Shown in pieces: positions 1 to 48,586 of a DNA stretch of 48,586 bases. The stretch is taken from contig JAFSMX010000003.1 of NCBI GenBank assembly GCA_017447725.1, forward strand, positions 1-48,586. The letters run 5' to 3'. This stretch comes from Bacilli bacterium. GTDB taxonomy: Bacteria > Bacillota_I > Bacilli_A > RFN20 > CAG-826. The translations under genes and the position numbers were made by a program. The stretch's first letter is position 1, and every line of letters starts with the position of its first letter. The notes under the pieces were generated by a model. That model searched no databases and was not told where the DNA came from. It saw nothing but the letters and a program-made list of their open reading frames with translations.

Positions 1-173
1 ACTATTAAACCACCACCAATTAAAGCCATACCAGCAATTGAACATGCATCAACAGCATCTTTTAAGCTTTGATTCTTCAAAAAGAAATATAAACAGAAAA
101 CAGCCGCACCAAAAACAAGGGAAAAGACAAATGTTAAGATATGAGATTTGTATTTATAGATGAATGTTCTCAT
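1..173 (-). CDS. Small membrane protein, N-terminal fragment (runs off the left edge)
   Basis: An open frame on the minus strand starts with ATG at 173 and is still open at base 1. A good ribosome site (AAGGA) lies 7 nt upstream of the ATG. The visible 57 residues begin MRTFIYKYKSH, then a long hydrophobic segment (about residues 12-34), a short polar stretch (KNQSLKDAVDA) and the start of a second hydrophobic segment ending GMALIGGGLI. Two closely spaced membrane helices with a polar loop recall the DUF3899-type small membrane proteins of Firmicutes, but that is only a resemblance. Function unknown. The C-terminus is outside the window. Confidence 0.6.
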   Translation of the reverse strand, partial: MRTFIYKYKSHILTFVFSLVFGAAVFCLYFFLKNQSLKDAVDACSIAGMALIGGGLI

Positions 174-286
174 TACTATTTCCTTAGTGTTTTGCTGGTG
201 ATTTTATTCAAATTGCTGAGATTTTCAAGAGTTTTTAATTTCCCATCCAAACTTCAACAATCATAACATACATATTTACTTTAAGA

Positions 287-1087
287 CTAGATTACCTTGA
301 AATTCTTAAGGGCTTTTTTGACACCGTGACAGTCGATGTGAGTTGTTACAAATGAGGCTGATTGTTTTGCTTTTTCGACACCATTTTCCATTGCCGCGCT
401 ATATTTACAAAGCTCAAACATTGGAACATCCTGTACATCGTCACCAATAGCCATCGCATTTTCTTTATTTAGACCATAATAATCGAGAACTTTTTTGATT
501 CCATCACTCTTACGAATGACATGATCACGAATATCAATGGCGTATGGGAAAAGACGGTAGGCATCAAGGTCTTTATAGTTAATCGCTCGGAGCAATTCTT
601 CGTCTTGTTCCTTCTCACAAAATAGTAGCAATCCTGAGATATTTTCGTCATTATAACCCCGAATTGCTGGTATTTTTTCAAAAAAGACATCGAAATAATG
701 TTTAGCCACTTCGTTTAATTCATCAGAGATCCAGCGATTGTATTCATCAACGAATTGAATGACAATTCCTCTCTCTTTGGCGACCTGACAAATGTGATGA
801 ACAAGCTTCTTATTCATGTAGTCATGGAAAATAATTTTGTTACCGATAAAAATGACTGAACCATTCGCTAAAATCATTCCATCAGGTTTGAATTCATCAA
901 AGAATCCAGTCAGTTTTAAAGACTCATATGGACGAGCCGTCGCAATAAAAACTTTTACTCCGTTTTTCTGGGCTTTACGTAAAGCTTTCAAACTCTTTTG
1001 ATCATAGATATGTTTTCCATGACCATGATTTAAAATTGTCCAATCAACATCAGTGAAGATTATTTTAATTTCCGAGTTCTTTTTCAT
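287..1087 (-). CDS. HAD-superfamily (Cof-type) hydrolase
   Basis: A 266-residue cytosolic phosphatase of the Cof/YidA type in the haloacid dehalogenase superfamily; such enzymes dephosphorylate sugar phosphates or related metabolites. Motif I is FTDVDWT near residues 11-17, with the nucleophile and acid Asp pair. Motif II is FIATAR near 47-52. The motif III Lys lies in RKSDGIKK, and motif IV is GDDVQD near 216-221, followed by the usual AMENGVEKAK stretch. The cap between motifs II and III fits type C2B. The ATG at 1087 has no Shine-Dalgarno but has TATAAT ending 9 nt upstream, so the message is probably leaderless. It stands alone. The exact substrate cannot be read from sequence. Confidence 0.85.
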   Translation of the reverse strand: MKKNSEIKIIFTDVDWTILNHGHGKHIYDQKSLKALRKAQKNGVKVFIATARPYESLKLTGFFDEFKPDGMILANGSVIFIGNKIIFHDYMNKKLVHHICQVAKERGIVIQFVDEYNRWISDELNEVAKHYFDVFFEKIPAIRGYNDENISGLLLFCEKEQDEELLRAINYKDLDAYRLFPYAIDIRDHVIRKSDGIKKVLDYYGLNKENAMAIGDDVQDVPMFELCKYSAAMENGVEKAKQSASFVTTHIDCHGVKKALKNFKVI

Positions 1088-1096
1088 TTCGTAAAT

Positions 1097-1102
1097 ATTA
1101 TA
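1097..1102 (-). promoter_or_regulatory. -10 element of the HAD gene; likely leaderless start
   Basis: A perfect TATAAT on the minus strand ends 9 nt before the ATG at 1087. A transcript starting 7 nt downstream would have a leader of only about 3 nt, and no ribosome site is present. Confidence 0.55.
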
Positions 1103-1114
1103 CCTATTATGAAC

Positions 1115-1142
1115 AAAAAGAAAACGAGCAATGCTCGCTTTC
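1115..1142 (-). terminator. Intrinsic terminator of the Cthe_2159-type lipoprotein gene
   Basis: On the minus strand a stem GAAA-CGAGC with a 3-nt loop pairs with GCTCG-TTTC (one internal A/C mismatch) and is followed by five T. It lies 16 nt after the stop of the gene ending at 1158. Confidence 0.75.
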
Positions 1143-1157
1143 TATTAAATTAATTAA

Positions 1158-3779
1158 TTATGCAGTTACACTAACTGAACTATAACAAATTGTTTTGGCG
1201 TAGGAATAAGCATTCGTAAAGGTAAGCGATTCTCCAGCAATGGTTACGGTATGAGAACCACTACTATGCAAAGATAATCCGGAGATTTGATTTACTCCAC
1301 TACCTCGAGTCATTCCTTTTTCACCAAGTGCTCCAAGAACAATAATTGTTCCGCCATCAATACGGCATGTTCCATCCGTATCTAAGGCAGCCATGTTTGT
1401 GCTGTTTGGACCACGAGCAATAACAATACCGCCAGTTTGAGTATATGTACCATTACTATCGATGCCATCGCTATCTCCACTTGAAGGAACGGTTACATCG
1501 AGAACACCACCACTAACAGTAATGCTAGAATCGTGTTGACCGGTACGTGCATTAACGCCATCGTTAGAGGCAACAACTTTAGTTGTTCCTCCACTGACAT
1601 TAATCACTGTACCTTCAATTCCTTCATATGATTTGGAAACATTGATTGATCCACCAGAAATGTATAAACCATAATCAGCGTGGATTCCATCATCTCCGCT
1701 TTCGATATCAAGTGTTCCTCCGCTAACTGTGACATTCCCAACTGGAAGTAAGCCATTTTCTAAGGCTCCATCATAGTTAGCGTGGATTCCATCATCAACA
1801 GTTCTTAATGTAATAGTTCCACCTGAAATTTTAATCTCATTTTCACATTTAATACCTTTTTGAGATGTTCCATTATCGTCTTCACTTGACCAACTACCAA
1901 GCGTAATAGTCTTGCTTGAAATGGATGAGATGGCAATCATGTCATAGGTTGAAGAGAATGTTTTAGATGTTGATTTTGCGTTATAATCCGTTGTTGAGAA
2001 CTCAGTTACATCTGAGCCAGCAAAACGATATAAAGTAAAACTAGAAGCTCCTTCTGGTTTTTCGATAACGTACTTATAGTAGACGGTAATTGTGGTTTGT
2101 GGACCACCTCCGCCTCCACCTGGGCCTGGGCGTAAGAACCATCCGCCTCCGCCACTTTCACTCTTTTCTTCGATTAATCCAGCATAGCTGGCTTTATACC
2201 ATGTATCGTTAATATAAGCGGCATATGTATAAGCTCCAGATGCATAGATTGTGGAGCTCATCTTTAAATAGAAGTTATTTTCATCAACTGTGATTGTTGG
2301 ACCACTGTAATCCGATTTACTTCCGGTATAGACATTTAAGGTCACACTTCCGACTTCTTCATTAATGATGACATCATGTGCTGCAGCAATCGCATCACCA
2401 TAAGCATTAATCGTGATTGAACCACCACTAAGAGTGATGTCACCACGTTGATTTCCTTTGTTAGAAATATCGCTATTCTTGGTGCATAAACCATCTTTAC
2501 CACAATGAATATCAATTGTTCCGCTTTCAATGGTTAAAGAATCGTTTCCACGAATACCATGATGTGGAGCAGTAACTGACATAGTCAGATTCTTAATTTC
2601 AACATCGTCTTTACCATGGATTCCATTGTAATAAGAGGAAGTAATATTTAAGGTTCCTTTGCCTTTAAATTTCAGATCTCCATCATAAACAAAGATTGCC
2701 CCTTTTCCTTGGTCATCTTCTTCTTGTGTTAATGCTGCACGCGAATCAGTAATCGTACTGGTTGTTGATTTATTAGCAGAGATTTCAATCTTGTCACAAG
2801 ATGAAACATAGATTGGGGAATTATAGTTATTTGCGATAGTTACACCAGCAAGGTTTAAAACAATAACCTTTTCTGGGGCATTAACATAAATCTGCTCCCA
2901 GGTAATTGAACTATCAGGAGTAAATTCATATTCACTTAGAACTGTTTCTCCTGCTTCTTCATCTTTTGCCGCAATCTCATTCATCGTAATAAAGTAGATT
3001 TTGTCATTATTTTTATCAGGAACGTATTGGTCAGAGTCTTCACTTGCTGTGACAGTAACTTCACATGTTGCTGATTTACCATTGTAAGTCGTAACAGAAA
3101 TAGTTGTTGTACCAGCAGAAATAGCATTAACAGTACCATTCGTAACTGTTGCAACTGATTTATCAGACGAATTCCAAACAATTCCTTCGGTACTAGCATT
3201 AGATGGAACTAGTGTGGCTTTTAAAGTACGTTGTTCGCCAACTTCCATTCCCATAGATGTAAAGTTTAAAGAAACGCTCTCTGGGTCTGGAATATCACTT
3301 GAAATATGAATATTACATGAAGCTGTAAATGAACCATCACTAGTGGTAACTGTTAAAACCGAATCACCTACTGCATCCGCAGTAACACTACAAGATAGGC
3401 CATTAGGGGTGATTGAGGCATTACTATTATTTAAAGTCCATGTAACGTTTTTATTTGTTGCGTTACTTGGAGCAATTGATGCAGTAACACTTTGAGTTGC
3501 GTTTACAGCAATGTACATGTTCGCTAAAGAAACTGTCACTCCAGTTACACTAACAACTGTTGGAATAGTAGAAGTTGAACTCTGAGAGGTTGGAGTTGTA
3601 GAGGATGATGTAGTTGGGGTTGTAGAGGATGTTGGGATTGTTGTTGCGCTAGAAACAGGAACTGATGATTCCTGTTGTCCGGATCTTTTCTTTTTATTTG
3701 ATGTTGTTGTACATCCACTTAAAATAAGTCCACCGCATAACGATAGAGCAAGTAATGAGACAAAGTGTTTCTTTTCCAT
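1158..3779 (-). CDS. Lipoprotein with BIG2 domains and a Cthe_2159-like carbohydrate-binding beta-helix
   Basis: A secreted, lipid-anchored protein of 873 residues. The start at 3779 is preferred over the GTG at 3794 because GTGAGGA lies 8 nt upstream of it, inside the longer frame. It has a lipoprotein signal with lipobox LSGC at about residues 21-24, then a Ser/Thr/Pro linker to about 75. Two BIG2 Ig-like domains follow (about 75-160 and 170-245), with the typical S-D-x-S-V-A-T-V pattern. From about 255 comes a long repeat region with many SGGT and DDGIHA turns, characteristic of the Cthe_2159 family, whose founder binds cellulose-like polysaccharide. A Gly-rich insert (near 540-560, visible at 2100-2155) interrupts it. 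Likely role: binding plant or host glycan at the cell surface. It stands alone and ends in a terminator. Confidence 0.8.
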   Translation of the reverse strand: MEKKHFVSLLALSLCGGLILSGCTTTSNKKKRSGQQESSVPVSSATTIPTSSTTPTTSSSTTPTSQSSTSTIPTVVSVTGVTVSLANMYIAVNATQSVTASIAPSNATNKNVTWTLNNSNASITPNGLSCSVTADAVGDSVLTVTTSDGSFTASCNIHISSDIPDPESVSLNFTSMGMEVGEQRTLKATLVPSNASTEGIVWNSSDKSVATVTNGTVNAISAGTTTISVTTYNGKSATCEVTVTASEDSDQYVPDKNNDKIYFITMNEIAAKDEEAGETVLSEYEFTPDSSITWEQIYVNAPEKVIVLNLAGVTIANNYNSPIYVSSCDKIEISANKSTTSTITDSRAALTQEEDDQGKGAIFVYDGDLKFKGKGTLNITSSYYNGIHGKDDVEIKNLTMSVTAPHHGIRGNDSLTIESGTIDIHCGKDGLCTKNSDISNKGNQRGDITLSGGSITINAYGDAIAAAHDVIINEEVGSVTLNVYTGSKSDYSGPTITVDENNFYLKMSSTIYASGAYTYAAYINDTWYKASYAGLIEEKSESGGGGWFLRPGPGGGGGGPQTTITVYYKYVIEKPEGASSFTLYRFAGSDVTEFSTTDYNAKSTSKTFSSTYDMIAISSISSKTITLGSWSSEDDNGTSQKGIKCENEIKISGGTITLRTVDDGIHANYDGALENGLLPVGNVTVSGGTLDIESGDDGIHADYGLYISGGSINVSKSYEGIEGTVINVSGGTTKVVASNDGVNARTGQHDSSITVSGGVLDVTVPSSGDSDGIDSNGTYTQTGGIVIARGPNSTNMAALDTDGTCRIDGGTIIVLGALGEKGMTRGSGVNQISGLSLHSSGSHTVTIAGESLTFTNAYSYAKTICYSSVSVTA

Positions 3780-3903
3780 AGTGTTAGTCCTCACTAACTA
3801 TATAAAATATACAAAAATAAATGTCTCGTGTGTAATATTTTTTAATAATTTCATATTATATATTTAATTTTCAGTATAAAATCTTTGCTAGAGGTACAAA
3901 AAT

Positions 3904-4383
3904 ATGTCAGTTTATGAATTTTCAGTCAAAGACCAACGCGGAGAAGATTTTTCTTTATCCGCTTTTAAAGGAAAAGTTCTTTTAATTGTTAACACTGCAA
4001 CTAAGTGCGGATTCACCAAACAATATAAAGAACTTGAAGAACTTTATGAGAAGTACAGAGACCAAGGTTTCGAGATCTTAGATTTCCCATGCAACCAGTT
4101 CTTTAGACAGGCTCCAGGAAGCGATGAAGAAATCAATGCTTTCTGTAGTTTACATTTCGATACAAAGTTCCCACGTTTTAAAAAGATTGATGTCAACGGA
4201 AAAGACGCTGATCCATTATATGTTTATCTTTGTGAGCAAAATGAAAAGGGTAAACTTAAAAAGATTAAATGGAATTTCACCAAGTTCTTAATTAACCGTG
4301 AAGGTGAAGTTGTGGAACGTTTTGAACCAACCGCTACACCAGGATCTTTTGAAGAAAAAATCGCTGCAGAACTCAAGAAATAA
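3904..4383 (+). CDS. Glutathione peroxidase family thiol peroxidase
   Basis: A 159-residue cytosolic peroxidase; bacterial members reduce hydrogen and lipid peroxides, generally with thioredoxin rather than glutathione. The peroxidatic Cys is Cys35 in ATKCGFT, in place of selenocysteine. The catalytic partners are Gln69 (in FRQAPG) and the Trp/Asn of KIKWNF. A second Cys, Cys81 in INAFCSLHF, sits where the resolving Cys of thioredoxin-dependent GPx enzymes lies, so an atypical 2-Cys mechanism is likely. FPCNQF at 61-66 is the family signature. An AGAGGT ribosome site precedes the ATG by 8 nt, and a TATAAA-type -10 lies near 3873. The CDF transporter gene follows 23 nt downstream. Confidence 0.92.
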   Translation: MSVYEFSVKDQRGEDFSLSAFKGKVLLIVNTATKCGFTKQYKELEELYEKYRDQGFEILDFPCNQFFRQAPGSDEEINAFCSLHFDTKFPRFKKIDVNGKDADPLYVYLCEQNEKGKLKKIKWNFTKFLINREGEVVERFEPTATPGSFEEKIAAELKK

Positions 4384-4406
4384 CCGAGAATTGCTGGTAA
4401 TTTTAA

Positions 4407-5510
4407 GTGAACAGAGAAAAGAAAATTATTCAAACGAGTATCATTGGAATTATCGCCAATGTTTTTCTCGTTATCGGTAAAGCAATCATTGGTTTTATTG
4501 CTCATAGTGTGGCGATTATTACTGACGCTATTAATAACCTTTCTGATTCTTTAAGTAGTGCGATCACCATTATTGGAACAAAGTTATCCAATAAAAAACC
4601 AGACAAAAAACATCCATATGGACATGGTCGAGTTGAGTACTTAACTAGTCTCATTATTGGAATCATTGTTTTAGCTGCTGGTGTGATGGCCATCTACGAA
4701 TCCATTAAAACTCTCATTGATAATCCGGTTGTTGACCATAGTATTTGGTCATTAGTGATTATTGGATTAGCCATCCTCGTTAAAATTGGTGTTTCCATTT
4801 ACTTTATTAAAGTTGGAAAACAAGTGAACTCTGAACCATTAAAAGCTTCTGGAAAAGATGCTTTCTTTGATGCTCTACTTTCAGTAGCAACATTAATTGG
4901 TATTGGAACCTCGATGATTTGGGGAGTCAATATTGAAGGATACATTGGTATCTTAATTGGCTTATTTATTCTTAAAACTGCTTATGAAATTCTTCGTGAT
5001 GGAGTATCACTTATTATCGGAGAAAGAGCATCGCAAGAAGAAATTGATAGTATCAAGCATATTGTTAACTCCTATGACGAAGTTAGAGGAGCATACGACT
5101 TAATTATAAATAATTATGGAGCTGGACGAATTATTGCTTCGATCCATATTGAGGTTGATGATCATTTAACCGCAAAAGACATCCACCACTTAAGTAAAAA
5201 TATTCAAGCACGTGTCTATGCGGAAACAGGCGCGATTCTAACTATTGGTATCTATGCTTCAAATGAAGCTAACCCAGAAATAAAAGAAATTAAGGATTAT
5301 ATTTATAACTTAATCGAAAACGAAGAAGATATTAACCAAATCCATGGTTTCTACTTTGATGATGCGAAAAAGTTAATCACGTTTGATTTAATTTTTGATT
5401 TTAAATGTGACAACCCACAAAAGAAAATTGCTGAATTAGTTACTAAACTAAAAGAAAAGTATCCTGCTTATACATTCTACATTATCCAGGATACTGATTT
5501 TTCAGATTAA
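4407..5510 (+). CDS. Cation diffusion facilitator (CDF) metal exporter, Mn-type motif
   Basis: A membrane antiporter of 367 residues that exports divalent metal. The N-terminal half has six predicted helices and the C-terminal part (from about 200) is the cytoplasmic dimerisation domain, longer than usual. The TM2 site reads NNLSD (Asn43-x3-Asp47) and the TM5 site DAFFD (Asp-x3-Asp). An Asn/Asp pair in TM2 is the pattern of Mn exporters such as MntE, whereas zinc exporters usually have His or Asp. KKHPYGHGRVEY after TM2 is a family hallmark. The start is GTG; no other Met is available before TM2, and the ribosome site is weak. A metal regulator of the DtxR/MntR type lies 1.1 kb downstream, which fits a manganese role, although linkage is loose. 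Confidence 0.85.
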   Translation: MNREKKIIQTSIIGIIANVFLVIGKAIIGFIAHSVAIITDAINNLSDSLSSAITIIGTKLSNKKPDKKHPYGHGRVEYLTSLIIGIIVLAAGVMAIYESIKTLIDNPVVDHSIWSLVIIGLAILVKIGVSIYFIKVGKQVNSEPLKASGKDAFFDALLSVATLIGIGTSMIWGVNIEGYIGILIGLFILKTAYEILRDGVSLIIGERASQEEIDSIKHIVNSYDEVRGAYDLIINNYGAGRIIASIHIEVDDHLTAKDIHHLSKNIQARVYAETGAILTIGIYASNEANPEIKEIKDYIYNLIENEEDINQIHGFYFDDAKKLITFDLIFDFKCDNPQKKIAELVTKLKEKYPAYTFYIIQDTDFSD

Positions 5511-5514
5511 ATAA

Positions 5515-6528
5515 TTATTTAAATGTTCTAGTTAATCGATATAGAGTGATCACTTTCATGAACTCTGTTTCGCTAGATTGATATGGCGCAAATTGCGCTA
5601 GATTTTTGTTATACATCATCCAACCATCAATTGTTGTGGCAGAACGCATATCCCAACAAGATTGATCATTGTTATATTCAATTTCCCATAGATTTGATGT
5701 CGCTTTTGGAGTGTCGAAGAAGGATACTTTCTTTTCGTTTGTACAAGCTAGATAGGTTCCACCTTCTCTTTCAGGAACTTCGAGGTTATAACCATCTCGA
5801 CCTTTATAATCTGTTCCTAAAACAAACTGGGCGGCATCGCCTGGATTTGTCATCACTGATTTATCAGTGTTAAACGTGACATCACAAGAATGAAGCTTCA
5901 TTCCACTACAATCATCGGTCGCGGCTTTGTTTTCTTGTGGGCAGGCAATAATTAATTGGTCTCCTGGGGTAAGTGTGTCGCTTGACTCCATTCTTTTCCA
6001 TGATTTTTCAAAATCAGATTCAGAATTGTAGCAATAAACTTTTACGAAAGCTGATTTATTATCCACCACACTTGTACAAGTTAAAGTAACGATTCCTTTA
6101 CTTGTTGCAGTAACACGGCCGTATTGGTCGCTAGTAGCAATCGAATGATCAGAGGTATCCCAGGTTAATGGGTTATCAAATTCTTCACTAGAATGACCTT
6201 CGGTGTAATAGACATCAACAAGAGGTGCTTCAGTTTTCACACCAACCTTTGCTTCAATTGAAGCATCACGAATAAAGACACCTTCAATAATTTCACTAGT
6301 TGGAGTAACTGATGAAGTGCTACTTGATGTAGGCATAGAAGAAGTAGAAGTAGCAGCTGATGTTGGTGCTATACCGCTACTAATAATTGAAGTTGGCACA
6401 GACGATGGATTTTCTTTAGAAGCAACACTCTCAGTCGAAGAACTTGCTACTTTCTTCTTTGAAGATGGTTTACATCCTCCAATAAGAAGTGTTGAGGCTA
6501 ATAAAGAGAGAGCAATGGCCTTTTTCAT
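5515..6528 (-). CDS. Lipoprotein with a BIG2 domain
   Basis: A 337-residue surface lipoprotein. The signal peptide ends in the lipobox IGGC at about residues 16-19, followed by a Lys/Ser-rich and Ser/Thr/Pro linker to about 80. One BIG2-like Ig domain follows (about 85-170), with WDTSDHSIATSD and GRVTATSKG. The C-terminal half (about 175-337) holds W, C and G residues in a lectin- or jelly-roll-like pattern that I cannot assign. It converges on the CDF gene with only 4 bp between the stop codons and no separate terminator. A TATAAT ends 8 nt before the ATG, so the message is likely leaderless, although AGG is also present. Confidence 0.72.
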   Translation of the reverse strand: MKKAIALSLLASTLLIGGCKPSSKKKVASSSTESVASKENPSSVPTSIISSGIAPTSAATSTSSMPTSSSTSSVTPTSEIIEGVFIRDASIEAKVGVKTEAPLVDVYYTEGHSSEEFDNPLTWDTSDHSIATSDQYGRVTATSKGIVTLTCTSVVDNKSAFVKVYCYNSESDFEKSWKRMESSDTLTPGDQLIIACPQENKAATDDCSGMKLHSCDVTFNTDKSVMTNPGDAAQFVLGTDYKGRDGYNLEVPEREGGTYLACTNEKKVSFFDTPKATSNLWEIEYNNDQSCWDMRSATTIDGWMMYNKNLAQFAPYQSSETEFMKVITLYRLTRTFK

Positions 6529-6536
6529 ACCAACCT

Positions 6537-6542
6537 ATTATA
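6537..6542 (-). promoter_or_regulatory. -10 element of the BIG2 lipoprotein; likely leaderless
   Basis: TATAAT on the minus strand ends 8 nt before the ATG at 6528, leaving a leader of about 2 nt. Confidence 0.5.
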
Positions 6543-6606
6543 TTATGAAATATTTATATTTCAAGGAATAGACAAGCGCTTTCCCTCTTTTCTTTTTTAT
6601 TCGATA

Positions 6607-6615
6607 TGCTAATAT
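6607..6615 (+). promoter_or_regulatory. Extended -10 element of the DtxR/MntR-like gene
   Basis: TG-C-TAATAT on the plus strand ends 11 nt before the ATG at 6627. It predicts a leader of about 5 nt, and no ribosome site is visible. This decides for 6627 rather than the upstream ATG at 6606, which lies inside the promoter. Confidence 0.5.
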
Positions 6616-6626
6616 CTAAACATCAC

Positions 6627-7007
6627 ATGAGAAGAGATGAATCTCGTGAGGACTATTTAGAAACAATCCTCCAACTTTCTTTTGAAAAAGATTTTGTTCG
6701 GTCAATTGATATTGCTCGGGCAATGAGTTTTTCTAAACCTTCTGTTTCTATCGCGATGAACAAGCTTTCTGATGAAAAGTTAGTCTCAATTGATGGAAAA
6801 GGTCATATCACTTTAACCCAAGAAGGAATGGCGATTGCCCGTAAGGTATATGAAAGACACATGAAGATTGCTCAACTTCTCATTAAAAAAGGTGTTAGTG
6901 AAAAAGTCGCTTACGAAGATGCTTGTAAGCTAGAACACGACTTCTCTGATGAAACTTGGAATATCATTAAAAAAGATATTGAAAAAGTCATCGGTAGAAT
7001 TGATTAA
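6627..7007 (+). CDS. DtxR/MntR-family metal-dependent transcriptional regulator
   Basis: A 126-residue winged-helix repressor that senses Mn or Fe and acts on metal transport genes. The DNA-binding domain covers about residues 1-62 (SREDYLETI, then SIDIARAMSFSKPSVS as the recognition helix region). The dimerisation and metal domain follows. Ligands visible are Asp/Glu in REDYLE, His in YERHMKIAQLL and the CKLEH motif, where Cys occupies the position typical of DtxR/IdeR and Glu that of MntR. The SH3-like third domain of DtxR is absent, as in MntR. The ATG at 6606 would add seven residues but lies in the predicted promoter. A terminator follows at 7031. Confidence 0.88.
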   Translation: MRRDESREDYLETILQLSFEKDFVRSIDIARAMSFSKPSVSIAMNKLSDEKLVSIDGKGHITLTQEGMAIARKVYERHMKIAQLLIKKGVSEKVAYEDACKLEHDFSDETWNIIKKDIEKVIGRID

Positions 7008-7030
7008 AAATAATTAACTAGTTAATTAAG

Positions 7031-7061
7031 AAAGAGAGAAAACAAGATTCTCTCTTTTTTT
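7031..7061 (+). terminator. Intrinsic terminator after the metal regulator
   Basis: AAAGAGAGAA, a 7-nt loop and TTCTCTCTTT form a perfect 10-bp stem followed by T residues. Confidence 0.85.
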
Positions 7062-7109
7062 GTGCAAATTTTTCCCTAAAAAACGAATTAAGTTAGTGTG
7101 AATACATTT

Positions 7110-7147
7110 TTTACACACCCACCTTAATTACGTATAATCGTACGATT
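7110..7147 (+). promoter_or_regulatory. Promoter and operator of the Phd/PIN toxin-antitoxin locus
   Basis: TTTACA (7110-7115), a 17-nt spacer and TATAAT (7133-7138) form a good promoter. A perfect 12-bp palindrome AATCGTACGATT (7136-7147) overlaps the -10, and a GTGTG/CACAC dyad (7096-7118) overlaps the -35. Operators over the promoter are usual for autorepression by Phd/YefM antitoxins, so this is a likely binding site; the binding itself is inferred. Confidence 0.6.
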
Positions 7148-7186
7148 TATTTTGAAATTCGCACATTTTTAATCTACTATGGAGGT

Positions 7187-7435
7187 ATGAAAAACAAAAT
7201 TATGTGTATTACAGCAACAGAATTTAAATCGAATTTAGGAAAGTATTTAGAACTAGGTGAAACAACAGAGATTTTAATTATGAAGAATGGACGAGTTAAA
7301 ACTAGACTTGTTCCGGCTTCAATTGATGTTGATCGTGTTTTAGATGAAATCGCTGGATGTGTTAAAGGAGATAGTTCTTCTTTAGAAGACGCTAAAGCTG
7401 ACTACTTTAATAAGAAATATGGTTATCCTCTTTGA
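7187..7435 (+). CDS. Antitoxin of the Phd/YefM family
   Basis: An 82-residue antitoxin that would bind and silence the neighbouring PIN toxin and repress its own promoter. ITATEFKSNLGKYL near the N-terminus and ILIMKNGRVKTRLVP are typical of Phd/YefM DNA-binding domains. The C-terminal part (about 50-82) is the toxin-binding tail. The start is unsettled: GGAGG lies only 1 nt before the ATG at 7187 and 16 nt before the ATG at 7202 (MCITATEF), so neither spacing is normal. The gene overlaps the toxin gene by 17 nt, as in classic TA operons. Its partner is truncated (see next), so the antitoxin may now be an orphan. Confidence 0.85.
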   Translation: MKNKIMCITATEFKSNLGKYLELGETTEILIMKNGRVKTRLVPASIDVDRVLDEIAGCVKGDSSSLEDAKADYFNKKYGYPL

Positions 7436-7640
7436 TACTTGCATTATTCTTGATCACTTACTTAACCGTGAACCTTTCAATAAAACTTCTAGAGAAGTAT
7501 TAAAACTTTCTGGACAGTTACGATTTGATGGCTTAGTAACAGTCAAATCAATGGCTGATATCCACTACATCTTAAAAAGAAGTCTTCATGATGAAGAACA
7601 TGTCAGAAAAGTCATGCATCATCTAGTTGCGTTAAGTTGA
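7419..7640 (+). pseudogene. PIN-domain toxin (VapC type), 3'-truncated
   Basis: Only the first half of a PIN ribonuclease is present: 73 residues against the usual 130-140. The first catalytic Asp is seen in LFDTCIILD and the middle acidic region in SMADIHYILKR, but the C-terminal half with the other acidic residues is missing. The frame ends at TGA 7640, inside sequence that on the other strand belongs to a surface-protein gene. The break therefore coincides with the rearrangement junction near 7622-7640. The product is very unlikely to be active. Confidence 0.75.
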
Positions 7641-9297
7641 TGTGTTCCTTCAACCTGCATTGAAATGGAGGCTTCAGACATCGCAATATTTGTAACTGGA
7701 ATTGCACTAACAGTTAAGGAAATGTTGTAATACATGTTTTCATCAATAAGGTTATAAACCTTTAGTGTCCATGTACCAGCAGTTCCAAATGGATTTGTAA
7801 TTGTATAGGCAATACCTTTTGGATTTAACAACTTAATTCCAAGACCATTAGAAGCAAATTCGCTATATGCAATAGCAGAACTTGAAGTATTGTTTGAGTA
7901 TTCAAGGTTGGCAGTTAACTTACCTTCGAGGTTATTACTTAAAATGTCTGCTGTCGTAAATGAAACTTGAGTCATTGCGGCAGAAACGTCGGTAATATAA
8001 ACATATTCGCCAACATTTAATGTAATTTCTTGTGGAATGTAGCTTCCATAGGAAACTGTTAAGGTATAAACACCTTCAGCAGGGAATTTTGCTGTTGGAT
8101 CAATAACTTGATCATAAGCGTTTGTAATGACATAGGAGTAGTCACTTGAGCTTAATGTTGTTTGAGTTGAATCGGATTTGATGCTGTTAACAACAAGCGC
8201 ATTATCGCTAGCGAAAATTGAATTTGTTGTATACGAATTCTTATTTGAGTCGCTTGCAGAGAATCCAACTTCATATGCGGTTGGGTTGTCTGGTTGTCCA
8301 GGTTCAACTGAAGCACCATAGTTAAGTGTTAATCCACAAAGATAAGCACGTTTTGTTGTGGTTTCAATTGTTAATGATGTTAATGCGGCGCCAACAGAAA
8401 CCGAACCACCCTCAGATGGTGTAATTTCAATGTATGAACTAGCACCATTTACATAAACATTAAATTTACCGCTATCGCTACTGTATTGAGCAGTCGCGAT
8501 ATCAACTGTTGTAATCGAATATGCAACATTAGAAGAATTAAAGTTAATTGTGACGGAACCAGGCCCACCACTTGCACCGAATTTTAGCCGGATTTTCCAG
8601 CGTAAATACGATCGCCGTCACTGAAGCTTGAAATATAGGAGCTTCCTGAGCTAACTTGAGCCATGATTGACGAGGAGGAGCTTCCAATATTTGAGCTACT
8701 ATCAGATGAATTGGTTGCAAATGTAATCTCATAAGAACCAGATGTATCTTGAGATTCGGCATCTGGGTTTGTAGTGCAAGTGAATCCGTAAACTGCTGAT
8801 GTAATGGTTACAGAACCGCCATCAGCTTTAAGTTCCATATAATATGGATATGCATCAGTATCGACTCTAGAGCCAGAGACTAATGTAAAATAATCGCCCC
8901 ATTTTTCGGTTTCATTAACGTAGGCAATACGGCACTTTAAGGTTCCAGTACCACTAAATGTTGCGGTAATAGATGAAATAGATGTAATTTGATCTTTATT
9001 GACAACTGAGCCGCCACTATTTAAGGTGACGTGGCCAGATGTAGATGAAGCAACGCTATCATATGTGAAGGTAACGTTGCTACCTCTTTTTGTATGTTGG
9101 ACATGATCGCCGGCAGAGGTAACCTTGTTGGAAGAATCTAAAGTAATAGAATAATCAACACCAGATGCACGTCCTGGAAGCAACGCCATTGAAAGATTGG
9201 AGTTAGTTAGAACAAGTGTTATCGCTAAAATAAGAGCACCAAAAAAGGCTAAACCAGCGTATAGTTTGCCTCGGGCGTTTTTAAGTAAATGTGTCAT
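7619..9297 (-). pseudogene. Surface Ig-like/adhesin-type protein gene, frameshifted and 3'-truncated
   Basis: One gene broken twice. The N-terminal frame (9297 down to 8584) encodes a short cytoplasmic start, one membrane or signal helix (about residues 12-35) and a first Thr/Ser-rich domain. The next frame is open without stops from about 8593 down to 7622 and continues the same protein. It carries a second domain that resembles the first (G-K-F-N-V-Y-V against G-T-L-K-C-R-I) and ends at the start of a BIG2 domain (MQVEGTHQLNAT). Adding one A to the A4 run at 8593-8596 joins the frames as YAGKIRLKFGASGG. The 3' end is cut near 7622, where it meets the toxin gene. Either a decayed or phase-off gene, or partly a sequencing/assembly artefact. 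Confidence 0.75.
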
Positions 9298-9330
9298 AAG
9301 AGATTCTTCCGTACCTATAGAGTTTCATTT

Positions 9331-9360
9331 TCTCTAGCGCGTAATACCTACGCGTAGAGA
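9331..9360 (-). promoter_or_regulatory. 5'-end stem-loop of the surface-protein message
   Basis: TCTCTA-G-CGCG and CGCGTAGAGA form a 10-bp stem with one bulged base and a 9-nt loop. It begins 1 nt after the transcription start predicted from TATAAT at 9368-9373. A stem at the extreme 5' end often stabilises mRNA; an operator role is equally possible. Confidence 0.45.
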
Positions 9361-9367
9361 ACTTTCA

Positions 9368-9394
9368 ATTATAACCCCCCCGACCGATTTTCAA
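9368..9394 (-). promoter_or_regulatory. Promoter with a G7 tract in its spacer
   Basis: On the minus strand TTGAAA (9389-9394) and a perfect TATAAT (9368-9373) are separated by 15 nt that include seven consecutive G (9375-9381). The spacer is 2 nt shorter than optimal, and a homopolymer there is a classical slippage site. Confidence 0.5.
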
Positions 9395-9534
9395 AGGTTA
9401 ATTTATAATTAACAAAATTGAGGTTAGCCTTATCTAACCAATTGTTTTGATTCAATCGTATTTATTTCAATTTTTAACTTTTTTATATTTATTTATTATT
9501 CTTTAATTGATTAAAATATCTACGAGGTTAGTTT

Positions 9535-10428
9535 ATGAAAAAATTACGTCTTCATCTCTACATTATTCTTGGTCTAACTGTTCTTGGATTTGTTCTTGGA
9601 ACACTCTTTGATCAACAAGTTTCTGGAGCAATATTTAACCGGGATGATACCTTTGGAATTCTTGTTTCATCGGTAGGAACATTACCTGGTTATCTAGCAA
9701 TCTCTTTTATTGGAGGAGGCTTCCTATCACTTGCTTTAAAAAAGCAATATAAGATTGGTTATACAATCCTTTTCTATGTCTTATGTGTTCTTGCTTTTGC
9801 AGCATCAGTCTTCTTTGCTGGAAGAGAATTCTTTGGAGTAAATGGATTTAACCTTCCATCGATTAAATGGTTAGGTTATTTAATCGTTGTTCCATTTGCT
9901 TCAGGTGTGACCTATCTTGGTTATTACCTGATTAGTAAAAGTGAAAGACAACATATTTGGATTGCCTTAGCGTTCTCTGCAATCTTTATCTTCTTAGCTC
10001 TTGTTCCTGGAGTAACTCTTTTAAAGAGCATCTTCCACCGCCCAAGATACAGAAGCTTAACCTTATTTGATGAAATTAACTTCCATAACTGGTATCAACC
10101 ATGTAAAAACTACAAAGATTTGATGACTGTTACCGGATTAACCAGTGAGGAATTCAAATCTTTCCCAAGCGGACACGCTGGAGGAAGTGCTCTAACAATG
10201 ATGTTTGCTCTTCTTGTTCCTTACTTTGTGAAAGGACAAGAAAAGATTCAACTTCCATTACTTTATGTTGGATTTGCCTGGACACTTCTTGTCTGCTTTG
10301 CTCGTATTCGAGTTGGGGCACACTTCTTAAGCGATGTTTCGATGGGAATGCTACTTACTACTGCGTTCACAATTGGAACAAATGAAGTGTTCATAAAACT
10401 CTCCAATAAAGAAGTTCAAACTGAATAA
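9535..10428 (+). CDS. PAP2-family membrane phosphatase
   Basis: A 297-residue integral membrane phosphatase of the PAP2/lipid phosphatase family (phosphatidate, phosphatidylglycerophosphate or undecaprenyl-pyrophosphate class). All three motifs are visible: K-x6-RP in KSIFHRPR near residue 164, PSGH in FPSGHAGGS near 210, and SR-x5-H-x3-D in the form ARIRVGAHFLSD near 257-268, with catalytic His and Asp intact. About six hydrophobic helices surround them. A ribosome site GAGGT precedes the ATG and a -10-like TAAAAT lies just upstream. It stands alone and has its own terminator. Substrate cannot be decided from sequence. Confidence 0.85.
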   Translation: MKKLRLHLYIILGLTVLGFVLGTLFDQQVSGAIFNRDDTFGILVSSVGTLPGYLAISFIGGGFLSLALKKQYKIGYTILFYVLCVLAFAASVFFAGREFFGVNGFNLPSIKWLGYLIVVPFASGVTYLGYYLISKSERQHIWIALAFSAIFIFLALVPGVTLLKSIFHRPRYRSLTLFDEINFHNWYQPCKNYKDLMTVTGLTSEEFKSFPSGHAGGSALTMMFALLVPYFVKGQEKIQLPLLYVGFAWTLLVCFARIRVGAHFLSDVSMGMLLTTAFTIGTNEVFIKLSNKEVQTE

Positions 10429-10435
10429 AAATATT

Positions 10436-10476
10436 AAGGATTTGCAGTAAAATCACCAGCAAATCCTTTTTATTTT
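10436..10476 (+). terminator. Intrinsic terminator after the PAP2 gene
   Basis: AAGGATTTGC (10436-10445) pairs with GCAAATCCTT across a 13-nt loop and is followed by a T-rich run. Confidence 0.85.
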
Positions 10477-10550
10477 AAAATTTTTATCCAAATCAGTAGT
10501 TGCATTTTTTGCAACAACTTACTCTTTCGATAATTCGTTGCTAAATGTAC

Positions 10551-10584
10551 AAAAAAGAGTCGACATTTTTGATATCGACTCTTT
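10551..10584 (-). terminator. Intrinsic terminator of the hypB-flavoprotein-hypA operon
   Basis: AAAGAGTCGA and TCGACTCTTT form a perfect 10-bp stem with an 11-nt loop. On the minus strand it is followed by six T, 7 nt beyond the hypA stop. Confidence 0.85.
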
Positions 10585-10590
10585 CGTTAT

Positions 10591-10935
10591 TTAATCAACT
10601 TTAACGTCTTTAATGTAGACATCTCGACCAGTCACAAGATAGGTTTTCTTGGAGTGACAATGCGGACACTCCTTACCATATTTCACCGTTTCGTAGGTTT
10701 GTTTACAATCCTCACAATAGGTGATCGCTTGGATGGTGATGTAATTGAGTTTACAGTTCTGCATGTGCTCTGTGCGTTTAATCGCCCAGTTGAAGGCATC
10801 GACAAAGTACTCTTTGACGACGCCAGAGACTTCACCAATTTCTAGAGTTAGTTCTTTAACTTCGTGAACTTGTTTTTCTTTGGCGAGCTCTTCAATCTGT
10901 TTGATGACATGCATCACGATTCCAAGTTCGTGCAT
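10591..10935 (-). CDS. hypA: Nickel metallochaperone HypA
   Basis: A 114-residue nickel chaperone that works with HypB to load Ni into [NiFe] hydrogenase or, in some bacteria, urease. The Ni site MHE (His2) is intact at the N-terminus. The structural zinc site is two CxxC pairs: CEDC (Cys74, Cys77) and CPHC (Cys90, Cys93). Length is normal for the family. It is the last gene of a tight operon: 2 bp separate it from the flavoprotein gene. No hydrogenase, urease or other hyp gene lies in this window, so the client enzyme is unknown. Confidence 0.95.
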   Translation of the reverse strand: MHELGIVMHVIKQIEELAKEKQVHEVKELTLEIGEVSGVVKEYFVDAFNWAIKRTEHMQNCKLNYITIQAITYCEDCKQTYETVKYGKECPHCHSKKTYLVTGRDVYIKDVKVD

Positions 10936-10937
10936 GA

Positions 10938-13838
10938 TTAGTCTTGGATTTGAACGGAATTACCAGTATTTGGAGCTGTCTTCTTAGCTTCCTTATAATA
11001 CTTGTTCCATTCACGACGTTTCTTTCTCATCATACGTGCTTCTTTAGAGCCAGAGTGGAAGAGAATCTTCACTTGACGTTTGGCAGCGTACTTTAATAAA
11101 GTACCAACCTTCTTTTCGGCACGTTTCATATCGGAGCACTTTGGATGATCTCTAACAAGATGGATGGCATCGAAATGACATTTTGTTGTACAAATACCAC
11201 AGCCAATACACTTGTTTGGATCAACATAAGCTGCACCACAGCTTAAGCAACGTCCGGTTTCTGTATGGACTTGTTCTTCAGTAAGTGTCTTATGAGCATC
11301 AACAAAGGAGTTCTTGTGGTCGATCTTTTCATCCATGCCTGCTTCTTGACGTCCGGCTTCATCATAACCTGGAAGTTTAATATCTTCTTTATTAAGTTGT
11401 TTGAAGTTACGACGGTTGAAGCCGACATCCATTGTTGCATTTGGACGGACGTGACGAGCAAGAGCCTCTGCAGCTTGGTGACCACCAGCAATGGCGTTAA
11501 TGACGAATTTTGGACCAGTGAAGACGTCTCCACCAACGAAGATGTCTGGATCAGCAGTTTGGAAGGTAACTTTATCCGCAATTGGATAACCATTCTTCCA
11601 GAATGTGACTTTGGTTCCTTTTAAGAGGTCGCCCCAAACGATGGATTGACCAATAGCGAAGACAATCTTATCAGCCTTGACTTCGATTGTTTCATTTTCA
11701 TCATATGATGGATTGAATTTACCTTCCTTATCAAAGCAGGAAAGACATTTCTTAAAGACAATGGCTTCGACTTCTCCTTTGGAGTTAACTTTGACTTCTT
11801 TTGGTCCCCAACCGTTATTGATGGAAACATTTTCAGCAAGGGCTTCTTCAATTTCTTCTTTACTGGCTGGCATGGTTTCTCTTGATTCAAGACAATACAT
11901 ACCAACGTTTTTAGCACCTAAACGGTGAGCGGTACGTACACAGTCAATGGCAACGTTACCACCACCAACGACAACAACATCACCTTTGAATGGGACTTGT
12001 TTATCTAGGGCGTCAGCTAAGTAAGAGACAGCAATGTCTGTTCCTTTGGCATCTTCGTTTGGAATGCCTGGCTTACGGCCACCTTGGCAGCCGATCGCAA
12101 CATAGAAGGCTTTATAGCCTTGTTTCTTAAGTTCTTCAATGGTGACGTCTTTACCGACTTCAACACCGCATTTAATTTCGGCACCTAACTGACGAATAAT
12201 ATCAATTTCGGATTCGATAACATCTTTTTCCAGTTTCCAGGTTGGAATACCATAGGTCATCATACCACCTGGTTTTTCGTGTTTTTCAAACACGGTTGGT
12301 TTAAATCCGCCTTCAGCTAAATAGTAGGCGGCACTTAAACCAGCTGGACCAGCACCGATAATAGCAATCTTTTCTTTAAATTCACCAACTAAGGATGGAT
12401 AAACCTTTTCTGGAACATAACGTTCTTTGGATTTTCTTTCTTCCTCAGCAAGGAATTTCTTGACAGCGTCAATGCTTACTGGAGCATCAATTTTACCTCT
12501 GGTACATGCTTCTTCACATTTCTTGTTACAAACACGACCACAGACCGCTGGGAATGGGTTTTGAGTTTTAATTAAAGCTAAAGCTTCACGATATCTTCCT
12601 TCATGAGCCATCTTGAGATAACCTTGAACTGGAACGTGAGCTGGACAAGCAACTTTACATGGAGCAGTACCACTGTCCCAGGTATCGGTTGCACGAATTG
12701 TTGTTCGATAGTTTTCATCCCACGCGTATTTACCCCATTTGATTTTATCTGGTAAAACAGCGTGAGGATATTTTTGTTCACTGCCATCGGCTTTACAAAG
12801 TTTTTGACCAAGTTTAACAGCACCGGCTGGACAGTTTTGGACACATTGACCACAAGCGACACATTTATCTTTAGTGACGTTAGCGGTATATGCGCTTCTT
12901 TCTAAGTATGGAGTATTAAATAAGAGGGCAGTTCTTAAAGCGTTACAAATCTTGACGTCACAGTTACAAATATCGAAGATCTTGTTTTCGCCATCAATAT
13001 TTGTGATTTGGTGAACGAAGCCATTCTTTTCAGCAAGTTCAAAGATTTCTAAGGCTCTTTCTTTAGTAATGTAGTGGGCACGACCTGTTTCAACAGTGTA
13101 ATCAGCCATGTCACCGAATTGGAGACACCAGTCGTTGACATCATCGATACAGCCATCACCGAGCATAGCTCGAGAAGCACGACAGGAACAAATACCAGCA
13201 GAGATATGACCTTCATATTTCTTCATCCAGTGGGAAATATGTTCGATATCAAGACTTTCTTGTTCGTTTTCGATGGCTTTTTCAACTGGGATGACGTGCA
13301 TACCAACACCGCCGCCACCTGGAGGAAGCATTTCGGTAATACCAGCAAGAGGAATGAAAGTCATTCTTTCGAACATGTTGGCGACAGCTGGGTTCTTTGC
13401 GATACGATCAACGCTACTGTTCATTAATTCAGCACTACCTGGAACAAAGTAAGAAAGCATGTATCGTTTCACTTTTGGCTTATCCTCAAGAGGATGATCC
13501 CAAGCATAGTTATCACCATAGTCATATTCGATGATACCGATAACAGACATCTCATCGATGAGCTTTTGAAGTTCGACTGGATTATACTCCGGATTCATTT
13601 TGAGAAGATCTTCAAAGACATAGTGTTTTCTTTGTTTCATCTTCAACAAAATGTCGATCATTGGCTCAGTGAGCATTTCTCTTAAGCCCCAGTATTCTGG
13701 GTCAGTTGTTTTCACACCAAAAAGTTTGTGTGGAACAACGTCAGTAATTTTCGCGGCTAATTTACAAAGCTTCTTTTCGTAAGAGTAGCCGGTTTCTCCA
13801 TCATATTTGGAGATTACCTTAGTGTTTTTCTCTGGCAT
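10938..13838 (-). CDS. GltD-like Fe-S/flavin NAD(P) oxidoreductase with extra ferredoxin domains
   Basis: A 966-residue cytosolic redox protein. The N-terminal 320 residues are an uncommon domain with winged-helix-like character and Cys clusters (ICSCRAS; ICNCDVKIC). A ferredoxin motif CVACGQCVQNC follows near 327. Then comes a GltD-type module: [4Fe-4S] Cys set (CKVACPAHVP, VCGRVCNKKCEEAC) from about 394, an FAD fold GAGPAG near 493 and a NAD(P) fold GGGNVA near 618. A C-terminal 2[4Fe-4S] segment has CLSCGAA and CIGCGICTTKC near 863-886. It should pass electrons between NAD(P)H, FAD and ferredoxin. It sits between hypB and hypA with 1-2 bp gaps, so it is probably translated with them; its electron partner is not in the window. 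Confidence 0.8.
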   Translation of the reverse strand: MPEKNTKVISKYDGETGYSYEKKLCKLAAKITDVVPHKLFGVKTTDPEYWGLREMLTEPMIDILLKMKQRKHYVFEDLLKMNPEYNPVELQKLIDEMSVIGIIEYDYGDNYAWDHPLEDKPKVKRYMLSYFVPGSAELMNSSVDRIAKNPAVANMFERMTFIPLAGITEMLPPGGGGVGMHVIPVEKAIENEQESLDIEHISHWMKKYEGHISAGICSCRASRAMLGDGCIDDVNDWCLQFGDMADYTVETGRAHYITKERALEIFELAEKNGFVHQITNIDGENKIFDICNCDVKICNALRTALLFNTPYLERSAYTANVTKDKCVACGQCVQNCPAGAVKLGQKLCKADGSEQKYPHAVLPDKIKWGKYAWDENYRTTIRATDTWDSGTAPCKVACPAHVPVQGYLKMAHEGRYREALALIKTQNPFPAVCGRVCNKKCEEACTRGKIDAPVSIDAVKKFLAEEERKSKERYVPEKVYPSLVGEFKEKIAIIGAGPAGLSAAYYLAEGGFKPTVFEKHEKPGGMMTYGIPTWKLEKDVIESEIDIIRQLGAEIKCGVEVGKDVTIEELKKQGYKAFYVAIGCQGGRKPGIPNEDAKGTDIAVSYLADALDKQVPFKGDVVVVGGGNVAIDCVRTAHRLGAKNVGMYCLESRETMPASKEEIEEALAENVSINNGWGPKEVKVNSKGEVEAIVFKKCLSCFDKEGKFNPSYDENETIEVKADKIVFAIGQSIVWGDLLKGTKVTFWKNGYPIADKVTFQTADPDIFVGGDVFTGPKFVINAIAGGHQAAEALARHVRPNATMDVGFNRRNFKQLNKEDIKLPGYDEAGRQEAGMDEKIDHKNSFVDAHKTLTEEQVHTETGRCLSCGAAYVDPNKCIGCGICTTKCHFDAIHLVRDHPKCSDMKRAEKKVGTLLKYAAKRQVKILFHSGSKEARMMRKKRREWNKYYKEAKKTAPNTGNSVQIQD

Positions 13839-13839
13839 A

Positions 13840-14514
13840 TTAGTCAGCCCTCCAAGAATTTAATTTCTTATGAAAGTAGTTTACTACTTGATTGATATTT
13901 TTTCCAGTCTTTGCAGAGATTTCAATGATTGTGGCGTTTGGATTACGCATCAAGATTGTTTTCTTACACTTTTCCATGTCAAAGTCAAAATAATCGATAG
14001 CGTCGATTTTATTGATTAAAACAAGGTCACATTTTTCAAAGACTAGTGGGTATTTTAAAGGTTTATCATCACCTTCAGGAATAGAAAGAATCATCATATC
14101 CATTGAGGCTCCGGTATCGAATTCAGCTGGGCAAACAAGGTTACCAACGTTCTCTAAAAAGACTAAATCTAAATCAGAGATATCGATGGAATCTAAACCA
14201 GATTTGGTCATTCCAGCATCAAGATGACACATTCCGGAGGTATGAATCTGGATCGATTTTACTCCGGTATTCTTAGAAATGCTAAGAGCGTCTACATCGC
14301 TATCGATGTCGGCCTCCATTACGCCAATACGATAATCCTTCTTTAAAAGATTAATTAAAGCAGTTAATGTCGTGGTCTTTCCAGCACCTGGAGAAGACAT
14401 CAAATTAACTAAAAACGTTCCATGATCTTTGAGATATTCACGAAGAAGATTGGCTTCTTCATCATTATCTGCATAAGCGGAACGATTGACGACAATGGTT
14501 TTGATTTCTTTCAT
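13840..14514 (-). CDS. hypB: GTPase HypB, nickel insertion (copy 1, operon)
   Basis: A 224-residue GTPase (SIMIBI class) that delivers nickel with HypA. The P-loop SPGAGKTT is at 41-48. The metal site at the dimer interface is GMCHLD (Cys96, His97) with VCPAEFD (Cys128), and the base-specificity motif is INKID. The His-rich N-terminal nickel store of some HypB proteins is missing. First gene of a hypB-flavoprotein-hypA operon (1-bp gap to the next). TGATAAAAT ends 10 nt before the ATG with no ribosome site, so the operon message is probably leaderless. A paralogue is transcribed divergently 74 bp away. Confidence 0.93.
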   Translation of the reverse strand: MKEIKTIVVNRSAYADNDEEANLLREYLKDHGTFLVNLMSSPGAGKTTTLTALINLLKKDYRIGVMEADIDSDVDALSISKNTGVKSIQIHTSGMCHLDAGMTKSGLDSIDISDLDLVFLENVGNLVCPAEFDTGASMDMMILSIPEGDDKPLKYPLVFEKCDLVLINKIDAIDYFDFDMEKCKKTILMRNPNATIIEISAKTGKNINQVVNYFHKKLNSWRAD

Positions 14515-14524
14515 TGTATGTATG

Positions 14525-14533
14525 ATTTTATCA
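14525..14533 (-). promoter_or_regulatory. Extended -10 of hypB copy 1
   Basis: TG-A-TAAAAT on the minus strand ends 10 nt before the ATG at 14514; predicted leader about 4 nt. Confidence 0.5.
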
Positions 14534-14570
14534 TAACTCTTTTAGTTATTCACTTAAAAATATGATTTTG

Positions 14571-14579
14571 TGATACAAT
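14571..14579 (+). promoter_or_regulatory. Extended -10 of hypB copy 2
   Basis: TG-A-TACAAT ends 9 nt before the ATG at 14589; predicted leader about 3 nt. It stands back to back with the promoter of copy 1. Confidence 0.55.
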
Positions 14580-14588
14580 ACCTGCGTT

Positions 14589-15251
14589 ATGGATTTTAAA
14601 ATTGTTCAAGTTAAAGAAGATGTTCTAGTTGAGAACAACCAAAAAGCGAAAGAAGTAAGAGAGATGCTTCATAAGAAGCACATCTTTTTCCTTAATGTGA
14701 TGGCTTCTCCAGGAAGTGGAAAGACAACTTTACTTTGTAATTTAATTAATCGACTCAAAGACAAATACAAAATCGGAGTCATGGAAGCTGATATTGATGG
14801 AGATGTTGATGCGGAAAGAATTTCTAAAAGGACTGGAGTGAAAGCTATTCAAGTTCATACTTCTGGAGCGTGTCACTTAACCGCCCAGATGGTTGAAGAT
14901 GCGACAAAGTCTTTTGAGATTGATGATTTAGATCTCTTAATCCTAGAAAATATTGGCAATTTAGTTTGTCCAGCAGAGTTTGATACTGGAAGTAATCTCA
15001 ACATGATGCTTCTTAGTGTTCCAGAAGGACATGATAAACCTCTAAAATATCCATTAATGTTCCAAGTCTCAAATGTTGCAGTTATCACTAAGATTGATAC
15101 ACTTCCTGTATTTGATTTTGATTTTGATAAATGTGAAGAATACATCCACCGCCGTAACCCAAAAGCAAAGGTCTTCAAAGTATCTGCTCTTAAAGATGAA
15201 GGCGTGGATGAATTAGCAAAATATTTAAGTTCACTCATTGATCAAAAATAA
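14589..15251 (+). CDS. hypB: GTPase HypB paralogue (copy 2, divergent)
   Basis: A 220-residue second HypB-type GTPase. The P-loop SPGSGKTT is at 40-47. The interface metal site ACHLT (Cys95, His96) and VCPAEFD (Cys127) are conserved, and ITKID is the base-specificity motif. The two copies are clearly related along their whole length but are well diverged (for example the first 30 residues and the C-terminal tail), so this is not a recent duplication. No Shine-Dalgarno; a leaderless start is likely. Two HypB proteins with one HypA could serve two nickel enzymes, or form a heterodimer. It has its own terminator. Confidence 0.9.
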   Translation: MDFKIVQVKEDVLVENNQKAKEVREMLHKKHIFFLNVMASPGSGKTTLLCNLINRLKDKYKIGVMEADIDGDVDAERISKRTGVKAIQVHTSGACHLTAQMVEDATKSFEIDDLDLLILENIGNLVCPAEFDTGSNLNMMLLSVPEGHDKPLKYPLMFQVSNVAVITKIDTLPVFDFDFDKCEEYIHRRNPKAKVFKVSALKDEGVDELAKYLSSLIDQK

Positions 15252-15274
15252 CCAGCAAATCTCGGTTAAATAGC

Positions 15275-15306
15275 AAAAAGATGCGGAAAATCACGCATCT
15301 TTTTTT
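15275..15306. terminator. Terminator between convergent hypB copy 2 and the Big_3 gene
   Basis: AAAAAGATGCG pairs with CGCATCTTTTT around an 8-nt loop, with A and T runs on either side, so it works in both directions. A second small palindrome AACC...GGTT lies just upstream (15250-15267). Confidence 0.85.
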
Positions 15307-15320
15307 AAACAGGAATTTAA

Positions 15321-16859
15321 TCAGATTTCTTTACGTTTACGGATGAAAATATAACCACCAAGAGCAGTTAATCCAACAACTCCAATAATCACTATAATTG
15401 TTACAGGTAAAGATGATTCGTTAATGACAATTGGTGTATTGATTCGTTGTCCAAAGACAGAAATCGGATCACGGCCTTCAATAAATTGTGTTAATCCATA
15501 ACGACCGCATATGTATTCATAACGAGCAATGGCTTGTTCAATAACAGTTCCGCTTTCGTCAGAACCAGTTTGGGCAAGAATAAGTTTTTCGCTTGCGGCC
15601 AAGAATGGATAAGAATGTCCGTTTGGTTCGGTTGGGTTAATTAAATTTGACCAAACTAGTGCAAGACGGTCATGGTTATTGATTCCTTCGGTCCAATCTT
15701 CACAAACCTCATCAGTCTTATCTAATAAGAGTTGAGCAAAATCAGCAGCCTTAAAGTCTTCAGAGGCTTCGACTAAACCATTCATTTGAATTTGGAAAAC
15801 ATTGAACCATCCTGTGAAACCTTTGATGGTTACTGTTTCGGAATTTTGGACAGCTGTTTTCATCTTGTAATAAACATCAGTATCAGCTGTCTGAGCATTT
15901 GATTTATAAAACACTTGGATGGTGCTATTCCCAACAGCAAAATTCATCAGAATATCTTTTGTACCAGGATTATTGGTAAAATCACCATACGTTGTTCCGC
16001 TTGGAATCGCAGGAACTCCGGTTAATGTTGTTAATCGAGACTCTTTTTCTTGCGTTTCGCCTCCAATCGTAGTGTAGACAATTGGTTTATCTGGCTCTTC
16101 AAATGTATCACTTGGAACAGTAATGCTCGGACTACCAACCTCATATAATCCTTTATAAATAGTTAATGATCCGGTAACGTGAAGGATTGTTTCATTAATT
16201 GTATAACTAGAAACATCAGCATTTTTGTTAAAGCATACAACACCGTATTCACCATCCATGATGACAGGTCCGGTTCCATCTAAGAAACCGACATAATAGC
16301 CATAAACATCAATTGAATCTCCAGAAGACATTGAATAGATTTGTTGAAGATAGTTAACGTGTCCACCACCAACAACAATGTTGTATGTTGCAGTTTTTCC
16401 ACTATATGTTACTGTAACAGCTTTTGTTCCTCTTGTACTCATTGTTGGAGAAGAAACTGTATAACCAGTTGCAATAACTTCAGAAGATGCATCACTATAA
16501 AGTGCAGTAACAATTAATCCTGAATAAGAGAATGTCTCATTAAGGTCAAATTCAGTCTTAGCATTTGTTGTATCTAATGTAATCGAATATAAAAGTCGAG
16601 CAACAACTTCAACAGAATAAGTTGCTGTTTGGGTTTGATAACGAACTGCAATAGTCTTGGTACCGACTGTAGTCATATCTGGTTCTGTAACACTAGTTGG
16701 CTCAACTGTCTCAGAAGTGTTGTCACTATATTGAGCAGTAACAACAAGGCCATCATATGTAAATGTTTCTCTAACAGCAAACACTGATTGAACACTACTT
16801 GTATCAAGTTCAATCGAAGTTAACGATGCTGTAATAGACTGGAATGGCAAGGAAGACAA
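15321..16859 (-). pseudogene. Big_3-type surface protein with C-terminal membrane anchor, 5'-truncated
   Basis: About 505 residues of a surface protein without its beginning. Two Big_3 Ig-like domains open the readable part (SIELDTSSVQ... and SITLDTTNAK..., each with F-x-Y-D/S-G-L-x-V-T-A). An OB-like/nuclease-associated region and a Trp-containing domain follow. The end is a membrane helix (about 485-505) with a RKRKE tail, and LPVTI precedes the helix, which is not a proper LPxTG. There is no signal peptide. The only upstream start, a TTG at 16859, lies out of frame inside the HTH gene. The sequence becomes surface-protein-like only from about 16830, so the 5' part has been replaced by the HTH gene. 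Confidence 0.7.
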
Positions 16860-17484
16860 CCCACATTGGGTGCCAAAGTCCTCCTGGAATGATCATACAA
16901 ACAAAGAAGAAGACAAAGCATGATAAGAAAGGCATATTGAATTTAGCAGCATTCTTATGCTCAAAGCATCTTACAATTGAAGCGATGATTTCAGGAACAA
17001 AGAAGACCACCCAGGCGTTCCACCACATCTGAAGTAAACAGCCTAATAAGATATAAGTGATTAAGGCCACTCCACCTAAGACAGAGGAAATAATGATGTT
17101 GACCTTTTCAAGTTTGGATAAGACTTTCTTTTTTTCAACTGTGTTCCCATCTTTATCTTTTAGATAGATGTGATGATCTTCGATGTGGACTTCATTACCT
17201 TCATCATCCACGATGTGGATTCCTTCTCTCTTTTCTTCTTGTTGAGGTTTAACTTGTTCTTCAACAATCTTTTCTACAGAGTCATCAGTGTTGAGAAGTT
17301 CATCTAAAGAGACTCCATATAGTTTAGCTAGACAAATCAGGTTATCTGTATCTGGGCTTGCTTCGGCTCTTTCCCATTTAGAGACGGCTTGTCTACTTAA
17401 TCCAAGCTTATCCGCGAGTTCTTCCTGCGAATACCCGTATTTCTTTCTTAATTTAATTAGTCGATCAGCGATTTCAATAGTCAT
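16810..17484 (-). CDS. XRE-family HTH regulator with membrane domain
   Basis: A 224-residue protein. Residues 1-62 are an HTH_3 DNA-binding domain (YSQEELADKLGLSRQAVSKW). A charged linker follows (about 70-120). From about 125 there are three to four hydrophobic helices ending in the family-typical WVVFLAIPVYYSI. Such HTH-membrane proteins are common in Firmicutes and may sense envelope state. The last residues (VNFD) run into the sequence of the broken Big_3 gene, so a few native C-terminal residues may be missing. AAGGAGGT precedes the ATG. Targets unknown. Confidence 0.8.
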   Translation of the reverse strand: MTIEIADRLIKLRKKYGYSQEELADKLGLSRQAVSKWERAEASPDTDNLICLAKLYGVSLDELLNTDDSVEKIVEEQVKPQQEEKREGIHIVDDEGNEVHIEDHHIYLKDKDGNTVEKKKVLSKLEKVNIIISSVLGGVALITYILLGCLLQMWWNAWVVFFVPEIIASIVRCFEHKNAAKFNMPFLSCFVFFFVCMIIPGGLWHPMWVVFLAIPVYYSIVNFD

Positions 17485-17637
17485 TTTATTTCGACCTCCT
17501 TGATTACGAGACTAATTTAACAAATTTCTTTTTGGTTGCTCTACCAACTGTAGTTAGAATTTCCGCAACTATTGGTTTCCTTTTAATATTATATCTTTAA
17601 TATGTATTTTATTATTCTTTATTATTATATTCAACTT
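17485..17637. other. Non-coding AT-rich spacer
   Basis: It holds the ribosome site and promoter region of the HTH gene on the minus strand and the upstream part of the RNA promoter on the plus strand. I see no ORF, repeat or hairpin of note in it. Confidence 0.5.
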
Positions 17638-17646
17638 TGTTAGAAT
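17638..17646 (+). promoter_or_regulatory. Extended -10 promoter of structured RNA copy A
   Basis: TG-T-TAGAAT. The same element (TG-G-TAGAAT) stands at the same distance before RNA copy B. Counting 7 nt from it gives a start at G17653, which is exactly the first base of helix P1. Confidence 0.6.
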
Positions 17647-17652
17647 ATAAGT

Positions 17653-17903
17653 GTCCAAGATATGTATTCTAAGAACATTTTGGACTAATACGTTATGTGT
17701 TAGGACGTATTAATGTGGAAAGTATTGCCCAGAGTTGTTTAAGAAAAGAGTTAAAAACACTCTCCATTCATTAGACACCACCGCTCCACACAAGTTTATC
17801 TTGAATTGAGGCCGTCACTTTGGCTGACGTAACACCACTAGTTCAGTACTAGAGATAGTAGGTGAACTAAACGGTGTTTTCGTTATGTAGTGACGGCTTT
17901 TAG
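17653..17903 (+). ncRNA. Large structured RNA, copy A (unrecognised family)
   Basis: Helices that can be drawn: P1 17653-17661/17677-17685; P3 17686-17693/17705-17712, closing the 11-nt loop TATGTGTTAGG; P4 17714-17719/17785-17790, enclosing AAGTATTGCCCAG (17720-17732) and an inner hairpin 17731-17740/17755-17763; P5 17791-17794/17800-17803; P6 17811-17818/17890-17897; P7 17831-17836/17873-17878; P8 17839-17845/17863-17869; and P9 17847-17851/17856-17860 with a GAGA tetraloop. The loop of P3, the AAGTATTGCCCAG island and the GTAACACC/GGTGTTTTC pair match copy B, while P3, P4, P5, P6 and P8 differ from it by changes that keep pairing. The 3' stem P6 is followed by TTTT. It belongs to no RNA family I can name. 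The nuclease gene follows at 17951. Confidence 0.8.
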
Positions 17904-17945
17904 TTTCCTCTAACGAAAACGTTTAATTTCAACACAAGGAGGAAA
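17904..17945 (+). promoter_or_regulatory. Anti-Shine-Dalgarno hairpin before the DUF1016 gene
   Basis: TTTCCTC (17904-17910) is perfectly complementary to GAGGAAA (17939-17945), which contains the ribosome site of the gene starting at 17951. It follows directly after the P6 stem of the RNA. If formed, it would hide the ribosome site. Confidence 0.55.
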
Positions 17946-17950
17946 TACAG

Positions 17951-18901
17951 ATGAATGAAATTGAAAAAGTCTACCTTGATGACTTACAAAAAATCAAGGA
18001 AACAATTCGTGATGCTAAAAATCAGACGTTAGTTGTCGTGAACAGCGCAGTCATTTTGACATATTACAAAATTGGTTCAATAATCAACCAACGAAAAACA
18101 TGGGGATCAAACTATGTTCGAAAATTAGCAAACGGACTCGAAGAATATGGTAAAGGATATTCATTTGACAGTCTTATGAAAATGTCCCAGTTTGCTTTAA
18201 TTTTTACACAAAACGAAATTTTGGAACAACCTGTTACAAAAATTGCTTGGGGAACATTAATAAAGATTTTTACAAAATGTTCTTCAAAAGAAGAAATGTT
18301 GTGGTATATCAATCAAACATACAAAAATAGATGGTCACGATCAGTCTTATTAAAACAATTTGAAATTGATGCTTATTCCCGAGGTATTATTGATCCAGCC
18401 ACTAGCCAAGCGGATTTTAACAAGGAAATAATTAAAGACACACTTGCTCTACACTTTGTTAGTGAAAAAGATGTCCATTCGGAAAAAGATTTAAAGGACA
18501 GACTTGTTGATAACATTATTTTGTTTCTTCAGGAGTTAGGACAAGGTTTCGCGCTTGTAGGAAGGGAATACCGACTTTCACCGCCAAATGGAAAGAATTA
18601 CTATATTGACCTGTTGATGTATCACACCAAAATCCATGCCTATGTTGTTATCGAAGTAAAGCTTGATTGCATTGAACCTTCTGATTTTGGCCAGTTGAAT
18701 TTTTATATTAATGCGGTGAACGATTTAGAAAAAACGGGTGGAGATAATGATACAGTTGGTATATTGCTTTGTAAAAACGCCAATAACTACGAAATCCAAA
18801 CAACATTAAAAGGAATAAATAATCCAATTGGAATTTCAAAATACAAACTATTAGAAGAACTACCAAGCTATCTTCAAAAACGTTTGAAAGAAATTGAATA
18901 A
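17951..18901 (+). CDS. DUF1016/YhcG-family PD-(D/E)xK nuclease
   Basis: A 316-residue protein of the DUF1016 (YhcG) family. The N-terminal helical domain covers about residues 1-165 (WGSNYVRKLANGLEE). The C-terminal PD-(D/E)xK nuclease domain covers about 165-300, with the catalytic pattern YIDLL (Asp), then VVIEVKL (Glu-x-Lys), and a conserved Gln in GQLNFYINAV. Members occur in mobile and defence islands and are thought to cut or bind DNA; the exact role is not known. It starts 47 nt after structured RNA copy A and has a strong ribosome site (AAGGAGG) that the RNA can sequester. Higher A content than its neighbours suggests acquisition. Confidence 0.85.
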   Translation: MNEIEKVYLDDLQKIKETIRDAKNQTLVVVNSAVILTYYKIGSIINQRKTWGSNYVRKLANGLEEYGKGYSFDSLMKMSQFALIFTQNEILEQPVTKIAWGTLIKIFTKCSSKEEMLWYINQTYKNRWSRSVLLKQFEIDAYSRGIIDPATSQADFNKEIIKDTLALHFVSEKDVHSEKDLKDRLVDNIILFLQELGQGFALVGREYRLSPPNGKNYYIDLLMYHTKIHAYVVIEVKLDCIEPSDFGQLNFYINAVNDLEKTGGDNDTVGILLCKNANNYEIQTTLKGINNPIGISKYKLLEELPSYLQKRLKEIE

Positions 18902-18924
18902 TTTATTAATTTGGGTCTCTTCCT

Positions 18925-18933
18925 TGGTATAAT
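18925..18933 (+). promoter_or_regulatory. Extended -10 of the aldehyde dehydrogenase/YhhN operon
   Basis: TG-G-TATAAT, perfect hexamer; AAGGAGA ribosome site follows 6 nt later and the ATG at 18954. Confidence 0.65.
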
Positions 18934-18953
18934 AAACTTAAGGAGACATAAAT

Positions 18954-20360
18954 ATGTCATACACCAAAGAAGAGATCCACTCCATCGTGGAAAGACAACG
19001 CGAGTTTTTCTTATCCAATCAAACACTTGATATTAAATGGAGAAAAGAACAACTCGTTAAATTAAAAGAAGCCATCATTAAAAACAGAGAAAAACTCGAG
19101 AAAGCTTTATACGAAGATTTGGGTCGAAGTGATGTCGAAGCTTTCTTCTGTGATATTGGTGATGTCATCATGGAGATCAATGAATGTATCCATGGATTAA
19201 ATAGATGGGCGAAACCAGAACGACATTTCTCTGGATTAGCCTGTTTTCCATCATTAACCTCAAAAGTCTATAAGATGCCTTATGGTGTATCTTTAATTAT
19301 CTCTCCATTTAACTTTCCAATTCTTCTTTCAATAGGTGTATTAGCAGCAGCAATTGCGGGAGGAAACACCGCATTAATTAAAACAAGTTCTAAATCGAAA
19401 GCGTGTACAGAAGCTCTAAAAGAAATCATTTCTGAAACATTCCCTGACAATTATATTGTCGTCATCGATGGAGGACATGATGTCGCCGATTTCTGTCTAG
19501 AAGAAAGAGTCGATAAAATCTTCTACACTGGTTCGCCTAGTGTTGGTAAACACGTGATGGAGATGGCGTCAAAGAATCTAGTTCCTGTCACTCTTGAATT
19601 AGGTGGAGAAACAGGAAACTGGTGCGTAATTAGAAAAGATGCGAATATCAAAGATGCGGCGCGAAAGATTGCTTTCTTTAAGATTTGTAATTCTGGACAA
19701 ATCTGTATCAACATCAATCAGGTTGCTGTCGCAAGTGAGATTGCTGATGAATTCGTGGAAGAATTAAAGAAAGCAATCATTAAACAAATTGGTGAAAAGC
19801 CATACTTAAATGAAGAATATCCAAAACTAATTGCTGAGAGAGCATATGAAAAGATTAGGGATGAAGCAAACGAATATAAAGATCGAATTGTCTTTGGTGG
19901 AGAAGGCGATATTAACACTTGTAAGTATTCCACCACTCTCATTTATCCAGTTGATATTCATGAACCAATTGTTCAACATGAAATATTTGGACCACTACTT
20001 CCAATCGTTAAATACGATGATGATAAAGTCGATGAGCTTTTAGATGTAATTCAAAGAAGAGAACATGGTTTAGCGTTCTATATTTTTACTAAGAATAAGA
20101 AGTGGGCAAAGAAGGTGATGTCTACTCAACAATATGGTGGAGGCTGTATTAATGAAGTTTGTCTTCACCTCATGGTCAAAGGTGTTCCGTTTAATGGAAC
20201 TGGACACTCTGGAATGGGTGCTTATCATGGGGAATGGGGATTTAGAGAATTTACTCACCCATCAACTGTTTTAATCGGAAAAACGCATTTTAATCTCTCA
20301 CTTAGAGAGCATCCATATACACCAAAGAAAAAGAAGATGTTTGCCAAATTCTTAAAATAG
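18954..20360 (+). CDS. Aldehyde dehydrogenase family protein (class 3-like)
   Basis: A 468-residue NAD(P)-dependent aldehyde dehydrogenase, oxidising aldehydes to acids; class 3-like by length and by the N-terminal part lacking a long leader. The catalytic Cys is in SGQICIN and the general-base Glu in TLELGG; the cofactor-loop motif is FTGSPSVGK in the form FYTGSPSVGK. After LELGG the usual K-(S/N)-P is replaced by ETGNW, an unusual substitution at the nucleotide site that could shift cofactor or substrate use. A good ribosome site and promoter precede it. The YhhN-type gene follows after 10 bp, suggesting an operon for lipid-derived aldehydes (plasmalogen breakdown), an inference. Confidence 0.88.
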   Translation: MSYTKEEIHSIVERQREFFLSNQTLDIKWRKEQLVKLKEAIIKNREKLEKALYEDLGRSDVEAFFCDIGDVIMEINECIHGLNRWAKPERHFSGLACFPSLTSKVYKMPYGVSLIISPFNFPILLSIGVLAAAIAGGNTALIKTSSKSKACTEALKEIISETFPDNYIVVIDGGHDVADFCLEERVDKIFYTGSPSVGKHVMEMASKNLVPVTLELGGETGNWCVIRKDANIKDAARKIAFFKICNSGQICININQVAVASEIADEFVEELKKAIIKQIGEKPYLNEEYPKLIAERAYEKIRDEANEYKDRIVFGGEGDINTCKYSTTLIYPVDIHEPIVQHEIFGPLLPIVKYDDDKVDELLDVIQRREHGLAFYIFTKNKKWAKKVMSTQQYGGGCINEVCLHLMVKGVPFNGTGHSGMGAYHGEWGFREFTHPSTVLIGKTHFNLSLREHPYTPKKKKMFAKFLK

Positions 20361-20370
20361 GAGATAAACC

Positions 20371-21081
20371 ATGGTTCCATTAATATTAGTAATCCTCTTT
20401 ATTACATTAGGGATGTTCTTCCTTGGATATTTCTTAATCGAGAAATTAAAAGGATATTGCTTAAAAGAGACTCTAATTAAATCAGTTGCTTCTCTTTTCT
20501 TTATTGCTGTAGCAACAGTTTCATTAATAGCAAAATCATCTACAAATCTCCCATTATTTGTTTTATTTGGTTTGATTTGCGGATTAGTAGGAGATGTCTT
20601 ACTTGAACTTAAATACGTGAAACGTGATTATGAAAGACATTTTACTTATGCTGGATTTGTCGCGTTCATGGTAGGTCATATTTTCTATATGAGCGGACTC
20701 ATGATGGAGTTTTATCATGGAGAAAGTATTCTCTACATTATTCTTCCAATTTTAATTGGAATCTTAATGAGCGTTGGTAACCTTGTTTTAGAAAAACCAA
20801 TGAAGTTTAACTTTGGTGAATATCGACTTGTCGTCTTTATTTATGGTTGTTTCTTGTTCAGCTTTGCTGCTTTAGTTGTTTCATTAAACATTTTAAATGG
20901 ATTTAGCTCCACCACGTTATTTGTTCTTTTAGGAGCAGGAGTCTTCTTTGTTATTTCAGATGTCATTCTATCTGGAACATATTTTGCGGTTGGAAAAGAT
21001 CGGCCAATCGATTTGATTTTAAATGCTGTGACTTATTATGTAGCGCAGTATTTAATCGCGTTCTCATTGTTCTTCTTATAA
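20371..21081 (+). CDS. YhhN/TMEM86-family membrane protein (lysoplasmalogenase-like)
   Basis: A 236-residue integral membrane protein with about eight hydrophobic helices. The family hallmarks are GDVLLE with F-x2-G and GHIFYM in the first half, and SDVILSG in the second half. Mammalian TMEM86B hydrolyses the vinyl-ether bond of lysoplasmalogens and releases a fatty aldehyde; bacterial members are mostly untested. The gene directly upstream encodes an aldehyde dehydrogenase, which would consume such an aldehyde, so the pairing is functionally sensible. AGGAG lies before the ATG. A strong terminator follows. Confidence 0.75.
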   Translation: MVPLILVILFITLGMFFLGYFLIEKLKGYCLKETLIKSVASLFFIAVATVSLIAKSSTNLPLFVLFGLICGLVGDVLLELKYVKRDYERHFTYAGFVAFMVGHIFYMSGLMMEFYHGESILYIILPILIGILMSVGNLVLEKPMKFNFGEYRLVVFIYGCFLFSFAALVVSLNILNGFSSTTLFVLLGAGVFFVISDVILSGTYFAVGKDRPIDLILNAVTYYVAQYLIAFSLFFL

Positions 21082-21095
21082 GATTTGATTAAACG

Positions 21096-21124
21096 AAAAG
21101 AACCAGGAATTGCTGGTTCTTTTT
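21096..21124. terminator. Bidirectional terminator between convergent genes
   Basis: AAAAGAACCAG and CTGGTTCTTTT form an 11-bp stem with a 6-nt loop. It contains one copy of the 18-nt AACC...GGTT palindrome seen after several genes here. Confidence 0.9.
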
Positions 21125-21142
21125 CATAAATTGCAGGAGATT

Positions 21143-21829
21143 TTACTTGTTTTGAGAAAGTTTCTTTCTTCTAATTTCTCGTAGGTAAAATAGACCAATT
21201 GCTGATCCATAAGTTATTGCAAGCATGACAATCATCATCACGAGTGTCATGAAGATTCCTTTTGATGCGAAATAATAGAAGTCATATTTTGGATCAACTT
21301 GTCCGTTATTTAGATGGGTGTAGACATTAGTAATATAGAAGATAGCATATAAACCCATCGGAACTAACGATAAGAAAGAAACTTTCCAACTCATTTCTTC
21401 TTTTGCTTCAAAGAAGATTAGAGAAATGATTCCAATCACTGGAGAAACAAGATGGAAGAAGAGGTTGGTATTTAAAAATAGTTTCCAGAAATCTAAGCCG
21501 AGTAATGGGCTTAAATATAAAATGACAGTCATGAGTGTTAATGTTGTTGTGCATGTCGCGACATATTTCACCACATAAACCCAATGCGGAATATCTTTTC
21601 TTTTATCTAAAAGAACAAGTACCTCAAAGATAACTAGAATTAATGCAGAAATAGCTAAAAAGATGTTGCTATCAACAGTAAAGAACCAGAGGAAATTATC
21701 AGTTTCAGGTGTGAGGTTTCCATTAATGCCCATCCACTGCCAACCTAATAAGGAAGTAATCATTCCAAATAGAAAAATCACAACCAGTGAGCTATTAAGA
21801 ATTAAAGAGATTTTGAGATGTTTGTTCAT
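21143..21829 (-). CDS. Pr6Pr/FAR-17a-like six-helix membrane protein
   Basis: A 228-residue protein with about six membrane helices. FTVDSN in the second loop and HLVSPVIG in the fourth helix resemble the catalytic Thr and His region of the FAR-17a/AIG1 (Pr6Pr) family, whose animal members are threonine hydrolases of fatty-acid esters. The bacterial function is not established. The start at 21829 (MNKHLK) is chosen over the ATG at 21847 because AAGAGGT lies 6 nt upstream of it and a TGATAAAAT -10 (21848-21856) overlaps the longer version. It is divergent from the DUF6273 gene, and both leaders contain GGTCAAGAGG. Confidence 0.7.
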   Translation of the reverse strand: MNKHLKISLILNSSLVVIFLFGMITSLLGWQWMGINGNLTPETDNFLWFFTVDSNIFLAISALILVIFEVLVLLDKRKDIPHWVYVVKYVATCTTTLTLMTVILYLSPLLGLDFWKLFLNTNLFFHLVSPVIGIISLIFFEAKEEMSWKVSFLSLVPMGLYAIFYITNVYTHLNNGQVDPKYDFYYFASKGIFMTLVMMIVMLAITYGSAIGLFYLREIRRKKLSQNK

Positions 21830-21835
21830 GTGTGA

Positions 21836-21914
21836 CCTCTTGACCATATTTTATCATAACAAAGTTTATTGTCTTGCTATTTATTACGCGTTATGTATAA
21901 ATAAGGTCAAGAGG
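21836..21914. promoter_or_regulatory. Inverted pair of GGTCAAGAGG leader elements in a divergent promoter region
   Basis: CCTCTTGACC (21836-21845) and GGTCAAGAGG (21905-21914) are perfect reverse complements. Each lies in the 5' leader of one of the two divergent genes and includes its Shine-Dalgarno-like AAGAGG. Confidence 0.6.
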
Positions 21915-21934
21915 GTGGATTCTAAATAATCCAC
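21915..21934 (+). promoter_or_regulatory. Leader hairpin between ribosome site and start codon
   Basis: GTGGATT (21915-21921) pairs perfectly with AATCCAC (21928-21934). The ATG at 21944 lacks a nearby ribosome site; AAGAGG ends just before the hairpin. Folding brings it to about 9 nt from the ATG, so the hairpin may be needed for translation. Confidence 0.45.
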
Positions 21935-21943
21935 AACAAACAT

Positions 21944-23473
21944 ATGAAAAAGAAAGTGCTATCGAATGTGCTTCTATTCACATCTTTAGGATGTATGGCT
22001 TTAGGAGTAGGCTTTTTACGTTCTGCCAAACCGGTCGTTAAAGAAGCCAATGCTGCGAATCCAGAATTAGAGGTTAATGACAATATTGTTGAAGTTGGAA
22101 AATATCCACAAACTGTCGTGAAATCTTCTTCTGATTTGTTTGATGATATCGTTGAGGAAGCTAAAGGCGATCTTGTTCCTGGAAAAGACTATGAACATAA
22201 GGGAGAAAAGTATCGTTATTATCCTGCTATTCACTCCACAGAAGGTGGAGGTAAATACGAAGATGGTACAAGCGTAAAAGATGGTCCAGCATTTTATAAA
22301 TTCGAACCTATAAAATGGCATTTATACAATAAAGACACGGCAAATAATAAAGCATACCTTTACGCTGTTTACATTATGGATGTTAAAGTGTTCCAACAAA
22401 ATATTGAAGTTGATGGAACTAACGAAGGTCACGTTGCTGGAAAACCAGGTGTTGCTGCAAATGATTGGGAAGAATCCACAATGAGAGAATTCCTAAATGG
22501 AGATTTCTACAATGATTCTTTCTCTGAAAGTGAAAGAAACTTTATCCTAGAAAACAGCACTAAAGCAAATAGTTCTGGAGTTAAAGTTAAAGATAAAGTT
22601 ACTTTAATGACGGCCGATGACTATACCACAAATAAAGATAAGTCAAAGTTTGAAACAAAAGCATCTGACTACGCCAAAGGTCGAACCTTACATTATCACT
22701 TCCATTCATATGATTGGTCATTCTTCTGGCTTAATTCTAAAAAAGCAGATTATGACACATTACACGTGCAATATGTACGTGCAACCGAGGTTGGAGGAGG
22801 TGGCTTTAGTCAAGCAGCAAGCACTGATAACTTTGGTGTTCGTCCATTAATTGTTTTAGATTTAACCAAGGTTAGTATTGGTAAAACTAGTGAAGAGAAG
22901 GCTAACGATGCTGCTAAGAGCGCAGAGAACGCTAACACCGCTGCATTAGTGATTGGAATTATCTTCTCAGTTCTAGGTATAGGAGGATTAATTGCCTTCT
23001 TTACATTACTGAAGAAAGGTATCCTGACATCTAAGATGTCTCCAAAGATTATCCTTACTGTTTTAGCATCAGTCCTTGTTGTCACTTCCATTGGTGTTAT
23101 TTCCTTATCCGTTAGAGCATCGAAAGAATCAGGCGGAGGAGGCGGTTCATGTACCTTAAAATATGGTTACTATGTCCAGTCAACCGAACAATATTCTGAT
23201 GCAAGCAAGAACATGGTTCAAGTTGGCTATAACTGCTGGTTAATTAAGTCGGATGGTACTGCTCGTCATGCTGCTGCTATCGAAGATGCAAAAAACGCTA
23301 GTGACTTTGACAAATACGCCGATAACTTAAAATGTACGTGGGAAAAAACAGGTTGTACTTTAAAGATTACTTATTCTGGTTACTACTCTGGTGTTGCAAC
23401 AATGACAGTGAATAGTAATGGTAAATTATATTCAGGTGGACAAGAAGTCTTCCACTGGGTGAGAGGAGAATAA
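21944..23473 (+). CDS. Membrane protein with extracytoplasmic DUF6273 domain
   Basis: A 509-residue protein. It begins with a signal or membrane helix (about 7-27). Residues about 45-310 match the DUF6273 pattern: GKYPQTV, PIKWHLY, STMREFLNGDFY and, at the end, FGVRPLIVLDL. Two membrane helices follow (about 332-356 and 366-390). A Gly5 linker leads to a C-terminal domain (about 405-509) with three Cys and many Tyr, Trp and Gly. DUF6273 is common in gut Firmicutes surface proteins and has no known activity. The zinc-ribbon membrane protein gene follows after 4 bp, and its ribosome site overlaps the end of this gene. Confidence 0.75.
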   Translation: MKKKVLSNVLLFTSLGCMALGVGFLRSAKPVVKEANAANPELEVNDNIVEVGKYPQTVVKSSSDLFDDIVEEAKGDLVPGKDYEHKGEKYRYYPAIHSTEGGGKYEDGTSVKDGPAFYKFEPIKWHLYNKDTANNKAYLYAVYIMDVKVFQQNIEVDGTNEGHVAGKPGVAANDWEESTMREFLNGDFYNDSFSESERNFILENSTKANSSGVKVKDKVTLMTADDYTTNKDKSKFETKASDYAKGRTLHYHFHSYDWSFFWLNSKKADYDTLHVQYVRATEVGGGGFSQAASTDNFGVRPLIVLDLTKVSIGKTSEEKANDAAKSAENANTAALVIGIIFSVLGIGGLIAFFTLLKKGILTSKMSPKIILTVLASVLVVTSIGVISLSVRASKESGGGGGSCTLKYGYYVQSTEQYSDASKNMVQVGYNCWLIKSDGTARHAAAIEDAKNASDFDKYADNLKCTWEKTGCTLKITYSGYYSGVATMTVNSNGKLYSGGQEVFHWVRGE

Positions 23474-23477
23474 AACG

Positions 23478-24206
23478 ATGAAATATTGTATTAATTGTGG
23501 TTCACCTCTACCAGATGAGGCGAAGTTCTGTTCTAACTGTGGTTTTAGACAACCAGAGAAAGAACAACCTAAGGTTGAAGAACCTGTCGTTGAAGAAGCT
23601 CCAGTTGTTGAAGAGCCTGTAAAAGAACCAGAACCAATCGTTGAAGAAGCTCCAGTTGTTGAGGAGGTTGTTTCTGAAGAACCAAAAGAGGAACCACAAC
23701 CTGAACCAGAGCCAGAGCCTATAGAAGAACCTCAACCAGAACCAGAACCAGTTGCTGAAGAGCAACCAGTTATCATTCCGGTTGAGGAAATAAAAGAGGA
23801 ACCTGCACCACAGCCCGAACCTCAACCAGAACCAGCTCCGGCACCAACGCCTGAGCCAGTTCCAGTTGAACAACCAAAGCTTGAAGAGTCTCCAAAGCAA
23901 GAAAAACCTGTAAAACAAAGACAAAAAACTGATTTCTCCGGTTTAATTAAACGTAAGAATTATGGACTTTGGTCAATTCTCACAGTTGGCTATTGGTTCA
24001 TCGTGATGATCTTTAACTTCATCGGCATTGGTTCCACATTCCTTGCAGTAGCGTTGTTACTTCTCTCTTTAATTGGCGGAGGATGTGCTACTGGAGGATT
24101 TGTTAAAGCTGTTAAATCAAAGAAGATTGATGATGAATTATTTATTTCATTGTCTTGTATGGTTTTAGACCTAATGGTATTTATCTCAGCTATTATCTTC
24201 TTATAA
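23478..24206 (+). CDS. Zinc-ribbon membrane protein with Glu/Pro-rich spacer
   Basis: A 242-residue protein. A zinc ribbon at the N-terminus has two CxxC pairs (CINCGS and CSNCGF within residues 4-22). Residues about 28-145 are a low-complexity Glu-Pro-Val repeat (EEAPVVEE and PEPEPEP types), which is highly acidic. The last third has two membrane helices (about 160-205 and 222-242). Zinc ribbon plus membrane proteins often act as scaffolds or sensors; no function can be assigned. Co-transcribed with the DUF6273 gene. The repeats produce an artificial open frame on the other strand that is not a gene. Confidence 0.75.
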   Translation: MKYCINCGSPLPDEAKFCSNCGFRQPEKEQPKVEEPVVEEAPVVEEPVKEPEPIVEEAPVVEEVVSEEPKEEPQPEPEPEPIEEPQPEPEPVAEEQPVIIPVEEIKEEPAPQPEPQPEPAPAPTPEPVPVEQPKLEESPKQEKPVKQRQKTDFSGLIKRKNYGLWSILTVGYWFIVMIFNFIGIGSTFLAVALLLLSLIGGGCATGGFVKAVKSKKIDDELFISLSCMVLDLMVFISAIIFL

Positions 24207-24290
24207 TTATCACAAAATAAATTAAAAACTCCTTTCAAAATATTGACAATTTTATTTATAAAATGGAGTATCACAAAAGTGCAGCACTTG
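24207..24290. other. Short spacer before RNA copy B
   Basis: Contains TTGACA (24243-24248), whose spacing does not fit the -10 of the RNA, and a GTGCAGCAC palindrome (24279-24287). No terminator is evident after the zinc-ribbon gene. Confidence 0.35.
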
Positions 24291-24299
24291 TGGTAGAAT
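24291..24299 (+). promoter_or_regulatory. Extended -10 promoter of structured RNA copy B
   Basis: TG-G-TAGAAT. The start predicted 7 nt downstream is G24306, the first base of helix P1, exactly as in copy A. Confidence 0.6.
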
Positions 24300-24305
24300 T
24301 ATTTT

Positions 24306-24629
24306 GTTCATATATTTAGACCACGGGCGCTATGAACTAGCATTAGCAAAGTCGACCATACGCAGGTAAACTGAGGCCAATGGGTATGTGGACTATCACA
24401 CTACGTGTTAGGGTGTGGTAATAGGGAAAGTATTGCCCAGTAGTGATATGAAGATATAAGTAGAAGAGGTCGCGACTTTGTAGACACTCTTATATCCAAA
24501 AAGATCATCGCGCTCCCTACAATTATTTTATAATTGAGCATGTGGCCATCACAAGGATGATGTAACACCAGTAGTTACGGGACTTAGTCGATAACTACAA
24601 AAGGTGTTTTCATTATGGTGATGGCTTTT
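24306..24629 (+). ncRNA. Large structured RNA, copy B (unrecognised family)
   Basis: Helices: P1 24306-24312/24331-24337; P2, absent in copy A, 24351-24361/24384-24393; P3 24394-24401/24413-24420 with loop TACGTGTTAGG; P4 24422-24427/24514-24519 with AAGTATTGCCCAG at 24428-24440 and an inner hairpin 24453-24460/24489-24496; P5 24520-24526/24530-24536; P6 24545-24552/24618-24625; P7 24564-24569/24603-24608; and P8 24571-24577/24592-24598. The paired segments differ in sequence from copy A but keep complementarity, for example P6 GCCATCAC/GTGATGGC against GCCGTCAC/GTGACGGC. About 73 nt longer than copy A, mostly from P2 and the inner part of P4. The unknown 117-residue ORF follows. Confidence 0.8.
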
Positions 24630-24634
24630 ATTAT

Positions 24635-24672
24635 CTCCTTTTGAAGGCACCGCTACTGTCTAAAGAAAGGAG
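24635..24672 (+). promoter_or_regulatory. Anti-Shine-Dalgarno hairpin before the 117-residue ORF
   Basis: CTCCTTT (24635-24641) is perfectly complementary to AAAGGAG (24666-24672), the ribosome site of the ORF at 24681. Same arrangement as after copy A, although the sequences of the two hairpins differ. Confidence 0.55.
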
Positions 24673-24680
24673 GAACTAAT

Positions 24681-25034
24681 ATGCCTTTTAAAAACTACAA
24701 CGGGCCAGACAAGTACCATTTTAGAATATATAAAAAGGGAAAGTCTCATCCATTTATCGTTGCGGTAGTCGAAGAAACAGAAATTGACGGAAAAATGTAT
24801 CTTTCTGGATACATGTTTACTCATTCTGTATTAAGAGTTCTTAGTAAGCCTAACGACTACATAAAAATGGTAGCAAATCCTAATCCTAATGATGATGCAG
24901 AATCGTTTTTATGTATAAGAAGAGTGTCGCATGCTGAAGCTAATGCATTTTCAAAGCCATATAACAATTGGCATTTGTCAAAAGAAGATGAAAAAACGAT
25001 TGATGAATTAGAGAAAAAATATTTTTCTAAATAA
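24681..25034 (+). CDS. Unrecognised 117-residue protein downstream of RNA copy B
   Basis: I do not recognise this protein. It is soluble, rich in Lys, Tyr, Asn and Pro, and has an alternating pattern in residues about 10-65 (YHFRIYKKG, FIVAVVEE, YLSGYMFTHS) suggesting a small beta-barrel. NPNPNDDAES and FSKPYNNWHLSKEDEKTID follow, the latter a likely C-terminal helix. Size and fold type would suit a toxin-like or RNA-binding protein, but no catalytic set can be named. A strong ribosome site (AAAGGAGG) is present, which RNA copy B can mask. It is followed at once by a terminator, so RNA and ORF form one self-contained unit. Confidence 0.7.
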   Translation: MPFKNYNGPDKYHFRIYKKGKSHPFIVAVVEETEIDGKMYLSGYMFTHSVLRVLSKPNDYIKMVANPNPNDDAESFLCIRRVSHAEANAFSKPYNNWHLSKEDEKTIDELEKKYFSK

Positions 25035-25036
25035 TC

Positions 25037-25087
25037 AAAAAAAGATCCGCTTTATGGCTTTCATGTCATAATTGATGGATCTTTTTT
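25037..25087 (+). terminator. Intrinsic terminator of the RNA B-ORF unit
   Basis: A7-GATCC pairs with GGATC-T6; the 28-nt loop has an inner ATGGC/GTCAT stem. Confidence 0.85.
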
Positions 25088-25092
25088 ATTTA

Positions 25093-25180
25093 CAACTAGA
25101 CGCTTCTCCTAAGAAGCTGGGTTTCCCACGAAGACTAGTTGCTATCAACGGATTGCCCTATACTTGGCCAGGATACCGTT
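25093..25180. other. Compact three-way-junction-like element of unknown nature
   Basis: CAACTAG (25093-25099) pairs with CTAGTTG (25135-25141) and encloses two perfect hairpins, GCTTCT-CCTA-AGAAGC (25102-25117) and TGGG-TTT-CCCA (25118-25128). Further on, AACGG (25147-25151) pairs with CCGTT (25176-25180). No ORF. It may be a remnant of an insertion-sequence end (IS200/IS605 right ends carry such hairpins) or a small RNA. I cannot decide. Confidence 0.45.
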
Positions 25181-25218
25181 AGAATCATTAGAAATGTATT
25201 AAATAATTAATACAATTT

Positions 25219-25292
25219 TGGCGGGGGTGGCAGGAATCGAACCCACATTAGCGGTTTTGGAGACCGTTGTACTACCATTGTACGACACCCCC
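25219..25292 (-). tRNA. tRNA-Trp (anticodon CCA)
   Basis: The 7-bp acceptor stem is GGGGGTG/CACCCCC, discriminator G, with encoded CCA (25219-25221). The anticodon loop is CTCCAAA with anticodon CCA, and the T-arm is GGGTTCGATTCC-like. This is the only Trp tRNA visible; it reads UGG only, in line with TGA serving as stop. Confidence 0.95.
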
Positions 25293-25348
25293 GGTGCGAT
25301 AGTAATTATAGATATTAAATCTATTTTTCTCAATAAATATTTATCAAA

Positions 25349-26410
25349 TTAGAATTGTCCTTTTTTGACAAAGATATTTTCTAGTTCACTACTTTGGTTA
25401 TTTAGTTTAAATAGAGTTGCCCCACTTAAATAAACTTCTTCATTATCGATTGTTCCGCCAAATTCACCAGTTTTTAAAGAGGAAGTTAACCACACTCCAT
25501 TATATTTGATGGAGAAACAGTTTCCATGTTGATGTCCGGCGACAATGTTATCAATATTTATCGACTGAGCAAAATCAAAGAAGCCGTTTTGCTGTGAACC
25601 ACCTAAATAATAGTAGTGATACATCTCACCTCTTTTTTCTACTCCAGGCACTCCACTTTGATAAGCATAATAAGCGTTAATGTATTCTGGGAGAGGTTTA
25701 TGCATAAAAGCAAAGCTTTTTGGAAGACTTCCTTCCACTTCTTTTACTCCATTAGCAATCCATTTAAAGTAAGAGATTTGTTGATCGTTAACCTTCTCAT
25801 TTACACCAGAATCAACCATATAAAGAAGAGAATAAGTTTTATTATCTTCCATCACACGAATCGCGTAGTTTCCTAAAGAGTCAATGTTTGTCGGTCCTCT
25901 TTTGAAAAGTGAGTATTTACCATTCTCATAAAGATCACAACAATAGTTTGGAGTTGCAACAGCAACATGACCTTCGTTACCAAAATCATGGTTTCCATAA
26001 ATAGGAGCGTATGGAATCTTATAATCGTCTAACCAGGAAATAATATTCATTAAGGAATAACGATTCTCATTAGACCAGGTTTGATCACCAGTTAAAGTAA
26101 TTAAATGAGGTTTAGTTTGTTCAACTAGATATGTCATTTCTTTATGAACTTTATCGCGGTTAAACATGTTTTCTAAATCACAGATTTGAATATCAGCAAA
26201 ATTAAGAATACGGAACTCTTCACCGCTTTTCTTTTCAACCTTTGGTAGAGAATTAATATCAAATGGATCAGTTTCCTTCCAATCATAATGAACATCTTTT
26301 CCTTTGTAGTGATGTAGATAAGAAAAATAGATAAAACCGAAAACTCCGAGCGCGAGTGCACCGACTGAGCTAAGAGAAATAATAAGTTTTAACCGAGTTT
26401 TTTTATTCAT
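25349..26410 (-). CDS. Membrane-anchored metallophosphoesterase (calcineurin-like)
   Basis: A 353-residue protein with one N-terminal membrane helix (about 8-32) and an extracytoplasmic phosphoesterase domain. The metal-binding motifs are in order: FADIQICD near residues 70-77 (the second acidic/His position of the usual DxH is Gln), LTGDQ near 105, YGNHDFG near 138, and AGHQHG near 294. All dinuclear metal ligands except that DxH position look normal; the D-I-Q variant occurs in Dcr2-like and SbcD-like subgroups. Substrate unknown. Weak ribosome site; no partner genes. Confidence 0.82.
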   Translation of the reverse strand: MNKKTRLKLIISLSSVGALALGVFGFIYFSYLHHYKGKDVHYDWKETDPFDINSLPKVEKKSGEEFRILNFADIQICDLENMFNRDKVHKEMTYLVEQTKPHLITLTGDQTWSNENRYSLMNIISWLDDYKIPYAPIYGNHDFGNEGHVAVATPNYCCDLYENGKYSLFKRGPTNIDSLGNYAIRVMEDNKTYSLLYMVDSGVNEKVNDQQISYFKWIANGVKEVEGSLPKSFAFMHKPLPEYINAYYAYQSGVPGVEKRGEMYHYYYLGGSQQNGFFDFAQSINIDNIVAGHQHGNCFSIKYNGVWLTSSLKTGEFGGTIDNEEVYLSGATLFKLNNQSSELENIFVKKGQF

Positions 26411-26439
26411 TAATTTATTGGAGTTTTGACCGTAATTTA

Positions 26440-26470
26440 TAAAAAATTAACCAGAAATTCCCGGTTAATT
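26440..26470 (-). terminator. Intrinsic terminator of the Trk-YqeY operon
   Basis: AATTAACC and GGTTAATT pair with a 10-nt loop; on the minus strand a run of T follows. Contains one copy of the 18-nt AACC...GGTT palindrome. Confidence 0.8.
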
Positions 26471-26485
26471 TAATATTTTTTGTTT

Positions 26486-26908
26486 TTATTGTCCACGAGC
26501 AATTTTGCTCACAAGAGACATATCAACTTGGCCATCATAATTAGCCTTGAAATACTTCATCACAGAAGGCATTGATTTATCTTCAAGTTTAGCAATCACA
26601 GCGCGTATTTCATCTTCACTCATCATCTTTGGAAGATACTTTTCAATAACGGCTTTTTGTTGATCAATTGCTTTTGCTTCTTCTAAACGACCGGTCTTGA
26701 TATTGCCTTCCTTTTCTTCATCAAGTTCTTTGATGACTTTGGAAATAATTTTGATTAGGTCAGCATCAGTGGCTTCTTTGCCTTGTGATTTAAGTTCAAT
26801 CGCATTCATACGGTAACGATTGATAACAACGCTTAAAACAGCACGAGTGACTTGGTCACGCGCTTTTAAAGCGGCGATATTAGCTTGTTCGAGTTCATTA
26901 ATTAACAT
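26486..26908 (-). CDS. yqeY: GatB/YqeY domain protein
   Basis: A 140-residue stand-alone YqeY protein, related to the C-terminal domain of the GatB subunit of the tRNA amidotransferase. It is all-helical: MLINELEQANIAALKARD at the start and the small C-terminal domain near IEKYLPKMMSEDEI to SLVSKIARG. It is thought to bind tRNA, but its role is unclear. AAAGGAG ribosome site. It lies 2 bp after the TrkH gene and is the last gene of the potassium operon before a terminator. Confidence 0.9.
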   Translation of the reverse strand: MLINELEQANIAALKARDQVTRAVLSVVINRYRMNAIELKSQGKEATDADLIKIISKVIKELDEEKEGNIKTGRLEEAKAIDQQKAVIEKYLPKMMSEDEIRAVIAKLEDKSMPSVMKYFKANYDGQVDMSLVSKIARGQ

Positions 26909-26910
26909 AG

Positions 26911-28407
26911 TTAATCAATCTCCTTTCTAAAGATATCATGTCCGATTCGATAGAACATGTAGTAAATTGGGATAATTTCAAGACGTCCGGCAAACATACC
27001 TAAAGTCATGGTCCAAAGCATCGCGTTATTGGCTTGGAAAGTTAAACCACATGACATACCAGTTGAAGATAAAGCGTTAGCGAATTCAAACGCACATTCT
27101 CCAAAGGAGAAGTGTCCACCGCCAAAGACCATTACAAGGAATGTTCCGGTAAATAAAGTAACAATGTAAATCAAAATATAGCCATAGGCTTCACTGATTT
27201 CGCCCTGTTCAACAATTCGAGATTGTCCACAACGATAAATACGTTGCGGATAATACATATTTTTTGATGCACTTCTTTCACGTAAGTTCCAATGGAATGC
27301 TTTAAACGCTAAAGCAACACGGTATTGTTTTGCACCACCAGCCGTGGAACCCATTCCACCACCGATGATACACATCATAACAACTAAGAATGTTGTTCCA
27401 ACAGTTGAGGTCACGCCAAAGGCGTAAGTTGCTGGTACATTTGTAAATCCAGATGTTGTGATGGCGGAAATGTAAGTGAAGATACCATAGCTAAGTGAAT
27501 CTCCAAAATTAAATCCGTTTGGTCCAACAAGGAACGAAAGAACAAACAACGGAATCATAATTAATGATAAAACGGCAAAGAAACGAATTTCTAAGTCACG
27601 AGTGACACGTTTAAACTTACCAGTGATTAAGAAGAGGTGAATTAAGAAATTGGTTCCTCCAAGAAGCATGAGCACAGAACAAATAATCTGATTAGCGGTT
27701 TGGTTTCCACCAGCAGCCATTAAACCTCCTGCTTGTGAGGAGAATCCACCAGTTGCAATCGCAGCAATGGAGTGGTTTATGGCATCAAAGGCGCTCATTC
27801 CAGAAATAATGAAGGCCACTGTTCCTAAGAAAATGTAGAGTATATAAATGCCTAAAATAAGTCGAGCTGACTTAGTCAGGTTTGGCATTAACTTATCGTT
27901 ATGACCTTCCGCGATATAAAGACGCAATCCATAACGATCACTTAACGCGGATGTGATAATTAAGACCAAACCAACTCCACCAAAGAAGAGGAGTAAGCTT
28001 CGATAGAAGATGTAGACGTGATAGTCCCACATATTGAAACGTGTTAAACCTATTGTGGCAAATCCACTGGTTGTTTCAAACACCGCTTCAGTAAAGCTCA
28101 TTTTGCCACTTAAAAGAAATGGTAAAGAGCAGATTAAAATAGCTAAAATCCATAGCAAAACCAATATAACTTGGTCTTGATGCTTACCTAAACGTGCTCT
28201 TTCTCGTTTAAAGATTAAGATGAAATATAGCGCTGCACCAACGGCTAACGTAATTAAACCTGGAAGATAGAAGTTAATTGCTAAATGACTTTCTTCTGGA
28301 TAGAAGATAAGCATAACTAAAGGAATAAAGGTAATCATCGAGATAAACATCAGGAAGATACCTAAGTATCCAAAAATTAATCGATATCCACTAGCAAGTT
28401 TTTTCAT
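26911..28407 (-). CDS. trkH: Potassium uptake channel subunit TrkH/KtrB
   Basis: A 498-residue membrane channel subunit that imports K+ with TrkA-type regulators. Four pore repeats are visible by their filter strands: TTSGFATIG, AIATGGFSS, ITTSGFTN and SSTGMSCGL. GGMGSTAGGAK in the third repeat gating loop is a hallmark of the family. About ten to eleven hydrophobic helices. The gene sits 2 bp after the adjoining trkA gene (28410), in an operon of two TrkA proteins, TrkH and YqeY. Confidence 0.95.
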   Translation of the reverse strand: MKKLASGYRLIFGYLGIFLMFISMITFIPLVMLIFYPEESHLAINFYLPGLITLAVGAALYFILIFKRERARLGKHQDQVILVLLWILAILICSLPFLLSGKMSFTEAVFETTSGFATIGLTRFNMWDYHVYIFYRSLLLFFGGVGLVLIITSALSDRYGLRLYIAEGHNDKLMPNLTKSARLILGIYILYIFLGTVAFIISGMSAFDAINHSIAAIATGGFSSQAGGLMAAGGNQTANQIICSVLMLLGGTNFLIHLFLITGKFKRVTRDLEIRFFAVLSLIMIPLFVLSFLVGPNGFNFGDSLSYGIFTYISAITTSGFTNVPATYAFGVTSTVGTTFLVVMMCIIGGGMGSTAGGAKQYRVALAFKAFHWNLRERSASKNMYYPQRIYRCGQSRIVEQGEISEAYGYILIYIVTLFTGTFLVMVFGGGHFSFGECAFEFANALSSTGMSCGLTFQANNAMLWTMTLGMFAGRLEIIPIYYMFYRIGHDIFRKEID

Positions 28408-28409
28408 TT

Positions 28410-29075
28410 TTATTCAGCAGTTTGAACGAATTTAATAATGGCATCCTTTTCTTCAGGGGTTGTCACGATAACAAGTTTATCCTTTGGAAGGATGACTGTT
28501 TGACCATTTGGAATAATAGCGTGAGGTTTACGGTAAATACAGGAAATTGTTCCGGTTTTTGGGAAATCAATATCCATAATCTTTCTACGAGCAATGTAGT
28601 AGGTATCTTTGACAACAATTTCAACCATGACAATGGAGTTATCTTCGATAGATACTTGTTTGATGAAATCTTCTAAAGAAGATTCGGCAATTAAAGAATC
28701 CGCAAGAAGTGCGGTTGAGGAAATGACTGAGTCAATTCCTAAGTCTCTAAATAAAGACACGTTTTTTGGGTTGGAGACTGTACAAATTGTTTTACGTGCT
28801 CCAAAAGCTTTCTTCGCAAGTAAACAAGCGGCAAAGTTATCGGCATCTTTATAACCTAAAGCCATAAAGATATCACAGTCACGAATGCGAGCTTGTTCAA
28901 GAACTTCCTTCTTGTTTGGGTGTCCATAAATAACTGGAATATTGTTCTTATCAGAGAGGTATTTAGCACTATCCTTATTATCATTTATGAGAATAATTTG
29001 GTGCTTCTTATGGTGTTTATAGATGCCGATTACATAGTCAGCAGCATGCATACCGTTAGCAATAACGATCTTCAT
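28410..29075 (-). CDS. TrkA/KtrA-type RCK subunit, with degenerate nucleotide motif
   Basis: A 221-residue cytosolic RCK protein: TrkA-N domain about 1-130, TrkA-C domain about 140-221 (TVILPKDKLVIVT at the end). The Rossmann glycine motif at the N-terminus is degenerate (IANGMHAADY where G-x-G-x-x-G is expected), so nucleotide binding may be lost or altered. It lies 2 bp after the complete-motif TrkA-N protein and 2 bp before trkH. The two proteins may form a mixed ring, with only one binding nucleotide; this is inference. Confidence 0.88.
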   Translation of the reverse strand: MKIVIANGMHAADYVIGIYKHHKKHQIILINDNKDSAKYLSDKNNIPVIYGHPNKKEVLEQARIRDCDIFMALGYKDADNFAACLLAKKAFGARKTICTVSNPKNVSLFRDLGIDSVISSTALLADSLIAESSLEDFIKQVSIEDNSIVMVEIVVKDTYYIARRKIMDIDFPKTGTISCIYRKPHAIIPNGQTVILPKDKLVIVTTPEEKDAIIKFVQTAE

Positions 29076-29077
29076 AA

Positions 29078-29509
29078 TTATTTACCTCCTCTCATTAAGT
29101 TAAATTTATCGAAGGAAAGTTCGAGTGGGAAAATAACTTTCACACCCAATCCTTTTAAAAGGATTTCGTTATCTGGGTCAGAAAGACGAACATAGACGTT
29201 TGGAACGTTATAAAGTTTCTTCGCGATTGTGGCGACTAAAACATTAATCGAATCATCACCAGTAACAATGACAGCTTCCTTACAGGATTTAATATAAGCT
29301 GATTCTAGAACTTCTAAGTCAGTACATTCTCCCACAATTGTGTAGCCAGAGAAGTCTTCGCTAAGTCTTTCGAAAGATCTTTCTGATTCATCAACAATGA
29401 GAATATTTTTGCCTTCTTTAGAAAACTTGTTCGCAATTGTTGCGCCAAGTTGGCCACAACCAATGACGAGAGTTTTATTTTTTAAACTAATACCGGTTGG
29501 TTTTTTCAT
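29078..29509 (-). CDS. TrkA-N (RCK) domain protein
   Basis: A 143-residue protein consisting only of a TrkA-N/RCK Rossmann domain: GCGQLGATIA is the nucleotide motif, and VDESERSFERL the acidic strand end. It lacks the TrkA-C domain present in its neighbour. First gene of the potassium operon, with an AAAGGAG site 8 nt before the ATG. Usually one KtrA-type protein suffices; here a short nucleotide-binding RCK protein and a long RCK protein with TrkA-C share the job. Confidence 0.88.
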   Translation of the reverse strand: MKKPTGISLKNKTLVIGCGQLGATIANKFSKEGKNILIVDESERSFERLSEDFSGYTIVGECTDLEVLESAYIKSCKEAVIVTGDDSINVLVATIAKKLYNVPNVYVRLSDPDNEILLKGLGVKVIFPLELSFDKFNLMRGGK

Positions 29510-29560
29510 AAATGAATCTCCTTTATTAAGGGACGCATAAGGTCATTATATTATACAAGT

Positions 29561-29600
29561 AAAAGAAAAAGACAAGTCTTTATTCATTTTTACTTGTCTT
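29561..29600 (-). terminator. Intrinsic terminator of the thyA-folA operon
   Basis: AAGACAAGT pairs with ACTTGTCTT across a 14-nt loop; T-rich run on the minus strand. It starts right at the folA stop codon. Confidence 0.75.
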
Positions 29601-30112
29601 TATTCAATGTCTTTTTTGGAGTGATTTTGATAGTAACAGAAACGGATTTTGTATCCGTTATCTTCAAGTGGTTCACTTTCGGATAAACATTCAAATGATT
29701 CGATTTCATCGATGTTATCAAAGAAGACCTCGGCTCCACCATCGGCATCAACCTTCGTAAGATAAACTCCATCGACATACGGTAGAGTTTGGTGATAGAT
29801 TGAGGCACCTCCAATCACGAAGACATCTTCTTTCTCTCCATGTTTCTTTAGAAGTCGAAGGAATTCGTTAAAGTCATGGACATTAACACAACCTTCATAG
29901 TTATGATCGATGTCCTTAGAAAGAACAATATTTGTTCTCTTTGGGAGCGGTTTTTGGCCTGGGAAAGATAACAAAGTATTTTCTCCCATCGCTACGACGT
30001 GACCTCGTGTTTTTTCTCTAAAGTAAGACATATCTTTTGGTAGATGAAAAAGAAGATCGTTTTTCTTTCCGATCCCAAACTTTTTATCAACACAAAGAAT
30101 CGAGTAAATCAT
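29600..30112 (-). CDS. folA: Dihydrofolate reductase
   Basis: A 170-residue DHFR that reduces dihydrofolate with NADPH. It begins with MIYSILCVDKKFGIGKKNDLLFHLP, split here as the substrate and Met20 loop region (GIGKKNDLLFHLP). The acidic catalytic residue is the Asp in KNDLLFHLP. GHVVAMGENTLLS is the NADPH-binding strand, where the usual GRxT reads GENT, and VFVIGGASIYHQTLP is the second signature. It follows thyA by 8 bp, the common pairing, as ThyA generates dihydrofolate. Confidence 0.93.
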   Translation of the reverse strand: MIYSILCVDKKFGIGKKNDLLFHLPKDMSYFREKTRGHVVAMGENTLLSFPGQKPLPKRTNIVLSKDIDHNYEGCVNVHDFNEFLRLLKKHGEKEDVFVIGGASIYHQTLPYVDGVYLTKVDADGGAEVFFDNIDEIESFECLSESEPLEDNGYKIRFCYYQNHSKKDIE

Positions 30113-30120
30113 AGATTTAA

Positions 30121-30951
30121 TTAGATGGCGACTGGAATCTTTTTATCTAGAGGTTCGTATTCATAATCCACGAGTTTAAAGCTATCAACTGTGAAATCAT
30201 AGAAGTTCTTAATTGTTGGATCCATGATTAGTTTTGGAGCTTTATGTTGTGGCTTGGCAATAACTTCTTTGACGATGTCAACATGACGGTCATAGATGTG
30301 AGCGTCAGCAATAACGTGAACTAATGTTCCTGGTTTAAGACCAGAAACTTGAGCAAACATCATTAATAATAAGGAATATTGAAGAACATTCCAGTTATTC
30401 GCGGTAAGCATGTCATTGCTTCTTTGGTTAAGAATACCATTTAAGGTGTCACCAGTGACATTAAATGTCATCGAGTAAGCACATGGATAAAGGTTCATCT
30501 CATGGAGATCTTCGAAGTTATAGATATTGGTCATAATTCTTCGAGATTGTGGGTTATGTTTTAAGTCATATAGAACACGGTCGACTTGGTCGAATTCACC
30601 TTCTGGATATTTACTCTTTTTGGCGAGTTGATAACCATAGGCTTTACCGATTGAGCCAGTTTCATCAGCCCAACTATCCCAAATATGACTTTTTAAGTCA
30701 TGAATGTTGTTAGATTTCTTTTGCCAAATCCAGAGAAGTTCATCTAAGCAGGATTTGAAAGCAGTTTTACGAATAGTGAGAATTGGTAATTCTTCTTGTA
30801 AATTATAGCGATTAACAATGCAGAATTTTTTCACGGTGTGGGCTGGAGTTCCATCTTCCCAATGTGGACGAACTGGAAGGTCTGTATCCCAGAATCCGTT
30901 CTCTAAAATATCCTTCATGTTTTCGACAAAAATTTGATCAGCACGAGACAT
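30121..30951 (-). CDS. thyA: Thymidylate synthase
   Basis: A 276-residue thymidylate synthase that methylates dUMP using methylene-tetrahydrofolate. The catalytic Cys is in LYPCAYSM near residue 156, a variant of the usual PPCH. The phosphate-binding motif is QRSNDM, and NNWNVLQY replaces the common G-x-P-F-N-I-x-x-Y. LWIWQKKSN and GKAYGYQL are family-typical. Promoter TG-C-TACAAT and a GAGGT site precede it. First gene of the thyA-folA operon. Confidence 0.94.
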   Translation of the reverse strand: MSRADQIFVENMKDILENGFWDTDLPVRPHWEDGTPAHTVKKFCIVNRYNLQEELPILTIRKTAFKSCLDELLWIWQKKSNNIHDLKSHIWDSWADETGSIGKAYGYQLAKKSKYPEGEFDQVDRVLYDLKHNPQSRRIMTNIYNFEDLHEMNLYPCAYSMTFNVTGDTLNGILNQRSNDMLTANNWNVLQYSLLLMMFAQVSGLKPGTLVHVIADAHIYDRHVDIVKEVIAKPQHKAPKLIMDPTIKNFYDFTVDSFKLVDYEYEPLDKKIPVAI

Positions 30952-30970
30952 AGTTTTTTACCTCGCAAGT

Positions 30971-30979
30971 ATTGTAGCA
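30971..30979 (-). promoter_or_regulatory. Extended -10 of the thyA-folA operon
   Basis: TG-C-TACAAT on the minus strand; leader about 13 nt with GAGGT, so a normal, not leaderless, start at 30951. Confidence 0.55.
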
Positions 30980-31065
30980 AAATGGATGATTAATTTTAAG
31001 AGAAATTCGAACAAATAAAAAATTTCTTTCTTTTTTTAAAAAGAGTAAATAAAATAATGCCGATT

Positions 31066-32253
31066 ATGAACTACATTTTTATCTCTCCGAACTTTCCAAA
31101 AACTTATCGTCACTTTGTTTCTGAATTAAGAAACGCTGGTGTAAATGTTTTTGGCATTGGTGATGAACCATTTGCAAGTCTTTCGGATGATCTTAAAAGT
31201 TCACTAACCGAATATTGTTTTGTTAGCGATTTAAACCGTGTTGATTGGATGATTAACACGATTAACTATCTTCAAACAAAATATGGATCAATTGATTTTA
31301 TTGAATCAAACAACGAATACTGGCTTCACAATGATGCCACATATCGTGAATGGTTTAACATTCCAAATGGCTTAAGACCTCTTGATTTAGAAGTCCGACA
31401 AGCCAAATCAACAATGAAGAAATTCTTCAAGAAGGCTGGAGTTAAGACTGCTCGTTACATTATTGTTTCTTCTTTGAAGAAATCATTATCATTTGTCAAA
31501 GAAGTCGGCTACCCAGTTTTTGCTAAACCTGATTCAGGTGTGGGTGCATCTCACACATATAAAATTTCTAATGAAGAAGAATTAAAGAAATTCCATGAAG
31601 AAAAACCAAACGAGGTTTACATCATGGAAGAATTCTTAGACGGTTACATCTCCTCCTTTGATGGAATCGCTGATGCTAAATCTAAAGTTATTCTTTGCTT
31701 TAACGAAACATTCCCAACTCCAATTGCGGAAGTTGTTAGCGAAAACAAAGATGTCTACTACTATGCCAAAACAAAAATGGATCCAGCATTTTATGAAATG
31801 GGAACCAAAGTTGTTAAAGCATTCAAACTTCAACAAAGATGCTTCCATATTGAATTCTTTGTTCTTAGAAAAGATAAACCAGGTTTAGGTAAGAAAGGTG
31901 ACATTATTGGATTAGAAGCCAATTTACGTTCACCAGGTGGAAATACATCTGACTTACTAAACCTCACAACCAACATTTCCTATTACAAGACTTATGCTGA
32001 TGTGATTGTCGGTAATAAAGTCTGTCCAGTTTTCGAAAGCAACCGTATCGCAGTGAGTGTGAATAGAAAGAAGGAAATTAATTACCAACACTCCAACTAC
32101 GAAATCGAACAATTATTCGGTGAACATATCGTTGAACATGACTCCTATCCTGAAGCATTTAGAGCGGCGATGGGTGATGAATATTACTTTGCTGTTTTTA
32201 CCTCAGATAAAGACGTAAAATCATTTGTAAAATTTGTTCACGATCGTAAATAA
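31066..32253 (+). CDS. ATP-grasp domain protein
   Basis: A 395-residue ATP-grasp ligase of unknown substrate. The N-terminal Rossmann-like domain (about 1-110) begins MNYIFISPNFPKTY. The ATP-grasp core follows, with PVFAKPDSGVGASHT (Lys and Gly loop), VYIMEEFLDG, and the metal-binding Glu and Asn in GLEANLRSPGG. The layout resembles carbamoyl-phosphate-synthase-like ligases that make carboxylate-amine bonds. The start at 31066 is preferred to 31057 because TAAAAT (31050-31055) ends 10 nt before it and the alternative overlaps the promoter; no ribosome site is seen. Stands alone, with a terminator. Confidence 0.78.
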   Translation: MNYIFISPNFPKTYRHFVSELRNAGVNVFGIGDEPFASLSDDLKSSLTEYCFVSDLNRVDWMINTINYLQTKYGSIDFIESNNEYWLHNDATYREWFNIPNGLRPLDLEVRQAKSTMKKFFKKAGVKTARYIIVSSLKKSLSFVKEVGYPVFAKPDSGVGASHTYKISNEEELKKFHEEKPNEVYIMEEFLDGYISSFDGIADAKSKVILCFNETFPTPIAEVVSENKDVYYYAKTKMDPAFYEMGTKVVKAFKLQQRCFHIEFFVLRKDKPGLGKKGDIIGLEANLRSPGGNTSDLLNLTTNISYYKTYADVIVGNKVCPVFESNRIAVSVNRKKEINYQHSNYEIEQLFGEHIVEHDSYPEAFRAAMGDEYYFAVFTSDKDVKSFVKFVHDRK

Positions 32254-32270
32254 AATATCTTAGATTTGCA

Positions 32271-32301
32271 AAAAAAGAACCGACAATTCTCGGTTCTTTT
32301 T
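32271..32301. terminator. Bidirectional terminator
   Basis: AAAAAAGAACCG and CGGTTCTTTTT around an 8-nt loop, between convergent genes. Contains the 18-nt AACC...GGTT palindrome. Confidence 0.88.
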
Positions 32302-32323
32302 CGTTTTTTGGATGTTTTTAAAA

Positions 32324-33004
32324 TTATTGATTTTCTTGGTTTTCGCTTGGTTCTTCAACTTGTTCTTGAGCTGGTTCTTCTAGTTGTTCTTCAACCTTCA
32401 CAACTTTATTAACTTCCACGAAATAATAAAGAAGTCCGCCAGCAACAGTAACTGGAATAACAACGAAATAGTTAATAGATGAAACAAATGATGTCCATGG
32501 ATATTGATTCTTTCCATAGATGACACACCATAAAATGAGTGCAACTAATCCAAGAACAATCGCTCCACATAAAAGCAATAAATCAACTACCTTAAAGTCT
32601 TTACCTTTTAAAGCAAATCCTAAAACGATTAAGACAATGACTGCTAATAAGCATAATCCAAATAAAACAGAGAAAACGGCAGCACAATCATATAAAGCTG
32701 TGCCATATCCAACTGCAGAAGCATAGCTTAATTGGCCTTCAGCAGAAGAAATGAGCCAGTAGCCAGATAAGATAACAAAGACAATTTTCACTATGTCATC
32801 TTTTTTAAGAATTAATAATGTTGGAACAGCTGCTGTTGCAGCAAGCTTAGCAACTAAAACAATAATTCCAATAAAGACCGGGAAGAAATCTCCGCCAATA
32901 TTACCAAAACCACTTAAAGCAGTTAAAGCAAAAACAACGATTGATCCGACAAAAAGAATCATTCGCGAAGGCTTCTTAATAATAGAAATAATGTTATTTA
33001 ACAT
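32324..33004 (-). CDS. Hypothetical membrane protein with acidic tail
   Basis: I do not recognise this 226-residue protein. It has about six hydrophobic helices (residues about 15-200), short loops and a Glu/Gln/Pro-rich C-terminal tail from about 205 (EEQLEEPAQEQVEEPSEN). The tail resembles the acidic segments in the zinc-ribbon membrane protein at 23478. GGAGGT lies 6 nt before the ATG. Its promoter must overlap the region upstream of the divergent SDR gene at 33081. Confidence 0.65.
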   Translation of the reverse strand: MLNNIISIIKKPSRMILFVGSIVVFALTALSGFGNIGGDFFPVFIGIIVLVAKLAATAAVPTLLILKKDDIVKIVFVILSGYWLISSAEGQLSYASAVGYGTALYDCAAVFSVLFGLCLLAVIVLIVLGFALKGKDFKVVDLLLLCGAIVLGLVALILWCVIYGKNQYPWTSFVSSINYFVVIPVTVAGGLLYYFVEVNKVVKVEEQLEEPAQEQVEEPSENQENQ

Positions 33005-33064
33005 GGTTCAACCTCCAATAACGGATACGATTATAAATCATTCTTTTATGAATAAAAAGAAACA

Positions 33065-33073
33065 TGCTATATT
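33065..33073 (+). promoter_or_regulatory. Extended -10 of the SDR-AKR operon; leaderless
   Basis: TG-C-TATATT ends 7 nt before the ATG at 33081, so transcription should begin at or 1 nt before the start codon. This decides against the long upstream frame extension. Confidence 0.6.
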
Positions 33074-33080
33074 TTATATT

Positions 33081-33905
33081 ATGAAATCCGTATTAATTAC
33101 TGGCGCTTCTGGCGGAATTGGTTTAGCAACCGTTAAACAATTTCTTTCACTTGGTTATGAAGTTTATGCTTTAGACATCAAGGAAATTGAACCACTTGAC
33201 CACTGCCATTTTTATCAAATTGATATTCGAAGCAAAGATTCCATAGAGCAAGCTTTTGAAAAGATTCAAAGTGAACAAGTTAAATTTGATGCGATTATCC
33301 ATCTTGCTGGAATCTATGATTTGAATTCGCTTATTGAAATGAGTGAAGAAGACTTTGTTCGTTCATATGATATTAATCTTTTTGGTGTTTTTAGAATCAA
33401 CAAAGCTTTTGTTCCTTTGTTAAACAAAAAAGGAAAAGTTGTTATTACAACTAGCGAACTAGCAATTACTGATCCACTGCCGTTTACTGGAATTTATGGG
33501 ATTACAAAAGCTGCACTAGATAAATATGCTTATTCCTTAAGAATGGAACTACAACTTCTTGGCCACCAAGTTGTTGTCCTTAGACCAGGTGCAATTGATA
33601 CCGGTTTGCTTAGTGTTTCCGTTTCTAAATTAAATGAATTTAAGAAGAACACTGAGCTTTACAAAGATAATGCAACTAAGTTTGACGAGATTGTAAATTC
33701 GGTTGAATCAAAGAAGATTCCGCCAGCAAAACTTGCAAAGAAAATCGGAAAGATTGTTGAAAAGAAAAAACCTCGTTTTGTATATAAAATCAACCGCAAT
33801 TTCCTTTTAAAATTGCTAAATGCACTCCCAAATCGATTCCAAACTTGGGTGATCAAAAAGATGCTTACAAAAAAGTCAAAGGAGAAAAAAGATGGATCAA
33901 ATTAA
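33081..33905 (+). CDS. Short-chain dehydrogenase/reductase
   Basis: A 274-residue NAD(P)-dependent SDR. The cofactor motif TGASGGIG is at residues 7-14, the NNAG-equivalent is HLAGIY, the catalytic Ser is in TTSELA and Tyr/Lys in YGITK. An open frame extends far upstream, but that part is the antisense of the divergent membrane protein gene, and MKSVLITGASGG is the natural beginning. The C-terminus is Lys-rich (MLTKKSKEKK). It overlaps the aldo-keto reductase gene by 14 nt and carries its ribosome site, so the two are coupled. Confidence 0.88.
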   Translation: MKSVLITGASGGIGLATVKQFLSLGYEVYALDIKEIEPLDHCHFYQIDIRSKDSIEQAFEKIQSEQVKFDAIIHLAGIYDLNSLIEMSEEDFVRSYDINLFGVFRINKAFVPLLNKKGKVVITTSELAITDPLPFTGIYGITKAALDKYAYSLRMELQLLGHQVVVLRPGAIDTGLLSVSVSKLNEFKKNTELYKDNATKFDEIVNSVESKKIPPAKLAKKIGKIVEKKKPRFVYKINRNFLLKLLNALPNRFQTWVIKKMLTKKSKEKKDGSN

Positions 33906-34740
33906 ACTTCATAATGGTCAATACTCGCCAACATTAGCTTATGGAACTTGGTTAATTCCAAATGACAAAGCAGCTAACTGCGTTAAGATGGCGCTTGAAG
34001 CAGGATATCGCCACATCGATACTGCCCAAGCTTATCAAAACGAAGAAGGTGTCGGCCAAGGAATTAAAGAAAGTGGATTAAAAAGAGAAGAGATCTACAT
34101 TACTACTAAAGTCCAAGCCGAGATTAAAACCTATAAAGAAGCCAAAGCATCTATTGATGAGTCATTAAGAAAACTTGGCGTAGATTACGTTGATTTAATT
34201 CTTATCCACTGCCCACAACCATGGAAAGAATTCCATTCTGAAAAACGCTACTTTAAGGAAAACATCGAAGTATGGAAAGCTCTTGAAGAAGCTTACGAAG
34301 AAGGTAAAGTTAAAGCAATTGGTGTCTCAAACTTCCTAGTTGATGATTTAGAAAACATCATGAAGAACTGCAATATTAAACCAATGGCAAACCAAATTCT
34401 TTGCCATATTGGCAACACTCCAATCGATGTTATTAAGTTTTGCCAAATGAACGATATTGTTGTTGAAGCATATAGTCCAATCGCTCATGGACGTGCTCTC
34501 GCAGATAAATCAATTGAGAAGTTCGCCAAGAAATATGGTGTCTCTGTTGCTCAACTTTGTATCAAATACACTCTTCAATTAAATACAATCTCTATTCCAA
34601 AAGCTTCTTCTAAAGAACACATTGTCGATAATACAAAGCTCGACTTTGTAATCTCTGATGAAGATATGATGGAACTAATCAAACTAAACGAAATTGATTA
34701 CGGAGAAGATAAATTCTGGCCAGTGTTCAATAAACGCTAA
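33892..34740 (+). CDS. Aldo/keto reductase
   Basis: A 282-residue NADPH-dependent reductase of the AKR superfamily (2,5-diketo-gluconate reductase-like). The catalytic tetrad is Asp and Tyr in RHIDTAQAYQNE, Lys in YITTKV and His in LILIHCPQPW. GVSNFLVDDLE and IPKASSKEHI are the AKR signatures for substrate and cofactor binding. An AAAGGAG ribosome site is inside the end of the SDR gene. Together the two would reduce small carbonyl compounds; substrate not determined. A terminator follows. Confidence 0.92.
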   Translation: MDQIKLHNGQYSPTLAYGTWLIPNDKAANCVKMALEAGYRHIDTAQAYQNEEGVGQGIKESGLKREEIYITTKVQAEIKTYKEAKASIDESLRKLGVDYVDLILIHCPQPWKEFHSEKRYFKENIEVWKALEEAYEEGKVKAIGVSNFLVDDLENIMKNCNIKPMANQILCHIGNTPIDVIKFCQMNDIVVEAYSPIAHGRALADKSIEKFAKKYGVSVAQLCIKYTLQLNTISIPKASSKEHIVDNTKLDFVISDEDMMELIKLNEIDYGEDKFWPVFNKR

Positions 34741-34742
34741 AC

Positions 34743-34772
34743 AAAAAATCTCTGGCAATTCGGAGATTTTTT
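34743..34772. terminator. Bidirectional terminator
   Basis: A6-TCTC and GAGA-T6 with a 10-nt loop that again contains the CAATTC core seen in other terminators of the window. Confidence 0.8.
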
Positions 34773-34784
34773 CGCATTTTCTTG

Positions 34785-35468
34785 TTAAAAATCAACTTTT
34801 TCTAGTTCCCTAGAAGAAATGCGATATACCAACAAGTGAAGTGCAGCATAAATTATTAAAGCAACTCCAAGAACAATAAACTGTACGCCAACACCGCTCT
34901 TGGAAAGGAAATTCATGTACCATTCGCATCCTGGAATATAAGGAATAGCAATAGTGAAAATTCCGATATATAAAACAAAACCAAGAATCATGAATAATGT
35001 TGAAGCAACAATTGATTTTCCTCTTCGATAATAAATTGGGAAGAAAACAAGATCAGCTATCGCATAACCAATAATAGCAATCGCTAATACCGATACAAAT
35101 CCATCTAAACCAATACCAGGAATTTTTCCAGCCGTGTCTAGTGGCATTTCAGCATTTAATTTTAAAGCTAATGGATAAAGAACACATTGCATAGCAATAA
35201 AGACAACCTGGAGTACTCCAACAGTAATTATTCTAGCAAGGACAATGTCTTTCTTACGTACTGGAAGTAATGTTGAAAATAATAAGTCGTTACTTTGTTG
35301 ACCTTTGTTGGCTCCTAAGAAAAGGATTGGGTAACAGGTTAAAACATAAATGAATCCAATTGCTAAAGGATAGCTTGGAATTAAAATCATGAGCGGAAAG
35401 GCGAAAATGAACAAATAGCAAATTGGGTGCATAGCTAATTTAAATTCTTTATAAAGTAAAGCTTTCAT
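34785..35468 (-). CDS. ABC-2 type permease
   Basis: A 227-residue permease of an ABC exporter, with six hydrophobic helices and the typical beginning MKALLYKEFKLA. It overlaps the ATPase gene by 20 nt and is the last of three genes (AbrB-like regulator, ATPase, permease). Such trios often export peptides or lipids or act in antimicrobial resistance; substrate unknown. The convergent aldo-keto reductase gene ends at the shared terminator. Confidence 0.85.
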   Translation of the reverse strand: MKALLYKEFKLAMHPICYLFIFAFPLMILIPSYPLAIGFIYVLTCYPILFLGANKGQQSNDLLFSTLLPVRKKDIVLARIITVGVLQVVFIAMQCVLYPLALKLNAEMPLDTAGKIPGIGLDGFVSVLAIAIIGYAIADLVFFPIYYRRGKSIVASTLFMILGFVLYIGIFTIAIPYIPGCEWYMNFLSKSGVGVQFIVLGVALIIYAALHLLVYRISSRELEKVDF

Positions 35469-36318
35469 TGCTCTTGCTCCTTTCTAAATAGACCATGATT
35501 TGTTCTAGGTCAGGTTCAACTGGTTCAATACCCGCTTTTTCAAATACACCTTTTTTATTTGCATCAATTAATCCTTCGATGTGGTCATCTAGTTCTTTCC
35601 AAGAGATGTATTCGTTTTCAAGTTTCTTGTTTTTTGTTTTGTCTTTTACAAAGAGGTACGATTTGATAAAGTCTTCTTTTGTTCCGGTATAAATAATTGA
35701 GCCATCGTGAATGTATGTAATTCCGGTAGCACATTTATCTAAGTCACTGGTGATATGCGTTGAGAAAAGAATGGCACGATCGCCGTTTTTAACAATCTCG
35801 CGGAAGATGTCTAAAACTTCATCTCTTGAAACCGGGTCTAAACCTGAAGTTGGTTCATCAAGAATTAACAGCTCTGCTTTATGGGATAACGCCACAGCAA
35901 CCGAATATTTAACTTTCATGCCGCTGCTAAGTTCTTCAAGCTTCTTATCCAAATTTAAATCAAAAAGTTTTGATATTTCTAAAAATTTCTTTTCATCGAA
36001 GTTCTTATAGAATTTTTTAGTAACATTCATGATTTGACGGATAGTCTTGTTTGGATAATAATTTAGTTCACTTAATGCGAACCCAATACGTTGTTTATTT
36101 TCGAGTTCATTCTCAGTCATATCTTTACCAAACGCAGTAATCTTTCCGTTTTGATAATGAATGAGGTTCATAATGCTTTTTAGTGTTGTTGTTTTACCAG
36201 CACCATTACGGCCAATAAAACCCATGATTTGTCCAGGTTTCACCGCAAAACTCACATTTTTTAGTGAAAATGATGGGTAATCTTTATCGAGGTGTTCAAC
36301 TTTTAAAATGTCTTCCAT
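35449..36318 (-). CDS. ABC transporter ATP-binding protein
   Basis: A 289-residue ATPase. Walker A is GRNGAGKTT near residues 36-44, the signature is the degenerate LSSGM where LSGGQ is usual, and Walker B is LLILDEPTSGLD with the switch His in STHITSD. The C-terminal extension (about 220-289) is typical of YtrB/EcsA-like partners of ABC-2 permeases. It lies 1 bp after the AbrB-type gene and overlaps the permease gene by 20 nt. Confidence 0.93.
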   Translation of the reverse strand: MEDILKVEHLDKDYPSFSLKNVSFAVKPGQIMGFIGRNGAGKTTTLKSIMNLIHYQNGKITAFGKDMTENELENKQRIGFALSELNYYPNKTIRQIMNVTKKFYKNFDEKKFLEISKLFDLNLDKKLEELSSGMKVKYSVAVALSHKAELLILDEPTSGLDPVSRDEVLDIFREIVKNGDRAILFSTHITSDLDKCATGITYIHDGSIIYTGTKEDFIKSYLFVKDKTKNKKLENEYISWKELDDHIEGLIDANKKGVFEKAGIEPVEPDLEQIMVYLERSKSNESFTL

Positions 36319-36319
36319 C

Positions 36320-36514
36320 TTAACGATCCTCCATTAAAGAATAAAACATATCTGCCTTAAGTAAAGCAATACCTCTTTTTTTATCACCCATCACCATGAG
36401 AGTTTCACCTTCTTTGATGTTAAACATCTTTCTGGCTTCACTTGGAATAGTAATTTGGCCTTTTGGTCCGACTTTAACACTAGCAATAAATCGATCCTTT
36501 TGTGTATTTTTCAT
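36320..36514 (-). CDS. AbrB/SpoVT-type DNA-binding protein
   Basis: A 64-residue swapped-hairpin (AbrB/MazE fold) DNA-binding protein: VKVGPKGQITIPSEARK and NIKEGETLMVMGD are characteristic. It is the first gene of the ABC operon and probably its regulator. A polypyrimidine stretch on the plus strand just upstream (an A/G-rich leader on the message, about 36515-36540) contains GTAAGAAAGGTAAGA, which supplies the ribosome site. Confidence 0.9.
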   Translation of the reverse strand: MKNTQKDRFIASVKVGPKGQITIPSEARKMFNIKEGETLMVMGDKKRGIALLKADMFYSLMEDR

Positions 36515-36664
36515 AGTCTTACCTTTCTTACTTTTCTTACATTAATTTAATATAAAAAAATTACTTTGTAAACAAAAGCTTTCGGTCATATAAAAAATAT
36601 TTAGAACAACAAAAGTTCTTTTTTATACGATTCTTCCTTGTCCGGTATTTATAATCACAAATGA

Positions 36665-37201
36665 TTAGACTCTTTTTCCCATCTCGTAAGCTTCGGTTAA
36701 CTTCTTATTATTTTCAATTTCGCTTGGTTCGTTTACTCCGCCAACGAATAATGTCTTTTTAAACTCAACACCTTCGAAACAATCAACCCAACCTTGGAGT
36801 CCACCAATTGCTTTTTCAGGAGTATACTTTTCATCTTCTTGAGCAACAGCTAAGAAATAGACTTCATTAAACTTATAATCTCTAGAATATAAGGAGTTAC
36901 AACGGTCAATTAATGTCTTCATTTGACCAGCCATTTCATAATAGTAAATTGGTGATGCCCAAACAATAACATCACTTTCACAGATTTTATCAGCAATCGC
37001 ATTTGCGTCATCATTGATCACGCATTTATGAAGTTTTTGACAAGCAAAACATCCTCGGCAAAATGCAATGTTTTTGTCTTTTAATGAAACAAAATCTACG
37101 GCATTTCCCGCATCTTTTGCACCCTTTTCAAATTCATGAGCTAATCTTTCAGAATTACTTCCGTTTCTAATACTTGTTGAAATAATTAATACTTTTTTCA
37201 T
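36665..37201 (-). CDS. Flavodoxin-family NAD(P)H-dependent oxidoreductase
   Basis: A 178-residue FMN-binding protein of the NADPH-dependent FMN reductase/iron-sulfur flavoprotein family. STSIRNGSNSE near residues 7-17 is the FMN phosphate loop, and ASPIYYYEMAGQMK the second FMN loop. CRGCFACQKLHKC (C-x2-C-x2-C-x4-C) in the middle resembles the cluster-binding Cys set of iron-sulfur flavoproteins, so an Fe-S centre is possible. The start at 37201 is chosen, not the ATG at 37294, because AGGAG lies 8 nt upstream and the extension is hydrophobic leader sequence without homology. Confidence 0.87.
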   Translation of the reverse strand: MKKVLIISTSIRNGSNSERLAHEFEKGAKDAGNAVDFVSLKDKNIAFCRGCFACQKLHKCVINDDANAIADKICESDVIVWASPIYYYEMAGQMKTLIDRCNSLYSRDYKFNEVYFLAVAQEDEKYTPEKAIGGLQGWVDCFEGVEFKKTLFVGGVNEPSEIENNKKLTEAYEMGKRV

Positions 37202-37278
37202 TCTTTTATCTCCTAATGAATTTCTCGTTATTATTATCCTTAGAATTAATTTTATAACTAAATAGGGCAACCATAAAC

Positions 37279-37308
37279 AAAAAAGGATTGACACATAGTA
37301 TCAATCCT
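37279..37308 (-). terminator. Terminator after the tRNA-Asn/tRNA-Glu pair
   Basis: AGGATTGA and TCAATCCT form a perfect 8-bp stem with a 9-nt loop and are followed on the minus strand by six T. Confidence 0.85.
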
Positions 37309-37321
37309 CTTCAAATTTGGG

Positions 37322-37395
37322 TGACCCGTACGGGATTCGAACCCATGAATGTATGCGTGAAAGGCATATGAGTTAAGCCACTTCTCCAACGGGCC
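37322..37395 (-). tRNA. tRNA-Glu (anticodon TTC)
   Basis: Acceptor stem GGCCCGT/ACGGGTC, discriminator A, anticodon loop CTTTCAC, T-arm GGGTTCGAATCCC. No CCA is encoded (CCC follows), in contrast to the Trp and Asn tRNAs of the window. It is the second gene of a pair with tRNA-Asn. Confidence 0.95.
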
Positions 37396-37400
37396 AAATT

Positions 37401-37475
37401 TGGCGCCCACTTACGGGTTCGAACCGCAGACCGATCGGTTAACAGCCGATAGCTCTACCGCTGAGCTAAGTGGGC
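37401..37475 (-). tRNA. tRNA-Asn (anticodon GTT)
   Basis: Acceptor stem GCCCACT/AGTGGGC, discriminator G and encoded CCA (37401-37403). The anticodon loop CTGTTAA gives GTT, and the T-arm is CGGTTCGAACCCG. Six nt separate it from tRNA-Glu. Confidence 0.95.
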
Positions 37476-37525
37476 AGCGCGTAATATCTTATCACAGTCG
37501 TTATTTAAATAACAACACTAAATTA

Positions 37526-37750
37526 TTATTTTAATTTACTTTCAATTGCGTCGAGTAAATCTTTGACTGTAACGAGTTTGGACATATCGATGTCATCAAA
37601 GGCGACTCCATACTTTTCTTCGAGTTCAAGGAGTGTTTCAACAACATCAAGGCTATCTAAGCCTAAATCACGAATAGCAACGCTTTCATCAACGCTTTCA
37701 CGATGGGAAAGTTCGGCTAGACGAGCTTTAATTTCTTCACGATGTGACAT
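37526..37750 (-). CDS. acpP: Acyl carrier protein
   Basis: A 74-residue acyl carrier protein; the 4'-phosphopantetheine is attached to Ser33 in LGLDSLD. The acidic helices II and III (ETLLELEEKYGVAFDDID) are typical. The start at 37750 (MSHREEIK) is chosen: it has GAGGT 9 nt upstream and TG-A-TACAAT ending 20 nt upstream, while the longer frame runs through the promoter. It serves fatty-acid synthesis but is not next to fab genes here. Confidence 0.92.
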   Translation of the reverse strand: MSHREEIKARLAELSHRESVDESVAIRDLGLDSLDVVETLLELEEKYGVAFDDIDMSKLVTVKDLLDAIESKLK

Positions 37751-37770
37751 AATTTTGTACCTCGGTATGT

Positions 37771-37779
37771 ATTGTATCA
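37771..37779 (-). promoter_or_regulatory. Extended -10 of acpP
   Basis: TG-A-TACAAT on the minus strand, with a short leader of about 14 nt carrying GAGGT. Confidence 0.55.
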
Positions 37780-37792
37780 TAAATACAAAATA

Positions 37793-37845
37793 GAAAAAGA
37801 GAATTGTTTCACCTATGGTGATGAACCTTTCGTAAAACAATTCTC
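37793..37845 (-). terminator. Terminator of the Tad-like pilus operon
   Basis: GAGAATTGTTT pairs with AAACAATTCTC (11 bp); an inner CACC/GGTG hairpin lies in the loop and a T5 run follows on the minus strand. It separates the pilin gene from acpP. Confidence 0.85.
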
Positions 37846-37856
37846 ATCATTATTGA

Positions 37857-38060
37857 TTAATTACCACCGGCAGGTGCAGCAGCAGCTGGTGCAGCTTCTT
37901 GAGCTTCAGCGTATTCAGCTTGGGTAGTGGCAACTTCAGCCATACGATTTCCGATGGCAGAACTTGTACGGCCAAATGAATTGACCAAGATACCGAATAC
38001 AACACCGAATAACGCAATTGCTAAGACAATACCTAAGAGTTGTCCTTTAATTTCAGACAT
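37857..38060 (-). CDS. Putative Flp/Tad-type pilin
   Basis: A 67-residue protein: a short charged N-terminus (MSEIKG), one hydrophobic helix (about 7-29), then a soluble part ending in an Ala/Pro/Gly-rich tail (EAAPAAAAPAGGN). Size, single N-terminal helix and its place at the end of a tad operon fit the small structural pilins of Flp pili. A canonical G-x4-E-Y cleavage site is not evident, so processing is uncertain. The start at 38060 has the strongest ribosome site of the operon (AAAGGAGG, 7 nt before the ATG), in keeping with high expression. An intrinsic terminator follows. Confidence 0.6.
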   Translation of the reverse strand: MSEIKGQLLGIVLAIALFGVVFGILVNSFGRTSSAIGNRMAEVATTQAEYAEAQEAAPAAAAPAGGN

Positions 38061-38076
38061 AGTTTTTCCTCCTTTC

Positions 38077-38418
38077 CTAGTTGTAGTATCCAATCACGAC
38101 ACTGCGCACCACTGCGATTTCCATTGGTTTACTGGCAAAAAACACAGGCTGATACGTTTTGGATATTTTGTATTCGAAAACTGCTCCAAAAAGTGGTGTC
38201 TCATCACCGATGGCCTCAATAGAGGCGCCGGCTTCGTTCTGGACAAGGGCGATAACATCTTCATTAATCGAACCTTTTGTTGAGATGATATTCCCTGCTG
38301 TCACAGAAACCGCATCGAGATTGGAATGTATGATTTGAACCGACATTAAATCGGTTGCAAAAACAAATAATTGAACGATGAATAACATCGATAAAATAAA
38401 CGCAACTTTATAAGACAT
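38077..38418 (-). CDS. TadE-like minor pilin (pseudopilin) candidate
   Basis: A 113-residue protein with an N-terminal membrane helix (about 5-26), then an extracytoplasmic domain ending QPVFFASKPMEIAVVRSVV, which resembles the last strands of TadE/TadF-like proteins. It overlaps the end of the TadC-like gene by 11 nt and precedes the pilin gene by 16 nt. GGAGG lies 7 nt before the ATG. The function is inferred from position and shape; sequence similarity is weak. Confidence 0.55.
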   Translation of the reverse strand: MSYKVAFILSMLFIVQLFVFATDLMSVQIIHSNLDAVSVTAGNIISTKGSINEDVIALVQNEAGASIEAIGDETPLFGAVFEYKISKTYQPVFFASKPMEIAVVRSVVIGYYN

Positions 38419-39076
38419 TAACCATTTCCTCCATCACTGTAATAATTCCAAATGTCACCATCACAATTAGAATGGAACTACCAACTAAAGGAAATGTTGA
38501 CATCGAGGCTAATGAGTTACGTTTCTTATTGATTTCTTTTTCATACGCTATATCACTAATCTTGCCAAAAATTAAGTCAAATTGAGATAGATGACTTGGA
38601 TTGGATCCGTCATCAATCATCTGATAGATTAAGATCATCATTTCTTCGATAATTAGATCGTTAAACTTTCGACCAAATCGAATAAATGGATTAATTGTCT
38701 TATCTTGATCGATGTCCCGAATTAAATCAGAAAGATACAAAGCTAATTGTTTATCAGCAAAAGCTTGAATCTCTTTTAACGCTGTATAAACAGAATAGCC
38801 ATTATGTAGATAAATTTTGAAAAAGGTGAACAAAGAGACAAAGTCTTGTTTTGCTAGATCGTTTTGTTCTTTTTCTAATTTTGAATAACGTGAGAAGTAG
38901 AGCAAGTTAAACAAAACAACAAAGACTAATCCAACACCTAAATATATGTAGGAATTGAGCAAATAGAACGCAACTATACCTAAAGCAAGCAAAACTATGC
39001 TAAAAGCTAATGCAGTTGTGAGTTCTTTCTTTATAGATAAGCCGAGATTTGCAATTCTTTCTTTGAGTTTTTTCAT
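38408..39076 (-). CDS. TadC-like inner-membrane platform protein (T2SSF family)
   Basis: A 222-residue membrane protein. Two hydrophobic helices near residues 22-57 are followed by a cytoplasmic T2SSF-type domain (KQDFVSLFTFFKIYLHNGYS, shown in part) and a last helix near 195-220. It pairs with the TadB-like protein as the platform that couples the ATPase to pilin extraction. The ATG overlaps the TadB stop in a 4-nt ATGA-type overlap, and GGAGG precedes it. Confidence 0.75.
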   Translation of the reverse strand: MKKLKERIANLGLSIKKELTTALAFSIVLLALGIVAFYLLNSYIYLGVGLVFVVLFNLLYFSRYSKLEKEQNDLAKQDFVSLFTFFKIYLHNGYSVYTALKEIQAFADKQLALYLSDLIRDIDQDKTINPFIRFGRKFNDLIIEEMMILIYQMIDDGSNPSHLSQFDLIFGKISDIAYEKEINKKRNSLASMSTFPLVGSSILIVMVTFGIITVMEEMVNVL

Positions 39077-39771
39077 ACTTGATCCTCCTTCACGATAATT
39101 GAGGAATAACGAACAATGAAAAGGTGAATTGAGAAGAGCACAACGAGAAAAAACATTCCTAAAAAGAAGATAAAAGTCGACGATTTTGACATCGTTATGT
39201 AAAACGAACTAATTGAAAAGCGAATGAAAATTAGCACAGATACCGCCATCACCCATAGAAGAATAAATTGACCCAAATAGCGGTTCGATTCTGCTAAGGA
39301 GTCGCTGATACTCTTCTCAATTCTTGTTGATTCGCTGATCAGTTCGTCAGACATACTTAAAATATTTCCTCCTTGATCTTGATATAGACCAAGAACATTT
39401 ATAAACATTTTGAATACAGCTAAGTTAAAGAACTCTCTAAGATATGCGATTCGATCACTAACATTTAAGTTCTCTATCTCAGGTGTAATCTCATTTAATT
39501 CTTTATCTTCAAACCTTATTCCACTTTGATAAGCATCTTCTAAAGATTCCTTAACAGACATGGAAATAATGAAGGCATTGATAAAGTGATAACAAGCATG
39601 ACAACGTCGAACTAATCGATCTTTTTTAATTAAATATTTTCGACCAATTAAAAAATAATAAAGGTTAAATAGCAAAATAATTCCGATTGGGAGATAAATA
39701 GTCGGACTAGTAAAATAGCTCACAACAGCAAGCGCAAAGGTTATTAATACATAAAAGACATCTCTTACCAT
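39073..39771 (-). CDS. TadB-like inner-membrane platform protein (T2SSF family)
   Basis: A 232-residue membrane protein with paired helices at the N-terminus (about 3-40) and at the C-terminus (about 165-225), and a cytoplasmic T2SSF-like middle (HACYHFINAFIISMSVKES, GNILSMSDELI). The start at 39771 is taken because AGGAG lies 7 nt upstream; the track-long version would begin at TTG 39786. Eight bp separate it from the ATPase gene. Confidence 0.75.
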   Translation of the reverse strand: MVRDVFYVLITFALAVVSYFTSPTIYLPIGIILLFNLYYFLIGRKYLIKKDRLVRRCHACYHFINAFIISMSVKESLEDAYQSGIRFEDKELNEITPEIENLNVSDRIAYLREFFNLAVFKMFINVLGLYQDQGGNILSMSDELISESTRIEKSISDSLAESNRYLGQFILLWVMAVSVLIFIRFSISSFYITMSKSSTFIFFLGMFFLVVLFSIHLFIVRYSSIIVKEDQV

Positions 39772-39779
39772 AAAGACTC

Positions 39780-40727
39780 CTAACAATGGAATTTTTCAAC
39801 TAAAACTTTGTTTTGGACTTCTCCAATTGCCTCAATATAACGATGGACATTTCCATCTTTTGTAATATCCCTACGTACAAAGACATAAACTGGGATATGA
39901 GAAAGTAAATCTCCCATAATGTCGTCATACGACTCTCTTGTATCAGCCATTTCAATCATTCGAACTAGTCGATGAGGCATAGACATTAGTGATTTAGCGT
40001 GCATCGTTGTAATAATTGGATGGCCGGTCATTACACTTGTTAGAACATCGTTCATCTCTTTTCCACGACTTTCCGCGACAACGAGCCAATCTGGATTTGA
40101 TCTTAAAGCCTGGCGAATTAGGTCATTTATTGAGGAATTGACATGGTTTTCGTTCGCTTCCCAAGAAGTTATGTCTAAATTTGGATTAGAACGAATAAAC
40201 TCTAATTCTTGAACGTTATCGATAACAATAACCCTGCTGTTATCCTCTAATGAGGTTAATAAATATTTCTGAAGTTCAGTTTTTCCAGATCCGGTTGGGC
40301 CTCCAATAACAATTGATTTTTGCTTCTTTAAACAATCCAGTAAAAAGGTCTTCATTTTTGAATTCATAAAGGATTTGCTGGTTAAAATGCGATTATTTGG
40401 CGATGCAATACGAATTGAAAATGAGATTGATTTTTCGTTTTCGACTCGAACAATTGACTGGTGAATTGCGTTAATTCGGTATTTGCCTTCAGAAACATCA
40501 ATTGATGGATTAGTATAGGAAAATTGCTTCTCTGATAAATTAGCGATTTGGCGAATAAAGACCGCAACCTCATCTTTTGAAACTTCAATGTTTGATTTCT
40601 TCCTTCCGAATTGGTTGTGAAGATAATAAACATCCTTTCCGTTATAAGAAATATCAGTAATTTCGGTGTCACTTAAAAGAGGTGCCAGGAAAGATGATTC
40701 TAAATAGGTAACCAGTTCTTTATTCAT
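39780..40727 (-). CDS. tadA: TadA/CpaF-type secretion ATPase
   Basis: A 315-residue hexameric ATPase that powers pilus assembly. Walker A is GGPTGSGKTELQ (near residue 142), the Asp box region reads NPDWLVVAESRG with Glu and Arg of the usual GExRG, and the His box is PIITTMHAKS. It is shorter than most TadA/CpaF proteins because the N-terminal domain is reduced. The start at 40727 follows GAGGGG by 8 nt; the longer frame from 40760 overlaps the preceding gene further and has no ribosome site. Confidence 0.87.
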   Translation of the reverse strand: MNKELVTYLESSFLAPLLSDTEITDISYNGKDVYYLHNQFGRKKSNIEVSKDEVAVFIRQIANLSEKQFSYTNPSIDVSEGKYRINAIHQSIVRVENEKSISFSIRIASPNNRILTSKSFMNSKMKTFLLDCLKKQKSIVIGGPTGSGKTELQKYLLTSLEDNSRVIVIDNVQELEFIRSNPNLDITSWEANENHVNSSINDLIRQALRSNPDWLVVAESRGKEMNDVLTSVMTGHPIITTMHAKSLMSMPHRLVRMIEMADTRESYDDIMGDLLSHIPVYVFVRRDITKDGNVHRYIEAIGEVQNKVLVEKFHC

Positions 40728-41124
40728 TAATTTCACCCCTCGAATTGATCCGAAATTCACGACTGTGTTTGTAGGTATAAAACATATTGATTTTTGAGGT
40801 TAAAGAAATACGAACTCCATCAGCGTGATGGTTGGTATTGACTGCATTTGTGCTAACATCGAAATAAATAATTGACGTCTTATAATCAGTCGTATATTTA
40901 CCAACATTATCTTTTAGATAATCAATCACATATTTTTCTAGTTGTGGTTCATTAAAATATGGTTTTACATCTTCACCATCATCACCAATTGTGACAACAC
41001 TAATTTCGAGGATGCTGCGATGCATATTTAAGAACGAGCGATGAATACTTGATTGCGTCATTCCTCCAAATGAAAATGTCAAAAAGAGAACAAACCCAAA
41101 AGTGAAGAAAAGACAGTTAATCAT
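40720..41124 (-). CDS. TadE/TadF-like pseudopilin candidate
   Basis: A 134-residue protein with one N-terminal membrane helix (about 3-22) and an extracytoplasmic alpha/beta part (ILEISVVTIGDDGEDVKPYF, given to 20 residues; IIYFDVST; GVRISLTSKINMFY). It fits the shape of TadE/TadF minor pilins. It overlaps the ATPase gene by 8 nt and the preceding secreted-protein gene by 8 nt. AAGGAG site before the ATG. Role inferred from context. Confidence 0.55.
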   Translation of the reverse strand: MINCLFFTFGFVLFLTFSFGGMTQSSIHRSFLNMHRSILEISVVTIGDDGEDVKPYFNEPQLEKYVIDYLKDNVGKYTTDYKTSIIYFDVSTNAVNTNHHADGVRISLTSKINMFYTYKHSREFRINSRGEINE

Positions 41125-42148
41125 GTTTTAACTCCTTGCCAATATCACTAAATTCGACATCATTTGTCTTAATGCAATACTCCGAAGAAACGCAGTTCCC
41201 CATTCTTGATCGTTCCGCTTCAATAGAGAATGAATAACTAAAATCAATTCTCATCGTCCCGAGTTTTTCACCCAGAATAGTAAAATCAAGTTTTCTAAGA
41301 TCACTAAATCCGTTTTTTGGAAGATATAGATACTTTGTTTCAACAAACCCAGGAAGCTGACTTCTTGCCATTTCATAGGTATAAGGATTTACGTAGAGTT
41401 TATCCTTAAATTGAAGTTGATATTGATGGTTTCCAACATCAACAAAATCAAGGCTTAATTCCACCCTGTTATAAGAAACTTCATCATCCCTTAAATCGCA
41501 AAATAAACCGTAAATTGCAGGGATTCCGATAGAAATTATATAATATTCGATCTCGATTGGAATATCACAAATTGTCTCGGTAAAACTAAACATTCCTACA
41601 TCAAGTTTGTTATAAATATTCATCTCATTTATCGCATACCAATTTTTAAATTCGTACTTATCTGATGATGTGAAATAACCTCTACTTTTGGTGTATGATG
41701 CCACATTAAAGCTTTCATAGGTTGCTGTTTGAAGTTGGTCAACCACTAAACGAGGTGGATTATTTGCCTCAATCATGTCAAACCAGTGAGTTGTCTTCTG
41801 ACCATCACCGTCGCTAAAAAATATTTTGATTCGGTTTTGTTCACCAGATCTCATTAAAGTCCCGGTTGATGTTGCAGTAATTAGACCACTTTCGTCACTC
41901 GGACGAAGGTTTTTGATCATTGTTCCGGTTTTATACTTCGAATTATAAAGGTAAAAATTAACTAATTTTTTTGTTACTGGACCATTGCTTGATAGTTTTG
42001 CAAGAACTTTTACACTTCTAGATTTATCAGCGTAAAAAGGAGTAATGTGAAAATAATCCAACTGATAGCGTTGCACTTCAGTCGCACCAAATGAAACTCC
42101 ACACGTGAGCATGCATAATACTAATGGAATAATCTTTTGTTTAATCAT
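41117..42148 (-). CDS. Secreted protein of the Tad-like operon
   Basis: I do not recognise this 343-residue protein. It starts with a cleavable signal peptide (MIKQKIIPLVLCMLTCGVSF, cleavage probably before or after GA) and is all-beta in appearance, rich in Tyr, Phe, Asp and Asn. No membrane helix follows, so it should be released or bound to the pilus, perhaps as a tip or adhesin. The start at 42148 overlaps the preceding stop (ATGA) and has AAAGGAG 11 nt upstream. The longer frame lacks a signal and overlaps the preceding gene. Confidence 0.6.
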   Translation of the reverse strand: MIKQKIIPLVLCMLTCGVSFGATEVQRYQLDYFHITPFYADKSRSVKVLAKLSSNGPVTKKLVNFYLYNSKYKTGTMIKNLRPSDESGLITATSTGTLMRSGEQNRIKIFFSDGDGQKTTHWFDMIEANNPPRLVVDQLQTATYESFNVASYTKSRGYFTSSDKYEFKNWYAINEMNIYNKLDVGMFSFTETICDIPIEIEYYIISIGIPAIYGLFCDLRDDEVSYNRVELSLDFVDVGNHQYQLQFKDKLYVNPYTYEMARSQLPGFVETKYLYLPKNGFSDLRKLDFTILGEKLGTMRIDFSYSFSIEAERSRMGNCVSSEYCIKTNDVEFSDIGKELKHD

Positions 42149-42480
42149 AGCGAGTGATACTCCTTTAAGAATGCTTGAATCGCACAATGGCGTAGGCGAT
42201 AAAGTGTAGACTTCTTGTAAATTCCCTTCCACCACTCGTTATAAACCTTTTCATCTCCACGAAATGACTGCGTTATAAGATAAGATTGGAGTGGTTTAAT
42301 GCTATCGAGAGCGAGATGAATTTTACGAACATCATCTCTAAACTTGGCTAATATCTCATCTTTCCCCTGAGAGGAGAATTTGAGATTATTACGGATATAA
42401 CGATATTTCAGGTGAACATCTTTGAATATCGAGACCATTTCTCTTGTTTCTTCGATGTGGTAATCATGTTTTTTATGCAT
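42145..42480 (-). CDS. Putative HTH protein at the head of the Tad-like operon
   Basis: A 111-residue charged cytosolic protein, mostly helical. The end (WWKGIYKKSTLYRLRHCAIQ) resembles the sigma-region-4-like helix-turn-helix of RinA/ArpU phage activators, in which S-T-x-Y-R lies in the recognition helix. It is the first gene of the operon and may regulate it; the similarity is only by eye. The start at 42480 has GAGGGG 7 nt upstream. An AT-rich region with TAATAT upstream is the likely promoter. Confidence 0.5.
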   Translation of the reverse strand: MHKKHDYHIEETREMVSIFKDVHLKYRYIRNNLKFSSQGKDEILAKFRDDVRKIHLALDSIKPLQSYLITQSFRGDEKVYNEWWKGIYKKSTLYRLRHCAIQAFLKEYHSL

Positions 42481-42609
42481 AGTTTTTCCCCTCAGCAAAA
42501 AATTGCTTATATTAACTTAATCCGCAAAATCGCACCAATTTTTGCACTAATTTTTTTCAAAAATATTTTTATATTAAAAATTTTTTTGTTTTTTTGACCT
42601 TGGGACACT

Positions 42610-42615
42610 TATAAT
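42610..42615 (+). promoter_or_regulatory. -10 of the guanylate kinase-like gene; leaderless
   Basis: A perfect TATAAT ends 6 nt before the ATG at 42622, so the predicted start of transcription is the A of the start codon. No ribosome site. Confidence 0.6.
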
Positions 42616-42621
42616 TGAAAT

Positions 42622-43155
42622 ATGCTTATTCTTTGTGGCGCTTCAGCAAGTGGAAAAACTGTCACTGCTCTTAACCTTCAAAAACGCTTTGGTTTAGTAA
42701 AAGCCATCACCACTACTACCCGAGCAATGCGTGAAGGTGAAAAAGATGGAGTAGATTATTTTTTCATTTCCAAAGAAGAGTTTGAAAAGAGACTCAAAGA
42801 AGGAAAGTTTGTTGAATCATCTTTATATAATGGAAATTATTATGGATGTGGAAAAGACCAAGTCGATGATAACAAAGTTATCGTACTTGATCCAAATGGG
42901 TTACATGCCTTCCAAGCATTAAATGATCCTAGAGTAATCACTGTTCTTCTAATCTGTGATCCAAAAAAGAGAGAAGAAAGAATGGTTGGTCGAGGAGATA
43001 AGAAAGAGAAAATTGAAGAACGATTAAAAAATGACCAATTTGACTTCTCTTTAGATAAAGTTCAAGGTGTTCATTTAGTTGTGCATACAGATAATAAAAA
43101 CATCGACCAAGTGGCCGATGAAATATATTCATTTTATCAATCAAAGATGAGATAA
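42622..43155 (+). CDS. Guanylate kinase-family protein
   Basis: A 177-residue P-loop kinase. GASASGKT at residues 6-13 is the P-loop, with a shifted sequence compared with the usual G-P-S-G-x-G-K. TTTTRAMREGEKDGVDYFF is the GMP-binding segment and the lid is RMVGRGDKKEKIEERL. It phosphorylates GMP to GDP if it behaves as its family. It is about 20 residues shorter than typical Gmk proteins, and the variant P-loop leaves room for a specialised role. It converges on the SDR gene, overlapping by 15 nt at the 3' ends without a terminator. Confidence 0.82.
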   Translation: MLILCGASASGKTVTALNLQKRFGLVKAITTTTRAMREGEKDGVDYFFISKEEFEKRLKEGKFVESSLYNGNYYGCGKDQVDDNKVIVLDPNGLHAFQALNDPRVITVLLICDPKKREERMVGRGDKKEKIEERLKNDQFDFSLDKVQGVHLVVHTDNKNIDQVADEIYSFYQSKMR

Positions 43156-44031
43156 CGATTTTAATAAACGAGCATATTTTTTCTCGTTTAAATGAAGTCG
43201 TTTTTCTTTTGGAATTCCACGAATATGGAAGAAGTGTTTTGGATAAAAGTAACCAAGATTTGCTGGTGATTTTATCGCAGCTTCAACTAAACATAGCGAA
43301 GATTTGTCGGAACTATTTCCGAATTTATGCATGAACTTTTTGCCGAGGTGTTGGAAGCGTTTGGAGAAGGTTGAGGCTTCACCGCCAACGATATTTGTTG
43401 AGGCTAAACCTGGGTGGCAGAGAGTCACTTCAACTTGTCCATAAAGTTCATTTGATAAATACAATCCATACTCAAGAATCATTCTTTTGGAAACAGCATA
43501 TTGTTTAAACGAGGAACGATGTTCTTGCTTAAAGTATTTTTCATAGTTCTTGGAACGACCTTGATGGGAAACGATACTTGAAACTAAGACAAGGCGTTTA
43601 AACTTTCCAGCCTTAATTTGATCTTTTAAAGCTTCAACAGCAAAATACATGCCGATAAAGTTTGTTCCGACAGTTAAACTATAACCATCTTTTGTATAAA
43701 GATTCTTTCCTGGATGGAAAATTCCAGCATTAAGGATTAGTGCATCGATATGTTCATATTTTTCAAGATGTTTAGGAAGTTCATTGATTGAAGCTTTGTC
43801 AGCCTGATCAAAAGGGACAATATCGATTTTTCCGTTTGGATATAATTCGAGTAGTTTGTTCTTAGCGTTCTCAGCCTTTTTAAGATTACGGCATGCCATA
43901 ATCACTGCTGCACCTTTAGCTAAAAATGTCTTACAAGCCGAAAAGCCTAAACCAGAGTTTGCACCAGTCACAAGGAAAAGCTTTCCTTCTAAAGAAGGAA
44001 GATTCTTTTCAACATAGACTTCGTACTTCAT
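43141..44031 (-). CDS. Short-chain dehydrogenase/reductase (retinol dehydrogenase-like)
   Basis: A 296-residue SDR. TGANSGLG near residues 20-27 is the cofactor loop, NAGIFHPG holds the NAG motif, Ser is in LVSSIVSHQG, and Tyr/Lys lie in YAVSKRM. The C-terminal part (about 230-296) is basic and may touch the membrane. The start codon overlaps the stop of the adjacent CNNM gene by 1 nt (TAATG). It is the last gene of an operon with two CNNM/CorC proteins. Confidence 0.88.
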   Translation of the reverse strand: MKYEVYVEKNLPSLEGKLFLVTGANSGLGFSACKTFLAKGAAVIMACRNLKKAENAKNKLLELYPNGKIDIVPFDQADKASINELPKHLEKYEHIDALILNAGIFHPGKNLYTKDGYSLTVGTNFIGMYFAVEALKDQIKAGKFKRLVLVSSIVSHQGRSKNYEKYFKQEHRSSFKQYAVSKRMILEYGLYLSNELYGQVEVTLCHPGLASTNIVGGEASTFSKRFQHLGKKFMHKFGNSSDKSSLCLVEAAIKSPANLGYFYPKHFFHIRGIPKEKRLHLNEKKYARLLKSLSHL

Positions 44032-45296
44032 TATTTTTCTCTCTTTTTGTGAACTGTTACTTCAACTTTTTCAACAGTAAAGTTTGTTGCATCGACAACT
44101 TTCACATCAATGTTTTTATATTTAAACTTATCGCCAATTTTAGCAAATTTTTCTAAATAATCCAAAACCCATCCACCAACGGAGTTATAGGCTTTATCTT
44201 CACTAATATCTAATCCACATAAGTCAAAGAAGTCATCAATGTTCATATTTGCGTCAACAAGATATTTGTTACGTGAAATCTTTGTATAAGGTTCTTTGAT
44301 TTTATCCATTTCATCATACATTTCACCAACAAGTTCTTCTAAGATGTCTTCCATGGTTAATAAACCATCAGTTCCGCCAAACTCATCTTTAACAATAACA
44401 ATATGGTTTTTATGAGATTTCATCCATTGTAAGATTTCTGAAATACCCATCGCTCCAGGAACAAACTTCACTGGAATGATTAAAGATTTCAAATTAATCT
44501 TTTCTTTGGCTAAAATAGACTTTAAAAGTTGTTTGGTTGGTAAAATACCAACAATATTATCAATTGTGCCTTTATAGACTGGTACACGTGAATGCATAAA
44601 GATCTCATCACCAGCTAAGAGTTTATAAATATCGGCATCCACTGGAATAGCAAACATATCAACTCGTGGAGTCATGATTTCTTGTGCTTCAGTATCTTTA
44701 AAATCTAAGACAGATTTAATTAGTTCAGATTGATCTTCATCAATGGTGCCGTCTTCTTCAACTTTTTCGACCAGTTCTTCTAATTCATCATCACTCATTT
44801 CATCAACATCGTTATGTTCTTCACGGATAAAGATTTTAGCGATGAGTTTTCCTAAATTAGATGTTACAAAAACAATTGGGAAGAAGATAATTCTTAGCAC
44901 GTAGATTGGATAGGCTAAAACAAGAGATAAACGGTAAGAGAAAGCTCGACCAATTACCTTTGGTAATAATTCACCAAAAAGAAGAACAACAACAAGGAGA
45001 ATAATTTCCGCAATGGTTGTTGATAATGGTGAATCAGAAATTGATAAAGCTAAGACGGTTGCTAAAGAAGATGCAGCAATATTAACTAAGTTATTACTAA
45101 AAAGAATTGTGGAGATTGTTTCGTTATAGTTTTCAGCAAAACTCAGAGCAATCTTTGCCGCTTTTGATTTCTTTTGCGCTTTCTTCTTTAAACGTAATTT
45201 ATTAACAGTCGCATAAACAATATCAGATGCGGAAAATGTCGCTGAAAAGAAGACTAAAACAATAATCGCAATAATTAAACCGATTTGCTCAATCAT
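44031..45296 (-). CDS. CNNM/CorC-family (DUF21-CBS) membrane protein, copy 1
   Basis: A 421-residue hemolysin-C/CorB-like protein: DUF21 membrane domain (about 1-180, four hydrophobic segments), a CBS pair (about 200-325, with EIMTPRVDMFAIP and DGLLTMEDILEELVGEM) and a C-terminal CorC_HlyC domain (about 340-415). Members are implicated in Mg2+ efflux or transport; some respond to ATP-Mg through the CBS pair. It overlaps the related upstream gene by 4 nt (ATGA). Confidence 0.88.
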   Translation of the reverse strand: MIEQIGLIIAIIVLVFFSATFSASDIVYATVNKLRLKKKAQKKSKAAKIALSFAENYNETISTILFSNNLVNIAASSLATVLALSISDSPLSTTIAEIILLVVVLLFGELLPKVIGRAFSYRLSLVLAYPIYVLRIIFFPIVFVTSNLGKLIAKIFIREEHNDVDEMSDDELEELVEKVEEDGTIDEDQSELIKSVLDFKDTEAQEIMTPRVDMFAIPVDADIYKLLAGDEIFMHSRVPVYKGTIDNIVGILPTKQLLKSILAKEKINLKSLIIPVKFVPGAMGISEILQWMKSHKNHIVIVKDEFGGTDGLLTMEDILEELVGEMYDEMDKIKEPYTKISRNKYLVDANMNIDDFFDLCGLDISEDKAYNSVGGWVLDYLEKFAKIGDKFKYKNIDVKVVDATNFTVEKVEVTVHKKREK

Positions 45297-46318
45297 TTCG
45301 ATTCATTCTCCTTTCCTCCACGAGGTTCAGCAATTTTACCAACAAGTTCTTCTAAAACATCTTCCATCGTGATTAGACCAATCACGCGTCCTTCATGACG
45401 AACAAGAGCAATGTGTGTGTGATGATTTTTAAAGCCATCAATCATTTCATCCATCTTAATTTTAGTTGAGACAAAATATGGTTTTTGAACCACATCTTTG
45501 ACTTGGACATTTGGATTCTTTAAGTATTCTTTAATATAGGATTTTACGTGCAAAACCCCAACAATTTTGTCTAAAGAGCCATAACAAACCGGAATTCGAG
45601 AGAATGGAATTGTTAAGATTTTGTTTTTAATTTCTTCGCTATTTAAATTTTTAATATCAAGATAGGCAATCTTGTTTCGACGAGTGAAAACTTCTTTCAC
45701 GGAAGTATCGGTAAATTCTAAAGAAGCATAGATTAAATCCGATTCATCATCGTTTAAAACTTCTTGTTCTTCGAGCTCATCAACAACGTTGGTAAAGTCT
45801 TCTTCAGTCATGACCATTTGTTCGCCGGTTTTGAAGATTTTGTTTGTTAAACGCGCAATCGCGTTAAACACCACCACAAGAGGGTAAAACAAAATCATAA
45901 AGAAACGAGCAATATAAATATTGTTTCTGGCCACTCGATTTGGCATTGCTTTAGCAATCATCTTCGGAACCATGTCAGAGAACATGTAGACAATCACTGC
46001 CATCACGATCGAGGAGATTAACGAGATAACTGTACTAGTTAATCCCGAGTTTCTTAAAATATCGAAAAAGAAAAACGCCGAGAGAGTTGAAATAGCGATA
46101 CTCGAGATGTTGTATCCTAATAAGGATACGGTAAGTACTTTTTCAAATTTCTCGTGCGTTTTTAAAATGTGTTTCGCTTTCTTATTTCCGTCGTCAGCTT
46201 CAACTCTAAGTTTAAATTGGTTTAAGCAAGCGAAGGCTGTTTCCGTCGAGGAAAAGAAGCCACTAAGAGCAACCAATACAAGAATAATAGCTAAATAAAG
46301 CCACGACAAAGGATCCAT
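45293..46318 (-). CDS. CNNM/CorC-family (DUF21-CBS) membrane protein, copy 2
   Basis: A 341-residue paralogue of the next gene: DUF21 membrane domain (about 1-175) and a CBS pair (VKEVFTRRNKIAYL, RVIGLITMEDVLEELVGKI), but without the C-terminal CorC_HlyC domain. Tandem long and short forms suggest a heterodimer. It starts 14 bp after the stop of the large surface-protein gene, with no ribosome site; TAATAT on the minus strand lies 11 nt before the ATG, so it may be leaderless or coupled. Confidence 0.85.
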   Translation of the reverse strand: MDPLSWLYLAIILVLVALSGFFSSTETAFACLNQFKLRVEADDGNKKAKHILKTHEKFEKVLTVSLLGYNISSIAISTLSAFFFFDILRNSGLTSTVISLISSIVMAVIVYMFSDMVPKMIAKAMPNRVARNNIYIARFFMILFYPLVVVFNAIARLTNKIFKTGEQMVMTEEDFTNVVDELEEQEVLNDDESDLIYASLEFTDTSVKEVFTRRNKIAYLDIKNLNSEEIKNKILTIPFSRIPVCYGSLDKIVGVLHVKSYIKEYLKNPNVQVKDVVQKPYFVSTKIKMDEMIDGFKNHHTHIALVRHEGRVIGLITMEDVLEELVGKIAEPRGGKENESK

Positions 46319-46332
46319 ATTGGAATTAAATA

Positions 46333-48586
46333 TTATTTAACAGTACGTTTTTTGCGTTTGGCTAAAACGATTAATAACCAGCAAGTTGTTGCTTGAACCG
46401 CCAAAGTTGCGGCAGCAGCAACAATGAGCCATGGAGCTGGATCGCTTCCAGCAACATGAGTTTCCACTAATCCATAGATGGATAAGTGGTTAGTGGTAAA
46501 GACCATGTAGTTACCGTCTCTTTCTCCTTCAAGACGGCTGACTTCGCCAGCCTCATTAACATAGGCTAAGACAAGTTCATGATCCTTATAGGTATCAGGA
46601 ACAAGAATACGGATGGTAAATTTAAAGTTTGGATCAATAATCTTTCCATCGGCATCAACATTAATGTGGGCGAGTGAGCCATCTTCATTAAATAAATTAA
46701 TGTCATAAAGGACAGCAACATCAACTGTACCGGTCTTCACGATGCTATTAAAGTTATATTTAGAAGCATCAACAGCTTCAGCGTGTAACGTGTAATCGCC
46801 TTTAATACCACTACTTAGTGAGACCCAAACAAGGGATGTACCAGCTTCGTTTTGTTCAACAGAGTAGAATTCACTACGAACTGGAACTGGTGCGCCTTCA
46901 GCGATCTTCCAGACTAAGGTTAATTCGACTGATTCACGAATTTCACCATTGTAAATGAGTTCATTTCCACTTGAGGTGTATAAACGAGCATAAGCAATGT
47001 ATGTTCCTGGATCTTTAGCACTGGTTGTACCAGTGTATTCAACTTTAACACCGGTTGGGACATCAATGACGCTCACCTTATGGCTATTGCCATCATAGGT
47101 GAATGGGTTGGTGTAATCCCATGTGACGTTAGAAACGTCAATGCGGTGTAAAGTAATTTCCCAGTTAAATTCTTTTTGGTAATTTGGATCAAGACGGTAG
47201 TTAGTAGGATCATATAAATATGAAACCTTCACGGTGTATTGACCAACTTCGGTCGCACTACGTGTCTTACTATAGTTAACACCAGTAATTTCTTCTGGTA
47301 AGAGGTCTTCCTTGATGGAGACTGAGATTTCTTGTCCGGTGTATTCAAATTTATCTTGGACAAGGCTCATCTCTGCTGGAATAGTAATAACAGCTTTTTC
47401 AATGGTCCAGTTAAGATCAGCATAGAGAATGCCTTTAAGTTCAGTTGTTTCAGGATTATCGGCCACGATATCAACCTTGGCCGTATAAGTGCCAGCGTTA
47501 GTCTTCTCGTTATTGGTGTATACAGCGTGGACACCTGCAGGAAGCTCTGATTCAACAAGATGGACACTTTGAGTTTGACCATTGTAAGTAAATGGTCCTT
47601 GGTAATCCCAAATGATATTTTCTTGGTGAACAATGACTACTTGTTTGCCAATGCTCCAATGATATTGACCATCATTTGGTGCACTCCAAACATAGTTTTC
47701 TGGATCGTTTAATTCAATGTCAACGACATAGTCGCCTGGCATGGATTCTTTCACATCACCAGTTCCGTGGAAAGCAAGTTCATCTTCACTAGTTGCTCCA
47801 AAGGAGGTGTAGTAATCGTGTTCGATTCCATCATAAACCATTTCTTCAGTTTGTGTTGGGAAATCAACGACAACTTTGTCGATTGTAACAACAATCTCTT
47901 CTTGTTTGACTCCGTCAACAACACAGTAATATGTTCCACTATCGCTGTGGTTTTTCACAGTGATGGAGGATTCAGTTTGATCAGTTAATAAGACACCATC
48001 TTTGTACCACACAAATGAATATTGGTGATTCATTTCAATGTTTGGTGTCACTTCAATGGTGGATTCTAATCCATCATAGGTTTTGGTTACATCTGCGCTA
48101 GATGTGAACCAAATTGGGTATGCATCCACGTCATGAGCAGGCATGAGGTAGAGATAATCATAAGAAGCATCATCAAGTTGTTCGGCCCAGCCAACGATAT
48201 TGTGGAGTTGGCCGCCTTCATAAACAGTTTCACGGTTAGCGAAGAATGGAGCTTCCACATCAATTGGAAGAGCACCGGTCTTCACTTCACCACCGACGTG
48301 GTAACTAATGCGATATAAATCGTGTCCAGTGAATGTTAAATCGAAACTTAATGATTCTGGAAGTTTATCAAAGAATGCTGCAAGGAAATCAGCAAGCTTT
48401 GGACCAATCTTTGGAATCTTACGAACGAGTTTGGTGATGTTAAATGTAAAATCACCAGAACCGGCCCATACGCTATCGCCAACATAATAATCCATTAAGG
48501 ATTTTTGACGGTATCTTTCTGGGACATGGGCATAGAGTTTTTCGAGTAATCTTTGGAAACGATTGTAGTAGGAAGTAACTTTAGCG
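46333..48586 (-). CDS. Large Ig-like/MBG-type surface protein, C-terminal part (runs off the right edge)
   Basis: The frame is open to the end of the window, so the ATG at 48495 is internal; 751 residues are visible. Repeats of an Ig-like MBG type are seen: WDYTNPFTYDG, WDYQGPFTYNG, and VYDGIEHDYY, each followed by GTY-x-A. An Ig-like segment with SDSGTYYCVVDG precedes them. The C-terminus is a membrane helix (about 25 residues, AAAATLAVQATTCWLLIVLA) and a basic tail KRKKRTVK, which anchors it without a sortase signal. Likely a large adhesin or envelope protein. No terminator separates it from the CNNM gene. Confidence 0.82.
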   Translation of the reverse strand, partial: AKVTSYYNRFQRLLEKLYAHVPERYRQKSLMDYYVGDSVWAGSGDFTFNITKLVRKIPKIGPKLADFLAAFFDKLPESLSFDLTFTGHDLYRISYHVGGEVKTGALPIDVEAPFFANRETVYEGGQLHNIVGWAEQLDDASYDYLYLMPAHDVDAYPIWFTSSADVTKTYDGLESTIEVTPNIEMNHQYSFVWYKDGVLLTDQTESSITVKNHSDSGTYYCVVDGVKQEEIVVTIDKVVVDFPTQTEEMVYDGIEHDYYTSFGATSEDELAFHGTGDVKESMPGDYVVDIELNDPENYVWSAPNDGQYHWSIGKQVVIVHQENIIWDYQGPFTYNGQTQSVHLVESELPAGVHAVYTNNEKTNAGTYTAKVDIVADNPETTELKGILYADLNWTIEKAVITIPAEMSLVQDKFEYTGQEISVSIKEDLLPEEITGVNYSKTRSATEVGQYTVKVSYLYDPTNYRLDPNYQKEFNWEITLHRIDVSNVTWDYTNPFTYDGNSHKVSVIDVPTGVKVEYTGTTSAKDPGTYIAYARLYTSSGNELIYNGEIRESVELTLVWKIAEGAPVPVRSEFYSVEQNEAGTSLVWVSLSSGIKGDYTLHAEAVDASKYNFNSIVKTGTVDVAVLYDINLFNEDGSLAHINVDADGKIIDPNFKFTIRILVPDTYKDHELVLAYVNEAGEVSRLEGERDGNYMVFTTNHLSIYGLVETHVAGSDPAPWLIVAAAATLAVQATTCWLLIVLAKRKKRTVK

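What the first reader, a model, noticed from the sequence alone, without database searches (positions are those of the whole stretch)
17653..24629. Two copies of an undescribed-looking structured RNA with compensatory base changes
Seen directly: copies A (17653-17903) and B (24306-24629) share islands TAYGTGTTAGG, AAGTATTGCCCAG and GTAACACC...GGTGTTTTC in the same order. Between them, at least five helices differ in sequence yet keep pairing: P3 (TAATACGT/ACGTATTA against TATCACAC/GTGTGGTA), P4 (TGTGGA/TCCACA against TAGGGA/TCCCTA), P5, P6 (GCCGTCAC/GTGACGGC against GCCATCAC/GTGATGGC) and P8 (TAGTTCA/TGAACTA against GTAGTTA/TAACTAC). Both begin at the base predicted from an identical extended -10. 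Such covariation in two diverged copies is strong evidence for a functional RNA. I cannot match it to a known family.
Basis: partly seen in the sequence, partly recalled or inferred. Interest (0 to 1): 0.92.

Follow-up and report, generated by a model that had tools for sequence, protein, structure and literature searches.

The report
Swappable RNA leader before toxin genes
The two copies are full-length examples of an RNA family that was known only as a fragment; it forms the start of messages for unrelated toxin-like and candidate phage-defence genes, hides their ribosome-binding site, and appears able to flip into a second shape that would turn the gene on.

Summary
The claim of no known family fails: both match Rfam RF02941 (COG3943 RNA): B 83.1 bits; A 67.3, just below threshold.

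Rfam holds only a 108-nt middle piece. A model built from the 5' half alone finds the same loci (65 of 224 genomes of the bacterial family; RF02941 finds 64). The real element is a 298-375-nt leader running from promoter to start codon.

It precedes unrelated genes: DUF1016/YhcG nuclease (copy A), a MazF-fold protein (copy B), RhuM-Fic, BrnT-BrnA, KilA-N. Cargo changes at least 27 times on the RNA tree; one genome has the same leader before two different cargos.

The Shine-Dalgarno is buried in a covarying hairpin in 94% of 88 leaders (mean unpaired probability 0.05; 0.53 in control genes). Two mutually exclusive sets of helices are both supported: terminator-like stem plus buried SD, versus a local hairpin plus an anti-sequestor that frees the SD.

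Best reading: a cis-acting, default-off RNA switch, reused as a plug-in controller of toxin/defence genes in gut Bacilli. The signal is unknown; no expression data were available.

The parts
17641..17646 (+). Copy A: -10 hexamer TAGAAT of an extended -10 promoter (TG at 17638-17639)
   Evidence: sequence; a -10-like hexamer at the corresponding place upstream of most homologues
17653..17950 (+). Copy A: whole leader RNA, 298 nt, to the base before the DUF1016 start codon
17653..17685 (+). Copy A: P1, GTCCAAGAT (17653-17661) with ATTTTGGAC (17677-17685)
17686..17712 (+). Copy A: P3, TAATACGT / ACGTATTA, loop with near-invariant GTGTTAGG (17697-17704)
17714..17790 (+). Copy A: P4, TGTGGA (17714-17719) with TCCACA (17785-17790), enclosing AAGTATTGCCCAG (17720-17732) and P5
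17780..17877 (+). Copy A: stretch matched by Rfam RF02941
   Evidence: 67.3 bits, E 5e-12, gathering 71.8
17810..17903 (+). Copy A: terminator-like stem: P6 GCCGTCAC (17811-17818) with GTGACGGC (17890-17897) then a U-run; inside it strand a GTAACACC (17829-17836), P9 (17839-17869), strand b GGTGTTTTCGTTA (17873-17885)
17904..17945 (+). Copy A: SD-sequestering hairpin P10, TTTCCTC (17904-17910) with GAGGAAA (17939-17945); strand c TAACGAAAAC (17911-17920) can pair with strand b instead
17951..18901 (+). Copy A cargo: DUF1016_N + YhcG_C PD-(D/E)XK nuclease, PADLOC candidate PDC-S02
24294..24299 (+). Copy B: -10 hexamer TAGAAT with TG before it
24306..24680 (+). Copy B: whole leader RNA, 375 nt, to the base before the MazF-like start codon
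24306..24393 (+). Copy B: P1, GTTCATATATTTA (24306-24318) with TGGGTATGTGGAC (24381-24393)
   Evidence: same P1 strands as G226_C3_116725
24394..24420 (+). Copy B: P3, TATCACAC / GTGTGGTA, loop GTGTTAGG (24405-24412)
24422..24519 (+). Copy B: P4, TAGGGA (24422-24427) with TCCCTA (24514-24519), enclosing AAAGTATTGCCCAG and P5
24509..24607 (+). Copy B: stretch matched by Rfam RF02941
   Evidence: 83.1 bits
24544..24629 (+). Copy B: terminator-like stem: P6 GCCATCAC (24545-24552) with GTGATGGC (24618-24625) then UUUU; alternative P7 partner TGATG (24558-24562); strand a GTAACACC (24562-24569), P9 (24571-24598), strand b GGTGTTTTCA (24603-24612)
24635..24673 (+). Copy B: SD-sequestering hairpin P10, CTCCTTT (24635-24641) with AAAGGAG (24666-24672), SD AGGAGG 24668-24673; strand c TGAAGGCACC (24642-24651), complementary to strand b over all 10 bases
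24681..25034 (+). Copy B cargo: 117-aa protein, no Pfam/NCBIfam match, predicted MazF/CcdB fold

Best explanation
A cis-acting regulatory leader, placed in front of different toxin-like or candidate defence genes, that keeps them off unless a signal changes its fold. Shown by sequence evidence: (1) one RNA runs from a promoter to the start codon, with P1 closing a 5' domain (P3, P4, P5). (2) Its 3' end holds a terminator-like stem (P6-P9 plus U-run) and then a hairpin (P10) that buries the Shine-Dalgarno. (3) Strand b pairs either with strand a upstream, inside the terminator-like stem, or with strand c downstream; strand P6a pairs either with P6b or with a local GAYG (P7). The two sets are mutually exclusive, and P6, P7, P8' (b:c) and P10 each covary. 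(4) The same leader serves unrelated genes. Inferred: P6+P8+P10 is the default OFF state (terminator formed, SD hidden). P7+P8' is the ON state (terminator broken, SD exposed), stabilised by whatever the 5' domain senses, perhaps through docking of the P3 loop GUGUUA onto strand a UAACAC. The signal and the direction of the response are not known.
For: SD sequestered in 94% of 88 leaders, mean unpaired probability 0.05; 127 control genes with an SD from the same loci 0.53. Start codon a median 72 nt after the Rfam part, 5-95% range 59-79. P8' b:c pairs in 90.5% of cells vs 48-59% when slid, own vs swapped z 10.8; P6 z 10.2; P7 z 8.9; P10 z 5.7; parallel controls lower. OFF -50.0, ON -35.1 kcal/mol on average; SD unpaired 0.03 vs 0.64. 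The 5'-half model R1 and RF02941 hit the same loci, 65 and 64 genomes. Cargo changes at least 27 times on 80 labelled tips (shuffled labels 30-38) and G506 carries the same leader before DUF1016 and before RhuM-Fic. Two loci of a sister family not used in the analysis show the same plan.
Against: No expression data. ON is about 15 kcal/mol less stable by nearest-neighbour energies, so it needs a ligand, protein, tertiary contact or folding kinetics, none shown. The a:b helix is nearly invariant, so covariation says little about it. The P3-loop/strand-a contact cannot be tested by covariation. The terminator is not called by the simple scan, whose loop limit is 8. The swap tests are not phylogeny-corrected; parallel controls show some relatedness signal. 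In the BrnT loci the gene starts well beyond the leader's SD and seems to have its own operator-like repeats (by eye).
Confidence: 0.72

Rival explanations
1. Type III-like toxin-antitoxin or AbiF-like unit: the RNA released at the terminator binds and neutralises the protein encoded behind it, and read-through sets the dose.
For: Same order as type III loci (promoter, RNA, Rho-independent terminator, toxin; PMC5086642). Copy B's cargo has the MazF-type fold shared by ToxN/CptN (one search lists CptN 4rmo Z 7.7 and ToxN 4ato Z 5.6). AbiF RNA RCd22 neutralises its toxin by direct binding (PMC12373285). No protein antitoxin gene beside the MazF-like or DUF1016 cargo in the window.
Against: The same RNA stands before at least four unrelated protein families and cargo switches almost freely on the RNA tree. 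No tandem repeats. Covarying helices run past the terminator into the ribosome-binding site, which an antitoxin RNA does not need.
Confidence: 0.12
2. A static low-expression leader: the fold simply keeps dangerous genes at low basal expression, with no signal and no switching; b:c complementarity stabilises an H-type pseudoknot at the SD rather than an ON state.
For: OFF is far more stable than ON; the cargos are toxin-like, for which low expression is useful.
Against: A large 5' domain with P1, P3, P4, P5 and near-invariant loops is not needed for that; P6/P7 share a strand and both covary.
Confidence: 0.25
3. A free-standing small RNA acting in trans, as Rfam's type 'Gene; sRNA' implies, with neighbouring genes incidental.
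For: Own promoter, terminator-like end, Rfam classification.
Against: Constant spacing to the start codon, SD sequestration and pairing across the terminator into the leader tail, and cargo confined to a few toxin/defence-like families.
Confidence: 0.05
4. A mobile cassette whose DNA ends coincide with the RNA, so that structure reflects mobility rather than regulation.
For: Presence/absence between close relatives: G432 lacks copy A plus its gene between conserved flanks (adjacent aldehyde dehydrogenase 96% identical), G431 lacks 21830-25029 with copy B. Cargo swapping.
Against: No transposase, integrase or consistent ends found; no match in phage or plasmid records; the G432 site seems to keep a trace of the leader tail, as if deleted; SD-linked covariation is unexplained.
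Confidence: 0.08

Closest known systems
Rfam RF02941 COG3943 RNA
   Same: Both copies match its full 108 positions; the local hairpins, P7, a:b and P9 are in its consensus.
   Different: Rfam's model lacks P1, P3, P4/P5, the long-range P6, the U-run, b:c and the SD-sequestering P10, and is typed as sRNA; here it is about 300-375 nt and reaches the start codon.
Riboswitches and attenuators with terminator and SD-sequestration platforms (e.g. SAM-II metA in PMC9373788)
   Same: 5' domain, alternative pairings, terminator-like stem, SD hidden in one state; one leader can use both levels.
   Different: No ligand known; the regulated genes are toxin-like or defence candidates rather than a metabolic pathway; cargo is swapped freely.
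Type III toxin-antitoxin (ToxIN, CptIN, TenpIN) and AbiF-RCd22
   Same: RNA, terminator, then toxin under one promoter; copy B's cargo has the MazF-type fold.
   Different: No tandem repeats; same RNA before unrelated proteins; pairing extends into the SD.
PADLOC candidates PDC-S02 (DUF1016) and PDC-S23 (RhuM-Fic); BrnT/BrnA
   Same: Cargo genes belong to these families.
   Different: Searches of the held papers gave no link of these families to a structured RNA leader; these papers are only part of the literature.

Membership tests
Rfam RF02941 COG3943 | covariance-model score at or above the gathering score 71.8 | tested here: met
   B 83.1 bits; A 67.3, E 5e-12, below threshold but full length; most of the homologues analysed score above it
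Rfam RF02941 COG3943 | typed 'Gene; sRNA', i.e. an independent small RNA | tested here: inconclusive
   Spacing, SD sequestration and pairing into the RBS argue for cis action; a released RNA cannot be excluded without RNA-seq
Riboswitch / attenuator (functional kind) | mutually exclusive covarying structures linking a 5' domain to terminator and SD | tested here: met
   P6/P7 and P8/P8' share strands; covariation for P6, P7, P8', P10; the physical link to the 5' domain itself is inferred
Riboswitch / attenuator (functional kind) | binds a small-molecule ligand | not testable with these tools
   needs in-line probing or equivalent
Type III toxin-antitoxin | promoter, RNA, Rho-independent terminator, toxin gene in that order | tested here: met
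   copy B layout; MazF-fold cargo; terminator by structure and U-run only
Type III toxin-antitoxin | antitoxin RNA made of tandem repeats | tested here: not met
   none in copy B; only an AT-rich 19-bp row upstream of copy A
Type III toxin-antitoxin | toxin of the ToxN, CptN or TenpN family by sequence | tested here: not met
   no Pfam or NCBIfam match for the 117-aa protein; no significant PDB sequence match
MazF/CcdB toxin superfamily (copy B cargo) | fold over the whole domain | tested here: met
   AF2 pLDDT 88; Foldseek ranks 1-6 MazF, best E 0.045; VIA Z 9.0 over 102 residues, ranks 1-44 all MazF/CcdB/CptN/ToxN
MazF/CcdB toxin superfamily (copy B cargo) | endoribonuclease or gyrase-poison activity | not testable with these tools
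   fold alone does not show activity

The most novel reading that the evidence does not exclude
A new class of RNA sensor that detects a cell-wide distress signal (for instance phage take-over, a nucleotide alarmone or translation failure) and serves as a general plug-in control for toxins and defence proteins: docking of its 5' domain on strand a stops termination and lets strand b pair with c to expose the Shine-Dalgarno, so unrelated effectors are armed by one RNA circuit.
Probability: 0.3. Interest if true: 0.92.

Novelty: new variant of a known kind. Interest (0 to 1): 0.73.

Why it matters
An orphan Rfam fragment gains its full extent, a cis-acting role and a testable mechanism. If right, one RNA switch has been reused in front of several unrelated toxin-like and candidate defence genes, each otherwise unexplained. 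It would make the question 'what tells a solo toxin or defence protein to switch on?' directly testable: finding the ligand or factor of one leader would answer it for all its cargos.

Tried and rejected
DNA pattern for the 3' half in genome contigs and viral contigs: too loose; record titles with strong context are all Bacilli/Erysipelotrichaceae/Bacillales/Mollicutes or similar gut MAGs, others look like chance. Pattern for the 5' half in viral contigs gave 120 stretches; R1 confirmed none of those scanned, only L267 from the first scan. Phage and plasmid records: no match for leader B or its protein. Extra helix P7b (GAYG with the bases after b): weak (z 1.8), not claimed. P3 loop with strand a: perfect 6-bp complement but both near-invariant, kept as a candidate only. 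Literature: no paper held names RF02941 or a COG3943 RNA. Promoter/terminator scan: no terminator called because the hairpin loop exceeds its limit. Free-standing sRNA, type III antitoxin and transposon readings weighed as rivals.

Full report
Observation. Rfam 15 gives one gathering-level match over copy B (RF02941 COG3943, 24509-24607, 83.1 bits) and a full-length sub-threshold match over copy A (17780-17877, 67.3 bits, E 5e-12).

Homologues. RF02941 was found in 64 of 224 genomes of the window's bacterial family, in 66 of 279 of its order, two of them in a sister family, and in no genome outside its own family in a sample of 392 from its phylum. I fetched and oriented 90 loci plus the two window copies. 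A covariance model made only from the 5' domain (R1; it overlaps the Rfam region by 14 nt) finds the same loci, in 65 of 224 genomes. The two halves are one RNA.

Structure. P3 and P4 were counted on 41 diverse sequences: 99.1% of cells paired, covariation 0.683 against 0.231 after shuffling, and no slid register comes near. P4 alone takes the forms TGTGGA/TCCACA, TAGGGA/TCCCTA, TGCGGA/TCCGCA, TGAGGA/TCCTCA and TGGGGA/TCCCCA. P5, the hairpin before GGCC, P6, P7 and P9 score higher with their own partner than with partners from other sequences (z 9-14), more than a parallel-pairing control in each case. P1, found here, joins the first transcribed bases to the strand just before P3 (z 15.6).

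The 3' end. The element does not stop at the U-run. After it comes CTCC(TTT), then a strand c (YGARRRCACC), a spacer, the Shine-Dalgarno and the start codon, at a nearly constant distance (median 72 nt from the Rfam end). The hairpin P10 formed by the CTCC arm and the SD buries the SD in 94% of 88 leaders. Mean unpaired probability is 0.05, against 0.53 for 127 other genes with an SD from the same loci. The arms change together: CTCCTTT/AAAGGAG in B, TTTCCTC/GAGGAAA in A.

Two alternative folds. Strand b (GGTGTTTTCR) pairs with strand a (GNAACACC) inside the terminator-like stem, or with strand c downstream of it. The b:c helix pairs in 90.5% of cells against 48-59% when slid, with compensatory types at its last two pairs (CG/TA/AT and AT/GC/TA) and z 10.8. 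P6a pairs with P6b just before the U-run, or with the local GAYG (P7). P6+P8+P10 averages -50.0 kcal/mol and hides the SD; P7+P8' averages -35.1 and exposes it. The default is therefore OFF, and ON needs help. The near-invariant P3 loop GUGUUA is a perfect complement of UAACAC in strand a and could be the link; this is inference, since neither side varies enough to test.

Cargo. The gene behind the leader is DUF1016/YhcG PD-(D/E)XK nuclease (about 42 leaders), a small protein like the one behind copy B (about 20), RhuM with a Fic domain (at least 11), BrnT-BrnA (4 in the tree set), DUF4314 or KilA-N. DUF1016 and RhuM-Fic are PADLOC single-gene defence candidates PDC-S02 and PDC-S23. The 117-aa protein has no family match, but its AF2 model (pLDDT 88) aligns with MazF toxins over its whole length (Foldseek best E 0.045, VIA Z 9.0). 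Cargo changes at least 27 times on a tree of the RNA, close to random (30-38 with shuffled labels). Genome G506 has the same leader before DUF1016 and before RhuM-Fic; G356 has two near-identical leaders in tandem before DUF1016 and the MazF-like gene. An RNA partner specific to one protein would not behave so; a shared regulator would.

Held-out check. Two loci in a sister family, fetched afterwards, show the same -10, P1, P3, P6 with U-run, buried SD and cargo of the same families (DUF1016; DUF4314).

Surroundings. In relative G432, conserved flanks (aldehyde dehydrogenase protein 96% identical) lack copy A and its gene; in G431 the stretch 21830-25029 with copy B is missing. The units are gained and lost. 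No phage or plasmid record matched; one IMG/VR contig carries a copy.

Comparison. It works like a two-level attenuator or riboswitch. Membership in RF02941 is met. Membership in type III toxin-antitoxin is not met: no tandem repeats, toxin not of those sequence families, same RNA before unrelated cargo (definition from PMC5086642). The AbiF-RCd22 system (PMC12373285) shows that an RNA upstream of a toxin can neutralise it directly, so that rival stays open at about 0.12.

Limits. All evidence is computational. The swap tests are not corrected for phylogeny, though parallel and unrelated-strand controls are weaker. The signal is unknown. The genomes appear to be mostly metagenome-assembled (record titles).

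Noticed in passing
Homologues, tip of P5 (e.g. window 24455-24490): The tip of P5 comes in at least four recurrent sequence forms (GGTCG..AGACG, GGCGACC..GGACACGGTC, AACTCTCC..GGGATAAG, AACGTTCCG..CGGGGTC) that do not follow the cargo family by eye; possibly alternative receptor or binding modules.
   Followed up: no
L437:1-400 (G419:C62): A truncated leader: the 5' domain ends near CTCGCTC and is fused directly to what looks like the C-terminal end of a RhuM-Fic gene, a deletion relic.
   Followed up: partly
window 24681-25292: The MazF-like gene lies next to a tRNA gene (25222-25292, minus strand), and the whole unit with two upstream genes is absent in G431, whose sequence resumes at 25030.
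   Followed up: partly
L048, L049, L056, L091: In BrnT-BrnA loci the BrnT start lies about 45 nt beyond the leader's SD, with AT-rich TAATTA repeats between that look like a BrnA operator and promoter; the leader may no longer control this cargo.
   Followed up: no
L094, L096, L108, L123 and similar: A DUF4314 small gene often stands between the leader and DUF1016, and is fused to it in G432_C10.
   Followed up: partly
L069 and L101: Tandem leader units: G356 has DUF1016 and MazF-like units side by side with near-identical leaders; G470 has two leader-DUF1016 units 1.6 kb apart.
   Followed up: yes
L267:9884-10013: One IMG/VR contig (3300032007_003637) carries a good copy of the 5' domain; whether it is a phage or host sequence was not settled.
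   Followed up: partly
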